A DNA stretch of 64,000 nucleotides from Candidatus Sulfidibacterium hydrothermale (GTDB lineage Bacteria; Bacteroidota; Bacteroidia; Bacteroidales; F082), in assembly GCF_020149915.1 (NCBI RefSeq), contig NZ_CP083760.1, positions 3,100,001-3,164,000 of the forward strand. The letters are read 5' to 3'. Positions 1 to 64,000 of this stretch are shown here, piece after piece. The notes under the pieces were generated by a model, which did not search any database, had not been told where the DNA came from, and saw only the letters and a list, made by a program, of their open reading frames with translations. Position numbers and translations under genes: made by a program. Position 1 is the stretch's first letter. Every line of letters starts with the position of its first letter.

Positions 1-93
1 GCAATTGCAAATAAGTTGTTAAGACAGGCCTATGCTATTGGAACAAAATTGAATAAATACGAAGAAAATTATGAAAAAATATTTGCTTTTTAA
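1..93 (+). CDS. IS110-like transposase, C-terminal end (partial)
   Basis: Thirty codons run from the window edge to a TAA at 91-93. The peptide contains an IANKLLRQAYAI segment followed by a charged tail. This resembles the C-terminal end of IS110/IS116/IS902-type transposases, where a similar ANKLLR motif lies in the Transposase_20 domain. Only the end is visible, so the catalytic DEDD residues cannot be checked. The assignment rests on one short motif and is tentative. An interspersed repeat begins 9 bases after the stop. Confidence 0.5.
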   Translation, partial: AIANKLLRQAYAIGTKLNKYEENYEKIFAF

Positions 94-101
94 CACAGTT
101 C

Positions 102-215
102 ATCCTGAACGGAGCGAAGCGTAGTGAAGGATCTCAAAAAACTGGCAGTGGTTAAAATAGATTCTTCGCTACGCTCAGAAGGACAAAAGAAGTTGATTTT
201 TGGGATTTGTCTTTT
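102..215. repeat. Interspersed palindromic repeat, copy A1
   Basis: This copy has two inverted half-sites: a CCTGAACGGAGCGAAGCG half (about 104-121) and a TTCGCTACGCTCAGAAGG half (about 165-182). About 95 bases match the reverse complement of 54000-54099 with only a few differences. Degenerate relatives lie at 53775-53826 and 43001-43098. It does not look coding: short open frames across it are not conserved between copies. The arrangement of paired inverted half-sites recalls REP/BIME elements. Bases 216-348 up to the next gene hold AT-rich sequence with no other feature that I can see. Confidence 0.75.
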
Positions 216-348
216 TGTCTTTTGTGATTTCGTTTGTCATTGGCATCTTGTCTTGAGCACCGTCTTTTTGCTTTCAAAATATTGTCCTTCTCGGATTTCA
301 TCTCCTTTTTCTTTACCTTTGAAAGATTATAATCTATAATTACCAAAC

Positions 349-1200
349 ATGAAAAAGCGGCCTATGTACGGACTGGCATTAAGCGGCGGCGGCGCCCGGG
401 GCATTGCCCACCTGGGCGTACTTACCGCACTGGAAGAAAACGGTTTTCGCCCTTCGGCCATTTCAGGAACCAGCATGGGAGCTATGGTAGCCGTGGGCTA
501 TGCCTTAGGAATTCCGGCCCGCGATATGCTGCGGCTGATCAAAAAAGAGATAAAACCGCTGCATGTTAGTAATATCAACTGGCAAAAACAGGGCATTTTC
601 AGCTTGCGGAAAGTTGAAGATCTTTTCCGGTCACTGGCCATAAAAGATGATTTCAGCATCCTGAAAGTCCCGGTATTTCTATCGGTTACCAATTTAAATT
701 CCGGACAAAACGAAATCATCTCTAAAGGAAAATTCATCCAGTACACGCTGGCTTCTGCGTCCATTCCGCTACTGTTCCATCCCGTGGTGATCAACGGCAT
801 TTACTACGTGGACGGCGGACTCACTAAAAATATGGCTGCAGCCGTTTTAAAAAACCAATGCAATAAGATCATCGGCGTTCATGTTAACCACATTGCCGAA
901 AAAAGCGAATTCAAACGCATGAAAGACATCCTGTCCCGTTCGTACCATCTTGCCATCTACAATACCATCCGTAACGAACTGGGATATTGCGATTACATTG
1001 TTGATCCGCCCGGAACACGACGTTACACCACGCTTGATTTTAACAAAGCCGACGAAATTTTTGATGTGGGATACGAAGAAGGCCAGAAACTGGCTCTCCG
1101 GCTTAAAGCTGATGAACAAGCTGCCCGCTCACGGTTTTCTGCCGGTTTTAAAAAATCTTACCAAAAAATATCGCGTCTGATAAAACCGGAACAGAATTAA
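349..1200 (+). CDS. Patatin-like phospholipase (RssA/YchK type)
   Basis: This 283-residue protein has all patatin landmarks. The oxyanion-hole glycine motif GGGARG is at residues 13-18. The nucleophile elbow GTSMG is at 40-44 (Ser42). The catalytic aspartate is in a DGG motif near residue 155, giving a Ser-Asp dyad. There is no signal peptide, so it is probably a cytoplasmic or membrane-associated acyl hydrolase, like bacterial RssA-type proteins. The physiological lipid substrate cannot be read from the sequence. The ATG at 349 is the first in frame. A DUF3109 gene follows after 25 bases on the same strand, so the two are probably co-transcribed. Confidence 0.9.
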   Translation: MKKRPMYGLALSGGGARGIAHLGVLTALEENGFRPSAISGTSMGAMVAVGYALGIPARDMLRLIKKEIKPLHVSNINWQKQGIFSLRKVEDLFRSLAIKDDFSILKVPVFLSVTNLNSGQNEIISKGKFIQYTLASASIPLLFHPVVINGIYYVDGGLTKNMAAAVLKNQCNKIIGVHVNHIAEKSEFKRMKDILSRSYHLAIYNTIRNELGYCDYIVDPPGTRRYTTLDFNKADEIFDVGYEEGQKLALRLKADEQAARSRFSAGFKKSYQKISRLIKPEQN

Positions 1201-1225
1201 TGCTCCGAATACTTATTTTTGCCGC

Positions 1226-1792
1226 ATGATAGTGATTGAAAATACGCTCGTTTCGGACGAGTTAAGAACGGTTCAGTTTTCCTGTGATCTGGCACAATGT
1301 CATGGCGATTGTTGTGTGGAAGGAGATGCCGGTGCCCCGTTGGAAGAAGACGAAATTGCCCTGCTCGAAGAAATTATTGAAACCATAAAACCTTACATGA
1401 CCCCGGAGGGACGCAAAGTCATTGAAAAAAACGGGGTTTTCGACTATGATATTGATGGGGAATATGTTACGCCGCTGGTTAACGACCGCGAATGCGCTTT
1501 TGTCGTTTTTGAAAACGGCATCAGCTACTGTGCTATTGAAAAAGCCTGGCTAGAAGGAAAAATTCATTTCCAGAAACCGGTTTCCTGCCATTTATATCCT
1601 GTACGACTATCAAAGCTAAAACAACACATCGCCGTTAATTATGATCGCTGGGATATTTGCAAAACCGCTTTGATAAAGGGGAAAAAAGAAAACATTCCGC
1701 TCTACAAATACCTGAAAACTCCATTGATCAGACGATTCGGGGAAAAATGGTATCAGCAACTGGAACAAGCCTTTCAAAAGCAAGAACCATAA
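1226..1792 (+). CDS. DUF3109 family cysteine-rich protein
   Basis: This 188-residue protein matches the DUF3109 pattern that I know from Bacteroidota. It has an N-terminal cysteine cluster (CDLAQCHGDCC, residues 20-30), a later NDRECAF segment, an SYCAIE segment and a PVSCHLYP motif. The spaced cysteines resemble YkgJ-type putative metal-binding proteins, so a bound zinc or iron-sulfur centre is plausible but unproven. No signal peptide is seen. It lies 25 bases after the patatin gene and ends about 50 bases before a convergent gene. Confidence 0.85.
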   Translation: MIVIENTLVSDELRTVQFSCDLAQCHGDCCVEGDAGAPLEEDEIALLEEIIETIKPYMTPEGRKVIEKNGVFDYDIDGEYVTPLVNDRECAFVVFENGISYCAIEKAWLEGKIHFQKPVSCHLYPVRLSKLKQHIAVNYDRWDICKTALIKGKKENIPLYKYLKTPLIRRFGEKWYQQLEQAFQKQEP

Positions 1793-1840
1793 ACTTCTCT
1801 ACATCAAGCCTTTTCCGTTTGCCTTTCCCGTATACCGGCT

Positions 1841-2707
1841 TTATTCTTCAAACAAACGGAAATGTTGTTTTTTGCGGATGTACTCCGGAGCAATTTTGTA
1901 ATGATCATATTTTTTCAGATGGCTGGTTCGGATTACTTTCGCCAGATCCTGCACATACGAATCTCGCCGCTCTGAATACATTTTCAAGTATTGAATCAAA
2001 GAATCCGGATTACTTTCATGCATCCGGGCATCCCGGAAAGCAGCAAACGGCTTTCCGGTAGCCAACATTTTGTAATAGGCATCTATGGCTTGTTCAATAT
2101 CCCTGAATTTCCGGAGATAAACCTTGGTTCCATCGCGGGTGGACGCAGCGGCAATGCGATTATGATCAGGATTGAACGACCACATTCCAAACGGGTTGTT
2201 GGCCTGAACAAAAAAACGTGAAGTCCCCCATCCACTTTCTATGGCGGCCTGAGCCAATACAATACTCACCGGAAAAGTATAAAGCCGTTTAATCAACTCT
2301 TGAACATTTTTCGTATGATATTTCTTCATCAATTCTTCCAGTGATTTTCTTTCTAACCGGGTCATTTTTTTCTTCCTGATCAATCTTTCCACTTCCTGCC
2401 GGGTAAAATCCAGATTGGTTTTGGCCACCAGGATGGCCGGCAGCATCATATCAAAAAACTTTTGTTTTTTCTCCGGCACCGGCAACGTATCTAACGAACA
2501 GGTACGCGTATAAACATACGGAATAACTTCCGGACTGCGTACCGGCACAATATCTGCCGGAGTTTGGATACGCTTGTCGATCACATAAACACGGCCCACC
2601 AGCCGCCTTTCCTCAGGCAAATGACAGGCATCCAATAACAACAAAGCAGAAAAAACGAAAACAAAAAAATATTTTACTCCCCGGAGGGAAAGAAGATTCT
2701 TTTCCAT
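1841..2707 (-). CDS. Bax-like glucosaminidase lipoprotein
   Basis: This 288-residue protein has a hydrophobic N-terminus ending in a lipobox-like LLLLDAC (Cys28), so it is probably a lipoprotein. The central and C-terminal region carries the glucosaminidase/Bax signature AAIESGWGTSRF with the catalytic-type glutamate, followed by NNPFGMW. The family (N-acetylmuramoyl hydrolase type, GH73-related) cleaves peptidoglycan glycan strands. The aspartate just before the lipobox alanine is unusual, so the exact lipidation site is less certain than the enzymatic fold. It is 47 bases downstream of the HMG-CoA-lyase-like gene on the same strand. Confidence 0.85.
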   Translation of the reverse strand: MEKNLLSLRGVKYFFVFVFSALLLLDACHLPEERRLVGRVYVIDKRIQTPADIVPVRSPEVIPYVYTRTCSLDTLPVPEKKQKFFDMMLPAILVAKTNLDFTRQEVERLIRKKKMTRLERKSLEELMKKYHTKNVQELIKRLYTFPVSIVLAQAAIESGWGTSRFFVQANNPFGMWSFNPDHNRIAAASTRDGTKVYLRKFRDIEQAIDAYYKMLATGKPFAAFRDARMHESNPDSLIQYLKMYSERRDSYVQDLAKVIRTSHLKKYDHYKIAPEYIRKKQHFRLFEE

Positions 2708-2754
2708 AAATAAACTTTTGGTTCCTAAAATGGTTTTTTTGAAAAAGCAAAAAG

Positions 2755-3765
2755 CTATTTTCTTCCGGTCATGGATTTGGGAATACGTCCCTGATTTACT
2801 GTTTTTGACCGTAAACGACGTCCCACAATTTTTTCTACAATTTTCCCGATCTGCAAAATACGATCGATGTCCAGATCGGTTTCAATTCCCATTTCATCCA
2901 TCATCACCACCATGTCTTCGGTGCTAACCAAACCAACATCATTCGGATCATTATAATAATAATCGCCGGTACCGGCTACAGGAACTCCATCTACAAAATT
3001 CGCCGGTTGTCCGCCAATACCGCCAAGAGTTGATTCAAAATTGGTCATTCCGGCTTGCAAAGCCGCCAATACATTAGCCAGTCCCCAGCCCCGTGTAGTA
3101 TGAAAATGGGCAATTTGTTTATGCGGATTATCCACTTTATCCAGCAACATCGAGTAATACCGGTAAACCCGGTCGGGAGAAGCAGACCCGTCATGATCGG
3201 CATGTTCCACATCATCAGCACCAATATCAAACCAACGCTGGGTAAACGAAATCGCATCTTCCAGCCGTGTGGGACCTTCAATAGGACACCCCCAAATGGT
3301 ACTTACCGTTCCGTTAATTTTAATTCCGGCATCTTTGGCTTTCGGAATCCATTCTTCCGCCATTTTCCAATACTCTTTCAGGGTCAATCCGGAATTTTTA
3401 ATCTGGTGCGATTCGCTGGTGGAAACCATCAATAAAATACGATCCGGCCCGTATCCTTCTTTTTTTGCATTGATTGCCCGCTCAATAGCCCGTTCACGAA
3501 TCGTTACAGCAGTTAACACCACATCATCCAGCTTATCTTTCACTTTTTTACTCTGCCGGATTTGTTTAAACAGCTCATCGGCATCTTTAAACTGTGGCAT
3601 CCCTTTCGGATTACCAAAATTAGTAACCTCAAGGTGTTTAACACCACTAAGAATTAATTGTTCAAGAACCCAGACTTTAGCTTGTGTGGGAATAAATTTT
3701 TCTTCATGTTGAAAACCATCCCGAACGGTAATGTCACCTACAACTACTTTTTTCGGATACTGCAT
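2755..3765 (-). CDS. HMG-CoA-lyase-like DRE-TIM metallolyase, cysteine replaced
   Basis: This 336-residue TIM-barrel protein belongs to the HMGL-like/pyruvate carboxyltransferase family. Arg15-Asp16 lie in the TVRDGFQ motif. Glu46 lies in HLEVTNF. The metal-ligand pair His220/His222 is in AHFHTTRG. In HMG-CoA lyase the catalytic cysteine sits in a GLGGCP loop. Here the matching loop reads GGIGGQP (residues 248-254), with Gln253 in place of Cys. The protein therefore keeps the metal site but lacks the usual general acid/base, and the substrate may differ from HMG-CoA. It is an acyl-CoA or 2-oxoacid lyase/ligase-type enzyme by family only. Confidence 0.75.
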   Translation of the reverse strand: MQYPKKVVVGDITVRDGFQHEEKFIPTQAKVWVLEQLILSGVKHLEVTNFGNPKGMPQFKDADELFKQIRQSKKVKDKLDDVVLTAVTIRERAIERAINAKKEGYGPDRILLMVSTSESHQIKNSGLTLKEYWKMAEEWIPKAKDAGIKINGTVSTIWGCPIEGPTRLEDAISFTQRWFDIGADDVEHADHDGSASPDRVYRYYSMLLDKVDNPHKQIAHFHTTRGWGLANVLAALQAGMTNFESTLGGIGGQPANFVDGVPVAGTGDYYYNDPNDVGLVSTEDMVVMMDEMGIETDLDIDRILQIGKIVEKIVGRRLRSKTVNQGRIPKSMTGRK

Positions 3766-4083
3766 AAATTTTCTTTTTTATGGGAGATAAACTGTAAATT
3801 GTCAAGGGCTAAAATACAACAATTTGCAAAAAGCACCGCGGCATCCCGGATGAAAATTCATTAAAAATTCATAAAACAACACCCAAAAATTCTATGGCAG
3901 AAAACAAAATACAGAATGAAATAATCTTGCAACAAATTCAAAACCAAGGCTTAATCTTTTGCCACTCTACTGAAAAACAAAAAAGAAGAAAACCTTTATC
4001 AAACAGGCTATCAACACAAGAATCTTATCCGTTTTTTCTGAGAAAAAAGAACCGGAAAAAGAAAAAACTCCGGCAACAAAAAA
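3766..4083. other. Spacer of 318 bases
   Basis: This AT-rich spacer lies between two minus-strand genes. I see only a weak hairpin terminator near its right end (4042-4075). A plus-strand open frame of 98 codons starting at 3894 crosses the spacer and enters the CoA-binding gene antisense. It is lysine-rich low-complexity sequence and is not convincing. Confidence 0.5.
4042..4075 (-). terminator. Weak terminator after CoA-binding gene
   Basis: Read on the minus strand, GCCGGA and TCCGGT form a short stem of 5-6 pairs around a T-rich loop. A T-rich run (TTCTTTTTT) follows. The stem is short, so confidence is low. Confidence 0.35.
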
Positions 4084-4452
4084 TCAAAACAACAACGTTT
4101 CCAGCATCACCAGCGTACAATTTTCAATGGTTTCTATGCCGTTTTCCTGTGCTTTTTGAAGCAAAACCGGATTTTCTGTGCCGGGATTAAAGATGATCCG
4201 TTTGGGTTTAAGTGCAATCAGATAATCATAATAAGCCGGTTGCCGGGCCGGACCGATATACAGCGTAACCGTATGAACATCTTCTATTTTTGGAAAACCC
4301 GTTACAAACGGAACACCAGCTACCTGTCCGTCACGTGGTGCTAACGGAACCACTTCATGCCCATAGCGCAACAATTTGCGAATGGCTTTATTGGAATATC
4401 GATGCGGTTTCTCACTGGCCCCCACCACCAGGGTTTTCTTCTTTTGCTGCAT
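4084..4452 (-). CDS. CoA-binding Rossmann protein (YccU-like)
   Basis: This 122-residue protein starts with KTLVVGASEKPHRYS and contains a GHEVVPLAPR segment. This is the CoA_binding_2/YccU pattern: a small Rossmann fold with a GxS-type nucleotide loop. Family members bind CoA or related nucleotides. Their cellular role is not settled. No catalytic domain is attached. A near-match to the -7 promoter box (GATATTTG, 4482-4489 on the minus strand) lies 30 bases upstream of the start. It is divergent from clpB. Confidence 0.8.
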   Translation of the reverse strand: MQQKKKTLVVGASEKPHRYSNKAIRKLLRYGHEVVPLAPRDGQVAGVPFVTGFPKIEDVHTVTLYIGPARQPAYYDYLIALKPKRIIFNPGTENPVLLQKAQENGIETIENCTLVMLETLLF

Positions 4453-4630
4453 AAAAAAACTTACTGTTTACGAATTAACGGCAAATATCGGAAATTTTTT
4501 CAGACCACCAAATTAAATACAGCCATTATGACAGTTTGTTTTGCTTATAACTGACAGAAAGTCTGAAAGTTATCATTATTTTTATCTTGGTTGAATATTT
4601 GTTTATATCTCCGCAAAAAACAAAGATAAA

Positions 4631-4637
4631 AAGGAGG
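4631..4637 (+). promoter_or_regulatory. Strong Shine-Dalgarno for clpB
   Basis: AAGGAGG lies 8 bases before the clpB ATG. Genes in this phylum usually lack a recognisable Shine-Dalgarno, so this full-consensus site stands out and fixes the start at 4646. Confidence 0.8.
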
Positions 4638-4645
4638 AAATTAAT

Positions 4646-7234
4646 ATGAATTTAAATCAATTCACCATAAAATCGCAGGAAGCATTGCAGAAAGCCCAGG
4701 AACTGGCCATGCAACAAGGCCAGCAGGCTATCGAAAGCATCCACTTGTTAAAAGGGATTTTGCTTGTTGATGAAAATGCAACGCCTTTTCTGCTGAAAAA
4801 ATTAAACGTAGACTATCCGGTCTTTTCACAGGCAGTAGACCGTATTATTGAGTCGTTGCCCAAAGTGTCGGGTGGTCAGCCTTACCTGTCAAACGATGCC
4901 CAGCAGGTTTTGCAAAAAGCACAAACTTATCTGGCCGAATTCAAAGATGAGTTTGTGTCGGTAGAACATTTGCTGCTGGCTATACTTGACGTAAAAAGTA
5001 CCGCATCCGACCTGTTAAAAGACAACGGAATTACCAAAAAGGCGTTGATCACTGCCATTAAGGATTTACGCAAAGGTTCTACGGTCAACAGCCAAAGTGC
5101 CGAAGACCAGTATAACGCATTGAACCGTTATGCGCGTAACCTGAACGAAATGGCAGCCAACGGCAAATTGGATCCGGTTATTGGCCGCGATGACGAAATC
5201 AGAAGGGTATTGCAGATTCTTTCGCGTCGTACCAAAAACAACCCGATCCTGGTAGGTGAACCGGGTGTGGGTAAAACGGCTATTGCCGAAGGTATTGCCC
5301 ATCGTATTGTAAACGGTGATGTACCCGAAAACCTGAAAACCAAACGGCTTTTCTCGCTCGATATGGGCGCACTGATTGCAGGAGCCAAATACAAAGGCGA
5401 GTTTGAAGAACGTTTGAAAGCCGTTGTGAAAGAAGTGGTTGAATCGGATGGCGAAATCATTTTGTTCATCGACGAAATTCACACCCTGGTAGGAGCAGGA
5501 AAATCAGAAGGCGCCATGGATGCTGCCAACATTCTGAAACCGGCATTGGCAAGGGGTGAATTACGGGCCATCGGAGCTACCACACTGAAAGAGTATCAAA
5601 AATACTTTGAAAAAGACAAGGCACTCGAACGCCGTTTCCAGCTGGTGATGGTGGACGAACCCGATACCGAATCGGCCATCTCTATCTTACGTGGACTGAA
5701 AGAGCGTTACGAAACGCATCATAAAGTGCGTATTCTGGATGAAGCGATTGTAGCGGCCGTCGAGCTGTCACAACGATACATCACCGACCGGTTTTTGCCT
5801 GACAAGGCCATTGACCTGATTGATGAATCGGCTGCCAAACTGCGTCTGGAAATCAACTCACTTCCTGAAGAACTGGAAGTTGTGGAAAGACGTATTCGTC
5901 AGCTTGAAATTGAAAAAGAGGCCATCAAACGTGAAAAAGATAAAGTTAAACTGAATCGTATTAACGAAGAGCTGGCCAACTTAAACGAAAAACGAAACGA
6001 TTTACGCGCCAAATGGCGGGCTGAAAAAGAAATTGTAGATAAAATTCAGCAGCTGAAAAAAGCCATTGAAGATTACAAACTGGAAGCCGAACGTGCTGAA
6101 CGTGACGGTGATTTTGGAAAAGTAGCCGAACTGCGTTACGGTAAAATCCAAAAAACCGAAGCAGAAGTAGAAGAGCTGAAAAAGAAACTGAAAGAAGTAC
6201 AGGGCGACAAGCCCATGATCAACGAAGAAGTAACGGCTGAAGAAGTGGCCGAAGTCGTTTCGAAATGGACAGGAATTCCGGTAAGCCGGATGTTGCAAAG
6301 CGAACGCGAGAAATTACTGCATCTGGAAGACGAACTGCACAAACGGGTCGTCGGACAAGATGATGCCATCCAGGCCATTGCCGACGCCATCCGTCGTAGC
6401 CGTGCCGGATTACAGGACGAAAAACGGCCTATCGGTTCGTTTATCTTCCTGGGAACAACCGGTGTGGGTAAAACGGAGCTGGCTAAAGCGCTGGCCGAAT
6501 TCCTTTTCGACAACGAAAACGCCATGGTGCGTATCGACATGTCGGAATATCAGGAACGGCATTCCGTTTCGCGTCTCGTGGGAGCGCCTCCCGGCTACGT
6601 GGGATACGACGAAAGCGGCCAGTTGACCGAAGCCGTCCGGAGAAAACCGTATTCGGTTATCCTGCTTGACGAAATCGAGAAAGCCCATCCGGATGTCTTC
6701 AACATTTTGCTGCAGGTATTGGACGATGGCCGTCTGACGGACAACAAGGGTCGTGTGGTGGACTTCAAGAACACCATTATCATCATGACTTCAAATATCG
6801 GGTCACACCTGATTCAGGAAAACTTCAGTCATCTGAAAGAAAATAACGAACAGGAAGTGATTGAAAAAACCCGGAATGAAGTTTTTGAATTACTGAAAAA
6901 GACGATCCGTCCGGAGTTTTTGAACCGTATCGACGAGATCATCATGTTCAAACCGCTGACGCGCGACGAAATTCACGGAATTGTAAAATTACAATTCAAC
7001 CGCATACAGCAAATGCTGGCTAAAAACGGTATTCAGCTTGAAATTACCGACAATGCCATTCAAAAGCTGGCCGAAATGGGTTACGATCCGCAATTTGGTG
7101 CCCGTCCGTTGAAACGGGTTATCCAGCGCGAAGTACTGAACGAATTGTCAAAAATGATCCTGGCCGGTAAAGTCAATGCTGAAAAACCCATCCGTATTGA
7201 TGTTAAAGGCGATGATTTCGTCTTTGAAAACTAA
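4646..7234 (+). CDS. clpB: ATP-dependent disaggregase ClpB
   Basis: At 862 residues this is full length for ClpB. It has an N-terminal double Clp repeat (residues 1 to about 145), then NBD1 with Walker A GEPGVGKT (about 203-211) and Walker B FIDEIHTL. The long charged coiled-coil M domain (about 400-520) separates ClpB from ClpA/ClpC. NBD2 has Walker A GTTGVGKT (about 602-610) and ends in the Clp C-terminal domain. It refolds aggregated proteins with DnaK. A canonical AAGGAGG precedes the start and a strong terminator follows the stop, so it is probably a monocistronic, highly translated unit. I could not identify a CIRCE element or heat-shock operator upstream. Confidence 0.97.
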
Positions 7235-7262
7235 ACCAAACAACTGATCCAAATATCTTTCG

Positions 7263-7298
7263 CAGGGTGCTCTTTCACAAGGGCACCCTGTTTTTTTT
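7263..7298 (+). terminator. Intrinsic terminator after clpB
   Basis: The 8-base arms CAGGGTGC and GCACCCTG form a perfect stem around a 12-base loop. Eight T follow directly. Confidence 0.85.
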
Positions 7299-7423
7299 AT
7301 GTTTTATTGCTTTTATCCCGATATCGGGATAAAATTTCCTCAGTAAATCTATTACTATACAGAAAGATACCCGCATTTAAACCATAAAACAGCCAACGGA
7401 TAAGCCCCCGGATTTTCAGTTGA

Positions 7424-9019
<1,596 letters not shown>

Positions 9020-9025
9020 GACAAC

Positions 9026-9259
9026 ATGAACCTGGAAATCATTACCCCGGATAAAACCATCTTTAAAGGAGAGGCCGACCTGGTACAACTACCGGGTATT
9101 GATGGTTCTTTCGAAATCCTGAACAATCACGCTCCGCTTATTTCGGCACTGGCCAAGGGAAAAGTAAAAGTGGGAAAAGGAAAATCGGAAGAATTTTATG
9201 ACATCAACGGCGGTGTTATTGAAGTGCTTAACAACAAAGTGTTGATTCTGGCTGAGTAA
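9026..9259 (+). CDS. atpC: F1Fo ATP synthase subunit epsilon (short form)
   Basis: This 77-residue protein starts MNLEIITPDKTIFKGEA and contains PGIDGSFEILNNHAPL, the N-terminal beta-sandwich of epsilon. It ends directly after that domain (VLNNKVLILAE). The C-terminal two-helix domain of the roughly 135-residue E. coli protein is absent. Short epsilons are common in this phylum. Without the helices it cannot do the extended-state inhibition known from E. coli. It is the second gene of the atpDC unit and is followed by a strong terminator. Confidence 0.92.
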   Translation: MNLEIITPDKTIFKGEADLVQLPGIDGSFEILNNHAPLISALAKGKVKVGKGKSEEFYDINGGVIEVLNNKVLILAE

Positions 9260-9280
9260 GATTTTCTTTTTCAAAGATCT

Positions 9281-9313
9281 AAAAACCCGCAGAAACAATC
9301 TGCGGGTTTTTTT
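9281..9313 (+). terminator. Intrinsic terminator after atpC
   Basis: AACCCGCAGA pairs perfectly with TCTGCGGGTT around a 5-6 base loop. A T run follows. Confidence 0.85.
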
Positions 9314-9405
9314 ATTGGATACAAGATTTATACAACCTCTGGCAAAAACGTATTTTGATTTATAACCGGGATCACTTAACTTTAACCCCAACAAAAACTT
9401 TCTCC

Positions 9406-10932
9406 ATGAATTACGATGCCATTATCATTGGTGCCGGATTGGGCGGACTGACAGCCGCCGCCAAACTGGCCAAAGAAGGACAAAAAGTACTGGTTCTTGA
9501 ACAACACGATGTTCCGGGCGGCTGCGCCACCACTTTCCAACGGAAGAAATTTCACGTAGAAGCCGGATTGCACGAAATGGACGGGTTTCGAAGCGGAATA
9601 AAAAAGAAGATCTTTGATGAACTTGGCATTCCACAGCATGTGCATTTTGTTCCGATTCCCGAATTTTACAGAATCATCTGGAAAGAAACGGACTTTGTAT
9701 TTCCAGAAAACCCCAATGAGGCAAAAGAGAAACTGAAAAAAATGTTCCCGGATGAAACCGCCGCTATTGAAAAGTATTTTCGTTTTGTGACCGGCCTGGG
9801 ACGTGAAATAGAAAACCTCCCCCGCACGAAAAAAGAAAAACGTTTTAAAAAACCGCTGTTCCCCTTGTTTTACCCCAAACTGGTCCGCAGCACACTGAAT
9901 ACGGCAGGCGGATTTATGGATAAACTATTTCATGACGAACGCCTGAAAATGATCTTGCTGGGCAATGCTTCTTATTACCATGACGATCCATACGAATTAT
10001 CCCTTTTTTATTTTGCAGCCGGACAAAACAGTTATTTCTCCAACGGAAGCTATTTTATCAAAGGCGGCTCACAGAAGTTATCGGATTACCTGATGAATTT
10101 TATCCGCGAACAGGGCGGAGAAGTTTTGCTACGGCAACAGGTTACTTCCATCCTGACAGAAAACGGCAATGCGGTTGGGGTTACCTATCGTGAAAACCGT
10201 AAAAAAGAAACCGACATCCACGAAGTACGGGCAAAAACAATCATTGCCAACGCTGCCGTTCCCCGTATTGCAGAAGAACTGCTTACCGGCGAAGCCGCGC
10301 AGAATCTCCGGCAACAAACCCAAAACATGAAAGCCGGACCATCTATCTTTACGGTTTATCTGGGATTTAAAAAACCACCGAAAACCATTGGCAACCGGCA
10401 TTATTCCACTTTTGTTGTTGACGACAGTGTGGAAAGCACCAAAGATCTGGCTTCCAATGCCAAAGCCAGCTTTGACCAACGCTCTTTTGTTTTTGTCGAT
10501 TACGGAATGGTCGATTCCGGCCTTGCTCCCGAAGGAAAATCTGTGGGAGTAATCTGTACCATGGATGACGCAAAAGAATGGCAGAATCTTGACAAAAAAG
10601 CTTACCGGCAAAAAAAGGAAGAAAGCATCAGCCTGCTGATGAAAAGGCTGGAAAAAGTACTTCCGGGAATTGAAAAAATCACAGAATACAAAGAAGCTGC
10701 TACGCCTTTAACCATTGAACGGTATACACTGAATCCGGGCGGATCGCCCTACGGATATGCCCAAACTTTAGATCAAAGTGCCCGTAAAAGATTACCGGTA
10801 AAAAGTACGGTACCCGGATTATATTTTGCTTCGGCCTGGAGCTCGCCGGGCGGTGGTTTCTCCGGAGCTATCTTATCGGGATATACCTGTGCCCTGAGCG
10901 TGTTACACCAACAGAAAAAAACAATCGGTTAA
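9406..10932 (+). CDS. CrtI/CrtISO-like FAD-dependent oxidoreductase
   Basis: This 508-residue flavoprotein has an N-terminal dinucleotide-binding motif (IIGAGLGGLTAAAKLAKEG) with a glutamate at the end of beta-2 (VLEQHDVPGGCATTF). The C-terminal segment SSPGGGFSGAILSG is typical of phytoene desaturase, carotenoid isomerase and retinol saturase relatives. It probably oxidises, reduces or isomerises a polyene or other hydrophobic substrate. No carotenoid genes lie nearby, so the substrate is open. The frame extends 17 codons upstream, but the ATG at 9406 sits directly before the conserved fold. Its stop overlaps the convergent trkH stop by 4 bases. Confidence 0.85.
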   Translation: MNYDAIIIGAGLGGLTAAAKLAKEGQKVLVLEQHDVPGGCATTFQRKKFHVEAGLHEMDGFRSGIKKKIFDELGIPQHVHFVPIPEFYRIIWKETDFVFPENPNEAKEKLKKMFPDETAAIEKYFRFVTGLGREIENLPRTKKEKRFKKPLFPLFYPKLVRSTLNTAGGFMDKLFHDERLKMILLGNASYYHDDPYELSLFYFAAGQNSYFSNGSYFIKGGSQKLSDYLMNFIREQGGEVLLRQQVTSILTENGNAVGVTYRENRKKETDIHEVRAKTIIANAAVPRIAEELLTGEAAQNLRQQTQNMKAGPSIFTVYLGFKKPPKTIGNRHYSTFVVDDSVESTKDLASNAKASFDQRSFVFVDYGMVDSGLAPEGKSVGVICTMDDAKEWQNLDKKAYRQKKEESISLLMKRLEKVLPGIEKITEYKEAATPLTIERYTLNPGGSPYGYAQTLDQSARKRLPVKSTVPGLYFASAWSSPGGGFSGAILSGYTCALSVLHQQKKTIG

Positions 10933-12725
10933 CCTACCATGACCGAAGTTTGTGCATAACGGTATTTGGTGGAAATTACACGGGTACTCAGTGCCATGGC
11001 CAGCGTCAGTGTACCAATACGGCCGACAAACATCGAAAGAATAATAATGGATTTCCCGGCAGCGGAAAGTGATGCCGTAATGCCTGTGGACAGACCTACC
11101 GTTCCGAAAGCAGAAAACTCTTCAAATAACAGTTTCATCAGGTCCACACCGGGCTCGGTAATACTCAGAAAAAATGTGGAAATAAAAATAACAGAAATGG
11201 AGAACAAAGCAATGGAATACGCTTTGTCGATGGTGCCAAAAGGAATCGTCCGTTTGAAAAAGACCACATTTTTTTCTCCTTTAATGGTGGCAATGGCCGA
11301 TTTTACGATGACGGCAAAAGTAGTTACTTTAATTCCGCCTCCAGTCGATCCGGGGCCGGCTCCCACAAACATCAAAAAGATAAAAAAGATGAGCACCGGA
11401 GTAGCCAGTTTTCCGATATTGACCGTATTAAATCCGGCTGTACGGGTAGTTACCGACTGAAAAACCGAAGTTACCAGCTGCTGGTACCACACCTCTCCCG
11501 AAAGCGTTTCTTTTTGTAAAATATAAAAAACAAAAGCGCCTACCGCAATCAAAGACAACGACATATAAAGCGTGATCTTGGTTCCCGTATTCAGCTTTTT
11601 CCACGGAACCCGTCTCCTTTCGCGGATACTTTTGAAGCTAAACAAATCCTGCATGGCCACAAAGCCAAAACCACCGAAGAAAATGAGAAGAATAATAATC
11701 ACCTGCAGCCAATACAGGTTCCGGATACCTTCTGTGGCCAAATTATTGGTAAAGGTGGAAAATCCGGCATTGTTAAAAGCCGATACCGCATGAAAAGCTG
11801 AATTGAAAAGTTGCGATTTCCAACTGGAAAAATGCATGTTTCCCCACGAAAAATAAAGCAACAGCGTACCAATTCCTTCGATAAGCAAACTAAACTCCAC
11901 AATGCTCCGCAAGACACTTTTCGAATCGGAAAGGCGGTCGGTACTCAAAAATTCTTTCATCAGCGATTGATATTTGATACTACCCGATGATTTGGAAAAA
12001 GTAGCAAAAAAAGTAGCAAATGAAATGATATTGATACCGCCAAGCTGAATCAGAATCATAATGATTACTTTCCCTTTCAGGGTAAAAAAAGTAGCCGTAT
12101 CCACCACAATCAATCCGGTAACACAACTGGCACTGGTAGCTGTAAACAACGAATTCAAAAAGCTGAAATGGTGGCCAACCGTCATTTCCGGGAGCATTAA
12201 CAAACCCGTGCCGGCTCCGATAAGCAACACAAAAGAAAGAATCAGTAATGTAGCCGGTTTCAGGTTCAATGCCGTTATCTTATCTCCTGATTTGGAAAGC
12301 TCTATGCCGATAATCAGAATAAAATAAAGCTGTAATAATAAAACCGAGTGATTGTTGATCAGGTCCGTAAAGATCCCTCTGAAAACGATTTCATTAAAAA
12401 ACGAAGGAAGGAGCAAATAGATCAGGAAAAAAAGCAATACACTTCCTTCAAAACGATGTTCTTTTATAAAATTCAACGGGTGGAAATCGTAAAACACAAA
12501 AACCACGTACCGGATGGTAAAATAGAGCAAGCTCAATTTCATCACCCGCTCATTAAACCGCATGGAGGTTGTTGTTTTCGGGAAACCATAGTAATAAACA
12601 GCCACGGCCACCACCAGTACCAGCACCAAAAAACTGAGCACATGAAATATTTTCTCCACCAGCTCTTTACTGCTGAAAATGCGAAGGTTTATTTTCTCCC
12701 TGATTTTAAAAAGTCTGGAAGGCAT
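10929..12725 (-). CDS. trkH: TrkH/KtrB-type potassium uptake channel subunit
   Basis: This 598-residue membrane protein carries four filter-type segments: SASCVTGLIV, AFNNAGFSTF, TTRTAGFNTV and SAFGTVGLSTG. Each is the glycine-containing P-loop of one quasi-repeat of the TrkH/KtrB superfamily. It is longer than a typical KtrB (about 450) because of an extra N-terminal hydrophobic region of about 130 residues with several predicted membrane segments. It should import K+ under control of the RCK protein encoded just upstream (trkA, 6-base gap). The two genes form one operon. Confidence 0.93.
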   Translation of the reverse strand: MPSRLFKIREKINLRIFSSKELVEKIFHVLSFLVLVLVVAVAVYYYGFPKTTTSMRFNERVMKLSLLYFTIRYVVFVFYDFHPLNFIKEHRFEGSVLLFFLIYLLLPSFFNEIVFRGIFTDLINNHSVLLLQLYFILIIGIELSKSGDKITALNLKPATLLILSFVLLIGAGTGLLMLPEMTVGHHFSFLNSLFTATSASCVTGLIVVDTATFFTLKGKVIIMILIQLGGINIISFATFFATFSKSSGSIKYQSLMKEFLSTDRLSDSKSVLRSIVEFSLLIEGIGTLLLYFSWGNMHFSSWKSQLFNSAFHAVSAFNNAGFSTFTNNLATEGIRNLYWLQVIIILLIFFGGFGFVAMQDLFSFKSIRERRRVPWKKLNTGTKITLYMSLSLIAVGAFVFYILQKETLSGEVWYQQLVTSVFQSVTTRTAGFNTVNIGKLATPVLIFFIFLMFVGAGPGSTGGGIKVTTFAVIVKSAIATIKGEKNVVFFKRTIPFGTIDKAYSIALFSISVIFISTFFLSITEPGVDLMKLLFEEFSAFGTVGLSTGITASLSAAGKSIIILSMFVGRIGTLTLAMALSTRVISTKYRYAQTSVMVG

Positions 12726-12731
12726 AAGCCA

Positions 12732-13427
12732 TTAACTGTTTATATCAATAAACTTCTGAATATCGCGTGTGCTGCCGAAAACAACAAGAAAATCGTTTTC
12801 ATTGATTACGGTATCGCGGTGCGGAACACCCCGGATATGTTGTTTTTTCACCACCACATCTCCCTCTTTCTCTTCCACCTCATTTTTAATGGTAACCAGG
12901 TTAATATTGTAGGATTCACGAAGCTGAATGGACTGCAGGGTTTGTCCGATAACCGATTTCGGAGCTTTTAATTCGGTAATCACATACCCGTCAGGCAAAT
13001 CCAGGAAATTTACAATGCTCGGGTTCAGCAACCGTTCAGCCACCACAGCACCTACCGCATGTTCAGGTGAAAAAATCTCGGTAAGTCCCAGTTTTTCCAA
13101 TATCAGCCGGTTGACTTTTCCTTTTGCCCTGACAATAATCCGTTTGATATTCAGCTCGATAAGGTTAACTGCTGTGAGTAACAATTCTTCAAAATCTTCG
13201 CCAATAGCAATCACCACTGCATCATAATTTTGAATATTCTGAGAAAGCAGTGCTTTTTTATCCGTGGAATCCAGTGCCACGGCATAAGCCACATCGTTGG
13301 CAATATAATCCACTTTTTCCTGATTCTTATCAATAGCCAGTACCTCGGCTCCTTTTTCCGATAACGACCGGGCAATGGCTTCGCCAAACTGTCCGATTCC
13401 GATAACAACAAACTGATTATTCGGCAT
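12732..13427 (-). CDS. trkA: TrkA/KtrA-type RCK regulatory subunit
   Basis: This 231-residue cytoplasmic protein starts with a Rossmann fold (VVIGIGQFGEAIA, GxGxxG) with an aspartate ending beta-2 (LAIDKNQ), which fits NAD(H) or ATP/ADP binding. It ends with an RCK_C domain (from about residue 140). One RCK unit makes it KtrA-like rather than the duplicated 458-residue E. coli TrkA. It gates the TrkH subunit encoded 6 bases downstream. A good AAGGAG ribosome site and a TACATTTG -7 box lie just upstream. Confidence 0.93.
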   Translation of the reverse strand: MPNNQFVVIGIGQFGEAIARSLSEKGAEVLAIDKNQEKVDYIANDVAYAVALDSTDKKALLSQNIQNYDAVVIAIGEDFEELLLTAVNLIELNIKRIIVRAKGKVNRLILEKLGLTEIFSPEHAVGAVVAERLLNPSIVNFLDLPDGYVITELKAPKSVIGQTLQSIQLRESYNINLVTIKNEVEEKEGDVVVKKQHIRGVPHRDTVINENDFLVVFGSTRDIQKFIDINS

Positions 13428-13434
13428 AATTTAT

Positions 13435-13440
13435 CTCCTT
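13435..13440 (-). promoter_or_regulatory. Shine-Dalgarno for trkA
   Basis: AAGGAG on the minus strand lies 7 bases before the trkA ATG and supports the start at 13427. Confidence 0.65.
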
Positions 13441-13450
13441 AAAATCGCTG

Positions 13451-13458
13451 CAAATGTA
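13451..13458 (-). promoter_or_regulatory. -7 box of the trkAH promoter
   Basis: On the minus strand TACATTTG(C) matches TAnnTTTG and lies 24 bases before trkA. It suggests that trkAH has its own promoter within the 65-base gap after the APC-family gene. No TTG -33 element is obvious at 17-23 bases. Confidence 0.5.
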
Positions 13459-13492
13459 AAAATATTCAAACAAACCCTTTCACTGGTTTGCA

Positions 13493-15721
13493 TCAGTTAA
13501 TCTCAAGCAAATCATGGGCGTTGACAAAAAGAATATCTCCGATCTCATCAAAACCTTCAAAGTGATGTATTCCTTCATGTTTCAGCTGCTCGTTATAAAA
13601 CCCGACAATGGTCAGGGCTGCTTCAGCAGAGTACTGTGCCACAAGCGTTCTGAAATTCATATCCGGATCTTTTTCAATCACTGTGATGTTATTTTTCGAA
13701 ACCGGAAGCCTTCCTTCCAGCACAAACTGCGCAATATTCTTCCGGGTTTCTTCCATCCGGTCGCGTGACGACAGGGTAAACAAACTGATGGAAGCATTTT
13801 TCCAGGCAGGATGCCCCAAAATGACATAGCTTAGTAAAATCATCAGTCGCTCATTGTCACGGTTTAAATCACGTATCCAGATATGAATCCCGTTGTAATA
13901 CTTGATGTTGCGCATGGAACTGCCCAAAATACAAATATCGAAATCGCCGGCCTGTACCATTCTCAGGTTTTCAAGAATTTGGGGTAACTGGTCCGGCTGG
14001 TGTTTATCATACTCAAAAATAATCATGTTATTTTCCACCCCCGCAATGCCGGGCGTTTGAATAATCTGGGCAATGGCCGAAGTATAGGAGGGCGAAATAA
14101 TGGTGCTGACAATCATGCTGCCTTCGGTCCTGTTTGCTTTATGGATCAGCCGTTCCATAACTTTTTTCGCTTCCAGATGCGTTTCGCGGGAATAATAGCC
14201 CTGAATAAAATGCATATACGTGCCAAACCCGTGGGAATAGGAGATCCAGTTGAGCAAATCGAAAATCTTATCCCGTTTAAACGTATCGGAAGAGATGCAA
14301 ATGGCCGAAGGACGCCAGGTTCTTTCTTTTATGGTTCCGGTTTGAAGATAAGCTGTCAGTTTACGGCTAACCTGGAACATCACTCCATGAAAAATATTTT
14401 CAATTCCTCTTCTGTCCTGATGTACATGCTTCATCCAGAAATAAAGCAAGAAAATGGCAGCCACCGAAATAAAAGCATACAGCGGATTCATCAGAAACAT
14501 CAATACAGAAGCGAAAACAAATCCGGCAAGAGAAAAATACCATTTCGACTGGAACGAAGGCCGGTAAGACGGATCCGAACCAAAATGATTCAGAAAAGAG
14601 ATCAAATTCATGGAGGCATAGGTGATCATGAAAAACATGGAGATGATCTTTGCCACCGCATCAATACTTCCCATTACCACAAACACCAAAGCCAGCAGAA
14701 GGGTAAAAAAAGTCGCATTCTGGGGTTCATTGGTTTTTCCTTTACCCTTACCCAGCACACGATTCATTTTTTCCATCGGAAAGGAATTGTCCACTGCAAT
14801 AGCCTGCATGGTGCGCGGAGCCACCAGAAAGGAACCAATTGCACTCGACATGGTAGCGGCAGCCAAACCAAGCGGAATAATAATCCAGCCGAACAAAGCT
14901 ATTTTACTCATGATCAAAGGCTGGGTCATCAGCTCCTGCGGAGTGGCAGAAATATTCAGTTTGATCACCACAAAAATATAAATGATCATTCCCGTAACCG
15001 TGGCCCACAACGTACCACGCGGAATAGATTTCTGCGGACTTTTTAAATCGCCCGACAATCCCACGCCCGCATCCATACCGGTAAATGCCGGAAAAATAAT
15101 GGCCAGCATAACAAACAGCTGATCGGTATTACGCAAAGGCGGATAAGCAAAAGCCGACTGGGCCGTGCCGTTGACCGGATGACCGAGGAAAAAAGCCAAC
15201 AACGATAACAACAGGATCGTCACCACTACATACAGCATTTTTACGCCGATATTGGCTCCTTTTTTCCAGATAACAACCCCCAAAATAACCAAAGTAACAA
15301 TTCCGATTGCCTGTTTCGGAATCAAAAGATGGTAATGAAGCTGAACAAAATGAATTAAAGGAGTAAACGCTTCAGTAAACGCAATGATATAAAAAGCAAT
15401 ACTGATCGCCTGCGAAAGGTACAATGAGATCCCAATGGTAGCTCCAATGTTTAAGCCAAACGAGCGCGAGATCATGTAATACTCGCCACCGCCTTCTACT
15501 TTTTGGTTTGTGGAAATTTCAGAAATGGCCATGGCCGTGGGAAGTGTTACCATGTGGCCAATAATAATGATAAACAATACGCCTGCAATTCCCACAGTAC
15601 CTACGGCCACACCAAAACGCAAAAACAGAATGGCCCCTAAAATGGTAGAAATCGCCGTAAAGTAAACCGGCGCTGTGCCCATTCGTTTGGCCGCCTGCGG
15701 TGAGGCAATTTCTTTTTTCAT
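13493..15721 (-). CDS. APC-superfamily cation-chloride-cotransporter-like transporter
   Basis: This 742-residue protein has about 12 membrane segments in the first roughly 430 residues. They start with an APC-type first helix (TILGAILFLRFGVAVG), and an FPAFTGMDAGVGLSGDLKSP stretch lies in the middle. That stretch and the long soluble C-terminal half (from about residue 440) match the SLC12 (NKCC/KCC)-like branch better than ordinary amino-acid permeases, which end soon after the last helix. Cargo could be cation plus chloride or an amino acid; the sequence alone does not decide. Sitting upstream of trkAH favours a role in ion balance. A transglutaminase-like gene lies 32 bases upstream. Confidence 0.8.
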   Translation of the reverse strand: MKKEIASPQAAKRMGTAPVYFTAISTILGAILFLRFGVAVGTVGIAGVLFIIIIGHMVTLPTAMAISEISTNQKVEGGGEYYMISRSFGLNIGATIGISLYLSQAISIAFYIIAFTEAFTPLIHFVQLHYHLLIPKQAIGIVTLVILGVVIWKKGANIGVKMLYVVVTILLLSLLAFFLGHPVNGTAQSAFAYPPLRNTDQLFVMLAIIFPAFTGMDAGVGLSGDLKSPQKSIPRGTLWATVTGMIIYIFVVIKLNISATPQELMTQPLIMSKIALFGWIIIPLGLAAATMSSAIGSFLVAPRTMQAIAVDNSFPMEKMNRVLGKGKGKTNEPQNATFFTLLLALVFVVMGSIDAVAKIISMFFMITYASMNLISFLNHFGSDPSYRPSFQSKWYFSLAGFVFASVLMFLMNPLYAFISVAAIFLLYFWMKHVHQDRRGIENIFHGVMFQVSRKLTAYLQTGTIKERTWRPSAICISSDTFKRDKIFDLLNWISYSHGFGTYMHFIQGYYSRETHLEAKKVMERLIHKANRTEGSMIVSTIISPSYTSAIAQIIQTPGIAGVENNMIIFEYDKHQPDQLPQILENLRMVQAGDFDICILGSSMRNIKYYNGIHIWIRDLNRDNERLMILLSYVILGHPAWKNASISLFTLSSRDRMEETRKNIAQFVLEGRLPVSKNNITVIEKDPDMNFRTLVAQYSAEAALTIVGFYNEQLKHEGIHHFEGFDEIGDILFVNAHDLLEIN

Positions 15722-15753
15722 GATAAAAGAATCATTGATTTTCAGTATCAGGA

Positions 15754-16443
15754 TCAGCGACTACTCTGCTCCGCTTGCCTGATTTTCATCTTAACAGGAT
15801 GGTTTTCTGATAACAAAATCTCCAATACATCTTCCCCATAATCGGCTTTGTACGACTCATAAATCTGTTGAAGAGGAAGATCATCAAACACGCCACGATC
15901 GTTCAGATATTCGATATGCCGGTTTCCTGAGCGATCATACGGAGGAAATACAGCATCCTCTTCCCCGTTAAATTCCACAGGAAAAATGTTATGTTTTTCG
16001 CAAAGATTCAAATCAAAAGCCGGTGTGGCTTTCACCCATTTTCCGTCCAGAAAAAGCAGGCTGAATCCGTGCCAGTAAAAAATATCGGTTTTTAAAGCCT
16101 TTACGATCTCTCCGGGGCTCAGGTGATTGCGTACGTCAGCAAAACCAAGCCGTGCCGGAATACCGGCTGCCCGGCATACCGTTGTCAGCAAAACAGCTTT
16201 CCCCACACACCATCCGTATCCATGTTGTAGTGTAGTGCTGGCCCGCATACCTTCCACAGTAAGATCAATGTGATAAGGATTATAACGAATACCATCGCGT
16301 ATGGCATAAAACAACCGGACGGCTTTTTCCTTTTGTCCGGAAATTCCTTCTGTTGTTTTCCGAACAAAATCCTGAACAACCGGATGTTCGAAATTCAAAA
16401 AAGGGGTAGGTTGTAAAAACTTGTCCATCGGTTTTTTCCTCAA
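15754..16443 (-). CDS. Transglutaminase-like cysteine protease-fold protein
   Basis: This 229-residue protein has the transglutaminase-like triad: Cys79 in YGWCVGKA, His125 in YWHGF and Asp144 in TPAFD. Bacterial members of this superfamily are usually peptidases or amidases rather than cross-linking enzymes. No signal peptide is seen, so it is probably cytoplasmic. Two ATGs five codons apart (16443 and 16428) are possible. The longer form is given here. It is 32 bases upstream of the APC-family gene and may be co-transcribed with it. The substrate is unknown. Confidence 0.8.
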   Translation of the reverse strand: MRKKPMDKFLQPTPFLNFEHPVVQDFVRKTTEGISGQKEKAVRLFYAIRDGIRYNPYHIDLTVEGMRASTTLQHGYGWCVGKAVLLTTVCRAAGIPARLGFADVRNHLSPGEIVKALKTDIFYWHGFSLLFLDGKWVKATPAFDLNLCEKHNIFPVEFNGEEDAVFPPYDRSGNRHIEYLNDRGVFDDLPLQQIYESYKADYGEDVLEILLSENHPVKMKIRQAEQSSR

Positions 16444-16475
16444 AGTTAGGCTTTTTTTTCAAAAACCAATAAATC

Positions 16476-16508
16476 AAAAAGGCTGCTCCCGGAAGAACAG
16501 CCTTTTTT
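16476..16508. terminator. Terminator after eno
   Basis: AAAAAGGCTG and CAGCCTTTTT form a stem of about 10 pairs around a 12-base loop. On the minus strand it is followed by T residues and would end the eno transcript. The symmetric A/T flanks would let it act in both directions. Confidence 0.75.
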
Positions 16509-16523
16509 GTCTTTCATTGAAAT

Positions 16524-17801
16524 TTACTTCCAATAATAGAACGAAGTATTACCGAGTTCCTGTTCAATTTCGAGCAGTCGGTTGTATTTAGCTAAACGTT
16601 CACTACGGCTTGCAGAACCGGTTTTCAGGTGTCCGCCGTCCATAGCTACGGCAAAATCAGCCAGGAAAGTATCTGAAGTTTCTCCTGAGCGGTGCGAGAT
16701 GAAATAACGCCAACCGGCATCGCGGCACATCCGTACAGCTTCAATGGTTTCGGTTACCGAACCAATCTGGTTTAATTTAATCAGTGCAGAGTTCGCTGTA
16801 CCTTCTTTAATACCACGTGAGATATATTCGGTATTGGTTACAAAAATGTCGTCACCAACCACTTCAATTTTATCACCCAGTTTTTCTGTGAATTTTTTGA
16901 AACCTTCCCAGTCGTTTTCAGCCAACGGGTCTTCCCACAATACGATCGGATATTTATCCAGCCATTCTTCCGCTTTTTTGATCAATCCTTCGCTATCCAT
17001 TTTGCCGGCACCCGACCATTTTAAATCGTACTGGCTTTTGTTGTCAATGGAGAAAGAGCTGGCCGCACTGTCCATAGCAATGGCAATATCTTTACCCGGT
17101 TTATAACCGGCTTTTTCGATAGCCTGAATAATGGTTTCGATCGCATCTTCGTTACTGTCGAGATTCGGAGCAAAACCCCCTTCATCTCCTACGCCGGTAG
17201 AAAGGCCACGGTCTTTCAAGATACCTTTCAGCACATGGAATGTTTCTGCCACATAACGCAAACCTTCGCGGAAGTTGGGAGCGCCTACCGGAACAGCCAT
17301 ATATTCTTGGAAATCAACGCTGTTATCAGCATGAGCACCACCATTCAAAATGTTCATACACGGAACAGGAATACGACGGGCTCCGGCTCCACCCAAATAT
17401 TGATACAACGGAATGTTTGCAGATGCTGCAGCAGCACGGGCTACTGCCATGGAAACACCCAAAATGGCATTGGCACCCAATTTTGATTTGTTTTTGGTAC
17501 CATCCATTTCGATCATTTTATAATCAATGGCTGCTTGTTCGTGGGCATGCATTCCCATCAATGCCGGGGCAATTACTTTATTTACATTTTCAACCGCTTT
17601 TAAAACTCCTTTTCCGGCATACCGTTTTTTGTCACCGTCACGCAGTTCTACCGCTTCGTTTTCGCCGGTACTGGCACCGGATGGCACAGAAGCCACAGCT
17701 TGTGTGCCGTCACTCAGTTCCACATAAACTCTTACTGTCGGATTTCCCCTTGAATCGAGAATTTCCATGGCCCGCAAGCCGGTTATTTTGTTGTTCATCA
17801 T
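16524..17801 (-). CDS. eno: Enolase
   Basis: At 425 residues this is full length for enolase, which converts 2-phosphoglycerate to phosphoenolpyruvate in glycolysis. It shows the N-terminal [13 protein letters not shown], the GDEGGFAPN loop, a metal aspartate in AMDSAASSF, the [11 protein letters not shown] segment, the VGDDIFVTN segment and the [11 protein letters not shown] signature near the C-terminus. Two adjacent ATGs begin the frame (17801 and 17798). AAGGAGG precedes them by 5 or 8 bases, so either may serve. It is an isolated gene with its own terminator. Confidence 0.97.
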
Positions 17802-17806
17802 TTTAA

Positions 17807-17813
17807 CCTCCTT
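17807..17813 (-). promoter_or_regulatory. Strong Shine-Dalgarno for eno
   Basis: AAGGAGG on the minus strand lies directly before the two candidate ATGs of eno. It is one of only three clear full-strength sites that I noticed in the window, together with clpB and trkA. Confidence 0.75.
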
Positions 17814-18262
17814 ATTTTGTTCGTTTTAAACTTAATTTTACTGACTGCAAAATTCAACATTTTCCGGCTAACAAACAAGGAAAACCCTGAGCTTAACGTT
17901 TTTTTAGATTCAAACATTTTCATTTTGAACATGCGCCGTATTTATAACGATTGCGGAAAAGGAAACAGCAGCCGAAAATCCGGGAAAGTTGTCATGACAA
18001 AAAAGAAATCTTGTTGATACTACCGGCAATTTTGCAAAAAACGGAGGGGTGATATTTGACGTTTGGCGTCTAACATTACGTAAAAACATTCCGCCTTATT
18101 CTTTCCCAAAGGAGCCTGACGAAGGGATTGCTTACGTGACTATGGATAACAATTTGTGATATGGCCCTGTTTGAAAAATAACCCATGAAATTTTTCCCCA
18201 AAAAAGAGCGCATTTTTTCTTGCAAAACTTTTCATAACTGTCAGTATGATTGATATTTTGTT
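17814..18262. other. Spacer between eno and a lipoprotein gene
   Basis: About 450 bases without a convincing gene. A weak eno promoter may be present on the minus strand: GAATTTTG at 17848-17855 (one mismatch to TAnnTTTG), with TTTG 16 bases further upstream (17872-17875). A 66-codon open frame at 17817-18017 has no recognisable content. The rest, including 18020-18200, shows no structure that I can support. Confidence 0.4.
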
Positions 18263-18270
18263 TATTTTTG
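18263..18270 (+). promoter_or_regulatory. -7 box upstream of the 18304 lipoprotein gene
   Basis: TATTTTTG matches TAnnTTTG and lies 33 bases before the start codon. No TTG is found at the right distance upstream. Confidence 0.4.
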
Positions 18271-18303
18271 AGCACTAAATTATTCACCCTAAAACATAAA
18301 ACC

Positions 18304-18855
18304 ATGAGAATGAAATTATTATTTACTGCTATTCTTGTATCCGGACTTTTATTCAGTACGGGATGCGATGAAGTAAAATCTTTGCTTGATGTAAAATTTG
18401 ATGCCAATTATACTGTCGATTTAAACATGAATGTACCTGCTGAATCTTCTACCAAAGCCGTACAAAGTTCTTTTTCAGGAAGTGCAACCATTGACCCCAC
18501 TTCCAACTCCGATGTAGCAAAATATCTTGATCTGATCAAATCATGGGAAGTAACCAGTCTTACCGGTACCTTTAAAAATGTTACCAAAGAAGCGGTTTTA
18601 GAAAGCGGAACCATTACTTTTTCTTCCGATGCCGGAACAGCAACATGGACCTTTACCAACGTAGCCATTAAAAACGGCGCAACTTTCACGTTGGACAATA
18701 CCAACGGACAATGGGACGAAATTGATAAAATTCTCAGTGCCAAAAAAGAATTTACTATTTCCGGAGAAGGGAAAACTGATATTGATGATTTTTCTTTCAC
18801 CATATCGGTAGCCGTCAATACAACTGTAACCGCTAACCCACTGGGATCCAAATAA
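18304..18855 (+). CDS. Small lipoprotein of unknown function
   Basis: This 183-residue protein begins with a lipoprotein signal peptide (hydrophobic to about residue 17, then FSTGCDE, so the mature protein starts at the cysteine). The body is rich in Thr, Ser and alternating hydrophobic residues and looks like an all-beta domain. I recognise no family or catalytic motif. The ATG at 18304 begins the signal peptide. An 18-codon upstream extension in frame would bury it and is rejected. It is a single gene with its own terminator, probably anchored in the periplasm or at the cell surface. Confidence 0.75.
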   Translation: MRMKLLFTAILVSGLLFSTGCDEVKSLLDVKFDANYTVDLNMNVPAESSTKAVQSSFSGSATIDPTSNSDVAKYLDLIKSWEVTSLTGTFKNVTKEAVLESGTITFSSDAGTATWTFTNVAIKNGATFTLDNTNGQWDEIDKILSAKKEFTISGEGKTDIDDFSFTISVAVNTTVTANPLGSK

Positions 18856-18871
18856 AAACAAACTTAAAACA

Positions 18872-18905
18872 AAAAAAGCTGCCTGAAGTCCGGGCAGCTT
18901 TTTTT
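18872..18905. terminator. Bidirectional terminator
   Basis: AAAAAAGCTGCC and GGCAGCTTTTTT form a long stem with a 9-base loop. It can end both the plus-strand lipoprotein gene and the convergent alcohol dehydrogenase gene. Confidence 0.85.
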
Positions 18906-18923
18906 GTTTGGATCTTATCCTTC

Positions 18924-20066
18924 CTACATATATTCCACAATCTGTTTCCGGTCGGCATCATTTAATAAATACACCATTCCTGAATCCTGGTTTTTATTCA
19001 TTTGATGCAGAATTTCTTCTTTTTTTGATTCATCGATTCCTGCATCAGCAAGACGAACCGGGCAATCAATGGATTTAAAAAAGACTTCCAGCTTTTGAAT
19101 AACCGTTTCAATATCCGTTAAGCCAAAAAGCAGATCTCCCAATTTCTGAATTCTTTTTGGAATTCTGCCGGCTTGTAATTTAAGCCAGGCCGGATAAACA
19201 ATACTTAGTGTGGCCCCGTGAGGCATTCCGTAAAGCAATGATAATTCATGACCCAACGCATGAACACCCCAATCGCCGCTGCTTCTTCCATAATTCGTTA
19301 ATCCGTTTAAGGCCAGCGTTGCATCCAGCATGATATTGGCCCGCCATGCTGTATTTTTCAAATCGTTTAACAGCAACGGAGCCTGTTCCATGGCATCTTT
19401 GATGATATCTACCGTTATCCGGTCAATGACCGACGGTTCACCTTTTCCAAAAAAAGCTTCCAATGCATGCGCAATCAAGTCGGCGATTCCGTAAGCGGTA
19501 TAATCTTTAGGAACGGTAACCGTGTAAGCCGGATCAAGAAAAGAATCTTTTGGGAAAAGCTCCGGGTGAACAAACCCCACTTTTTTTCCGGTTTCTGTAT
19601 TTTGCAAAACAGCAGCAGCATTCATTTCGGTTCCTGTTGCAGCAAGCGTAAGTACCGTTACCAAAGGAACCGATTGCTCAGGAAAAGCCTGCCACAGCAT
19701 AAACTGCCAGGGATCAATATCATGAACCAATCCCACACTAACGATTTTGGCCGAGTCAATCACGCTGCCACCACCCAAAGCCAAAATAACATCTACTTTT
19801 TTTTCTTTTCCGAGCGCAATTGCCCGACGTACATCATCCACTAACGGATTCGGCTGAATGCCTCCAAATTCTGTAATTTGAAGACCGGCATTTTTCAAAA
19901 TACCGGTTACCTCATCATAATATCCATATTTTTTTACCGACCCTTTTCCATACAATAGCAAAACATGTTTTCCATACTGTTTTATCGTTTCTCCCAGGGT
20001 TTGCACAACCCCTTCGCCAAAGTGCAATCGCACCGGATTATAAGCAACAAAATTTTGAATGGCCAT
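18924..20066 (-). CDS. Iron-containing alcohol dehydrogenase (YqhD/BdhA-like)
   Basis: This 380-residue group III alcohol dehydrogenase contains the nucleotide-binding GGGSVIDSAK motif and the LAATGTEMN region. Metal-ligand segments follow (IADLIAHALE, then GVHALGHELS with two histidines). It resembles the NADPH-dependent YqhD/BdhA branch, which reduces aldehydes such as butyraldehyde. The exact aldehyde is not predictable. It is a single gene between convergent and divergent neighbours, with a -7 box 26 bases upstream. Confidence 0.9.
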   Translation of the reverse strand: MAIQNFVAYNPVRLHFGEGVVQTLGETIKQYGKHVLLLYGKGSVKKYGYYDEVTGILKNAGLQITEFGGIQPNPLVDDVRRAIALGKEKKVDVILALGGGSVIDSAKIVSVGLVHDIDPWQFMLWQAFPEQSVPLVTVLTLAATGTEMNAAAVLQNTETGKKVGFVHPELFPKDSFLDPAYTVTVPKDYTAYGIADLIAHALEAFFGKGEPSVIDRITVDIIKDAMEQAPLLLNDLKNTAWRANIMLDATLALNGLTNYGRSSGDWGVHALGHELSLLYGMPHGATLSIVYPAWLKLQAGRIPKRIQKLGDLLFGLTDIETVIQKLEVFFKSIDCPVRLADAGIDESKKEEILHQMNKNQDSGMVYLLNDADRKQIVEYM

Positions 20067-20092
20067 TTGACTTGTTTTTTATTTTTCGATTA

Positions 20093-20100
20093 CAAAAATA
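20093..20100 (-). promoter_or_regulatory. -7 box of the alcohol dehydrogenase gene
   Basis: On the minus strand TATTTTTG matches TAnnTTTG, 26 bases before the start. Confidence 0.5.
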
Positions 20101-20229
20101 CGGCTTTTCAAGCAGCCGTTTTTCTCCTTCCGGCATCATTTCACAAAGACCTGTAAAACAACGGAATAAAAAATCGAATCCAACACACCGGTCCCTGGTA
20201 ATTCGGTTCTGTAGTTTATCCCGAATGTT

Positions 20230-20237
20230 TATCTTTG
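20230..20237 (+). promoter_or_regulatory. -7 box of ruvB
   Basis: TATCTTTG matches TAnnTTTG and lies 19 bases before the ruvB ATG, so the leader would be short. Confidence 0.55.
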
Positions 20238-20256
20238 TACGAAAGAATTTTTTTCC

Positions 20257-21279
20257 ATGAACGAGAATCTGGATCCATCGGGAGCTGCATTAAGCAAAAT
20301 TGAAAAGGAAATTGAAAATGTCCTGCGACCGGGACGTTTTGAGAGTTTTGCCGGTCAGCCCCAGGTAGTGGAAAATCTGAAGATATTTGTTCAGGCTGCC
20401 CGCGAACGGGGCGAAGCCCTCGATCATGTTTTGCTACACGGTCCTCCGGGACTGGGCAAAACAACCCTGTCGCATATCATTGCCAACGAGCTGGAAGTGA
20501 ACATTATCACTTCGTCCGGGCCGGTATTGGACAAGCCCGGTGATTTGGCCGGATTGCTGACCAATCTTGAAGAAAATGATGTTTTGTTTATTGATGAAAT
20601 TCACCGGTTAAGTCCGGTGGTAGAAGAGTATTTGTACTCGGCCATGGAAGACTTCAAGATTGACATCATGATCGAAACCGGTCCCAATGCACGGTCGGTG
20701 CAAATCAGCCTGAACCCGTTTACCTTAGTGGGAGCCACTACGCGTTCCGGTTTGTTGACCGCTCCTTTGCGTTCACGATTTGGGATTACCTCGCGGCTGT
20801 CGTATTACACCACGCCGGTTTTGGCAGGCATTGTCAAACGTTCGGCTTCTATTTTACGTGTAAAAATTGATGATGACGCCGCACTGGAAATTGCCGGCAG
20901 AAGTCGCGGAACACCGCGTATTGCCAATTTACTGTTGCGCCGCGTACGCGATTTTGCCCAGATAAAAGGCAATGGAGTCATCGATATGGCCATATCAAAA
21001 CATGCGCTGGAAGCGTTGCATGTGGACCAGTATGGATTGGATGAAATGGACAACCGGATTTTATCCACCATCATTGACAAGTTTAAAGGCGGCCCTGTGG
21101 GCATCACCACCATTGCTACGGCTGTTGGCGAAGAAGCCGGCACCATCGAAGAAGTGTACGAACCTTTTCTGATCCAGGAAGGATACATCATGCGCACACC
21201 CCGCGGACGCGAAGCCACCGAACGCGCCTATCAGCATCTTGGAAAAACCAAACACCCGGAACAAGGAAATCTGTTTTAA
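20257..21279 (+). CDS. ruvB: Holliday junction branch migration helicase RuvB
   Basis: This 340-residue AAA+ protein has Walker A GPPGLGKT near residue 62, Walker B FIDEIHRL near 110, a sensor segment GATTRSGLL and a C-terminal winged helix ([14 protein letters not shown]). This is normal RuvB length and order. It forms the motor that drives branch migration with RuvA at recombination junctions. ruvA and ruvC are not adjacent here. It is divergent from the alcohol dehydrogenase gene and convergent with mreD. Confidence 0.97.
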
Positions 21280-21332
21280 CTTCAAATCAAGCCACTGCGT
21301 TTTATATCCGGAACATTCTGGTGGAAACCCGG

Positions 21333-21857
21333 TTAAATTCTTCGTCTTTTTTTCCGGCGGGTAAAAAGCAATACCGTTACAAAAATAGCCAGGGTAGTCG
21401 CCAGCGTATTCAGGAAAACCTCGGTCATGGTTTGCATAAAATTATGGAAGCTAAACTCTTCCAGTAAAGTCAACGCAAACTGATGGAACAAGGCCAGCGT
21501 AAAAACATATTTCAGGAATCCCCACACGCCAAAAGTGGAAATCCCCGGCTCCTCGCCTTTCGGAAACTCTGTTCCCGAAAAATAAAAACGGATGACTCCC
21601 GGACGGGCATAAGCCATAAAGACTACGGCTGCTGCTTGTAATCCCAGCGTATTTTCAAAATAATCCACCGTCAGACCGGTAAAAAAGGCAAGCAACAATA
21701 AAACGGTTTTGTTGATATCCAACGGAAGCAACAGCACAAACAAAAGAAAAACATAAGGAATAATGTACCCGCCAAACTGCACCGTATCCAAAACCAGCAC
21801 CTGCAAAAGAATCAGCAGCACAAACCGCACAATATGCTTTACTACTCCACTATTCAT
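21333..21857 (-). CDS. mreD: Rod-shape-determining membrane protein MreD
   Basis: This 174-residue hydrophobic protein has about five membrane segments and a basic C-terminal tail (TRRKKRRRI). It is placed directly after mreC, overlapping its end by 8 bases. Sequence similarity within MreD is low, so the call rests mainly on topology and gene order. It would act in the elongasome with MreB and MreC. The usual next genes in this phylum (a PBP2-type transpeptidase and RodA) are missing. The convergent ruvB follows instead. Confidence 0.85.
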   Translation of the reverse strand: MNSGVVKHIVRFVLLILLQVLVLDTVQFGGYIIPYVFLLFVLLLPLDINKTVLLLLAFFTGLTVDYFENTLGLQAAAVVFMAYARPGVIRFYFSGTEFPKGEEPGISTFGVWGFLKYVFTLALFHQFALTLLEEFSFHNFMQTMTEVFLNTLATTLAIFVTVLLFTRRKKRRRI

Positions 21858-22668
21858 TGGCTGCTTCCTCCAATAATTTTATTTTTTCCTGTTTATCAAG
21901 GTTTTTGATAATGTAAACGTAATGCAGGCTGTTAAAATCGGTACTAAATTGCAGTTTGGCTTTGTTGAGGCTGTTGTTTTTACTTTTCTCGAACTGGCTG
22001 ACCACCCCAATATTTAATCCGGCCGGAAAAATAAACGAGTTGCCGCTGGTAACTATCGTATCACCTTTTTGCAGCTGAATGTGAGCCGGAATATCCACCA
22101 CTTCGCCGTCCATACCATAATCCTTATTCCAAATCACGTTCACCAGCTGGTCATTTTTCTTTATTCTCGCACTAATACGGGCATGCATGTTAAGCAACGA
22201 CATGGCAATGGAAAAATGCGGAGAAACCCCGATAATGATTCCGGCAATACCTTTATCGGAAATTACCCCCATTTCTTTTTGTATTCCCTGCTTACTTCCT
22301 TTGTCCAGCATGATAAAGTTATTCGTATGATTCACCGTATTACGAATGACTGTGGCCGGGATATAGAGATAGGAAGAATCTTTCGTTTGCCGGAAACTGC
22401 TGTCAGGCGCCAACATGGAAGCCAACAACATATTGTTCAGTCTGCCGTTTTCGGCCAACAGTTGCCGGTTTTCTTCTTTTAGATGAAAATAACCGGTTAT
22501 ATCGTGGAAAGCTTCGTAAACTGCGCCGGACACATCACTCACCGCGTGAAATCGGAGCATACGCTGGTAAGAATAGCTATTGCTGAGCATGGCAAAAGAA
22601 ATAACTTCCAGAATAATAAATAAACTGAAAAACTGATGCTTTAAGAAAAAGGTCAGCAGGTTACGCAT
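21850..22668 (-). CDS. mreC: Rod-shape-determining protein MreC
   Basis: This 272-residue protein has one N-terminal membrane anchor (FSLFIILEVISFAML), a short coiled coil (HLKEENRQLLAENGRL) and a beta-rich periplasmic domain (QGIQKEMGVISDKGIAGIIIGV), the standard MreC order. It scaffolds the cell-wall elongation complex in the periplasm. It is 19 bases downstream of mreB and overlaps mreD. Confidence 0.93.
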   Translation of the reverse strand: MRNLLTFFLKHQFFSLFIILEVISFAMLSNSYSYQRMLRFHAVSDVSGAVYEAFHDITGYFHLKEENRQLLAENGRLNNMLLASMLAPDSSFRQTKDSSYLYIPATVIRNTVNHTNNFIMLDKGSKQGIQKEMGVISDKGIAGIIIGVSPHFSIAMSLLNMHARISARIKKNDQLVNVIWNKDYGMDGEVVDIPAHIQLQKGDTIVTSGNSFIFPAGLNIGVVSQFEKSKNNSLNKAKLQFSTDFNSLHYVYIIKNLDKQEKIKLLEEAANE

Positions 22669-22687
22669 GCCATAATATCCTATTCAC

Positions 22688-23710
22688 TTATTTAATCAGG
22701 AAGGTAAATTTCTCAAAATTTTTCAGCGCAATACCGGTTCCGCGGGCTACAGCACGCAACGGATCTTCTGCCACATGTACCGGTAATTTTGTTTTTTGAT
22801 GAATCCGTTTATCCAGTCCGCGTAACAAAGACCCGCCACCGGCAAGATAAATTCCTGTCCGGTAAATGTCGGCTGAAAGCTCCGGAGGCGTATTTTCCAA
22901 TGCGTTGAGCACCGCGGCTTCTACTTTGGAAATGGACTTGTCAAGACAAGTAGCTATTTCTTTGTAATTCACCGTGATTTCTTTCGGAATTCCGGTAAGC
23001 ATATCCCGGCCGTGTACGGCATAATCGTCCGGCGGATTTTCCAGATCGGTAAGGGCAGCTCCTACTTCTATTTTTATTCTTTCGGCAGTACGTTCACCAA
23101 TATTGATGTTATGCTGCTTACGCATGTATTCTTCAATGTCCGCGTTGAAATCATCACCGGCGATCCGGATGGAGGTATTGTTCACAATACCGCCAAGGGC
23201 AATCACCGCAATTTCGCTGGTTCCGCCACCAATGTCAATAATCATGTTTCCGGTAGGTTCCAACACATCGATACCAATACCGATAGCAGCAGCCATGGGT
23301 TCATGAATCAGCTTGATTTCTTTGGCTCCGGCTTGTTCTGCCGAATCTTTTACAGCCCGTTCTTCCACTTCTGTAATTCCCGAGGGGATACAAATCACCA
23401 TTTTCAATGCCGGAGGGAAAATAGACCCTTTAATGCCTATCATTTTGATCATTTCACGAATCATATACTCCGCCGATTGAAAATCGGCAATCACGCCATC
23501 GCGCAACGGACGAATGGTTTTGATGTTGTCATGCGTTTTTCCATGCATCAGCATGGCTTTTTTCCCTACGGCAATAATTTTTCCCGTATCCCGCTCCAGT
23601 GCCACAATAGAAGGTTCGTCCACCACCACTTTATCGTTATAAATAATCACGGTGTTGGCCGTTCCAAGGTCTATGGCAATCTCTTTTGTTAAAAATGAAA
23701 ACAGGCCCAT
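22688..23710 (-). CDS. mreB: Cell-shape actin homologue MreB
   Basis: At 340 residues this is full length. It shows the MreB N-terminus MGLFSFLTKEIAIDLGTANT with the phosphate-1 loop, the phosphate-2 motif MIIDIGGGTSEIAVI and the late loop YLAGGGSLLRGLD. It polymerises on the inner membrane and guides wall synthesis. The frame is open 22 codons further upstream, but the extra sequence lacks similarity and overlaps the -7 box, so the ATG at 23710 is used. It is the first gene of mreBCD. Confidence 0.96.
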   Translation of the reverse strand: MGLFSFLTKEIAIDLGTANTVIIYNDKVVVDEPSIVALERDTGKIIAVGKKAMLMHGKTHDNIKTIRPLRDGVIADFQSAEYMIREMIKMIGIKGSIFPPALKMVICIPSGITEVEERAVKDSAEQAGAKEIKLIHEPMAAAIGIGIDVLEPTGNMIIDIGGGTSEIAVIALGGIVNNTSIRIAGDDFNADIEEYMRKQHNINIGERTAERIKIEVGAALTDLENPPDDYAVHGRDMLTGIPKEITVNYKEIATCLDKSISKVEAAVLNALENTPPELSADIYRTGIYLAGGGSLLRGLDKRIHQKTKLPVHVAEDPLRAVARGTGIALKNFEKFTFLIK

Positions 23711-23742
23711 GTTTTTACTCTCCCTTTTTGATATTTCTTTTG

Positions 23743-23750
23743 CAAAGATA
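23743..23750 (-). promoter_or_regulatory. -7 box of mreBCD
   Basis: On the minus strand TATCTTTG(C) matches TAnnTTTG and lies in the 43-base gap after purH. mreBCD therefore probably has its own start of transcription even though purH is just upstream in the same direction. Confidence 0.55.
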
Positions 23751-23753
23751 TAG

Positions 23754-25268
23754 TTAATGTTTAAAATGACGCACACCGGTAAAAACCATGCTCACCTGAT
23801 GCTGGTTACAATAAGCGATTGAATCTTTATCCCGGATGGAACCGCCAGGCTGAATAACGGCCGTAATTCCCGCTTTATGAGCAATCTCCACCGAATCGGC
23901 AAAAGGGAAGAAAGCATCGGAAGCCATCACCGCTCCTTTTAGCGAAAGATTAAAAGAATTGGCTTTTTCAATGGCATGACGCAGTGCATCTACTCGCGAA
24001 GTCTGGCCGGTACCCGATCCTAACAGCTGTTTGTTTTTGGCCAGTACAATGGCGTTGCTCTTGGTATGTTTTACAATTTTATTGGCAAAAAGCAGATCTT
24101 CTATTTCCAGCGGCGTCGGAGCTGTTTCCGTTTTGACTTCCAGATCGGCTTCGGTTTCGGTCACCCGGTCAGCATCCTGCCACAACACGCCATTCAATAC
24201 CGAACGGAATTGTTCACCGGGAAAAGCATGTGATTTTTGCCGGAGAATAATCCGGTTTTTCTTGGATTGCAACAACTCCAAAGCTCCGGGCGAATAACCC
24301 GGTGCCAAAATTATTTCAAAGAAAATTTTATTGATCTCGGCAGCGGTTTCCGTATCTACCGGACGGTTGGTCACCAGTACCCCGCCAAAAGCCGAAACCG
24401 GATCACCGGCCAGGGCATCTTTCCAGGCTTCGGTCAGGTTTTCACGACAGGCCAGCCCACAGGCATTATTATGTTTGATTACGGCAAAAGTAGTTTCTTC
24501 AAAATCATCGATCAGATGGATGGCCGCATCCAGATCCTGCAAGTTGTTATAGGAAATGGCTTTCCCGTGCAACTGTTCAAAAACGCGATCCATATCGCCA
24601 TAAAAAAGTCCTTTTTGATGCGGGTTTTCTCCGTAACGCAAGGTATGAACATTCCGAATGCTTTTTTTAAACGAATGGATCCGCCCGGGATTCATCCAGT
24701 GAAAAATAGCCGTATCGTAGTGCGAACTCATATCAAAAGCAGCGGCAGCAAAATAGCGGCGGTCGTCAAGCGAAGTTTCCCCGTTTTTCTCTTCCAGCAA
24801 AGCAAGTAACTCCGGAGCCATCTCCAGCGAAGGAACCACCAATACATCATGGTAATTTTTAGCCGCAGCCCGGATCAGGGCAATTCCCCCGATATCTATT
24901 TTTTCGATGATCTCGTTCCGGTCGTGTGTATTTTTCAGGGTTTCTTCAAAAGGATACAGGTCAACCATCACCAAATCAAAAGTAGGAATGGCATACTGTT
25001 GTAACTGTTGTTGATCCGATTCGTTCTCGCTACGTGCCAGAATTCCTCCGAAAACTTTCGGATGCAGGGTTTTTACCCGTCCGCCTAAAATGGCAGGATA
25101 ATCGGTCAACGATTCAACGGTTTTTGCAGAAAAACCGTTTTGAGTAATAAAATCATACGTTCCGCCTGTGGAATAAAGCGTAACATCGAGACGGTTTAAC
25201 TTCTCTAATACCGGAAGGAGTCCGTCTTTGTGATAAACCGAAATTAACGCGGTTTTGATTTTTTTCAC
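23754..25268 (-). CDS. purH: Bifunctional AICAR transformylase / IMP cyclohydrolase
   Basis: This 504-residue protein performs the last two steps of purine synthesis, from AICAR to IMP. The N-terminal IMP cyclohydrolase domain (about 1-190) has the MGS-like fold (KTALISVYHKDGL, LYSTGGTYDFI). The transformylase domain follows, with RYGENPHQKG, VIKHNNACG, a KHTKSNAIV segment and GSGTGQTSRVDA. The combination is the standard PurH architecture. It lies upstream of mreBCD, an order known from other Bacteroidota. Confidence 0.96.
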   Translation of the reverse strand: MKKIKTALISVYHKDGLLPVLEKLNRLDVTLYSTGGTYDFITQNGFSAKTVESLTDYPAILGGRVKTLHPKVFGGILARSENESDQQQLQQYAIPTFDLVMVDLYPFEETLKNTHDRNEIIEKIDIGGIALIRAAAKNYHDVLVVPSLEMAPELLALLEEKNGETSLDDRRYFAAAAFDMSSHYDTAIFHWMNPGRIHSFKKSIRNVHTLRYGENPHQKGLFYGDMDRVFEQLHGKAISYNNLQDLDAAIHLIDDFEETTFAVIKHNNACGLACRENLTEAWKDALAGDPVSAFGGVLVTNRPVDTETAAEINKIFFEIILAPGYSPGALELLQSKKNRIILRQKSHAFPGEQFRSVLNGVLWQDADRVTETEADLEVKTETAPTPLEIEDLLFANKIVKHTKSNAIVLAKNKQLLGSGTGQTSRVDALRHAIEKANSFNLSLKGAVMASDAFFPFADSVEIAHKAGITAVIQPGGSIRDKDSIAYCNQHQVSMVFTGVRHFKH

Positions 25269-25355
25269 AACTGTTTTGTTTTTAATTGATTACGATGAAT
25301 AAAAAGCGTTACATTTTCTTTTTGCAAAATACAATGAAATGATGAATTTTTCCTT

Positions 25356-25363
25356 TATTTTTG
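25356..25363 (+). promoter_or_regulatory. -7 box upstream of the 25417 permease gene
   Basis: TATTTTTG matches TAnnTTTG, 53 bases before the GTG start. The -33 element is not clear. Confidence 0.4.
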
Positions 25364-25416
25364 AAAATATATTTTTCGCATAAAAGTAAAACCCTGATTT
25401 CTGTAAAACAAAAAAG

Positions 25417-26658
25417 GTGAAAGTTCTGAAATTAGTGTACGAGAGTTTGGTGTTTGCCTACAAAGCACTGGTAATTAACAAAGTGAGAGCATTACTTTCG
25501 CTGTTGGGGATCACCATTGGTATTTTTTCCATTATCTCGGTTTTCACCGTATTCGACAGTTTGCAATCCAACATCAAAAGCGAAATCAATTCGCTGGGAA
25601 GTAACGTGCTGTTTATTCAGAAATGGCCCTGGGTAATGGGCAGAAAGATCGCTTGGTGGAAATACTTTCAACGGCCCCAGCCTACGTTACAGGAAATGAA
25701 AGAAATCCTGAAACGAAGTTCCACAGTAGCCGATGCCACATTTATGTACGCTGTACAACGGAATGTGTATAATGGCGACAATTACATGGAGGATGTCACC
25801 ATCATGGCCGTTTCGTACGACTATAACAAAGTGATGCCTTTTGACCTTCAGGAGGGACGGTATTTCACGCAGGGCGAATGTTTAGGAGGAAGAAACCTGG
25901 CTATTATCGGGGCTGATATCGCCAAAAATATTTTTCCGCACAGCGATCCGGTAGGACAACAAATTAAAATTTTCGGTCGCAAGCTGGATGTCATCGGTGT
26001 CATCAAAAAGAAAGGAGAAGATATTTTCGGCAATTCATCAGACGACCGTGTCATTGTTCCGGTCATGTTTGCCAACAGTCTGGTCAATCCTAAAAACATC
26101 AACTGCAGCATTATTGTTATTTCCAAACCTTACGTCAGCGTAGAAGCCATGAAAGAGGAGCTGACCGGGATTATGCGTTCCATTCGGAAACTGAAACCCC
26201 GTGCCGATAACAATTTTACCATTAACCAAACCGACATCATCAACAAAGGATTCGATTCGCTTTTCCGGATTATTGCGCTGGTCAGCTGGATTATCGGTGG
26301 TTTCTCCCTGCTGGTCGGTGGTTTTGGCATTGCCAATATTATGTTTGTATCGGTAAAAGAGCGGACCAACCAAATCGGGATTCAAAAATCATTGGGCGCC
26401 AAAAAGTATTTCATTTTACTCCAGTTTCTTTTCGAAGCTGTTTTTCTTTCCATCGCCGGAGGATTGGTCGGATTGCTCATTGTTTTTCTTCTCAGCTACG
26501 GAGCTTCTTCTCTCCTTGGGTTCAAATTGATCCTCTCGCTAAAAAATATTGTTGTAGGGATTGGCGTTTCTGCCTTTATCGGTATTGTATCCGGTTTTAT
26601 TCCGGCCTGGAGTGCTTCACGACTGGATCCGGTGGAGGCTATCCGGTCGAATTTTTAA
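25417..26658 (+). CDS. MacB/FtsX-type ABC transporter permease (orphan)
   Basis: This 413-residue permease has an N-terminal helix (LSLLGITIGIFSIISVFTV), a periplasmic MacB_PCD-like domain (about 45-265) and three C-terminal helices with the FtsX-type KERTNQIGIQKSLGA cytoplasmic loop. It ends with the usual DPVEAIRSNF. The start codon is GTG. It lacks an ATPase domain and no ATPase gene is adjacent. The next plus-strand gene, an adaptor at 28703, may be its partner, but a reversed CLC gene lies between. The substrate is unknown. MacB-type machines move lipoproteins, peptides or drugs. Confidence 0.88.
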   Translation: MKVLKLVYESLVFAYKALVINKVRALLSLLGITIGIFSIISVFTVFDSLQSNIKSEINSLGSNVLFIQKWPWVMGRKIAWWKYFQRPQPTLQEMKEILKRSSTVADATFMYAVQRNVYNGDNYMEDVTIMAVSYDYNKVMPFDLQEGRYFTQGECLGGRNLAIIGADIAKNIFPHSDPVGQQIKIFGRKLDVIGVIKKKGEDIFGNSSDDRVIVPVMFANSLVNPKNINCSIIVISKPYVSVEAMKEELTGIMRSIRKLKPRADNNFTINQTDIINKGFDSLFRIIALVSWIIGGFSLLVGGFGIANIMFVSVKERTNQIGIQKSLGAKKYFILLQFLFEAVFLSIAGGLVGLLIVFLLSYGASSLLGFKLILSLKNIVVGIGVSAFIGIVSGFIPAWSASRLDPVEAIRSNF

Positions 26659-26666
26659 CTTAGAAA

Positions 26667-28439
26667 CTATTCGTCCGAGAACTCTTTGAGCAATTTCCGG
26701 TACTGTGAGAAAACCTGCGCCCGCGATACAAACCCCAGATATTTTCCGTCTTTGATCACCGGCAGATTAAAGTTTCCTGAATCCTGGAATTTTTTGGTGA
26801 CTTCTTCCATGGTATCGTCCGGGCTCACCAGCGGTTCGGGCATGTACATCAACTCATCCACTTTAATTTTATCGTACAATTCTGGCTTGAAAATAATATT
26901 GCGAATGTCGTTCATGAAGATGATACCCTGAAAGTTATTATCGTCATCGACTACCGCTACAATATTTCGCTCAGAGTTAGCCAAAACATGAACCAAATCG
27001 CCCAGTGTTGCATTTTTGTTGATGGTTTTAAAGTTGGTTTCGATCAATGGAGAAACCCGCATCATCTGCAAAACGGCTTTATCCTTGTGGTGAGTCATCA
27101 GTTCGCCTTTCTCAGCCAGCCGTTTGGTATAAATCGAATGTGTTTCGAACAGACTGATGGTCAGATAAGAAAAGATGGCGGTAAAAATCAATGGAGCAAA
27201 CAGCTGATAGCTTCCGGTAAACTCGGCCACAAGAAAAATTCCGGTAAGCGGCGCATGCATCACTCCGGCCATTACTCCGGCCATTCCCACCAGTCCCATA
27301 TTTTTTTCCGGCACCGAAACAAAAGGCAACAGGTTTACCATCTTGGCAAAAAATACGCCGGCTACTCCCCCCATGAACAACGAAGGAGCAAAAATACCCC
27401 CAACACCGCCGCTGGCACCGGTAGTAGCCATTGCGATGACCTTAAAGATCATGATCAAAAACAAAAGGAGCAAGATGTGGGTAATCCTGCCGGACGACGG
27501 CATGACACTCTGGTTAATCAGGCTTCCGCCCTGACCGGAGATAAGCTGCCGTAAAAATTCGTAACCTTCACCATAAATTGACGGGAAAATGAAAATAATT
27601 ACTCCGATGGCCAGTCCGCCAATCAACACTTTTTCACTGTCTTTTTTCAGTTTTCCCATTAAATCTTCAATCAGGAAAGTAGTACGGTTAAAATAAAGCG
27701 AAACCAAACCGGTAAAAATTCCGAGCAAAGCATAAAAAGGCAGGTTGTTGACATCGTACATCCGGTCGAGATGAATGGAAAACAGCACCCCGTTTCCCAT
27801 CAGAAAATAAGCCATGGTTGCCCCCGAAACAGCAGAAATCAGAATAGGGATCAGGCTGGCCATGGTCAGGTCAATCATTAAAATCTCCAATGAAAAAACG
27901 GTAGCCGCAATCGGCGCTTTAAAAATACCGGCCAGTGCTCCGCTGGCTCCTGCGCCCACCAAAATAATTACCGTTTTCCGGCTCATGTGGAATTTTCGTC
28001 CCAAAAAAGAGCCGATGGCCCCGCCGGTTAAAACAATCGGGGCTTCAAAACCCATAGAGCCTCCAAACGTGATGGTGAAAATACTGGCCACCATAGAGGA
28101 ATACAAGTTGTGCGACCGAATTTTGCCAAACCGTTTGGAAATGGCATGCAACACAATACTCACCCCGTGCGAAAGGTTGGCTTTCACCACATATTTGGTA
28201 AACAAAACCGTGAGGGTTAAACCGATAACCGGCAATCCGAGATATACATAATACCCGGTCCCAAAATCAAAACCGCGGGTTACCCACTGGTGGGTATAAT
28301 AGGCAATATTTTTCAGAATAACGGCTGACAAACCGCCCCAGACGCCGATAATCACACTCAGCAAGAGCACATCCCCGTGCAGTTGCCGGTTATGAATACT
28401 GGTTAATGGTTTTTTCAATAATTTATGATAAAAATCCAT
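26667..28439 (-). CDS. CLC chloride channel/antiporter with two CBS domains
   Basis: This 590-residue protein has the CLC membrane core (to about residue 430), with a GFEAPIVLTG segment that keeps the gating glutamate position (Glu148 of E. coli ClcA) and GGVGGIFAPSLFMGG. Two CBS domains (about 450-585) follow. The first selectivity motif GSGIP is replaced by SHGVS, so anion selectivity may differ from classical ClcA. CBS domains commonly bind adenine nucleotides. It is convergent with the permease gene (8-base gap). Confidence 0.9.
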   Translation of the reverse strand: MDFYHKLLKKPLTSIHNRQLHGDVLLLSVIIGVWGGLSAVILKNIAYYTHQWVTRGFDFGTGYYVYLGLPVIGLTLTVLFTKYVVKANLSHGVSIVLHAISKRFGKIRSHNLYSSMVASIFTITFGGSMGFEAPIVLTGGAIGSFLGRKFHMSRKTVIILVGAGASGALAGIFKAPIAATVFSLEILMIDLTMASLIPILISAVSGATMAYFLMGNGVLFSIHLDRMYDVNNLPFYALLGIFTGLVSLYFNRTTFLIEDLMGKLKKDSEKVLIGGLAIGVIIFIFPSIYGEGYEFLRQLISGQGGSLINQSVMPSSGRITHILLLLFLIMIFKVIAMATTGASGGVGGIFAPSLFMGGVAGVFFAKMVNLLPFVSVPEKNMGLVGMAGVMAGVMHAPLTGIFLVAEFTGSYQLFAPLIFTAIFSYLTISLFETHSIYTKRLAEKGELMTHHKDKAVLQMMRVSPLIETNFKTINKNATLGDLVHVLANSERNIVAVVDDDNNFQGIIFMNDIRNIIFKPELYDKIKVDELMYMPEPLVSPDDTMEEVTKKFQDSGNFNLPVIKDGKYLGFVSRAQVFSQYRKLLKEFSDE

Positions 28440-28458
28440 CTTTTTTGTTTAACCGCCG

Positions 28459-28466
28459 CAAAAATA
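28459..28466 (-). promoter_or_regulatory. -7 box of the CLC gene
   Basis: On the minus strand TATTTTTG(C) matches TAnnTTTG, 19 bases before the start codon. Confidence 0.5.
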
Positions 28467-28645
28467 ATCATATTCCTGTGCTGTTGTACGATATACTTAT
28501 TCTAAATTATCACATTTTTTCGTGTACCGTAAGAAAAAGTAAACCAACATGATAAATCTTTGTATTCTTTTTTCTGAAAATAAACCGGGAAGCCTTTTTT
28601 CTGCAAACCCGGAAGAAAAATCAAAGTTGTTTTATTTTTTCTGAA

Positions 28646-28674
28646 TTGCCAAAACTTGTGTAAATTTACCTTTT
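28646..28674 (+). promoter_or_regulatory. Candidate promoter of the 28703 adaptor gene
   Basis: TTG (28646-28648) lies 18 bases before TACCTTTT (28667-28674). The second element has one mismatch to TAnnTTTG. The spacing fits the known 17-23 bases. Confidence 0.4.
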
Positions 28675-28702
28675 TTTAAACGGCTTTCTGCATTCAACAA
28701 AC

Positions 28703-29944
28703 ATGAAAAAAAGTTATTGGTACTTTATCGGCATTTTTGTATTTGCCCTGTTGATTTGGTTTTTTACCCGTACCGGAAACAGTGAAAAAACCGTAATTCA
28801 GGTTCCGGTAAAATATGGCCGGTTTGTCATCAGCGTGACCACGACAGGAGAACTGGAAGCCCGGAGCAATGAGAAGATTCATGGTCCGAATCCTTCTGCC
28901 CTGCGTAACGCCCGGATTTGGCAATACCGCATCGAAAAAATTGTTCCGGACGGAACCGTGGTGGATTCCGGCGACTGGGTAGCCAATCTTGACCGGAGCG
29001 ATTTGGCCAATAAAATCAAAGATCAGGAGCTGGATGTGGAAAAGCTGCGGATGCAGTACACCAAAACCCAACTGGATACAGCCATAACTTTACGCGATGC
29101 CCGCGATGCGCTGGTCAACATGAAATATGCCCTGGAAAACAAACAAATCATTGTGCAACAATCTATTTATGAACCGCCTGCCACACAGCGACAGGTAAAG
29201 CTGGATCTTGAAAAAGCCCAACGCACGTACAAACAAGCCAAAGAAAATTATATCCTGAAAAGTGAAAAAGCCAGGGCCAACATGAAAGAAGTACAGGCCC
29301 AGCTCAGCAAGGCTGAACGAAAACTGAATGAGCTGAATAAGCTAAACAGCGAATTTGTTATTTATGCTCCCAAAGCCGGCATGGTTATTTACAAAAGAAA
29401 CTGGGAAGGAAAAAAACAGGGAGCCGGTTCACAGGTTTCCACCTGGGATAATGTGGTAGCCATTCTGCCTGATTTAAGTGCCATGAACAGCAAAACTTAC
29501 GTGAATGAAATCGACATCAGCAAAGTAAAAAAGGGACAAAAAGCCATTGTCAGCACCGATGCTTTTCCGGATAAAAAATTTACCGGGATAGTTACAGAAG
29601 TGGCAAACATCGGGCAACAAATGAAAAATTCCAACGCCAAAGTATTTGAGGTCATCATTCAGTTGAATGGAAACGATTCGGTCCTGCGTCCGGCGATGAC
29701 AACTAAAAATCAAATTATTACCGATGTCATCGATTCGGTCCTGTACATTCCGGTGGAATGTGTACACAACAACGACTCCATCAGTTATGTTTTTACTGAT
29801 GGTTATAAGCAGCAGGTACTTACCGGAAAAAGCAACGATGAAGACATTATCATCCGGAAAGGATTACACAAGGGGGAAGAAGTTTATCTTTACCCACCTG
29901 AAGGAGCCGAAAAATGGAAAATCCGCTTTCTTCATAAAAAATAA
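28703..29944 (+). CDS. HlyD/MacA-type periplasmic adaptor
   Basis: This 413-residue membrane-fusion protein has an N-terminal anchor (residues 5-22), a lipoyl/barrel-sandwich half (IEKIVPDGTVVDSGDWVA), a long helical hairpin (about 105-215, rich in Glu, Lys and Gln), a second lipoyl half (YAPKAGMVIYKRNW) and beta-barrel domains. It would link an inner-membrane pump to an outer-membrane duct. It lacks adjacent pump or duct genes. The closest candidate partner is the permease at 25417. A small secreted protein follows after about 70 bases. Confidence 0.88.
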   Translation: MKKSYWYFIGIFVFALLIWFFTRTGNSEKTVIQVPVKYGRFVISVTTTGELEARSNEKIHGPNPSALRNARIWQYRIEKIVPDGTVVDSGDWVANLDRSDLANKIKDQELDVEKLRMQYTKTQLDTAITLRDARDALVNMKYALENKQIIVQQSIYEPPATQRQVKLDLEKAQRTYKQAKENYILKSEKARANMKEVQAQLSKAERKLNELNKLNSEFVIYAPKAGMVIYKRNWEGKKQGAGSQVSTWDNVVAILPDLSAMNSKTYVNEIDISKVKKGQKAIVSTDAFPDKKFTGIVTEVANIGQQMKNSNAKVFEVIIQLNGNDSVLRPAMTTKNQIITDVIDSVLYIPVECVHNNDSISYVFTDGYKQQVLTGKSNDEDIIIRKGLHKGEEVYLYPPEGAEKWKIRFLHKK

Positions 29945-30017
29945 AAACCGGTATCAAAAAACAAATCACTGTTTAATAAATATTTTTTCAAGGTTTCACT
30001 TTAAAAATTAGTGCATT

Positions 30018-30545
30018 ATGAAAAAAATTACTCTTTTTTTATTCGTTATTGGATTACTTTTTGACACCACTGCTTTTTCCCAGCAGTTCGTCACTCTGCA
30101 AGCCGGAAAGACCACACAAATCGACGGGTTCTCGGCCAGCTATGTGGCTGTTTTACGCAAATCGAAAAAAGGAGAAGATTACTACCGGGTAACCGTTTCG
30201 CTGACCAATAACGAGAATGACTATATTCAATTGTTTGGCCGGGCAACAGAAACCTTTATCCGCACCGACCAGCAACCGCTGGCCATTTTTCAGTTTGCCA
30301 ACGCCACGGGAAGAGGCTTTTCTGCTACCAAAGCCAAAATGTATCCTCATCCGGTAACCATCAGCGTTCCTTACAAATGTAAAAAATGTCCGCCGCCTAC
30401 CAATCCCAAAGAAGATCCATACAACCACTACGTCAAAAGATATTACATTGGCGTTCAATTACAACACGGCTCTATTATTATGGGAAGATACGACATCCGG
30501 GTTCCTGCCGGAATGAAACCGGTGGTACGGGTGGCTGTCCTTTAA
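30018..30545 (+). CDS. Secreted protein of unknown function with a CxxC motif
   Basis: This 175-residue protein has a clear signal peptide (hydrophobic 4-18, cleavage after FSQ or nearby). The mature part is predicted beta-rich and contains KCKKCPPPTNP, a CxxC pair that could bind metal or form a disulfide. I recognise no family. It lies about 70 bases after the adaptor gene on the same strand and could be co-transcribed, which would suggest an envelope role. Confidence 0.7.
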   Translation: MKKITLFLFVIGLLFDTTAFSQQFVTLQAGKTTQIDGFSASYVAVLRKSKKGEDYYRVTVSLTNNENDYIQLFGRATETFIRTDQQPLAIFQFANATGRGFSATKAKMYPHPVTISVPYKCKKCPPPTNPKEDPYNHYVKRYYIGVQLQHGSIIMGRYDIRVPAGMKPVVRVAVL

Positions 30546-30597
30546 ACCGGAGAACAAAAAAAGTACCTTTTAATTTGTAATTGGCATCAGCCGGATT

Positions 30598-30665
30598 CTT
30601 TTTCAGTCTTGTCCGACTGAAAAAGCAGTGATATTTCCCCATCGTCCAAATGACACTTGAACGAT
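30598..30665. repeat. Two adjacent hairpins, shared with 53.8-53.9 kb
   Basis: Hairpin 1 (30598-30625) has 11-base perfect arms CTTTTTCAGTC and GACTGAAAAAG with loop TTGTCC. Hairpin 2 (30641-30665) has arms ATCGTCCAA and TTGAACGAT with 8 of 9 pairs. A related pair in the opposite order occurs at 53834-53920. The loop and inner stem (AGTC-TGTCC-GACT) are conserved while the outer arms differ with compensating changes. Confidence 0.65.
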
Positions 30666-30674
30666 GAGATGAGT

Positions 30675-30845
30675 AGTGCATGCTTTCTGCGCCAGGACCG
30701 GAGCGGAATAGCCCGCAGGGCAAAAACCGGCTGGAGGCTTAAGGCGGCGGGGCGACATGAGAAGCCCCCGCCAACATTTAGCCGACACGGCTTTTGCCCG
30801 AGGACTATAAGCGACGGGCCGCCCGGGCGCCCAAAATAAAACCAT
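30675..30845. other. GC-rich multi-stem intergenic element
   Basis: This stretch is much richer in G and C than its surroundings. It can fold into nested stems: GGGCAAAA (30718-30725) with TTTTGCCC (30792-30799), enclosing GGCGGGGC (30746-30753) with GCCCCCGCC (30764-30772, one bulge). A palindrome GCCCGGGC follows near 30830. No open frame with recognisable content covers it. It may be a structured RNA or a degenerate repeat. The rest of the 30546-30978 spacer holds the paired hairpins and a terminator. Confidence 0.45.
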
Positions 30846-30861
30846 TCCTACAAATTTTCAT

Positions 30862-30897
30862 AAAAAAAGGGGACTGTCCCAGGGAAGGACAGTCCCG
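30862..30897 (-). terminator. Terminator after the S46 peptidase gene
   Basis: GGGACTGTCC and GGACAGTCCC form a perfect 10-pair stem with a 6-base loop. On the minus strand seven T follow closely. Confidence 0.8.
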
Positions 30898-30978
30898 CAA
30901 ATGTGGGCAGTAAAAGGGAGTCACTGCCGGGAAAAAGGATTTTCAAATTACATCGTTATGCTCCGTTGCATTTCTCTT

Positions 30979-33234
30979 TTATTTCTGACTTTCGCTGGTA
31001 ACAGCGGCAGCTTCTACCCGGTTTGGTTGCGGAACTGATTTATGAATGGTCAGCTCATCAATCAGGCGGGTGTCGCCGGCATATTTGTCAATGATAAACA
31101 ATACATAACGGATATCGACCACAATGGTACGTTGCAATTTGGGAATGTAAGCGATATCGCCGCTCATGGCTTCCCAGTTGCCGTCAAAGGCCAGGCCAAT
31201 CAGTTCGCCTTTTCCGTTGATGACCGGACTTCCGGAATTTCCGCCGGTAATGTCGTTGGTGGTCAGGAAATCCACATCCTGTTTGCCATCCTGGCCATAA
31301 GGGCCGAAATCTTTCTTCTCGTAAAGTTCTTTCAGCTTTTTAGGAACAATAAATTCCGGATTGGTTGAATCTTCTTTTTGCATTACGCCGTACAGATGGG
31401 TTTGAAACAGGTAATGAACCGCATCTCTCGGATAATATCCTTCCACTTTTCCGTAGCTGTAACGCAACGTAGAATTGGCATCGGGATAAAAAACTTTGTT
31501 GGGTTCCATTTCCATGATGCCTTTCATAAACAAACGCTTTCCTTTGGCCAGTTTTCCGGAAGCCGCACGGTATTGGCCTGAGGCATCCATTAACTTGGCC
31601 ATATATTGTTGCGAGAGGAGATAAGCCGGGTCTTTTTCTATTGCTTTCAGCTCCGGATTTTCCAGAAAAGCTTTGGCTTTGGCTTCGGTACTGAAATGTG
31701 ATTTTTCAAAAACGTAATCGGCCATGGCGTTGAAATTATTTTTGAATTTCTTGGCCAGCTTGTCAAGATATTCCGGATGGAGGTTCTCCGGTACTTTCTG
31801 GAAGAACATCTGGGTCATGGCAGCAAAAACATCGCGATCGGTAGGCATGTCATAGTCTTTGTACATTTTGTGCAGTTTGCCACTCAGTTCGGCTGTCATT
31901 TCTTTCAGCCTTTTCATTTTTTTGGCTTTCTGTTCTTTGTCTTTGGTTTCTTTAATTTGTTTCAAAAGACCTTCTACAGCGCCCAGTTTTTGTGCAAAAC
32001 CAAGAAGTTCTGCTCCCTGCGCACCGGTAATACTGGCGTAAATCAGGGGCTCAATGGTTTTGGATTCCGCCTGAAAAGCGCTGGTGATATCCGGTAACAC
32101 TTCACCATATTTGGCTTTTCTTTCCGGATTTTCAGCAACCCATTTTGAGAATTCTTCATCAAAAGCTTTCTTTTTGGCGATAACATGCTGTTTTTTCACG
32201 CCGCGCATTTGTCCGATAAAATATTTCCAGCTGTTGGCAATCATCGCATAATTGGAAGCATATTTAATTTTCACATCCGGATTGGCATCCATGTGTTTTT
32301 TCCATACTTCCAGTTTTTTACCAAAAGCTTCTACCAACGGCGGATAATAGTGTTCCATTCTGAATTCCAGTTCAGGAGCAGTCATGTAACGATTGGTTGA
32401 ACCCGGGAATCCCCAAACCATGGCAAAATCGCCTTCTTTAATCCCGTCAAGAGAAATGGGAAGGTGATATTTGGGTTTTAACGGAACGTTTTTGGGGGAA
32501 TAATCAGCCGGTGAGCCGTCGGGAGCGGTATAAATACGGAAGATGGTGAAATCGCCGGTGTGGCGGGGCCACATCCAGTTGTCGGTATCGCCACCAAATT
32601 TTCCGATGGATGAAGGTGGTGCTCCCACCAGTCGTACATCGCGATAGACGATGTAAACCAACATGTAGTATTTGTTTCCTTCAAAAAAAGGTTTGATCAC
32701 CACATTGTATTTGCCGTTTTCAGAATTGGCTTTTTTAAGCCGGGCAATAATCGGATTAATAATTTTTGCCCGTTCCTGCTGGCTCATGGTATCAGAAACA
32801 TGCGGCAAAATACTGTCGCTCACATCGGCCATCCGTACCAAAATAGAAGCCGTAAGCCCTTTGTTGGGCAGCTCTTCTTTTTTGCTCATGGCCCAAAAAC
32901 CATCTTTCAGATAATCGTGTTCCACCGTACTGTGCTTTTGTACCGATTCGTAACCACAGTGGTGATTGGTAAAAAGCAATCCCTGATCGGAAACGATCTC
33001 GGAAGTACAGAAAAAGCCTTGCGGATGCGGACTGTTTGAAAGTCCGGCAATGGCATCTTTCAAGCTGGAATGATTAACGCTATAAATTTGTTCGGGGGTT
33101 AATTTTAGTCCCATCCGTTGCATTTCGGCAAAATTCTGTTGCAGCAACATGGGGATCCACATTCCCTCATGGGCCTGTAACCGGAAGCCAGCCGAAATAA
33201 AAAGGACAACCAGTAAGTAGGAAATTTTTTTCAT
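30979..33234 (-). CDS. dpp7: S46 dipeptidyl-peptidase, DPP7-like
   Basis: This 751-residue exported serine peptidase has a signal peptide (residues 1-21). The catalytic histidine lies in TNHHCGY (91-95), an aspartate region in NWMWPRHTGDF, and the nucleophile Ser667 in TGGNSGSPV. In S46 enzymes the residue 18 positions after the nucleophile sets P1 preference. It is arginine in the Asp/Glu-specific DPP11 and glycine in DPP7. Here it is Gly685 (LAFDGNW), so a DPP7-type preference for hydrophobic P1 residues is expected. It removes dipeptides from peptides in the periplasm. It is a single gene with its own terminator. Confidence 0.9.
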   Translation of the reverse strand: MKKISYLLVVLFISAGFRLQAHEGMWIPMLLQQNFAEMQRMGLKLTPEQIYSVNHSSLKDAIAGLSNSPHPQGFFCTSEIVSDQGLLFTNHHCGYESVQKHSTVEHDYLKDGFWAMSKKEELPNKGLTASILVRMADVSDSILPHVSDTMSQQERAKIINPIIARLKKANSENGKYNVVIKPFFEGNKYYMLVYIVYRDVRLVGAPPSSIGKFGGDTDNWMWPRHTGDFTIFRIYTAPDGSPADYSPKNVPLKPKYHLPISLDGIKEGDFAMVWGFPGSTNRYMTAPELEFRMEHYYPPLVEAFGKKLEVWKKHMDANPDVKIKYASNYAMIANSWKYFIGQMRGVKKQHVIAKKKAFDEEFSKWVAENPERKAKYGEVLPDITSAFQAESKTIEPLIYASITGAQGAELLGFAQKLGAVEGLLKQIKETKDKEQKAKKMKRLKEMTAELSGKLHKMYKDYDMPTDRDVFAAMTQMFFQKVPENLHPEYLDKLAKKFKNNFNAMADYVFEKSHFSTEAKAKAFLENPELKAIEKDPAYLLSQQYMAKLMDASGQYRAASGKLAKGKRLFMKGIMEMEPNKVFYPDANSTLRYSYGKVEGYYPRDAVHYLFQTHLYGVMQKEDSTNPEFIVPKKLKELYEKKDFGPYGQDGKQDVDFLTTNDITGGNSGSPVINGKGELIGLAFDGNWEAMSGDIAYIPKLQRTIVVDIRYVLFIIDKYAGDTRLIDELTIHKSVPQPNRVEAAAVTSESQK

Positions 33235-33522
33235 TTTTAATGCTTAAATTAAACAATATTCAAAAACAACTTGAATGTACATAAATTATTCCACAAATCG
33301 AAAACCACTTGCCAACAGTATTTTACATAAAACAGGCATTTCACTCGCCCATGGGTAGTGTTCGTTAACGGACAATCTATTGCTTAAATCGTACAGAAAA
33401 AGGGTTGATACGAGATCTTTATGTGACCATTCAAAAAGTCGTCATCATGTTTTTGAATCATATTCATTGATTCCGGCTGAATTACTTTTTACTTGAATTG
33501 AAAAAGAATTTTTAAAGTTTCT

Positions 33523-33552
33523 GTTCCTTTCTTGTCTCGTCAAGAAAGGAAC
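33523..33552. repeat. Perfect 12-base hairpin
   Basis: GTTCCTTTCTTG and CAAGAAAGGAAC are perfect inverted arms around TCTCGT. There is no T run on either side, so a terminator is unlikely. It is the left border of a structured tract. Confidence 0.7.
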
Positions 33553-33745
33553 CAAAGAAGACGCACCGAAACGAATGCTTCTTCCCGCTCTGCCGAAAAG
33601 CAACATCTCCGGCAAAAGAGTCTCTTGCTCACCGCAAGAGAAATGCAAGCACTTTTGCACGATGCTGTAAGCTTTTCGGTATTCACTCTCTCGCCGGCCC
33701 GCCGTTTCGGTAGGCCTGCCTACAGCTTTTACGCCATTTAGTATC
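33553..33745. other. Structured, branched intergenic element
   Basis: Outer arms CCGAAAAGC (33593-33601) and GCTTTTCGG (33671-33679), extended by CATC/GATG, enclose a hairpin TCTCTTGC/GCAAGAGA (33621-33641) and a smaller TGCAA/TTGCA hairpin (33644-33658). This would give a three-way junction. The tract is GC-richer than its flanks and lacks a credible gene. The rest of the 650-base spacer (33235-33522, 33746-33884) is AT-rich and I see no feature in it. Confidence 0.45.
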
Positions 33746-33884
33746 TGAGAAAAATAAACCTGCGAAAAATCGTAAATAAAGAGAGCTTCACCGAATTTCC
33801 TCACAAAGACGCATTTTTATATTTTTTTGTTCCCAAAACCCAGGGCTTACTTGAAATCAAAAAGAAATCTTTTTAAACCAAGGG

Positions 33885-34967
33885 TCACGAGGGAACCTTT
33901 ATTTTCATGCCTTTTTTCAGTCCCGACAAAACCTGAATATTGATTCCGTCTGAGATTCCGGTTTTAATTATCTGCTTTTTAAATACCTGTGGTGCCGTTT
34001 CCACTTCTACATAAGTGGTCGTATCGCCCTGAAATTGCAAAAGCTGTTCGGGGATGGCCAGGACACTGTCGGCTCTTTCCAAAACAATATCCGCATTGGC
34101 ACTGTATCCCGAACGGATAAATTCATTTTTCTTCAGTTTTACATCGGCCTGAATTTCAAACTGAACGGCGCCGTTTTCTTCCACTCCTTTAGGAGCTATT
34201 TTGGTCAACACCGCATCAAACCGGGCATTGTCAATGGCGCCAATGGTAAGAATCAGCGGCATTCCGACGCGGATTTTTCCCACTTCCGTTTCATCAATTT
34301 TTCCTTTAAAGATCATATCGTTCATATCGGCTATGGTGGCAATGGTCGTCCCCGCATTAAAGTTATTGGCTTCGATCACCTGATTTCCGATTTCCACCGG
34401 TACATCCAGCACCATTCCGGAAATGGTCGAACGTACCAGCGTATTGGTAGGCGATCCTTTTTTCTGTATCTGTCCTTCTTTAATTAATTGCAGGTTTTCT
34501 TTAGCCGTTTGCAATTCTTCCTGGGCAATTTTGTATTTGGTTTCCACCGCATCAAAATCAGCCTGGGCAATCACTCCTTTTTCCAACAGCTCGCGTTGCC
34601 GGTCATAGTTACGTTTGGCTTCGCTTAAATTAATTTTAGCCTGATCGACCCGCGAAATGGCATTGTTCAGGTTGATCATATTAGGAATGATCCGGATTTT
34701 GGCAATCAAATCGCCTTTTTTAACCATTTGTCCTTCCTGCACATAAATCTTTGAAATGATTCCGGAAACCACCGGTTTAATTTCAATTTCTTTACGCGGA
34801 ACCACCGAACCTGTGGCTACCGTTTTTTTGATGATGTTGGTAACAAACGGTTTTTCCGTTTTGTAAACTACCGGTTTTTCTTTGGATTTTTCCCATAAAA
34901 AATAAAGGGTATAGCCAAAAACTCCAAGGATAACCACAACCATCAGGATTTTAAAAAACGTTTTCAT
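33885..34967 (-). CDS. MacA-like periplasmic adaptor
   Basis: This 360-residue membrane-fusion protein has one N-terminal membrane segment (residues 5-25), a lipoyl half (YVQEGQMVKKGDLIAKI), a helical hairpin (about 105-165), a second lipoyl half and beta-barrel/MP domains ending in LSGLKKGMKIKVP. It is the last gene of a four-gene minus-strand operon (ATPase, permease, permease, adaptor), 27 bases after the second permease. It should connect the ABC machine to an outer-membrane TolC-type duct, which is not encoded here. Confidence 0.9.
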   Translation of the reverse strand: MKTFFKILMVVVILGVFGYTLYFLWEKSKEKPVVYKTEKPFVTNIIKKTVATGSVVPRKEIEIKPVVSGIISKIYVQEGQMVKKGDLIAKIRIIPNMINLNNAISRVDQAKINLSEAKRNYDRQRELLEKGVIAQADFDAVETKYKIAQEELQTAKENLQLIKEGQIQKKGSPTNTLVRSTISGMVLDVPVEIGNQVIEANNFNAGTTIATIADMNDMIFKGKIDETEVGKIRVGMPLILTIGAIDNARFDAVLTKIAPKGVEENGAVQFEIQADVKLKKNEFIRSGYSANADIVLERADSVLAIPEQLLQFQGDTTTYVEVETAPQVFKKQIIKTGISDGINIQVLSGLKKGMKIKVPS

Positions 34968-34994
34968 ATTTCTATTAATTAATTGTTTATCAAT

Positions 34995-36263
34995 TTATTC
35001 ATCTCTCAATGCTTCCACCGGCTTAATGCTTACGGCTCTTTTGGCAGGAATCATTCCGGCAAAAATGCCCGATACCACCAAAACAGCCAATGCGGTCAGG
35101 GCAACATGAAAATTCACTTCGGGATGGAGAAAAAACTGTGATTTTCCGCCGCTTTTTACCAAAAGCTTATCGATTAACGAAAGCAGGCTCACCCCGACAA
35201 CAAGTCCGGTATAACCGGCTACGATAGTCAGCGTAACCGACTCAAGAATAATCTGCGAAATAATATGGAAAGGAGTGGCTCCCAATGCTCTTTTCACCCC
35301 GATTTCGCGGGTCCGTTCCTTGACAATAATCAGCATAATATTGGAAACGCCGATAATACCGGCCAACAGGGTACCTACTCCCACAATCCAGATCAGTCCG
35401 TTAATACCGGCAAAAAGACCGGTCATTTTTTTAAATTCTTTTTCCAGGTTAAAATGGCCGATAGCCTGGGTATCTTTCGGATTGATGTGATGGATTTTTT
35501 TCATCAGGGCAATGACCTTGGCTTCAGTAACTGTTGCCGGCACGCTGTCCTGCGAAGTAATTGCAAACCAGAACACCCGGTTTCCATAATTAAAGGTTCG
35601 CTGCATACTGGTAAAAGGCAAAAAAATGCTGTTGTTATCGCGGTCGGCCCGGTTACCTTTTTTCTTAGACTGAAAAGTACCCACTACTTCAAAGTAAACG
35701 CCTTGAATACGAATGTATTTACCAATAGGATTTTCCCCGTTTTTAAACAATCCGCTCACCACGTCTTTTCCGATGACCGCCACTTTACGGTAATGACGAA
35801 TATCATTCATATTTACAAAACGACCACTCAGCATGTCCACCGGACTGATTTTAATAAAATCGGGATAATCGCCATAGATGGTATAACCTCCGGTTTCCTT
35901 TCCGTATACCACATTGTTGGCACCGCGATAACCGCCTCCCTGCAAACGGGGAGCCAACAGTTTTACATCAGGAACATTTTTACGAATCGCTTTTATATCA
36001 CTATTGGTAAAATGAAAACTCCGCCCTTTTTTAAATCCCTGATAAGGAAGTGAGGTTTGTTGTGCCCACATAAAAAAACTATTGGTAGCCAGGTCACCAA
36101 AACCTTCCATCACTCCGTTTTGCAAACCTTTTCCGGAGCCCAGCATCACCACCAGCATAAAAATGCCCCAAAAGACGCCAAAGGCGGTGAAAAAAGTCCG
36201 GACAGGATTCTTTTTCAGTGCAGTCCAGATTTCCTGCCAGTTGTCCCAGTCAAATAGATTCAT
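34995..36263 (-). CDS. MacB-type ABC permease, second copy in operon
   Basis: This 422-residue permease has an N-terminal helix (VRTFFTAFGVFWGIFMLVVML), a MacB_PCD periplasmic domain (about 45-270) and three C-terminal helices with KERTREIGVKRALGA and a KPVEALRDE ending. It is clearly a paralogue of the next permease upstream (shared WQEI start, same ending, similar length). The pair may form a heterodimer around the single ATPase. It lacks the fused ATPase of E. coli MacB. Spacing to the first permease is 20 bases. Confidence 0.9.
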   Translation of the reverse strand: MNLFDWDNWQEIWTALKKNPVRTFFTAFGVFWGIFMLVVMLGSGKGLQNGVMEGFGDLATNSFFMWAQQTSLPYQGFKKGRSFHFTNSDIKAIRKNVPDVKLLAPRLQGGGYRGANNVVYGKETGGYTIYGDYPDFIKISPVDMLSGRFVNMNDIRHYRKVAVIGKDVVSGLFKNGENPIGKYIRIQGVYFEVVGTFQSKKKGNRADRDNNSIFLPFTSMQRTFNYGNRVFWFAITSQDSVPATVTEAKVIALMKKIHHINPKDTQAIGHFNLEKEFKKMTGLFAGINGLIWIVGVGTLLAGIIGVSNIMLIIVKERTREIGVKRALGATPFHIISQIILESVTLTIVAGYTGLVVGVSLLSLIDKLLVKSGGKSQFFLHPEVNFHVALTALAVLVVSGIFAGMIPAKRAVSIKPVEALRDE

Positions 36264-36283
36264 CGTTGGTTTCCTTTCCTGAA

Positions 36284-37519
36284 TTATTCATCACGTAACG
36301 CTTCAATGGGTTTTATGGAAGCCGCTTTTTTGGCCGGAATAAATCCGGCAATGGCTCCGGCAATGACCAGCAAAACCATCGCTGAAATGGCAATGGAAAG
36401 GTTGGCTTCCGGATGCCGGAAGAAGTCAGACGGCGGCAGATACTTATTTACCAGTTCCAGCAACCCTACACCGGCCATCAGGCCAATATATCCGGCCAAA
36501 CTGGTAATTACCACCGACTCCATTAAAATAAGTCCTACGATAGATGCAGGAGTAGCACCCAGCGCTTTCCGGATACCGATTTCTTTGGTTCGTTCTTTTA
36601 CTACAATCATCATAATATTGCTCACCCCCACAATACCGGCAATAATGGTTCCGATACCGATTATCCAGATAAACAACCGGATTCCGGCAAACAGGTTCAT
36701 AAACTTTTCATATTGTTCCAAGGTATTCGAAATTCGAATGGCTCTTTGGTCAGAAGGGGAAAAATGATGCGCTTTGGCAAATTGCATCCGGAGTTCTTTT
36801 TCGATGGTTTTGGTTTGACGCAGTGAAGCGTCGCCAACGGTCAACGAAATCATTCCCAGCCGGTTTCCACCATTAAAAATACGTTGTGCTGTGGTTACGG
36901 GGATATAGGCTTTCCGCATTTCACCGTTGCCGCCGGCATCTTTAAAAACGCCAATCACTTTAAACGGAATATTGCCTACCTCCACATATTTTCCCAGCGG
37001 AGAAATCCCGTGCCGGAAAAGATCTTTTCGTACCACATCACCAATGACAATCACTTTACTGAAGTGACTTATATCAAGCGGATTAATAAATCGTCCCATG
37101 GTGATTTCGGTATTTTCGATGTATCTGTTTCCCGGATGCACAGCCCGGATGTCGTAAGAACCCGACCAGGTTTTGTAACTGACATTTTTGTTTCCCACAT
37201 AAAAACGACCCGAAATGTGATCGATATGCGGATCCACCTTTTTTGTCCGGGTATAATCTGCATTGGTAAATTGTATCCTGCGCCCGGCATTGGTTCCTTT
37301 ATAAGGTTTGGAGGTCAGTCCCTGAAAAATCCACAAACTATTGGTAGCTTCATCGGCAAACTGATGTTGCACGCCGTTTTGCAATCCGCGTCCCGAACCC
37401 AGCAAAATAATCAGCATAAAAATGCCCCAGGCCACACTAAAACCCGTTAAAAAAGTACGTAACTTATTCTTGCTAATCGTACTGAAGATTTCCTGCCACT
37501 TGTCACGGTCAAATATCAT
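36284..37519 (-). CDS. MacB-type ABC permease, first copy in operon
   Basis: This 411-residue permease has the same architecture as its paralogue: a membrane helix near residues 20-42, a MacB_PCD domain, three C-terminal helices, a KERTKEIGIRKALGA loop and a KPIEALRDE end. Its start overlaps the ATPase stop by 4 bases, so the two are probably translationally coupled. A two-permease set with one ATPase is common in Bacteroidota export operons. The cargo is unknown. Confidence 0.9.
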   Translation of the reverse strand: MIFDRDKWQEIFSTISKNKLRTFLTGFSVAWGIFMLIILLGSGRGLQNGVQHQFADEATNSLWIFQGLTSKPYKGTNAGRRIQFTNADYTRTKKVDPHIDHISGRFYVGNKNVSYKTWSGSYDIRAVHPGNRYIENTEITMGRFINPLDISHFSKVIVIGDVVRKDLFRHGISPLGKYVEVGNIPFKVIGVFKDAGGNGEMRKAYIPVTTAQRIFNGGNRLGMISLTVGDASLRQTKTIEKELRMQFAKAHHFSPSDQRAIRISNTLEQYEKFMNLFAGIRLFIWIIGIGTIIAGIVGVSNIMMIVVKERTKEIGIRKALGATPASIVGLILMESVVITSLAGYIGLMAGVGLLELVNKYLPPSDFFRHPEANLSIAISAMVLLVIAGAIAGFIPAKKAASIKPIEALRDE

Positions 37520-38247
37520 AAGGCCAAGGCTTCTTCTTCCACAAGGTTTTCAAAAACTTTTTGTTTCGACTCACTGCTGTTGGCATCATTTTCAATACGA
37601 CCGTCTTTCAGGTGGATAATCCGGTCGGTTTTTTCGGCAATGTCCTGCTCATGAGTAACAATAATCATGGTGATTCCTTCGCGGTTGATCTGTCGCAACA
37701 AATCCATCACTTCCATAGAAGTTTTCGAATCGAGCGCACCGGTAGGCTCATCGGCCAAAATCACTTTGGGTTGGGTAATCAACGCACGGGCAATGGCCAG
37801 CCGCTGCTTTTGTCCGCCGGAAAGTTCGCTGGGCATGTGTTCAGCCCACGGACCCAACCCCATTTTCTCTAAATATTCTAAAGCCAACTGGTTACGCTTT
37901 TTTCTGGGAACTTTCTGGTAATAAAGAGGTAAAGCCACATTTTCCATGGCATTTTTAAAGGGGATCAGGTTAAACGACTGAAAAACAAACCCCAACATTC
38001 TGTTTCTGTAAAAAGCGGCTTTTTTTTCGTTGAGATTCTCCATCAGGGTTTTATCCAGAAAATATTTTCCTTCGTCATAACTGTCAAGAATGCCGAGAAT
38101 ATTCAATAAAGTAGACTTGCCGGAACCGGAAGACCCCATGATAGAAACCAGTTCACCTTTTTCGATATGCAGATTAATTCCTTTTAAAACATGGAGTTTG
38201 TTTTTCCCCATCCGGTAACTTTTATGAATATTTTCGAGACGTATCAT
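37516..38247 (-). CDS. MacB/LolD-type ABC transporter ATPase
   Basis: This 243-residue ATPase has Walker A GSSGSGKS near residue 36, a Q-loop, signature LSGGQKQR, Walker B VILADEPTGALD and an H-loop histidine in IIVTHEQD. It is the first gene of the ATPase-permease-permease-adaptor operon and powers it. The roughly 20 residues after the usual MacB ATPase core are charged and unremarkable. No -7 box matching TAnnTTTG is evident in the 230-base upstream gap. Confidence 0.93.
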   Translation of the reverse strand: MIRLENIHKSYRMGKNKLHVLKGINLHIEKGELVSIMGSSGSGKSTLLNILGILDSYDEGKYFLDKTLMENLNEKKAAFYRNRMLGFVFQSFNLIPFKNAMENVALPLYYQKVPRKKRNQLALEYLEKMGLGPWAEHMPSELSGGQKQRLAIARALITQPKVILADEPTGALDSKTSMEVMDLLRQINREGITMIIVTHEQDIAEKTDRIIHLKDGRIENDANSSESKQKVFENLVEEEALAL

Positions 38248-38454
38248 TGTTATTTTTTTGCTTCGGTGAAAAATATGATCACTACATAAAGACCATGAAT
38301 TATGCCACTGTTATAATCTAACTGAAACACATCTGTTTACACATATTTTACACCATTATACACCCCGTCCACCAACCCAGGAAAGTGTTCGGCTTTTCTA
38401 CAAAAGTGTGCGATTTCGTGCAATAGGGTAAAAAGAGAAACAGCATAATTGTAT

Positions 38455-38462
38455 TACTTTTG
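38455..38462 (+). promoter_or_regulatory. -7 box of the MutS-like gene
   Basis: TACTTTTG(C) matches TAnnTTTG, 16 bases before the ATG at 38479. It excludes an in-frame upstream start at 38449. Confidence 0.5.
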
Positions 38463-38478
38463 CGGTGAAACAAAAAAC

Positions 38479-40284
38479 ATGAAAAAACAGGCTGTCTCAC
38501 CGGAAAGATTTTTTCAAGACCAACTCGCGATTTACGAAAAACAAAGCCGGCAAATACAAAAACAAATACGAAAGACTTCTGCCTTTCGTATTCTTTCTTT
38601 TCTTGCCACGATAACCGGAATATATCTGGCCGCATCGTACACGTCCGGTGTGGTAATAGCCGTATCGCTCACCGGTTTTTCTGTTTTTGGTTTTTTTGTT
38701 TACCGGCACATCCGGCTTTTCCAAAAGAAAAAATTAACGGACAAACTTTTAAAAATAAACCGAACTGAATGGCAGTTACTACATCTTGACACTTCAGGGC
38801 AACCCGATGGAACGGTTTTTCAGGATGCAGCACATCCCTTTGCTGCTGATCTGGATGTTTTCGGACAACGTTCTTTATACCAGTTACTTCATCGTTGTGC
38901 TACCCGTCCGGGGAGCCAGCTGCTGGCCCACACGCTTTTGTATCCATTACAACAACCCGGAGAAATTATTCGCCGGCAAAAAGCCATTGCCGAATTATCA
39001 GAAAAACCGTTGTGGCGCCAGGCCTTTCGGGCGGCCGGACCAGATGAAGAAAACGAAAGCAACAGCGTAACTGGTCTTTACCGCTGGGCAACCCACGAAA
39101 CACACTTTGACCGGCCTTTTCTCAGAGCCGCCATAGTCATTACTCCGCTGGCCGGTTTTTCCATTCTTTTTCTCACCCTTGCCGGGAGTCTTCCCCCCAT
39201 TATTCTTCTCCTGTTTTTACTCTGGCCTTTCTCCATCCTGGGTCCCAATACATCAGCGATTAATCGCGCCTACGATCTGCTTGGAAGAAAAACATCGCTA
39301 TTGCAACAATATGCAAAACTTTTCGAGAAGCTCGAAAATGAATCCTTCCGGTCCGAAATCATGCAACAAGCCACCCAAACCCTAACCCAGGGAAAACAAT
39401 CGGCTTATGCCGCCGTGAAAAAACTATCGGATATCACAAAAGCTTTCGATTACCGGCTTAATTTTCTCACCGGTTTTTTCCTGAATTCCTTTTTCCTGTG
39501 GGATCTTTGGCAGAGCATCCGGGTTGAACGGTGGAAAAAACAATACAGCTCATCCCTTCAGGAATGGTTTAACACCCTGGCACAGGTAGATATGCTGTGT
39601 TCTTTGGCAGGATTTGCATTTCAACACCCCGAAGCCGTTTTTCCCCGGCCGGTTAATTCAAACTTTCAATGGGCCGGTGAGGCATTAAAACATCCGTTTA
39701 TTCCTGCTGAGAAATGTGTGGGAAATCCGGTAGATATTACCGGTGAGGGGAAATTCCTGATTATCACCGGAGCCAACATGGCCGGAAAAAGTACCTATTT
39801 ACGAACGGCAGGCATCAATCTGCTGCTGGCGATGACCGGTGCTCCCGTTTTGGCCGACAAACTGGATTTTACTCCTATACAACTGTTTACCGGCATCAAA
39901 ACAACCGATTCCTTACAAGATGGAGAGTCTTATTTCTTTGCCGAACTCAAACGGCTGAAAGAAATCATTGTCCGGCTGGAAAAAGGAGAACGGATGTTTA
40001 TCATTTTAGATGAAATTCTGCGCGGAACCAATTCAAAAGACAAACAAAAAGGTTCCAAAGCCCTGCTCCGGCAGCTCATCCGGCTAAAAGCTTCCGGAAT
40101 GATTGCCACCCATGACCTGGCTCTGGGAAAACTGGCTGATGAATTCCCTCAAAACATTGTCAACAAACGATTTGAAGTAGAAATAAAAGATAACCAGCTC
40201 CAGTTTGATTATTTATTAAAAGACGGAGTAGCCGAAAACATGAACGCTACCTTTTTAATGAAAAAAATGGGAATTACCCTCTGA
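38479..40284 (+). CDS. Membrane-anchored MutS-like ATPase
   Basis: This 601-residue protein has a MutS-family ATPase domain at the C-terminus: Walker A GANMAGKST near residue 431, then a Walker B segment (MFIILDEILRGTNS) and an ATHDLALG segment. The N-terminal part has no mismatch-recognition domain. It carries hydrophobic segments at about 36-53, 57-75, 216-255 and 327-345, so it is probably an inner-membrane protein. A partial MutS lever/clamp helix region (about 150-420) connects the two. No Smr nuclease domain is present, unlike MutS2. The function is unknown. ATP-driven clamp behaviour at the membrane is an inference from the fold. Confidence 0.8.
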   Translation: MKKQAVSPERFFQDQLAIYEKQSRQIQKQIRKTSAFRILSFLATITGIYLAASYTSGVVIAVSLTGFSVFGFFVYRHIRLFQKKKLTDKLLKINRTEWQLLHLDTSGQPDGTVFQDAAHPFAADLDVFGQRSLYQLLHRCATRPGSQLLAHTLLYPLQQPGEIIRRQKAIAELSEKPLWRQAFRAAGPDEENESNSVTGLYRWATHETHFDRPFLRAAIVITPLAGFSILFLTLAGSLPPIILLLFLLWPFSILGPNTSAINRAYDLLGRKTSLLQQYAKLFEKLENESFRSEIMQQATQTLTQGKQSAYAAVKKLSDITKAFDYRLNFLTGFFLNSFFLWDLWQSIRVERWKKQYSSSLQEWFNTLAQVDMLCSLAGFAFQHPEAVFPRPVNSNFQWAGEALKHPFIPAEKCVGNPVDITGEGKFLIITGANMAGKSTYLRTAGINLLLAMTGAPVLADKLDFTPIQLFTGIKTTDSLQDGESYFFAELKRLKEIIVRLEKGERMFIILDEILRGTNSKDKQKGSKALLRQLIRLKASGMIATHDLALGKLADEFPQNIVNKRFEVEIKDNQLQFDYLLKDGVAENMNATFLMKKMGITL

Positions 40285-40374
40285 AAACATTCCGGAGCTC
40301 CCCGCTGAAAAGCTATCTCTATCTGGATTAAAGATAAATTAGTGCTCAACGAATAACAGAACACGCGAATATTC

Positions 40375-40382
40375 TAACTTTG
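40375..40382 (+). promoter_or_regulatory. -7 box of the DUF5916 gene
   Basis: TAACTTTG matches TAnnTTTG and lies 24 bases before the ATG. It overlaps a possible TTG start at 40380, which is therefore rejected. Confidence 0.5.
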
Positions 40383-40406
40383 AGTGCCTCAATCTCACAA
40401 CAAAGC

Positions 40407-42575
40407 ATGACGGACAATTACAAAATCTTTACTTTGTTGGGGTTTTGCTTTTTACTTTTTACTTTACCCTTGCATGCCCAACATTCTCAACCCGACACAC
40501 TCCATGCCCTGCCGGTGAGTCAGCCTATTAAGCTGGACGGAAAACTGAATGAAACTGTCTGGCAGCAGGCACAAAAAATTTCCAACTTCACACAACGCGA
40601 ACTACATGAAGGACAACCGGCTACCGAGCGGACAGAAGTAGCTGTGGTTTACGATTCAAAAAATCTTTACGTCGGCGTATGGTGCTACGATGATCATCCG
40701 GAAAAAATTGTGGCCAGCCAAATGAAACGCGATTTTGATTACAGTACAGATGATAATTTTCAAATTGTGATTGACACTTATGGCGACCATCGCAACGGCT
40801 ATTTGTTCATCACCAATCCTAATGCCGCACGTACCGATATTTTGATTTCACGCAATGGCGAGAGTACCAATCCTTCATGGAACGGGGTTTGGAACGTAAA
40901 AACCACCCGCACGGCCCAAGGCTGGTTTGCTGAGTTTGAAATTCCTTTTTCCACCCTGCGTTTTACTAAAAAGAAAAACCAGATTTGGGGTATCAACTTT
41001 GAACGCAACATCCGCCGGAAACGAGAGCAGGACGACTGGCAGGGATGGTCAAGAAATGCCAGCATCCGGCAGCTTTCCAAAGCCGGTTATCTTGTGGGCA
41101 TCTCCGGAAAAAGTAAAACGTCATTGATCGAACTAAAACCTTACGGCATTACCGGACTGGAAATCAATAAAGGCGAAGACCCGAAATTTAACTGGAATGT
41201 GGGAGGCGATGTAAACTATCTTGTAACGCCTACCTTAAAACTGAACTTAACCATCAACACTGATTTTGCCCAGGTGGAATCGGACCGGATGCAAGTGAAT
41301 TTATCCCGTTTTTCGCTTTACTATCCGGAAAAAAGGGAATTTTTTCTGGAAGGAAAGAATTATTTCAATTTTGGTTTAGGTTACAGTACTCAACCGTTTT
41401 ATTCTCGTCGCATTGGACTGGCTCCTGACAATTCCACCGTTCCCATTATTGCCGGTGTTCGTATGATGGGAAAAACCGGAAAGACTTCCATCGGAGCCAT
41501 GAGCATCGAAACGGCCGAAAAAGATACGTTGCCTGCCACCAACTATTCGGTTGTCCGCATTAAACAGGATGTTTTCAAAGAATCGAGTGTGGGAATGATT
41601 GCTGTGAGCAAGCTGGAACCCGGACGACAAAATCTTACTTACGGGGTTGATTTTACCTATTTCAATTCGCATTTTAAAGGCGACAAAAACATCTCGTTCG
41701 GCGGAGCTATAGCGCAAAGTTACACATCGGACAAAGCCCAGAAAACAGGACTGGCCAGCCGGTTGTTTTTCGACTACCCCAACGACTTTGTTGATTTTTC
41801 TGCTGTCTGGGACCGCTCGGGAGCCGGATTTAATCCGGAAGTGGGTTATCAGCGCCGCAAAGCTTACCAAATGTACAATGCCGATTTACGGATTAAGCCC
41901 CGCCCCAAAAAACATCTCCGGTTTTTCCAGCAGTTTTATTTTAAACTATTCGATTTTAACTGGTACGTGGATGATATTACCCATCAGTTACAGTCATTCT
42001 GGTCAGAGTTCAGGCCATTGGGATTTACTACCCGGAGCGGCGAATATTTTGAATTCAATATCCAACGGAAAGCAGAAAACCTGACGGAAGATTTTAACAT
42101 TTATGATGATATCATCATTCCTAAAGGAGAATACTGGTATACCGACTGGGAACTGCAGTTCGCCACTTACCGCGGGCGAAAAGTGTATGCTGAGTTTTTT
42201 TCAAATTGGGGTGGGTTTTATGACGGAAACCGGACAATTTTATCCGGACGGTTAAACTGGCAAATTTCAAAATACATTCGCATTAGCGGCGATTACTCCC
42301 ATCAAAATATCTTTTTACCCGGCGGCGATTTTGTAGTACACGAAGTAAGTGGTCGTGCTGACTTTGCTGTAAATCCCGATTTATTTGGCTCATTATTTGC
42401 CCAGTGGAATAATGAAGAAGAAGAAATACTGATGAATTTCAGAATAAACTGGATTCCCAAACCCGGAACCAATTTCTATTTTGTGGTCAACCAGGGATAC
42501 GATACCCAAAACCATCAGTTCGACGCCAAATACACTACCGTTCAGGTTAAACTCATCTGGCGCTTTGTGATGTAA
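40407..42575 (+). CDS. DUF5916 protein with CBM9-like N-terminal domain
   Basis: This 722-residue exported protein has a signal peptide (to about residue 25, ending LHAQ). A CBM9-like domain follows (about 35-200, with IKLDGKLNETVWQQA and YVGVWCYDDHPEKI). The rest is a DUF5916 region of alternating beta strands with many aromatic residues, ending VQVKLIWRFVM. The C-terminal pattern suggests an outer-membrane beta-barrel. The ligand is unknown. The family is widespread in Bacteroidota and often considered a carbohydrate-related surface protein. It is a single gene followed by a repeat tract. Confidence 0.88.
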   Translation: MTDNYKIFTLLGFCFLLFTLPLHAQHSQPDTLHALPVSQPIKLDGKLNETVWQQAQKISNFTQRELHEGQPATERTEVAVVYDSKNLYVGVWCYDDHPEKIVASQMKRDFDYSTDDNFQIVIDTYGDHRNGYLFITNPNAARTDILISRNGESTNPSWNGVWNVKTTRTAQGWFAEFEIPFSTLRFTKKKNQIWGINFERNIRRKREQDDWQGWSRNASIRQLSKAGYLVGISGKSKTSLIELKPYGITGLEINKGEDPKFNWNVGGDVNYLVTPTLKLNLTINTDFAQVESDRMQVNLSRFSLYYPEKREFFLEGKNYFNFGLGYSTQPFYSRRIGLAPDNSTVPIIAGVRMMGKTGKTSIGAMSIETAEKDTLPATNYSVVRIKQDVFKESSVGMIAVSKLEPGRQNLTYGVDFTYFNSHFKGDKNISFGGAIAQSYTSDKAQKTGLASRLFFDYPNDFVDFSAVWDRSGAGFNPEVGYQRRKAYQMYNADLRIKPRPKKHLRFFQQFYFKLFDFNWYVDDITHQLQSFWSEFRPLGFTTRSGEYFEFNIQRKAENLTEDFNIYDDIIIPKGEYWYTDWELQFATYRGRKVYAEFFSNWGGFYDGNRTILSGRLNWQISKYIRISGDYSHQNIFLPGGDFVVHEVSGRADFAVNPDLFGSLFAQWNNEEEEILMNFRINWIPKPGTNFYFVVNQGYDTQNHQFDAKYTTVQVKLIWRFVM

Positions 42576-42580
42576 AACAG

Positions 42581-42978
42581 AAATCACAAAAAACAAAAAG
42601 ACAAATCACAAAAAAATCCTAAACCCTAAACGCAGAACACAAAACCATAAATAACTTAAAATCAACTAATCACCAATGACCCTTTCCCATTCATCGGTTC
42701 ATCATTCCACATTTATCGTTCATCCTTCCCAATGACCAGTAACCAATGACAAAGGTTGGAAATCACAAAAAACAAAAAGACAAATCACAAAAAAACCCTA
42801 AACCCTAAACGCAGAATACAAAACCATAAATAACTTAAAATCAACCAATCACCAATGACTCTTTCCCATTCATCGGTTCAACATTCTACATTTATCGTTC
42901 ATCATTCCCAATGACCAGTGACCAATGACAAAGGTTGGAAATCACAAAAAACAAAAAAGCAAATCGCAAAAAAATCAC
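42581..42978. repeat. Tandem repeat of 179-base unit
   Basis: Two full units (42581-42759 and 42760-42938) and a partial third start (42939 to about 42978) each begin AAATCACAAAAAACAAAAA. They share CATTTATCGTTCAT and AAATCACAAAAAAC blocks with few mismatches. Diverged pieces of the unit occur near 54128-54209. It contains no credible open frame. The start lies 6 bases after the DUF5916 stop. Confidence 0.85.
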
Positions 42979-43000
42979 AAGCGCCCAAAACCAACTGTTT

Positions 43001-43098
43001 TGTCATGTTGAACGTAGTGAAACATCTTTTTTAACCGCTTTAACAGCCGTGATTATTTTTGATATCTTTCACTCCGCTGCGCTGCGTTCAAGATGACA
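43001..43098. repeat. Interspersed palindromic repeat, copy A4
   Basis: TGTCATGTTGAACGTAGTG at the left faces its approximate inverted copy at the right (GCGTTCAAGATGACA). This is the same inverted half-site layout as copy A1 at 102-215, in a more diverged form. The remaining 43099-43216 is AT-rich with short direct repeats and no other feature that I can support. Confidence 0.55.
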
Positions 43099-43216
43099 CC
43101 GGAAACACAGATAAAACACTGTTCAACACTCATCGTTGACATCAAACATCCCCCATCTTCACATCGCATATCCAAACCTCCTCACATCCAAACATTCCCA
43201 CATCCCAAAGGTAATG

Positions 43217-45847
43217 TCAATAAAAAATAACCCGGGTTTTCGGATGTTTCTCCTTGAAATTATCCACTTTCTTTTTTCTGAGATAAGTGTGGTCACACCG
43301 TACCAGCGTAAGATGCGGCAACGCCATAATGTATTTAAGTGTACTCACCCGCGTGTTGTTCATTATCAGTTCTTGCAAACGGGTAAGCCCCGAAAGAGGT
43401 TTCAGGTTTTTCACTTTCGTCCCCGAAATATTCAGCTTCTGCAACTGATGCAGCCCCTGTATGGGAGACAGATCTTCCACCGACGTGTTTTCGAGCTTTA
43501 GCACCTCCAATTGTTTTAATTCGACCAATGGCGAAATATCCCACAGCGGACCATTGGTAATGGACAGGATCCGGAGGGTTTTTATTTCAGCAAGCGGCGA
43601 AATATCCGTAACCGAAGTATTATCCAAACGTAAATTTTTCAACCGTTTAAAAAGCGTAAGCGGTTCCACATTATCAATATCAAGATGATTGGTTACATTA
43701 ATCTTTTCCAGGTTAATCAACTGTTGTATCTGTCCGGGAGTTGGCGGATTATTCATATCCAGCTGCTGCTCAAATGCCTGCTGCCAGGGTTTCTCCAGGT
43801 TATTCCACCAGATTTTCAACCGGTCGCTTTGAAAAATCACCAAACATTGGGGAAGATGTTTCTGTAAAGCCAATACATTTTTCTCGTTTACCTTGCTATG
43901 ATCAGCCAAAATCAGCTGTAATCGCTGACTTCCTGCCAAAGGCATCAAATCGGACACAGCTGTATTTTCAATATTCAGTTTTTGCAGATTGGTCAAATTT
44001 TTCAAGGGCTCCAGCGAAGTAACACGGGTGTAACTAACATCCAGGTTTTGCAGGGTACGCAACGCAGCAAGCGGTTGCAGGCTGCTCACCGAAGTTCCCG
44101 ATACGTTTAACGATTTTAAACGGATAAGCATTACCAACGGCTGCAGACTATGAATCTTTGAATTGCCATGCAAATCCAGTTTTTTTATAAGCAATAATTT
44201 ATGGAGTTGTTCCTTGGTAATGGGAGGCTGCAAACCGGTGTGAGAAATAAAAATATTTTTCCAGCTGTCGGAAAGTGATGCCCACCATTTTTCCAGTTTC
44301 TGCGAATTGAAAATCACCTGGCAATGGGGATTTTTTTTATGAAAAGCCGTCGCCTGCTGCAAATGAACCCCCGAGTTATCACAATAAATGTATTTCAGGG
44401 ATTTCAACCCGGCCAAAGGCATCAAGTCGGAAACACGGGTTCCGTTAATTTGCAAAATGGTCAGGGAATCGAGTGTACTCAACGGATGCAAATCGATGAT
44501 CAACGTGCTGTCAAGATTCAGGGTTTGCAAAGCCCGCATGGAAGACAAAGGCGAGAAATCTTTAACATGACTTCTTGCCAGCGAAAGGGCCGTTAACCGG
44601 GTTAACGAAGCCAGCGAATCGATTTTTTGTGCCGGAACAGCATTCAGTTCAAGAGAACGCAAATGAACCAGGCTTTGGAAATTAGGGATAGAATCCACCC
44701 GGGTATGAGAAAGATTAACAGCCTCCAGGTTTCTTAGTCCGGCCAGCACTTTAATCTTTTTTACCGGCGTATAAGCTGCATCCAGCTCCCGGAGTGATGA
44801 AATGTAACGCAAGGGTTCCAGCGATTCCACCGGACATCCGGTAATATCCAGATATTCTAACCGGCTTAAGGTACGCAATGGAGTCAAATCATCAATCAGG
44901 GTATGGGCACAATTTAATGTGCGCAAATTATCCATTTCGCTCAATGGCTGCAGGTTTTCAATATCCAGGTTACCGGAAATATTCACTTCGCGGGCTTCCC
45001 GCAAATGACGAACCAGCTGGATCATTAATCCGGTATTCTTCATCGGGAGGGTATCCGGCACCCAAACCACCGAATCGCTCACCACCAGCAAACTGTCTTC
45101 TTCCGGTTGCTGAAGACGTGCCGAATCGGCATTCAGGCTATCCGCATCATAAACCTTTTTTATTTCAACAACAATGTTCTTGTCGGAAAAAGAGAGAAGG
45201 TGATTCAGCGGGATGCTGTCGTAAACCCGAATGGCTTTCCCAAAATAATTTTTCCAGGCCGGAGAAAGGGTATTCCACCAATACTCTATTTCGGCATCAT
45301 CCGTCGGTTTATTGGTATAAATACTGGCTATTTTCAGGCTGTTTTGTTCCGGGTCAAGATTAATCTCCACATAACGCAACTGATTATTCTCCACCGTATC
45401 GCCATTCACCGTAATCCCTTTCAACGTCCGGTTTAAAGTAACCTTAAAATAAATCTGCCCGTCAGGAGCCTGTAACGGCTGAATGTTGGTGATGTGAAAA
45501 GTAAAATGCACTTTCTTAAAGAAAAACACCACGTCTTTTAAATAAGCCTGAACATCTTTATGGATAGGAACAACCCGGTGGGCATCCAAATCGCCTTCGA
45601 TCTGGACTTTGTCATTCTGAAAAATTTTCAGATAGCTGTTATTAATAATGATCTCTTTTTCGGCCGGTGGATTTTCCGGATTTCCCAGAAAATTCAACGT
45701 TCCCTCCAAATATTCCATCATTTGCCGGCATTCGGTTTTATAGCCGGCTATTTCTTTGGGCGTAAGTTTTACCGCCGTTTTCTGGGCCTGAACCCCCGGT
45801 GCCAAGAGAAGAAAAATGAAAAACAGAAAATTTATTTTGTTGAACAT
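43217..45847 (-). CDS. Secreted leucine-rich repeat protein with three WW-module/LRR blocks
   Basis: This 876-residue protein has a signal peptide (residues 1-22, ending PGVQAQ). A beta-rich N-terminal domain (about 25-185) comes first. Three recurring modules follow: a WWxxL-(4)-WKxxF motif (190-203, 521-533, 679-692), a string of 22-23-residue leucine-rich repeats of the L-L-N-S/T-V-L-PL type, and a PxxxVIF cap (511-513, 670-672, 873-875). Block lengths are roughly 320, 158 and 194 residues. The SDS22-like repeats suggest protein binding. Its start overlaps the end of the upstream secreted protein gene by 16 bases, so the pair is probably translated together. No enzyme domain is visible. 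Confidence 0.85.
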   Translation of the reverse strand: MFNKINFLFFIFLLLAPGVQAQKTAVKLTPKEIAGYKTECRQMMEYLEGTLNFLGNPENPPAEKEIIINNSYLKIFQNDKVQIEGDLDAHRVVPIHKDVQAYLKDVVFFFKKVHFTFHITNIQPLQAPDGQIYFKVTLNRTLKGITVNGDTVENNQLRYVEINLDPEQNSLKIASIYTNKPTDDAEIEYWWNTLSPAWKNYFGKAIRVYDSIPLNHLLSFSDKNIVVEIKKVYDADSLNADSARLQQPEEDSLLVVSDSVVWVPDTLPMKNTGLMIQLVRHLREAREVNISGNLDIENLQPLSEMDNLRTLNCAHTLIDDLTPLRTLSRLEYLDITGCPVESLEPLRYISSLRELDAAYTPVKKIKVLAGLRNLEAVNLSHTRVDSIPNFQSLVHLRSLELNAVPAQKIDSLASLTRLTALSLARSHVKDFSPLSSMRALQTLNLDSTLIIDLHPLSTLDSLTILQINGTRVSDLMPLAGLKSLKYIYCDNSGVHLQQATAFHKKNPHCQVIFNSQKLEKWWASLSDSWKNIFISHTGLQPPITKEQLHKLLLIKKLDLHGNSKIHSLQPLVMLIRLKSLNVSGTSVSSLQPLAALRTLQNLDVSYTRVTSLEPLKNLTNLQKLNIENTAVSDLMPLAGSQRLQLILADHSKVNEKNVLALQKHLPQCLVIFQSDRLKIWWNNLEKPWQQAFEQQLDMNNPPTPGQIQQLINLEKINVTNHLDIDNVEPLTLFKRLKNLRLDNTSVTDISPLAEIKTLRILSITNGPLWDISPLVELKQLEVLKLENTSVEDLSPIQGLHQLQKLNISGTKVKNLKPLSGLTRLQELIMNNTRVSTLKYIMALPHLTLVRCDHTYLRKKKVDNFKEKHPKTRVIFY

Positions 45848-46689
45848 GAGCGAAAGAAATTAATGAGTTTTGCTTTCTCCTGAGGAGATACGTATTTTAA
45901 ATTAGAGATTAACCAACCCGAATTGCTGGTATTCCGGTTAAAATAACTCAGTTCAAAATACCAATGAGGGATTTGTAAAAAATGAAACTTCACCGAATCG
46001 ATGTGATCAAACGTTAGTGCTCCTGTTTTCATCAAATAAAAAAACAACGTAAGATAATCCGGACGGTAATTGGTGGCGGCATAATATTCCACGTGTTCCG
46101 GATCATCAAGCGCTTTGTTCAAATTCATGAAATCGAGTTCGTGACTTTGCGGATGCAAAAAGTATTTCATCTGTCCGGCTTTGCTTTCTGCCGGAAAAAG
46201 ATTGTGTAATTCCGGATCGTACACATTGCTGATAATCCATTTCGATCCGAGTCCGGCCTTTTCTACCGTCAGAAAAAGAATCAGGTGCACCGGTTCTCCT
46301 TCTTTTTTAAAAGTAGCCGACACTTCGGCATACCAGTTTTTATCCAGAAAATTCAGATAAACCGGATGTTTGGCATTGGTCACATCTTCAATAAAATAGG
46401 TTTGCAGTTTGCCCGATGTTCGCGGATTTTGCATATCGAACAAATACGGCAATAGCTTTTTCCGTAACGCATTATTATGATATCTCTTATCTGTTTTTTG
46501 CAATGGCAAGCCATCGGGAGCTTCTTCCATATTAAAACGATGAACAAACTGATTCACCTGCTTGTTCATCATATAAAGATTCCTTTCGCCTCCCAGCTGC
46601 CCCGAAGGAGCCAGCGTTTGTGCCGAAAGAGAAAAACTTCCCAACAAACTGATAAAAAGTATCTGCAAACTGATTTTCAATGCTTTCAT
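45832..46689 (-). CDS. Secreted protein of unknown function, upstream of the LRR gene
   Basis: This 285-residue protein has a signal peptide (MKALKISLQILFISLL, ending SLSAQ). The mature part is rich in aromatic residues and carries no motif that I know. The frame stays open 51 codons upstream into pgi, but that part is unlike a signal peptide, so the ATG at 46689 is used. It lies 22 bases after pgi and overlaps the LRR gene start by 16 bases, forming a three-gene operon. A tight link to the LRR protein is inferred from the overlap. The function is unknown. Confidence 0.75.
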   Translation of the reverse strand: MKALKISLQILFISLLGSFSLSAQTLAPSGQLGGERNLYMMNKQVNQFVHRFNMEEAPDGLPLQKTDKRYHNNALRKKLLPYLFDMQNPRTSGKLQTYFIEDVTNAKHPVYLNFLDKNWYAEVSATFKKEGEPVHLILFLTVEKAGLGSKWIISNVYDPELHNLFPAESKAGQMKYFLHPQSHELDFMNLNKALDDPEHVEYYAATNYRPDYLTLFFYLMKTGALTFDHIDSVKFHFLQIPHWYFELSYFNRNTSNSGWLISNLKYVSPQEKAKLINFFRSCSTK

Positions 46690-46711
46690 CCTGGTTTTTG
46701 TCACGGCATTT

Positions 46712-48058
46712 TTAATTGAGCTTTTCCCGGATTCGTTCTGTTTCTTCTTCAAAACCGGGTTTCCCGAGCAGCGCAAACATATTCCGTTTGTACGCTTCCA
46801 CACCGGGTTGGTCAAATGGATTAATGCCCAGCAAATAACCACTTACCGCACAGGCCATTTCATAAAAGTAAATCAATTCGCCAAGAGTGGTTTCGTTTAT
46901 TTCCGGAAGGGTTACTTTCAGGTTGGGAACCCCGCCGTCCACATGGGCCAGGGCAGTTCCCAGTTCAGCCATCCGGTTTACTTCGTGAATCCGTTTACCG
47001 GCAATATAATTCAGCTTATCCAGGTTCGCTTCTTCGGCAGGAACCACCAGGTTGTGTTTGGGCCTTTCTACCGAAAGTACAGTCTCAAACAAAATACGGT
47101 TTCCTTCCTGAATGTACTGTCCCATGGAATGCAAGTCGGTGGTATTGCTTACGCCGGCAGGGAAAATTCCTTTGTTTTCTTTGCCTTCGCTTTCGCCGTA
47201 CAGCTGTTTCCACCACTCGGTAAAATAAAACAATGCCGGTTCGTAATTCACCATGATCTCAATGGTTTTTCCTTTAGCATACAACGCATTACGAACAGCG
47301 GCATAGGCAGCTGCCGGATTTTCGTCAATCTGCGAAGTCGTTTGCAAAAATTCCTGCATATACCGGGCTCCCTGCAGCAGGGCACGGATATCAAAACCAG
47401 CCACCGCTATGGGCAACAGGCCCACCGGAGTCAGCACCGAATAGCGGCCGCCCACATCGTCGGGCACAACAAATGTTTCATATCCTTCTTCTGTAGCCAG
47501 CTGTTTTAAAGCGCCTTTTTCTTTATCCGTAATGGCAATAATGCGGTTACGGGCTTCTTCTTTCCCGTATTTTTTCTCCATGTGTTCGCGCAGCAACCGG
47601 AATGCCAGCGCCGGCTCGGTAGTAGTTCCCGATTTGGAAATCACCGTAAGGGTATATTCTTTCTCATCCAGAACCTGCAACAGTTCGGCAAGATAATCTT
47701 CGCTGATATTATTTCCGGCATACAGCATCACCGGGTTACCGGCCTTTTTACGCAAAAGCGGGAAATGGGGTGACAACGCTTCAATAACAGCCCGTGCGCC
47801 GAGGTACGAACCGCCGATCCCCACCACAACACTTACTTCGGACATTTCACGAAAACGGGTTGCCGCCGTTTCAATTTTTTTTATCAGGGTTTCATCCGTA
47901 GATGAAGGAAGTTCGGTCCATCCCAAAAAATCGCTGCCTTTTCCTGTCCGTTCACGAATAGCCAGAAAGTGACTTTCAATGGCTTCCTGATAACCGTGAA
48001 TTTCTTGCCGGCCAATAAAAGGAAGTACTTTTTCGTAATTGAATTTCAAATGAATCAT
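46712..48058 (-). CDS. pgi: Glucose-6-phosphate isomerase
   Basis: This 448-residue bacterial-type phosphoglucose isomerase interconverts glucose-6-phosphate and fructose-6-phosphate. It shows the [16 protein letters not shown] sugar-phosphate loop, the [12 protein letters not shown] segment, [16 protein letters not shown] and the [14 protein letters not shown] region near the end, as in the shorter Bacillus-type enzymes. The frame extends ten codons upstream, but the -7 box at 48077-48084 excludes that. Two secreted-protein genes follow directly, an unusual partner set for a glycolytic gene. Confidence 0.95.
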
Positions 48059-48076
48059 AACAAAACTTTTAGATAG

Positions 48077-48084
48077 CAAAAGTA
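48077..48084 (-). promoter_or_regulatory. -7 box of the pgi operon
   Basis: On the minus strand TACTTTTG(C) matches TAnnTTTG, 18 bases before the pgi ATG. Confidence 0.55.
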
Positions 48085-48159
48085 TCAAAAACTATGGAAA
48101 CCTGCCGGCATTCTATCCTCTCTCAAACGGCTTTTTCAACCCGTTTACCGGATAAGTGT

Positions 48160-48666
48160 TTAATAAACTCCGGCTTTCAATGGATTTTTCTGTTTACCCT
48201 GATGTTTTAAATGATGCATGTATCTTTTTAAAAATTCCATACGTAATGAATCCATGGTACGCATTTCGCGGTTCATGTCAAAAATTTCCTTCTGCCAGTC
48301 ATCAAAAAAATGCGCATTGTTAAAGAAAGCATCCATCATAGACGAATCGTTCAGGTCAAAATTCGGGTTTCCAAAAATCTGTAACAACGAATCGGGCAGA
48401 TTTTGCCGGAAGAAGGGCTTAAAATCACCCATCATTTGCTGCATATCGATATGTACATTTTCGTTGCCGTTGCGATAGGTCCACTCGTACGTTGAATCGT
48501 AGCGAATAAGATTTCCGTTTTTATCATACTTTTTTTGCACCTGAATGTGTACCTGTGGTTTATTCATAGCATTACCGGTTGTGTCGGGTTGGATTATTTG
48601 TGCTTTTACGCCGGCTGCTGCAAACATGAAAATAACAGATAAAAAAATGTTCCTCATCGTTTTCAT
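48160..48666 (-). CDS. Small secreted protein of unknown function
   Basis: This 168-residue protein has a signal peptide (about residues 1-22, ending GVKAQ). The mature part is rich in Asn, Asp, Met, Phe and Gln, with an MDAFFNNAHFFDDW segment and a basic C-terminus. I recognise no family. The ATG at 48666 is preferred because an upstream start at 48699 overlaps the -7 box. It lies about 100 bases upstream of pgi in the same direction but has its own promoter. Confidence 0.65.
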   Translation of the reverse strand: MKTMRNIFLSVIFMFAAAGVKAQIIQPDTTGNAMNKPQVHIQVQKKYDKNGNLIRYDSTYEWTYRNGNENVHIDMQQMMGDFKPFFRQNLPDSLLQIFGNPNFDLNDSSMMDAFFNNAHFFDDWQKEIFDMNREMRTMDSLRMEFLKRYMHHLKHQGKQKNPLKAGVY

Positions 48667-48698
48667 GACACTTGATTTTTGGTTTGAAAACAACAACA

Positions 48699-48706
48699 CA
48701 AAATTA
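48699..48706 (-). promoter_or_regulatory. -7 box of the small secreted protein gene
   Basis: On the minus strand TAATTTTG matches TAnnTTTG, 32 bases before the start. Confidence 0.45.
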
Positions 48707-48883
48707 ACGCCAAAAACGGCATGATATTGAATCTAACAAATTGGTTTTAAGATTATTTAACGTACTACCGGAAATGGCATCCGAAACCCATCATTTCATC
48801 CGGAAAAAATGACAGAAAAGAAAGATATATCTCCGGAAGAATCACATTTTTAGGTATTCTGTACAAGGTGCGGCGAAATTTTC

Positions 48884-48891
48884 TAATTTTG
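48884..48891 (+). promoter_or_regulatory. -7 box of ileS
   Basis: TAATTTTG(C) matches TAnnTTTG, 38 bases before the chosen ileS start. No T-box leader is seen in the short 5' region. Confidence 0.5.
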
Positions 48892-48929
48892 CAGCCAATT
48901 TTTTGAAGAACACGATAAAACCGGTTTCC

Positions 48930-51900
48930 ATGGGAAAAAAATATCAGGAATATAAACAGTTAAACCTGACGCAAATTGGCGATGAAGTCAGAAAGTTTTG
49001 GGAGAAAGACAAAATCTTTGAAAAAAGCCTGAAAAACCGCGAAGGCAATACCCCTTTTGTTTTTTACGAAGGCCCGCCGTCAGCTAACGGAAAACCGGGC
49101 ATTCACCACGTAATGGCGCGTACCATCAAAGATTTGTTTTGCCGCTACCAAACCCAAAAGGGAAAATATGTAGAACGCAAAGCCGGCTGGGATACCCATG
49201 GCCTGCCGGTGGAAATTAGCGTGGAAAAAACACTCGGCATTACCAAAGAAGATATCGGCAAGAAAATCAGCGTGGAAGAATACAACAACGCCTGCCGTAA
49301 AGAAGTGCTCAAATACAAGGACATGTGGGACGACCTGACCAAAAAAATCGGTTACTGGGTCGATCTGGAACATCCTTACATCACTTTCGACAACAAGTAC
49401 ATCGAAACGGTGTGGTACCTGCTGAAGCAGCTTTACGACAAAGGATTGTTGTACAAAGGATACACCATTCAGCCTTATTCGCCGGCTGCCGGTACCGGAC
49501 TGAGTACCCACGAGCTGAACCAGCCGGGTTGCTACCGCGATGTATCCGACACCACCGCCGTGGCACAGTTTAAGGTGATTCGCGACGACCGTTCGGAATT
49601 TTTATTTGAAGACACCGATACAGACGTTTATTTCCTTGCCTGGACCACTACTCCGTGGACACTGCCGTCCAACACGGCGCTGGCTGTTGGCCCGGATATC
49701 CGTTATCTGAAAGTAAAAACATTTAATCCGTACACCGGCATTCCCGAAACGGTAATACTGGCCGAAGACCGGTTGGACGCCTATTTTAAACCCAAAGATA
49801 AAGACCTTGCCTTTGAAGATTATAAACCGGGCGACAAACACATTCCGTACAAAGTTATCGGTCAATATTCGGGCAAGCAACTCACGGGTATCCGTTACGA
49901 GCAGCTCTTTCCGTGGGTGAAACCCATGGGAAAAGCCTTCGAAGTCATTACCGGCGATTTTGTTACCACCGAAGACGGTACCGGCATTGTACACATTGCA
50001 CCCACTTTTGGGGCCGACGACGACCGCGTAGCCAAAGAAGCCGGCATTGCCCCGTTGATTTTGATCGATAAAAACGGCGAAAAACGCCCGATGGTGGACC
50101 TGAAAGGCCGTTTTTATACGTTGGACATGCTGGACGAAGATTTTGTAAAAGAGTATGTTAACGCCGACCTGTACAACGAGTACGCCGGACGTTATGTAAA
50201 AAATGCTTACGACGAAACACTCAGCGATAAAGACGGCAGCCTGGATATCGACCTGGCTGTCAGCCTGAAAAAAGAAAACAAAGTTTTCCGTATCGAAAAA
50301 CACGTCCACAACTATCCGCACTGCTGGCGTACCGATAAACCGGTTTTGTATTATCCGCTGGATTCGTGGTTTGTAAAAACCACCGCTTTGAAAGACCGGA
50401 TGATTGCCCTGAACAAAACCATTAACTGGAAACCGAAAGCCACCGGCGAAGGCCGTTTTGGCAACTGGCTCGAAAATCTGGTGGACTGGAACCTGTCGCG
50501 GTCACGTTTCTGGGGCGTGCCGTTGCCGGTATGGACTACCGAAGACCGTACCGAACAAAAATGTCTGGGTTCGGCAGCCGAGCTGAAAGCCGAAGTGGAA
50601 AAAGCCGTTGCCGCCGGCGTGATGAAAGAAAATCCGCTGAAAGACTTCAATCCGGATGACATGAGCGACGAAAACTACCGCACGTTCGATTTTCACCGTC
50701 CGTATGTGGATAACATTGTGCTGGTTTCCGACAGCGGTAAAAAAATGTACCGCGAACCGTCGCTTATCGATGTATGGTTCGATTCGGGTTCCATGCCGTA
50801 TGCCCAGTTGCATTATCCTTTTGAAAATAAAGAAACTTTCAAAAACAATTTCCCGGCCGATTTTATCGCCGAAGGCGTAGACCAAACCCGCGGATGGTTT
50901 TTCACCCTGCATGCCATCGCCACCATGCTTTTCGATTCGGTAGCTTATAAAACCGTGGTTTCCAACGGGCTGGTGCTCGACAAAAACGGAAACAAAATGT
51001 CGAAACGACTCGGCAATGCTGTAGATCCGTTTGAAACCATCGAAAAATACAGTTCCGATGCTACCCGCTGGTACATGATTACCAATTCGCAACCGTGGGA
51101 TAACCTGCGTTTTGACCTGAACGGAGTGGACGAAGTGCGCCGTAAATTTTTCGGGACACTGCACAACACCTATGCTTTCTTTGCTTTGTATGCCAACATC
51201 GACGGGTTTACTTACAGCGAAGAGGAAATACCGGTTGAAAAACGTACCGAACTCGACCGCTGGATTCTTTCCGAGCTGAACTCTCTCATTAAAACCGTGG
51301 ACGAAGCGTACGGAAATTACGAACCTACCCGTGCCGGCCGTGCCATCCAGTATTTTGTAAACGAACATTTAAGCAACTGGTATGTACGTCTTTCGCGCAG
51401 AAGATTTTGGAAAGGAAGCTATTCGGAAGATAAAATTCAGGCTTATCAAACGTTGTACCGCTGCCTGGAAGTCGTTGCCCAGCTTATGGCACCCGTGGCT
51501 CCGTTTTATGCCGACCGGCTTTTTAAAGACCTGAACGATGTAACCGGCAGGATAAAAGCCGAATCGGTACACCTGACAGACTTCCCCGAAGCCGACGAAA
51601 GTCAGATTGACAAACTGTTGGAAGAAAGAATGGAAATTGCGCAGAAAATTTCTTCCATGATTCTTTCGCTTCGCAAAAAAACCAACATCCGGGTACGTCA
51701 ACCACTGAACAAAGTACTGATTCCGGTGTTGGACAAACATTTTCAGGAGCAGGTACAGGCTGTAGAAAACCTTATCCTTTCGGAAACCAACATCAAGCAC
51801 ATTGAATACATCACCGGTGATTCGGAAGTGTTGGTGAAGAAAATAAAACCCAATTTTAAAACACTGGGACCGAAATATGGCAAAATGATGAAACAACTTG

Positions 51901-52361
51901 CCGGTGCGATTATGCAGCTGGGACAACCCGACATCAGGAAACTGGAAAACGGGGAAACGTTACAACTGGAAATAAACGGTCAGCCGGTAGAAATCACCCG
52001 CGAAGATGTGGAAATCTCCACGCAGGATATTCCCGGCTGGAGTGTAGCTTCGCTGGACAACCTGACCGTGGCCTTGGATATCACCATCACCGACGACCTG
52101 AAAAAAGAGGGGTTGGCCCGTGAACTGGTAAATCGCGTTCAAAATCTGCGAAAAGAAAAAGGACTGGAAGTCACCGACCGGATTACATTACAAATTGAAA
52201 AATCGGAAACAACCGATGAGGCTTTTGAGTCGTTTAAAGATTATATTTGCACCGAAACTTTGGCCGACCTTACTTTCGTCGAAAATTCTCAGAATAATGG
52301 TTTTGAAGAAGTTGAACTAACCGACGGGATTACTGCCAAAATTAACATTGAGAAAAAATAA
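48930..52361 (+). CDS. ileS: Isoleucyl-tRNA synthetase
   Basis: This 1143-residue class I synthetase charges tRNA-Ile. The HIGH-type motif is in PSANGKPGIHHVMAR near residue 53. A CP1 editing insertion follows, with TTPWTLPSNTALAVG and EDGTGIVHIAPTFG. KMSKR lies in GNKMSKRLGN. The C-terminal part is an anticodon-binding and long extension region. The length fits the larger, eukaryote-like IleS subtype associated with mupirocin resistance in several bacteria, though resistance cannot be claimed. A TTG at 48903 is also in frame, but the ATG at 48930 begins the conserved sequence. dksA-like and lspA genes follow on the same strand. Confidence 0.95.
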   Translation: MGKKYQEYKQLNLTQIGDEVRKFWEKDKIFEKSLKNREGNTPFVFYEGPPSANGKPGIHHVMARTIKDLFCRYQTQKGKYVERKAGWDTHGLPVEISVEKTLGITKEDIGKKISVEEYNNACRKEVLKYKDMWDDLTKKIGYWVDLEHPYITFDNKYIETVWYLLKQLYDKGLLYKGYTIQPYSPAAGTGLSTHELNQPGCYRDVSDTTAVAQFKVIRDDRSEFLFEDTDTDVYFLAWTTTPWTLPSNTALAVGPDIRYLKVKTFNPYTGIPETVILAEDRLDAYFKPKDKDLAFEDYKPGDKHIPYKVIGQYSGKQLTGIRYEQLFPWVKPMGKAFEVITGDFVTTEDGTGIVHIAPTFGADDDRVAKEAGIAPLILIDKNGEKRPMVDLKGRFYTLDMLDEDFVKEYVNADLYNEYAGRYVKNAYDETLSDKDGSLDIDLAVSLKKENKVFRIEKHVHNYPHCWRTDKPVLYYPLDSWFVKTTALKDRMIALNKTINWKPKATGEGRFGNWLENLVDWNLSRSRFWGVPLPVWTTEDRTEQKCLGSAAELKAEVEKAVAAGVMKENPLKDFNPDDMSDENYRTFDFHRPYVDNIVLVSDSGKKMYREPSLIDVWFDSGSMPYAQLHYPFENKETFKNNFPADFIAEGVDQTRGWFFTLHAIATMLFDSVAYKTVVSNGLVLDKNGNKMSKRLGNAVDPFETIEKYSSDATRWYMITNSQPWDNLRFDLNGVDEVRRKFFGTLHNTYAFFALYANIDGFTYSEEEIPVEKRTELDRWILSELNSLIKTVDEAYGNYEPTRAGRAIQYFVNEHLSNWYVRLSRRRFWKGSYSEDKIQAYQTLYRCLEVVAQLMAPVAPFYADRLFKDLNDVTGRIKAESVHLTDFPEADESQIDKLLEERMEIAQKISSMILSLRKKTNIRVRQPLNKVLIPVLDKHFQEQVQAVENLILSETNIKHIEYITGDSEVLVKKIKPNFKTLGPKYGKMMKQLAGAIMQLGQPDIRKLENGETLQLEINGQPVEITREDVEISTQDIPGWSVASLDNLTVALDITITDDLKKEGLARELVNRVQNLRKEKGLEVTDRITLQIEKSETTDEAFESFKDYICTETLADLTFVENSQNNGFEEVELTDGITAKINIEKK

Positions 52362-52426
52362 TAACAACGAAGAAAATTCGTATTTTTAAAACGGTTTTTA
52401 AACCATAACATTAAAAAACTGAGGCC

Positions 52427-52840
52427 ATGAAAGAAGAGAAGAAAACTGAAGAAAAATTAAGGTACTCTCCCGAAGAGCTGGAAGAGTTCAAGCAGATTAT
52501 TCTGGAAAAACTGGAAAAGGCGCGTGCTGACCTCAAACTACTTAAAGAAGCATACACCAACGACAGTGGTTCGGACACTAATGATACCTCTCCTACTTTT
52601 AAAGTGCTGGAAGAAGGTCAACAGGTATTGTCAAAAGAAGAAAACAGCCGGCTGGCTGCTCGCCAGGAACGGTTTATCAACAACCTGGAAAATGCACTGA
52701 TCCGTATCAAAAACGGAACCTACGGCATCTGCCGCGAAACCGGCAAACTCATCTCCAAAGAGCGCCTGCGTGCCGTTCCGCATGCTACCCTGAGTATTGA
52801 AGCAAAAACGAAAATGAGAAAAAACAACATTAACGATTAA
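52427..52840 (+). CDS. DksA/TraR-family protein without a zinc finger
   Basis: This 137-residue protein has a helical coiled-coil N-terminus and a C-terminal DksA/TraR-like domain (TYGICRETGKLISKERL). DksA zinc fingers use four cysteines. Here only Cys102 remains, with threonine at the next ligand (CRET) and SIEAK where the second CxxC would be. Zinc binding is therefore lost. The coiled-coil tip lacks an obvious DxxDxA motif. It may bind RNA polymerase in the secondary channel, as DksA does, but this is inferred. It lies 65 bases after ileS and 22 bases before lspA. Confidence 0.88.
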   Translation: MKEEKKTEEKLRYSPEELEEFKQIILEKLEKARADLKLLKEAYTNDSGSDTNDTSPTFKVLEEGQQVLSKEENSRLAARQERFINNLENALIRIKNGTYGICRETGKLISKERLRAVPHATLSIEAKTKMRKNNIND

Positions 52841-52862
52841 ACGACCTTTTTAATTCCGTGTT

Positions 52863-53477
52863 TTGAAAAAATCGGTACTGGTTATTCTGACGGTTCTTGT
52901 CCTCGACCAGGCATTGAAGTTTTATATCAAACTTACTATGCCCATTGGCGGAAATGTACCGGTAATTGATCATTGGTTTTATCTTTTCTTTACGGAGAAT
53001 AACGGAATGGCTTTTGGCATGCAACTGGCCGGAAGCTGGGGAAAACTGGCATTGAGTATTTTCCGGCTGCTCGCCATTGGAGGCATCGGTTTTTTTCTGT
53101 ATTTACTCATAAAAAACAAGAAAAAAACAGGACTTATTCTTAGCATGTCGCTCATTTTTGCCGGAGCTATTGGAAATATCATCGACAGTGCTTTTTACGG
53201 CCTCATTTTTTCTCAAAGCACTTTTCATTCTGTAGCTACCCTGGTACCGTTTGGTCATGGTTACGCCGGATTTTTACACGGAAAAGTTGTGGACATGCTT
53301 TATTTTCCGCTGATAGACATTCCGCGTTCACAAGCCCCCTCCTGGTTGCCCGGATTTCTATTTGGTCCGGAAAATCATTTTATTTTTTTCCGTCCGATTT
53401 TCAACATTGCCGATGCTTCCATCACCATTGGCGTTTTTTGGCTATTGCTTTTCCACCGGAAAAGTCTTCGAATCTGA
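52863..53477 (+). CDS. lspA: Lipoprotein signal peptidase (signal peptidase II)
   Basis: This 204-residue membrane aspartic peptidase has four hydrophobic segments. The two catalytic aspartates lie in GNIIDSAFYG (near residue 105) and GKVVDMLYFP (near 143). It is longer than the roughly 165-residue E. coli enzyme because of added residues around the second half, as is common in this phylum. It cleaves lipoprotein signal peptides at the lipobox and would process the several lipoproteins in this window. The start codon appears to be TTG at 52863. The nearest in-frame ATG lies about 25 codons inside the first helix region. Confidence 0.92.
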   Translation: MKKSVLVILTVLVLDQALKFYIKLTMPIGGNVPVIDHWFYLFFTENNGMAFGMQLAGSWGKLALSIFRLLAIGGIGFFLYLLIKNKKKTGLILSMSLIFAGAIGNIIDSAFYGLIFSQSTFHSVATLVPFGHGYAGFLHGKVVDMLYFPLIDIPRSQAPSWLPGFLFGPENHFIFFRPIFNIADASITIGVFWLLLFHRKSLRI

Positions 53478-53529
53478 TCTCCAGCCAAAGAAAAACCGAA
53501 TTTTGGTGGCTTAAATAACATTTTCTCTC

Positions 53530-53715
53530 TTTTTCAGGGTGGCTTTTCGTGCTGTCCGTTTTAGTCCCGGCGCCATAAGCCGTGTTTCGCTCCCGCGGCA
53601 TACGAGCTCCCTGCGGTCGCTGTCTGCCGCCTGCCTGCCCGACTGCGTAGCGAGGCGGGGCTTCACATCGGCTTCTGTCGCCGGGCGCTGCCACTCCCAT
53701 CACGGCCACAGAGGA
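53530..53715. other. GC-rich intergenic element
   Basis: This stretch is far richer in G and C than its flanks, with blocks such as GTCCCGGCGCCATAAGCC and GTCGCCGGGCGCTGCCACT. It has several short inverted repeats. An open frame crosses it and runs on into the neighbouring repeat, but its residue use looks random. It may be a decayed mobile repeat or a structured RNA. It is part of an 866-base gene-free spacer. Confidence 0.4.
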
Positions 53716-53774
53716 GATCCCAAAAGACAAAAAACAAATCGCAAACGAAATCTCAAAAAGCAAAAAAGCAAATT

Positions 53775-53826
53775 CCAAAAAATCAACTTTTTTTGTCCTT
53801 CTGAACGAAGTGAAGAATCTATTTTA
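53775..53826. repeat. Interspersed palindromic repeat, half copy A3
   Basis: GTCCTTCTGAACGAAGTGAA (53796-53815) matches one half-site of the repeat at 54000-54048 with small changes. Only one half is clear here. Confidence 0.55.
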
Positions 53827-53833
53827 CTCCTTC

Positions 53834-53920
53834 ATCGTTTGAGTATCCGCTCGAACGATAATTTCCCGATCTTGTCCGCGTCTATGTCTCCACTTTTCAA
53901 GTCCTGTCCGACTTGAAAAG
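53834..53920. repeat. Two hairpins related to those at 30.6 kb
   Basis: Hairpin 2 (53834-53859) has arms ATCGTTTGAG and CTCGAACGAT with one G-T pair. Hairpin 1 (53893-53920) has arms CTTTTCAAGTC and GACTTGAAAAG with loop CTGTCC. Hairpin 1 shares its loop and inner stem with 30598-30625, while the outer arm bases differ in a pairing-preserving way. Confidence 0.6.
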
Positions 53921-53959
53921 AGACGTCCTTCACATTTTAAGTACTTCAAGTGCCTAAAG

Positions 53960-54099
53960 TGGGAAATCCCAAAAAGCAAAAAACCAAATCACAAAAAATC
54001 AACTTCTTTTGTCCTTCTGAGCGTAGCGAAGAATCTATTTTAACCACTGCCCGTTTTTTGAGATCCTTCACCACGCTGCGCTCCGTTCAGGATAGCAAT
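53960..54099. repeat. Interspersed palindromic repeat, copy A2
   Basis: Bases 54000-54099 are the near-exact reverse complement of 102-200. They include TTCTGAGCGTAGCGAAGAAT and, in inverted orientation, CACGCTGCGCTCCGTTCAGG. The poly-purine block before it (53960-53999) recurs less exactly beside copy A1. Confidence 0.75.
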
Positions 54100-54127
54100 G
54101 GAAATATGAGTAAAACACAGAAAATCA

Positions 54128-54209
54128 ACAGTTCACCATTCACCATTCACTATTCACCAATCACCATTCATCACTCAACATTTATCGTTCATCCTTCCCA
54201 ATGACCAAT
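54128..54209. repeat. Diverged piece of the 42.6-kb tandem unit
   Basis: CATTTATCGTTCATCCTTCC and nearby CACCATTCA runs match the 179-base tandem unit at 42581-42938. Here they occur as an untandemised, partly scrambled piece. Nothing gene-like is seen through 54280. Confidence 0.55.
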
Positions 54210-54280
54210 GACTTTTTCCATCACTAAGGCACACCAAGCACATCACGAAGAAAAAAAGCGGTAATGCAAATAGGGCAGGC

Positions 54281-54316
54281 AAAAAGAAAAAGCCCTGCTT
54301 TTAACAAACAAGGCTT
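54281..54316 (-). terminator. Terminator after atpG
   Basis: On the minus strand AAGCCTTG pairs with CAGGGCTT (one G-T pair) around an 11-base loop. TTTCTTTTT follows. Confidence 0.7.
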
Positions 54317-54343
54317 CTGTCTTTAAAGAAATTGCGGAACTTT

Positions 54344-55234
54344 TTATCCTTTTAACGCTTCGGCAGCACCGGCAATTTCTAATATTTCGTTGGTAATCGA
54401 AGCCTGACGGGCTTTGTTATACGTCAGTTTCAGGTCTTTCAACAGCGCAGTGGCGTTGTCGGTAGCCTGATGCATCGCCGTCATCCGGGCACCGTGTTCA
54501 GCGGCAAAGCTGTCAAGAAGCGCTTTGTAAAACTGTACTTTCAGCGTTTTAGGAATCAATGCATTGATAATTTCCTCTTTTCCCGGTTCAAAAATATAAT
54601 CGGCTTGTTTGTGATTCTTCTCGCCGGACTCATCCGGTTTTGATTCCTGTACCGGCAAAAACTGTTCTGTCTGGAGAATCTGCACCGCTGCATTTTTAAA
54701 TTGATTATACACCAATACAATGCGATCATATTCTCCGTCTGCAAACTGCTGCATCATTTTTTCTGCCAGCGGAACAGCCTTTTCAAAATTCAGCTGATCA
54801 AATATTGCCGTTTCTATTTCTTTAACGGTAAAGCCTCTGGCCTTTAAAGTATCGGCTCCTTTTTTACCGATACAAAAAATGTCAAGCTTTCCGTTTTTTG
54901 TTTGTGATGTATAGGTTGTCCGGGTTAACTGAATGACCTCTTTCACCACATTGGCATTGAAAGCACCGCAAAGTCCGCGATTGGAAGTAATGGCTACCAA
55001 AAGCACCTTTTCAGGCTCACGATCCGTGGTAAAAATGTTTTCGTTGGAGCCTTCAAGACTGGCGCTCAAATCCTGCATAATTTCCTGTAACTTGGCAGCA
55101 TAAGGGCGCATGGTCGTCACGGCATTTTGTGCTTTACGCAATTTGGCAGCAGCTACCATTTTCATGGCACTGGTAATCTGCATGGTCGATTGCACCGAGG
55201 TAATTCGGGTCCGGATTTCCTTTAAATTCGCCAT
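54344..55234 (-). CDS. atpG: F1Fo ATP synthase subunit gamma
   Basis: This 296-residue subunit is the central rotor shaft of F1. It has the N-terminal helix MANLKEIRTRITSVQSTMQITSAMKMVAAAKLRKAQ, the conserved SNRGLCGAFNANV segment and a C-terminal helix rich in alanine and leucine with EHGARMTAMHQATDNA. The length fits the family. It is the last gene of the atpBEFHAG locus, 20 bases after atpA, and is followed by a terminator. Confidence 0.96.
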   Translation of the reverse strand: MANLKEIRTRITSVQSTMQITSAMKMVAAAKLRKAQNAVTTMRPYAAKLQEIMQDLSASLEGSNENIFTTDREPEKVLLVAITSNRGLCGAFNANVVKEVIQLTRTTYTSQTKNGKLDIFCIGKKGADTLKARGFTVKEIETAIFDQLNFEKAVPLAEKMMQQFADGEYDRIVLVYNQFKNAAVQILQTEQFLPVQESKPDESGEKNHKQADYIFEPGKEEIINALIPKTLKVQFYKALLDSFAAEHGARMTAMHQATDNATALLKDLKLTYNKARQASITNEILEIAGAAEALKG

Positions 55235-55254
55235 AGCGCTTGTTGTCGTTTAGT

Positions 55255-56838
55255 TTACTTTTTATAACGTCCGGTGATATCGGCCGCCACTTTTTTCATG
55301 GTTTCGATGGCTTTATCCGTCAGTTTTCCTTCTTTCAGTTCTGCCAGCACATCGCTGTGTTTATCCCGCATTACAGCAAGATAGTTCTCTTCAAAGTCAT
55401 GTACTTTCTCGATGGGAACATCACGAAGCAGGTTATTGGTTCCGCAGAAAAGAATAGCAATCTGCTCTTCTACTTTCATGGGCGAATACTGATGCTGTTT
55501 CAGTATTTCCACATTACGGCGTCCTTTTTCAAGCACATTCAGCGTAGCGGCATCCAGGTCAGAACCAAACTTGGAGAAAGCTTCCAGTTCGCGGAACTGG
55601 GCCTGGTCAAGTTTCAGTGTTCCGGCTACTTTTTTCATGGATTTAATCTGTGCCGAACCTCCTACACGCGATACGGAAATTCCCACATTAATAGCCGGAC
55701 GGATTCCGGAGTTAAACAATGCAGTTTCCAGGAAGATCTGTCCGTCGGTAATAGAAATCACATTGGTCGGGATGTAAGCCGATACGTCGCCGGCCTGGGT
55801 TTCAATAATCGGCAAAGCCGTTAGTGAACCACCCCCTTTTACCATGTGTTTGATACTTTCGGGAATGTTATTCATTTTCTGCGCAATCTCATCAGAATCG
55901 ATGATTTTGGCCGCACGCTCAAGCAGGCGGGAGTGAAGATAAAACACATCGCCGGGGTAAGCTTCACGTCCCGGAGGACGACGCAGCAACAAGGACACTT
56001 CGCGGTAAGCCACCGCCTGTTTCGAAAGGTCGTCGTAAACGATCAGTGCCGGACGGCCGGTATCGCGGAAAAATTCACCGATAGCAGCACCGGCAAAAGG
56101 AGCATAGAACTGCATGGCAGCCGGGTCAGAAGCGGTAGCCGAAACAATCACGGTATAAGCCATGGCACCGTGGTCTTCAAGCGTTTTTTGTATTTGTGCC
56201 ACCGTCGAACCTTTTTGTCCCGAAGCCACATAAATACAAAATACCGGTTCTCCTTTTTCGTAAAACTCTTTCTGGTTAATGATCGTATCAATAGCAATGG
56301 CTGTTTTTCCGGTCTGACGGTCGCCGATAATCAGCTCACGCTGACCACGGCCAATAGGAATCATGGCGTCAATGGCTTTAATACCGGTTTGCAGCGGCTC
56401 ATTTACCGGCTGACGAAATACCACGCCCGGCGCTTTGCGTTCGAGCGGCATTTCATACAACTCTCCTTCAATGGGACCTTTTCCATCGATGGGTTCACCA
56501 ATGGTATTGATCACGCGCCCCAGCAAACCTTCGCCTACTTTTATGGAAGCAATTCGGCCGGTACGTTTTACTTTATCGCCTTCGTTGATATCTTCGGCTT
56601 CGCCAAGCAAAACCACGCCGACATTATCTTCTTCAAGATTTTGTACCAGACCGAGAAGGCCATTTTTTTCAAACTCAACCAGCTCGCCCTGTTCAGCATT
56701 GGAGAGACCGTAAACACGGGCAATTCCATCACCGATCATAAGTACGGTACCTATTTCTTCGAGTGTGGCTTCCGATTCAAAGCCTGCCAGTTCTTTTCGC
56801 AGTATGGCTGATACTTCAGCCGGTTTGATGTCTGCCAT
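55255..56838 (-). CDS. atpA: F1Fo ATP synthase subunit alpha
   Basis: This 527-residue non-catalytic nucleotide-binding subunit has the [10 protein letters not shown]-terminal barrel, a Walker A loop GDRQTGKTA and the family signature [17 protein letters not shown]. With AtpD it forms the alpha3beta3 ring. It is 34 bases after atpH and 20 bases before atpG. Its partner beta subunit is encoded 46 kb away. Confidence 0.97.
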
Positions 56839-56872
56839 AATTTTCGTTTTATCTTTTGTAATTAATATTCGT

Positions 56873-57418
56873 TTATTTTAATTGTTCCGCATAACTTTTA
56901 CGCAATTTGCGCAGTTGAGTCGCCACGCTGGCATCATATTGATAATCACCAAGCCGGGCTACAAAACCACCGATCAAATCCGCATCAGTTTTATCGGACA
57001 ATTCTATTTTTTTATCGGTAATTGATTTTAATTTTTCAATCACCTGTTTTCTTATTTTCTCATCTGCTCCCGTAGCCGTAATCAGCTCTGCTTTCACAAT
57101 ATTTTTGTAATCAAGGTAAATTTCCTCAAAAGCAACGCAAATGGCATCGAGATACACTTCACGTCTTTTGCGAATCAGCAAATCGAAAAACCGAAGAGTA
57201 AGTTTGGAAATATTTTTTTCAAAAAGACGGTAAAGAATCTTCACCTTTTTCTCATCCTGCAAAACCGGATTGGACATCACACGCCGCAATTCACGATTTT
57301 CACCCAACACCCTGCCCACCAAGCGCATATCTTCGGCTATTTTTTCTTCCGTTTTATTTTCAAGGGCAAGGCCGAAAAGGGCCTGAGCGTATCTTTTTGC
57401 TAACAAATTGACTCTCAT
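56873..57418 (-). CDS. atpH: F1Fo ATP synthase subunit delta
   Basis: This 181-residue OSCP/delta protein has a helical N-terminal domain ([18 protein letters not shown]) and a C-terminal part ending in [23 protein letters not shown], the standard family order. It clamps F1 to the peripheral stalk. It is 12 bases after atpF. Confidence 0.94.
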
Positions 57419-57430
57419 AACACCGTCGGG

Positions 57431-57925
57431 TTAATTTAAATGAGTTTCTTCGAGAAGTTTTTCGATATAAGCTTTTTGTCTGGCTTTGTCTTTAAGTTCT
57501 TCCCTAAGAATTTTTTCTGCAATCTCGATGGAATATTCAGCCACCGTTGATTTGATCTCGCGCAAAGCTGCTGTTTTTTCGTTATTGATCTTTTCTTTAG
57601 CATTTTCCACAATGCCAGCAGCTTCTTTTTCGGCTTTTTCTTTGGCTTCGCTGATAATTTTATCTTTCATTTTACGGGCCTCGGCAAGAATTTCGTCACG
57701 CTCTTCCATAGCTTCTTTGAGCATTTTTTCGTTGTCCATTTTCAGCCGCTTCATTTGTTCCTGCGCTTCTTTAGCCGCATCAAGCGCTTCCTGAATGCTT
57801 TGCTCACGCTCTTTCAATCCTTTCAGAATAGCCGGCCAGGCAAACTTGCCAAGAATAAACAAAACCATCAAAAAGGCCACCGTCATCCAAAAGACAAGGC
57901 CGATTCCGGGATTAATCAGTTGCAT
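57431..57925 (-). CDS. atpF: F1Fo ATP synthase subunit b
   Basis: This 164-residue peripheral-stalk subunit has one N-terminal membrane helix (GLVFWMTVAFLMVLFILGKF) and a long charged coiled coil to the end. It is 18 bases downstream of the transposase stop, so it now follows the inserted element rather than atpE. No ribosome site of full consensus is evident. Its transcription must cross the insertion or begin inside it. Confidence 0.94.
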   Translation of the reverse strand: MQLINPGIGLVFWMTVAFLMVLFILGKFAWPAILKGLKEREQSIQEALDAAKEAQEQMKRLKMDNEKMLKEAMEERDEILAEARKMKDKIISEAKEKAEKEAAGIVENAKEKINNEKTAALREIKSTVAEYSIEIAEKILREELKDKARQKAYIEKLLEETHLN

Positions 57926-57943
57926 AGTTTATATTTTTTGTTT

Positions 57944-59086
57944 CTAAGTACATGACAAAAATTGGAAGATATTGAACTCAGGAGTATAACTATCATTAAG
58001 AAAGCATTTTGTAATAAAGTCGAGACCTGTTTTAAAGATTGTTTTTGCTTTTCTACCGTGTTTTTTAATTTTAATCGGTTTGATATTTTGATGGATATGA
58101 ATACCCACTTTGTAAACCCAGACAAAAGCAACCATAATCAACAAGACGAGTTTTTCAATTCTTTTGATATCTGAAAGGTGTGTTTTTTCAATATCGAAAC
58201 CGCTTGATTTCATGGCTTTAAAGGTCATTTCTATTTGCCATCGTTGTTTATAGTAATCATCAGCCTTTTCCGGTTTGGTAAATGATACCAGAATTAGATA
58301 TTCTCCGTTATGTAATTTGCTTCCGGACAAATAGCACAACTGTCCGTTTACTTCTACAATGTTGGGGTAATATACAAACTCATTTATCCTGAATGCATTG
58401 AATAACCAAAATGCCTTAATGGTTTTATTCTTTCTGGGAACAAAAACTTTAAAATTATTTCTGATACGAATATAATAGTGCAGGTTATTATTGTTAAGAT
58501 ACTTAAGCCATTTTTCACCAACAAATTCCCGGTCTGCAACAATACATTCTATCGTACCTTTTCCAAAAAGGTTGATGTATCGTTCAATCAGGTTTATCCT
58601 TTCCTGCGAATTGGAATTACCCCGTTTTTTTAACATACTGAACAATAATGGAAAGGCTACTCCCTGATACACTATGCCAAGCATAAAGATGTTTATGTCT
58701 GTTTTGCCAAACTTCCAATTGGTTCTGTCAATAGAAAGTGTTAATCGTTCTTTGTGGGGCAATAAACTGAAAATTAATTTTGCGATTAAATCAGAATCAA
58801 GAGAATAGGATGAGATAAATCGTTGGATACGGCGCAAGGAAGAACTTTCTTCTGCCTGAGTATCAAATCCCCTTGCCAGGCTCTCAAAATGAACAGTCCT
58901 TACTTTTGTTAAAGCAATAATGAATAATGATATGAATTTTATCCGGGCTAAATTCAGCCTGCCTTCAAAATGTTCCTTTAAAACTGAAACTAAATGACTA
59001 TCTTTACTGCTGACATTGGTATTCTTCATCTGACAAATACTTGGTAAATATTCGTCTAAGATACTGAATACCAATGTTTTATCCAA
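57944..59086 (-). CDS. IS4-family transposase
   Basis: This 380-residue DDE transposase has catalytic Asp120 (SIDRTNW), Asp185 (VADREF) and Glu286. The YREK signature Tyr279-(2)-Arg282-(3)-Glu286-(6)-Lys293 is intact, which fits the IS4 family. All catalytic residues are present and the frame is undisturbed, so the element may be active. The stop codon (TAG) is formed from the target duplication and the neighbouring host base, just outside the terminal repeat. It lies between atpE and atpF in the same direction as both. Confidence 0.93.
   Translation of the reverse strand: MDKTLVFSILDEYLPSICQMKNTNVSSKDSHLVSVLKEHFEGRLNLARIKFISLFIIALTKVRTVHFESLARGFDTQAEESSSLRRIQRFISSYSLDSDLIAKLIFSLLPHKERLTLSIDRTNWKFGKTDINIFMLGIVYQGVAFPLLFSMLKKRGNSNSQERINLIERYINLFGKGTIECIVADREFVGEKWLKYLNNNNLHYYIRIRNNFKVFVPRKNKTIKAFWLFNAFRINEFVYYPNIVEVNGQLCYLSGSKLHNGEYLILVSFTKPEKADDYYKQRWQIEMTFKAMKSSGFDIEKTHLSDIKRIEKLVLLIMVAFVWVYKVGIHIHQNIKPIKIKKHGRKAKTIFKTGLDFITKCFLNDSYTPEFNIFQFLSCT
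57945..57947. repeat. Target-site duplication, left copy (TAA)
   Basis: TAA directly flanks the left end of the IS. The same TAA at 59140-59142 flanks the right end. Three bases are short for this family, so a longer decayed duplication cannot be excluded. Confidence 0.5.
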
Positions 59087-59139
59087 ACTTTTTAAGGGTT
59101 ATTTTGCTGATTATCAGTGATTTATTTTTTGTCATGTAC
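57948..59139 (-). mobile_element. IS4-family insertion element between atpE and atpF
   Basis: The 1192-base element has terminal inverted repeats GTACATGACAAAAA (57948-57961) and its reverse complement TTTTTGTCATGTAC (59126-59139), 14 of 14 identical. It is flanked by TAA on both sides. It carries one transposase gene in the direction of the atp operon. The intact ends and frame suggest recent insertion. No internal terminator is visible between the transposase and atpF. Confidence 0.88.
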
Positions 59140-59142
59140 TAA
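59140..59142. repeat. Target-site duplication, right copy (TAA)
   Basis: This is the matching flank of the IS insertion described at 57945-57947. Confidence 0.5.
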
Positions 59143-59161
59143 GTTTTTGTTTGTTTTCGAT

Positions 59162-59189
59162 AAAAGCATCCCGGACCAGGCCGGGATGC
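59162..59189 (-). terminator. Terminator-like hairpin after atpE
   Basis: On the minus strand GCATCCCGG and CCGGGATGC form a perfect 9-pair stem around CCTGGT. It is followed by only four T. It lies between atpE and the IS, 24 bases after the atpE stop. A short T run suggests partial termination or an mRNA 3' end that protects the atpE message. This would fit the high copy number of the c subunit, but it is not proven. Confidence 0.55.
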
Positions 59190-59212
59190 GGTAAGTTACT
59201 TTTGTTTGTTCC

Positions 59213-59476
<264 letters not shown>

Positions 59477-59509
59477 TTATAGAATTAGTAATAAAAAAAT
59501 AGTTTCATA

Positions 59510-60619
59510 TTAATGATGTTCAGGCACTTCCGTTGCCATTCCAAAATAAAGTGCCGAAAGCAGCACAAACACATACGCCTGAATGAAAGCCACCAACACT
59601 TCGAGCAAGTCGAGGAAAATGGCAAATGCCATGGAAAATACCGATACCCCATAACCCAATCCGACAGCAATTTTTCCAAAAATAAAAATCAGGCTGATAA
59701 ATCCGGCCAGTACAATATGTCCGGAAACCATATTGGCAAAAAGACGGACAGCCAGCACAAAGGGTTTGGTAAAAATACCCAACACCTCCACAAACGGCAT
59801 CAACGGAACCGGAATTTTCAGCCACCACGGCACACCGGGCGTATTAAAAATATCGGTCCAGTAATGTTTATTCCCGCTGACCGTCGTAATAACAAAAGTA
59901 AAAAAGGCCATGACGCCCGTAACCGCAATATTACCGGTTACGTTAGCGCCTCCCGGAAAAATGGGGAAAATCCCGAACAGGTTACTGAACAGGATAAAAA
60001 AGAACAACGTCATCAGATACGGCAAATACCGTTCGTATTTTTCTTCACCAATAGAGGCTTTGGCCACATCATCCCGGATAAAGAGAATCAAAGGTTCAAG
60101 CAGCGACTGTAATCCTTTCGGCGCCTGATTTTTCCGTTTTTTGTACGCTTTGGCCACCGAAAGAAAGATCAAAACAACAATCAAAGCATTAATAAAAATG
60201 GCCAGAATGGTTTTGGTGATCGAGAGATCCCACTGCGGTAAAACCTCCACCCCGTTTACTTTATGAACCACTTTTCCGATGTTGGTTCCGTCTTCGGCAA
60301 TATAGTATCCTTTGTAATGTCCGTTTCCGTGATACAGATGTTTGGAAGAAAAAACAATCCAATGTCCGTTGTCATAAAGAATCACCGGAAGATAAATGGC
60401 TACCGGATGATCTTTGTAGGTCCATAAATGCCACTCATACGAATCAACCACATGCTCCATGATCATGTCGCCGATATCCATCTCTTCGTTTTTAACCGAA
60501 GATTCTTTTTTTGCAGCAGCTACTTCCTTTGCTCTTAAAGAACCATTAGGCACAAGCAAAATGAACAGAAAAAACAAAAGAAAGGTAACTATCTGGGTGG
60601 CAGGTATTTTTCTTATCAT
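59510..60619 (-). CDS. atpB: F1Fo ATP synthase subunit a
   Basis: This 369-residue membrane subunit has an N-terminal signal-like helix (residues 10-27), a periplasmic segment of about 100 residues rich in His, Trp and Tyr, and a C-terminal membrane domain with the essential arginine in VRLFANMVSGH. The long N-terminal part, also seen in other Bacteroidota, exceeds the 271-residue E. coli subunit. The frame extends to a TTG three codons upstream, but the first ATG is at 60619. A full promoter match ends only about 6 bases before it, so the leader may be nearly absent. It starts the atpBE(IS)FHAG locus. Confidence 0.94.
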   Translation of the reverse strand: MIRKIPATQIVTFLLFFLFILLVPNGSLRAKEVAAAKKESSVKNEEMDIGDMIMEHVVDSYEWHLWTYKDHPVAIYLPVILYDNGHWIVFSSKHLYHGNGHYKGYYIAEDGTNIGKVVHKVNGVEVLPQWDLSITKTILAIFINALIVVLIFLSVAKAYKKRKNQAPKGLQSLLEPLILFIRDDVAKASIGEEKYERYLPYLMTLFFFILFSNLFGIFPIFPGGANVTGNIAVTGVMAFFTFVITTVSGNKHYWTDIFNTPGVPWWLKIPVPLMPFVEVLGIFTKPFVLAVRLFANMVSGHIVLAGFISLIFIFGKIAVGLGYGVSVFSMAFAIFLDLLEVLVAFIQAYVFVLLSALYFGMATEVPEHH

Positions 60620-60625
60620 AATAAC

Positions 60626-60656
60626 CAAAGGTATTCGTGAAATATCTTGTGTGCAA
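60626..60656 (-). promoter_or_regulatory. Full promoter match upstream of atpB
   Basis: On the minus strand TTG (60654-60656) is followed after 20 bases by TACCTTTG (60626-60633). Both elements and the spacing fit the known Bacteroidota promoter (TTG, 17-23 bases, TAnnTTTG). The expected start of transcription lies within a few bases of the atpB ATG. Confidence 0.6.
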
Positions 60657-60843
60657 TTTTACAAAAAAAGGCTGTAATATAAAAGGTTTTCATAATTAAT
60701 TTAAATAAGGAAAACGCCAGGGTTGTTAAATACTGATTTAAAACGTATTACACCCAACGAAACCCCGGTTGCCATTTTCCCTTTTTATTCTGCAGAATTT
60801 TTTGTATTTTGAGGGCAGGAATCATTCACTAAAAAATAAAGCC

Positions 60844-61350
60844 ATGAAACGTATTTTTATTTTGCTGGCAGGTGTATTCTTTTTATTTACAGCCTGTAAA
60901 CAAACCGGCACATCCCACAAACCTACCGTGGAAGAAAGCAAAAAAGCAGTGGCCAACGTTTTGGAAAAATATGTCATTGCCAACGAAAACCAGGATTTTC
61001 CCATGATTGAACAAATCTGGGCCTCCGACAGCGATATTATTTTATTCGGAACCAATTCGGAAGAAAAGCTCATGGGTTGGCAAAACATCAAAAAGGCCAT
61101 TCAAAACCAGTTCAAAGCCATCAGCGAAACGTATATTTCGCCACAACAACAGTACATCAAAATTGGCCCCTGCCAGAAAACAGCCTGGTTTGCCGAGATT
61201 TTGAATTACAATTTCGTTTACCAGGGAAAAGCCCGCAGTTTTGAAGGACTACGCTTTACCGGCGTACTCGAAAAACGAAAGGGTGTCTGGAAGATCGTAC
61301 AGGCCCATCTTTCCATTCCGGGACACGTCAACCTGCGAACCGTTCATTAA
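60844..61350 (+). CDS. SnoaL/DUF4440-like lipoprotein
   Basis: This 168-residue protein has a lipoprotein signal peptide with lipobox LFTACKQ. The body resembles the nuclear-transport-factor-2/SnoaL fold: a helix with VLEKYVIANENQDFPMIEQIW, LMGWQNIKKAI, and a closing beta strand with GVWKIVQAHLSIP. Such domains are often small-molecule binding or isomerase-like. No catalytic residues can be assigned with confidence. The ATG at 60844 begins the signal peptide. A 25-codon upstream extension is rejected. It is divergent from atpB. Confidence 0.8.
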   Translation: MKRIFILLAGVFFLFTACKQTGTSHKPTVEESKKAVANVLEKYVIANENQDFPMIEQIWASDSDIILFGTNSEEKLMGWQNIKKAIQNQFKAISETYISPQQQYIKIGPCQKTAWFAEILNYNFVYQGKARSFEGLRFTGVLEKRKGVWKIVQAHLSIPGHVNLRTVH

Positions 61351-61442
61351 TCCGGACAGAAAAATACGATGAACTTTTTTGACCGTACAGAAACCGTTTC
61401 CGGCCGGTTTTCATCGTTTCATTTTCATGTCTTTCTGTTTCC

Positions 61443-61476
61443 TTTTTGTTTTTCTTTGTTATCGGCACTATATTTG
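61443..61476 (+). promoter_or_regulatory. Full promoter match upstream of the macroglobulin gene
   Basis: TTTTTG (61443-61448) is followed after 20 bases by TATATTTG (61469-61476). This fits TTG, 17-23 bases, TAnnTTTG. The ATG is 35 bases downstream. Confidence 0.6.
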
Positions 61477-61511
61477 TTGCCATTGAAATATCCTCACTAA
61501 ATTTCATTTTC

Positions 61512-64000
61512 ATGAAAAAACAACGGATTGTTTTGGCCGGCCTTGCCCTGCTGATGCTGCTTGCTTCGTGGCAATCAGCCCCGCAAAAAGAACATTATGA
61601 TAAACTTTGGAAGAAAGTAAATCAATATACTGCCAAAGATATGCCGCGTTCGGCACTTAAAACGGTACAGTTGATTTACCAACAAGCCAAAACCGACGGC
61701 AAAACTGATGAAGTGATCAAAAGCTTATTATACCGTATCCGGTTACAAAGTATGTTTCAGGAAAATTACCGGTTACAAAGCATCCGTTTGTTTCAACAGG
61801 AACTGAAAACCGCCGGCCCCGTAGAAAAGCAATTGTTAAGCTCGCTTCTTGCACAGCTTTATCAAAATTACTTTGATGAAAACCGGTATAAAATACTGGA
61901 CCAGCAAACCAAAGCGCTGCCATCAGACACGGCTTTTCAGACCTGGGATGCCCAACAATGGAACCAAAACATCGCTGCTTTATATTTGGCTTCCGTACAA
62001 AACCGGGAAAAACTAACCCGGATCCCGTTAAAAAAGTTTTCGGTTCTACTAAAAGATACCGACAGCCTTAGCTACACGTTTTGGCCCACGCTATATGATC
62101 TTCTGGCCTACCGGGCCATTCATTACTTCTCTTCAGGAGACGCAGATTATCTTTTTCCGGAAAAAGCAACGCCGGCCGACACTTTGTGGCTGGCCCCGGT
62201 TTCCTCCTTTTTAAACATCCGCTTTGCGTCTGAAGCCCCATCAAACCAGACAAAAATTCTGACTTTATTTCAACATCTTCTTGCGTTACATCAAACCCGT
62301 CAGGATACCGCAGCCCTGGTAGATGTTGATCTCCGGCGATTACATTACGTCATGCAACAACTCCCCGCCGACCGGCAAACGCTGCAGGCTTACCGCCACT
62401 CGTTGGAAAAATTACAACAAAAATACAGCAGTCACCCGGTTTCTGTGCGTATTGCATCCGAGCTGGCTCAGGTTTATGTCGAATTAGACAATAATACCCG
62501 ATCAACAAAAATCAACTATCTGAAAAAAGCAGACAGCCTTTGTCGCACGGTTTTAAAACAGTTTCCAAAAGCACTTTTTGCTCCCCGGTGCCAAAACCAA
62601 ATAACCGCACTCCATCAGGCTGACTTTTCTTTCCAGATGCAACAGGCTCTGCTCCCCAACAAACCCTTTCTCATCAAAATCACCGAAAAAAATATTTCCC
62701 GGTTATACTGGAAAATGGTCCGCATTCCTTTTGAAAATCAAAAGGACCTTTTTTCACCGGCATCCCGAAAAGAACTCAAAAAATACGTTGCTTTGAATCC
62801 CGTAAAGGCGGGAACACAGGCGCTTCCTTTCCCCAACGACCTGCATTCTCATTCAGCCCAAACGGCTTTACCGGCTTTACCGGCCGGTTCGTATGTTTTA
62901 TTTCTGACCAACGATTCCGCCTTTTCAAAAAAAAGCACCATCATTTACCAACATTTTCAGGTAACACGAATGGCTTTGCTCTCCCATGCGGATAAAACCG
63001 CCCGGACATTCGGTATTTTTGTTTTAGACCGGAACACCGGATTTCCGATCTCCGGCACACAGGTAAAAGCTTTTGCCCGCTATTTCGATTATCAGCAACG
63101 AAAACAACAAATTGTTTCGTTAGGAAAATTCACGGCTGACGAAAATGGTTTTTTGGAAGTTCCTGTTAAAAAGAACTCCCACTTTAACGGGTATATTTTT
63201 CAGGCAGTAAAGGGAAAAGACACTACGGTAATCAACACTTTTGCATCCTTTTACGGCAATCTCTACGAACAAAAACCTTTTGAAAAAACCTATATTTTCA
63301 CAGACAGGGCCGTATATCGCCCGGGACAAACCGTCTATTTCAAAGCCATCTTAACCCGGCAAAAAGGAAACGACATTCATGTGGTAGCAGGAAAAAAGAT
63401 TACCATACGCCTTATGAGCCCGCAGTTCAAAAAACTGGATCATCTTACGCTTGTCACGGACAGCAGCGGTTCGGTTTCCGGATCATTTATTTTGCCGGAT
63501 GAAGCACTTAACGGCCGGTTTCTCTTAATGACTTCAAACGGATCAAAAGGCTTCTTAATGGAAAATTATAAGCGTCCCACTTTTTATATTGCCTTTGACA
63601 CCCTGAAAAAAGCGTTTGCCTTGAATCAGGAAATAACCCTAAAAGGAAAAGTGGGCTACTATTTTGGCGGCAAAGCCGACAGCCTGCCGGTAAAATATAC
63701 GGTAACGCGTGAAATTTACTATCCCCTTTGGGATTTCGGAATTCCACGCGAATCCATCAAAACCCCGATCCAATCCGGGAAAATATATACCGATACAAAT
63801 GGTCATTTTCTTGTTACTTTTCGTGCTTTGGCCGACCCGTCTGTACCGGCAAACCGTTTTCCGGTTTACCGGTTTGTATTACGAACAGAGGTAACGGATG
63901 CCAGTGGAGAAACCCATGTAGCTACCCGCGACATCCGTTTATCGAAACGTGCCGTTTTGTTGTTGGTAAACATTCCGCAAAGCATTATCAGAGAAAACAT
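61512..64000 (+). CDS. Alpha-2-macroglobulin family protein, 5' part
   Basis: The frame runs from the ATG at 61512 to the window end without a stop (829 complete codons). It starts with a signal peptide (residues 1-23 with LAGLALLMLLASW). A long helical, repeat-like region of about 390 residues follows. Macroglobulin-type beta domains come next, including the MG2-like FTDRAVYRPGQTVYFKAI and a FGIFVLDRNTGFPISG domain. Bacterial relatives act as periplasmic or surface protease traps. The thioester motif, if any, lies beyond the window. It is probably a large protein of well over 1500 residues. Confidence 0.85.
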   Translation, partial: MKKQRIVLAGLALLMLLASWQSAPQKEHYDKLWKKVNQYTAKDMPRSALKTVQLIYQQAKTDGKTDEVIKSLLYRIRLQSMFQENYRLQSIRLFQQELKTAGPVEKQLLSSLLAQLYQNYFDENRYKILDQQTKALPSDTAFQTWDAQQWNQNIAALYLASVQNREKLTRIPLKKFSVLLKDTDSLSYTFWPTLYDLLAYRAIHYFSSGDADYLFPEKATPADTLWLAPVSSFLNIRFASEAPSNQTKILTLFQHLLALHQTRQDTAALVDVDLRRLHYVMQQLPADRQTLQAYRHSLEKLQQKYSSHPVSVRIASELAQVYVELDNNTRSTKINYLKKADSLCRTVLKQFPKALFAPRCQNQITALHQADFSFQMQQALLPNKPFLIKITEKNISRLYWKMVRIPFENQKDLFSPASRKELKKYVALNPVKAGTQALPFPNDLHSHSAQTALPALPAGSYVLFLTNDSAFSKKSTIIYQHFQVTRMALLSHADKTARTFGIFVLDRNTGFPISGTQVKAFARYFDYQQRKQQIVSLGKFTADENGFLEVPVKKNSHFNGYIFQAVKGKDTTVINTFASFYGNLYEQKPFEKTYIFTDRAVYRPGQTVYFKAILTRQKGNDIHVVAGKKITIRLMSPQFKKLDHLTLVTDSSGSVSGSFILPDEALNGRFLLMTSNGSKGFLMENYKRPTFYIAFDTLKKAFALNQEITLKGKVGYYFGGKADSLPVKYTVTREIYYPLWDFGIPRESIKTPIQSGKIYTDTNGHFLVTFRALADPSVPANRFPVYRFVLRTEVTDASGETHVATRDIRLSKRAVLLLVNIPQSIIREN

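Follow-up and report, generated by a model that had tools for sequence, protein, structure and literature searches.

What would a MutS-type ATPase do in a membrane? The question is raised by a gene (P0001, Table 1) in the window, i.e., the whole stretch of 64,000 nucleotides of the genome of Candidatus Sulfidibacterium hydrothermale that was analyzed. Counted from the ATG at 38479 to the stop at 40284, the gene encodes 601 aa, and there is an in-frame TTG ten codons 5' of this ATG. Upstream, on the opposite strand, lies a gene of an ABC-type ATPase (37516-38247) and beyond it two permease-like genes (named by eye). Downstream, an ORF of 731 aa starts around 40380 in the same direction. Farther along the window, the minus strand encodes at 43217-45847 a protein of 876 aa in which leucine-rich repeats are abundant by eye.

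Table 1. Features of P0001, with positions in the window and residues of the protein. TM, predicted transmembrane segment; AF2, AlphaFold2 model; KR, Lys/Arg; DE, Asp/Glu.
Feature	Residues	Positions	Strand	Basis
Gene of the predicted membrane MutS-type ATPase (P0001)	1-601	38479..40284, stop codon included	+	ORF list; similar-length homologues of like architecture
TM1	38-52	38590..38634	+	KR 0.07 and DE 0.02 per row in 132 homologues; within AF2 helix 8-51
TM2, with near-invariant F70	58-74	38650..38700	+	Charge counts; conservation; AF2 helix 56-101
Cytosolic stalk (predicted)	75-105	38701..38793	+	Lys/Arg-rich membrane end; AF2 helix 56-101
MutS domain III (core), first part	118-212	38830..39114	+	Pfam MutS_III 130-184; MutS fold match from residue 112-118
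TM3, inside domain III	217-234	39127..39180	+	Charge-free run; AF2 helix 213-234
TM4, followed by Lys/Arg in the family	241-257	39199..39249	+	Charge counts; AF2 helix 240-269
Lever tip (putative), hydrophobic, conserved N328 and N336	328-343	39460..39507	+	AF2 helices 309-327, 329-339, 341-382; spacing; conservation
MutS domain V ATPase	427-587	39757..40239	+	Pfam MutS_V, E=2e-28, 100.1 bits (cut-off 30.2)
Walker A, TGANMAGKST	430-439	39766..39795	+	Sequence; conservation
ESYFFAE	483-489	39925..39945	+	Profile alignment to the MutS1 ESTF element; S484, F486, E489 invariant (31 rows)
Walker B, FIILDE	507-512	39997..40014	+	Sequence; D511 and E512 invariant
C-terminal end	561-601	40159..40281	+	MutS_V match reaches profile position 160 of 188

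The host genome is a single contig of 3.27 Mb with six matches to PF00488: MutS1, three copies of MutS2, P0001, and one relative of 541 aa (L006) belonging to a second membrane type, hereafter type B. The MutS2 copies stand in tandem at G000:C1 2631000-2646000 (L204 3820-8604 and onward) with a period of 2391 bp and exact identity across 4785 bp at this period. One copy is complete (822 aa), and the other two are truncated at the 5' end (frames of 722 aa). The array is due either to a tandem duplication that happened recently or to an artefact of the assembly.

We used Pfam to establish which MutS domains P0001 retains. Only MutS_III and MutS_V scored above their cut-offs, and the latter places the protein in the MutS superfamily. 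The best stretch of MutS_III covers residues 130-184 (1.5e-13). Domain III is split in P0001. MutS_I, MutS_II, MutS_IV, and Smr were not detected in it by Pfam. With the same library, the MutS1 of this genome (869 aa, clamp at residues 427-517) showed all of domains I to V, and the MutS2 of this genome showed both Smr and MSSS. Hence, the absences in P0001 are informative, and they bear out the original prediction that it has neither a mismatch-recognition domain nor a Smr domain. Among the aligned homologues, MutS_V was matched in 66 of 66 and MutS_III in 52 of 66 (E<=0.01), and MutS_I, II, IV, and Smr were absent from the 25 listed of the 27 matched families (by list order, the other two match at most one member each). 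The NCBIfam equivalog models of MutS1, MutS2, and KamC matched the ATPase half of P0001 with scores far below their cut-offs: 115.2 vs 641.7 bits for TIGR01070 and 145.9 vs 480 for NF003810 (MutS1), 77.5 vs 400 for TIGR01069 (MutS2), and 95.9 vs 300 for NF052383 (KamC). The label "DNA mismatch repair protein" on such genes is probably wrong.

The motor part of the protein is well conserved. Walker A and the DE of Walker B are intact, as originally noted, both in the sequence and across homologues: in an alignment of 31 rows the invariant residues are T430, G431, N433, M434, G436, K437, T439, D477, S484, F486, E489, D511, E512, G516, T517, N518, H545, and D546. In a profile comparison, the motor segments align with their MutS1 counterparts, among them the ESTF element, which serves the site of the partner subunit in MutS. 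Given these invariant residues and this alignment, the ATPase motor of P0001 looks active. Conservation amounts to 2.44 bits per column in the ATPase, 2.59 in the C-terminal end, 1.86 in the lever tip, and 1.91 in the lever that follows. Since little of the protein is left beyond the end of the MutS_V match, the last MutS helices seem to be missing. In MutS, these helices help pairing. In five type B proteins that we scanned, the match extends to profile positions 182-187, i.e., their C-terminal end is fuller. The matches of P0001 in PHROGs are of unknown function and fall in the C-terminal part with the ATPase. A role in a defence system was considered and rejected, because the PADLOC matches are centred on the P-loop only, both in P0001 (mad8, E=3.4e-4, residues 415-450) and in four type B proteins (best mad8, E=1.2e-7).

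To place these domains in a structure, we analyzed an AlphaFold2 model of P0001 made with 66 sequences (pLDDT 94.2, pTM 0.92). It has helices at residues 8-51, 56-101, 213-234, 240-269, 309-327, 329-339, and 341-382. According to Foldseek and VIA-align, the part from residues 112-118 to 592-601 sits on the MutS III+V fold, and the helical hairpins of the model are added before and within domain III. The 50 VIA-align rows listed have Z of 24-27 with 298-420 residues aligned and rmsd of 2.6-6.2 Å, mostly 3-4. P0001 matches E. coli MutS across about residues 270-783. One of the MutS matches is 7oto_B (Z 26.5, rmsd 3.7, 409 aligned, chain 270-783). Four MutS2 entries are among these 50 rows, with Z of 24.0-25.8, the top one being 9a5o_B (rmsd 4.2, 399 aligned). 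Residues 1-111 are not covered by any of the VIA-align matches listed.

The clamp domain IV would be expected at about the lever tip and helix 329-339. This placement is indirect because the profile alignment to MutS1 is unreliable in this stretch. In MutS1, 316 aa separate a domain III glycine from Walker A (G299 to T615), and 91 of these are the clamp. The distance is 285 aa in P0001 (G145 to T430) and has a median of 284 (259-311) in the 95 of the 132 homologues where the pattern was found. A spacing of 285 instead of 316 would fit the loss of the clamp together with the gain of a hairpin of ~50 residues. The original prediction had proposed a MutS clamp coupled to the membrane. The membrane part of this proposal is supported, but the clamp part is not, since domain IV is undetected and the spacing is too short for it. 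The missing clamp itself had gone unremarked there.

Strongly hydrophobic segments had been predicted in the N-terminal half, and all four indeed lie within residues 38-257. They form two hairpins (38-74 and 217-257) whose positions are kept across 132 distinct homologues of ~600 aa and which have almost no charge. This set excludes three incomplete sequences (L077, L101, L138), one of type B (L159), and identical copies. The Kyte-Doolittle profile of P0001 (19 residues, threshold 1.6) gives 2 windows, vs a mean of 1.1 and a maximum of 4 in 1000 shuffled sequences, which is not significant. Moreover, soluble controls also have such windows: one in 11 of 21 MutS1 frames (maximum 1.79) and one in 4 of 7 MutS2 frames (maximum 2.42, in two frames upstream of the truncated copies). 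The hydropathy of P0001 alone being weak, the case for the membrane rests on the homologues. Among these, the N-terminal hairpin has two windows above 1.6 in 114 of 132 and one in the other 18, and the middle hairpin has two in 74, one in 55, and none in 3. In two of the latter (L057, L058) the segment is present just outside the preset range, leaving L043 as the sole one of the 132 without a strong middle segment.

The longest charge-free runs in P0001 span 46 aa (217-262) and 38 aa (38-75). Among 5000 shuffles of the sequence, the longest run reached at least 46 in 11 and the second-longest at least 38 in 1. The longest run is 17-20 aa in the MutS1 controls (21 frames; 10 of 31 loci had been lost to the motif pattern, and the first 60 residues were removed from the remaining frames), 18-24 aa in MutS2 (7 frames, three of which are copies of one gene), and 17-22 aa in six short relatives of ~440 aa. 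In the 132 homologues, its median is 38 and its minimum 19, as a single charge, e.g., in a short outer loop, may interrupt a run. Nine of nine further homologues from the same genus have a charge-free run at both places relative to Walker A (among their three longest), the N-terminal one being split or merely 18-24 residues long in 4 of the 9. Soluble MutS1 and MutS2 lack such long runs, and burial of the segments in a soluble fold is not indicated.

The distribution of charges around the segments has a positive-inside bias. Per row of the 132 homologues, Lys/Arg amount to 0.07 in TM1, 0.04 in TM2, 0.17 in TM3, and 0.39 in TM4, and Asp/Glu to 0.02, 0.03, 0.01, and 0.04, respectively. The predicted cytosolic flanks are rich in Lys/Arg vs Asp/Glu (4.14/0.68 at 22-37, 4.05/1.44 at 75-90, 2.33/0.71 at 203-216, and 3.09/1.33 at 258-272), and the short outer loops have no Lys/Arg excess (0.42/0.48 at 53-57 and 0.14/0.45 at 235-240). 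Directly before TM1, at its cytosolic edge, stands the near-invariant R37 (weighted frequency 0.99). With the conserved positions, the near-zero charge, this bias, the AlphaFold2 model, and the tree grouping described below, the predicted membrane insertion of P0001 is well supported. The predicted topology has both ends and the ATPase in the cytosol and two hairpins crossing the membrane.

We then asked how P0001 relates to MutS1 and MutS2, using an unrooted tree of the ATPase region (~290 columns) with 58 rows, 56 of them different, chosen among the fetched loci: 27 of type A, i.e., the type of P0001, 9 of type B, 6 short, 9 MutS1, and 7 MutS2 (L194 and L199 gave no row because of a pattern mismatch). 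One group each was recovered for type A (97/86), type B (98/94), MutS1, MutS2, and the short proteins. Types A and B unite at 95/91, apart from both MutS1 and MutS2, and the union of these two with the short group has 100/97. In a first tree, without MutS2, the short group had stood beside MutS1, a join flagged as long-branch. P0001 thus belongs to a membrane MutS group by its tree position and by the TM3-TM4 hairpin in domain III. The sister group (~440 aa; L062, L063, L065, L200-L202) lacks hydrophobic hairpins, with no window above 1.6 in 5 of its 6 members and one of 1.83 in the sixth, and it lies outside the ~600-aa type.

Type B (e.g., WP_000106330.1, WP_237340363.1, L006) shares this hairpin and the tree group with P0001 and differs by its length of 536-587 aa, by zero to two N-terminal TM segments (at least one in 7 of 8 proteins examined), and by the fuller MutS_V end. 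The host's own copy (L006, G000:C1 1394139-1397693, 539 aa) has the TM3-TM4 hairpin and no strong N-terminal TM segment. The AlphaFold2 model of another type B protein, L159, made with 31 sequences, is weaker than that of P0001 (pLDDT 77.1, <50 at residues 79-107; pTM 0.72) and its two long helical hairpins (4-36/39-95 and 193-216/218-264) occupy places that match those in P0001. Type B occurs in the host genome, other Bacteroidota, and Bacillota, and also on staphylococcal plasmids. Most of the staphylococcal and Ruminococcus records name it MutS or MutS family DNA mismatch repair protein. Hydropathy and tree assign two staphylococcal proteins with the latter name (L160, L161) to the type B membrane MutS. 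The L161 gene sits between an ABC-F gene and tsaD.

Relatives of P0001 are frequent in the phylum. Matches at E<=1e-30 were found in 93 of 296 sampled genomes, and the ~600-residue type (frames of ~590 aa or more) is present, by row count, in 90 of them, whereas G035, G082, and G091 have shorter relatives alone. All 12 genomes searched in the genus match, the host included (G297 and G306 in pieces only), as do 16 of 20 when the genomes of relatives, genus included, are considered. A scan of GTDB species matched at least 594 stretches, of which at least 592 encode a relative; among the best 80 of these, the titles name Bacteroidota and, in one case, Chlorobi. Of 76 plasmid records with any match, 5 have one that covers 80% or more of the protein, and all five bear names of Bacteroidota genera. 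Two viral contigs from IMG/VR (L157, L158) carry type A genes near the contig end, which are possibly host flanks of proviruses.

What could such a protein do? We favour, with moderate confidence, an integral inner-membrane ATPase of the MutS superfamily that would act as an ATP-driven switch on a membrane partner and not as a mismatch sensor. P0001 keeps the domain V ATPase and the lever-bearing core of domain III; domain I, the connector II, and the DNA clamp IV are undetected. The TM1-TM2 hairpin would stand at the N terminus on a stalk of ~27 residues and the TM3-TM4 hairpin within domain III. From this computed architecture, together with the conservation, the predicted topology, and the lineage, we infer a dimer, its activity, its coupling, and a partner. 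As the residues serving the partner's site are retained, two subunits would pair through the ATPase domains in the manner of MutS. The pair would close and reopen with the binding and hydrolysis of ATP, a movement that core and levers would transmit to the hairpins in the membrane and to the lever tip, which is conserved. The movement may thereby reach a partner in or at the inner membrane, and the protein would be a switch or a mechanical coupler of the envelope. The missing last part of MutS_V counts against this reading, as it bears on the putative dimer. So do the lack of a partner gene recurring across the phylum, the YjbR neighbours in some Flavobacteriia (see below), the missing strong middle hairpin of L043, and the window above 1.6 in 11 of 21 soluble MutS1 frames.

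The main rival is a membrane-tethered factor for processing chromosomal, plasmid, or incoming DNA, e.g., in the control of recombination. We regard it as unlikely. It would fit the MutS ancestry and the presence of type B on staphylococcal plasmids, but domains I, II, and IV, which make DNA contacts in MutS, are undetected, and the P0001 protein itself has no positive sign of DNA as its partner. Across 115 loci, some of them duplicates (e.g., L067 and L086 are the same region), clustering of neighbours gave no partner gene common across the phylum, and the largest cluster spans 17 loci. These 17 (e.g., L118, L111, L133) have a YjbR gene upstream of the membrane MutS gene and in the same orientation, at 1-115 bp in 13 of them. 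YjbR is a family described as DNA-binding, which would allow a link with DNA in some Flavobacteriia, and a YdjM-family gene lies downstream in 7 of the 115 loci. However, the YjbR link is limited to a subset, all 16 named loci of the 17 being from genera or families of Flavobacteriia, and P0001 has no YjbR neighbour within the window. A RuvC-like gene (named by eye) in the same Flavobacteriia region is ~2.5 kb or more away from the membrane MutS gene.

A membrane version of the role of MutS2, acting on stalled ribosomes near the translocon, seems very unlikely to us. MutS2 rescues stalled, collided ribosomes, according to an excerpt of PMC12292046. MutS2 structures (e.g., 9a5o_B, 7vuf_A) share the core and ATPase fold of P0001 and fit it about equally to those of MutS1 (Z 24-26), and one staphylococcal record has an ABC-F gene two genes away from that of type B. 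Yet P0001 has neither of the Smr and MSSS domains present in the genome's own MutS2, the tree separates its type from MutS2, and no ribosome-related neighbour recurs among the 115 loci.

We give hardly any credence to a transporter in which a MutS ATPase would substitute for an ABC ATPase. A probably dimeric ATPase fused to membrane helices would indeed resemble the outline of an ABC exporter. However, ABC_tran scores under its cut-off in P0001 (14.7 vs 25 bits), and the four TM helices per subunit are among the least conserved parts of the protein (1.33, 1.27, 1.14, and 1.09 bits per column for TM1 to TM4). The strongly fixed residues there are F70 of TM2 and R37, which borders TM1. Polar residues stay below 60% throughout the TM segments of the homologue alignment. 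This is the pattern expected from an anchor or a coupler rather than from a substrate channel. Finally, a cytosolic protein with the segments buried in a soluble fold is barely credible: the modest hydropathy of P0001, the windows above 1.6 in soluble MutS1, and the weak middle segment of L043 would allow it, but the conserved positions, the positive-inside bias, charge-free runs of 46 and 38 aa vs 17-24 in MutS1 and MutS2, the long helices outside the MutS-matching part of the model, and the near absence of hydrophobic windows in the ~440-aa sister group argue against it.

The inner-membrane switch that we favour can be set beside the known MutS proteins. With MutS1, P0001 has in common the domain III core, the domain V ATPase, the Walker motifs, the ESxF element, and the region of the ATH switch histidine; it differs by the undetected domains I, II, and IV and by its two TM hairpins. 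A MutS-type ATPase has already been named for a role outside DNA: KamC, the lysine 5,6-aminomutase reactivase ATPase, a name given to the model and not a test. Among 198 genomes of the phylum, no KamC member reached E<=1e-80, the control genomes being equally blank. MutS8, reportedly described by Ogata et al. in 2011, might overlap with the membrane MutS family. Two Cardinium proteins are assigned to MutS8 in an excerpt of PMC5698495, and the classification of MutS is treated in excerpts of PMC12292046 and PMC8438181. In an excerpt of PMC4630920, a staphylococcal locus tag is the reference gene for qPCR, and MutS goes unmentioned. Among the openly licensed papers that our searches listed, none describes a membrane or transmembrane MutS.

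More tentatively, as a serious possibility, we propose that a widespread branch of the MutS superfamily left DNA entirely: it may have lost the DNA-gripping domains, gained membrane hairpins in the core that bears the levers, and become an ATP-driven mechanical coupler of the inner membrane in Bacteroidota and Bacillota. MutS proteins are textbook DNA-repair machines, and a common lineage that kept the motor and exchanged the DNA-binding parts for membrane helices would, if this is true, show it in a different job. The annotation of many genomes, including those of Bacteroides and staphylococci, would have to be corrected. The family would then parallel the membrane-coupled ABC ATPases, yet it is annotated as mismatch repair, and it would offer a testable case of the same motor with a new substrate.
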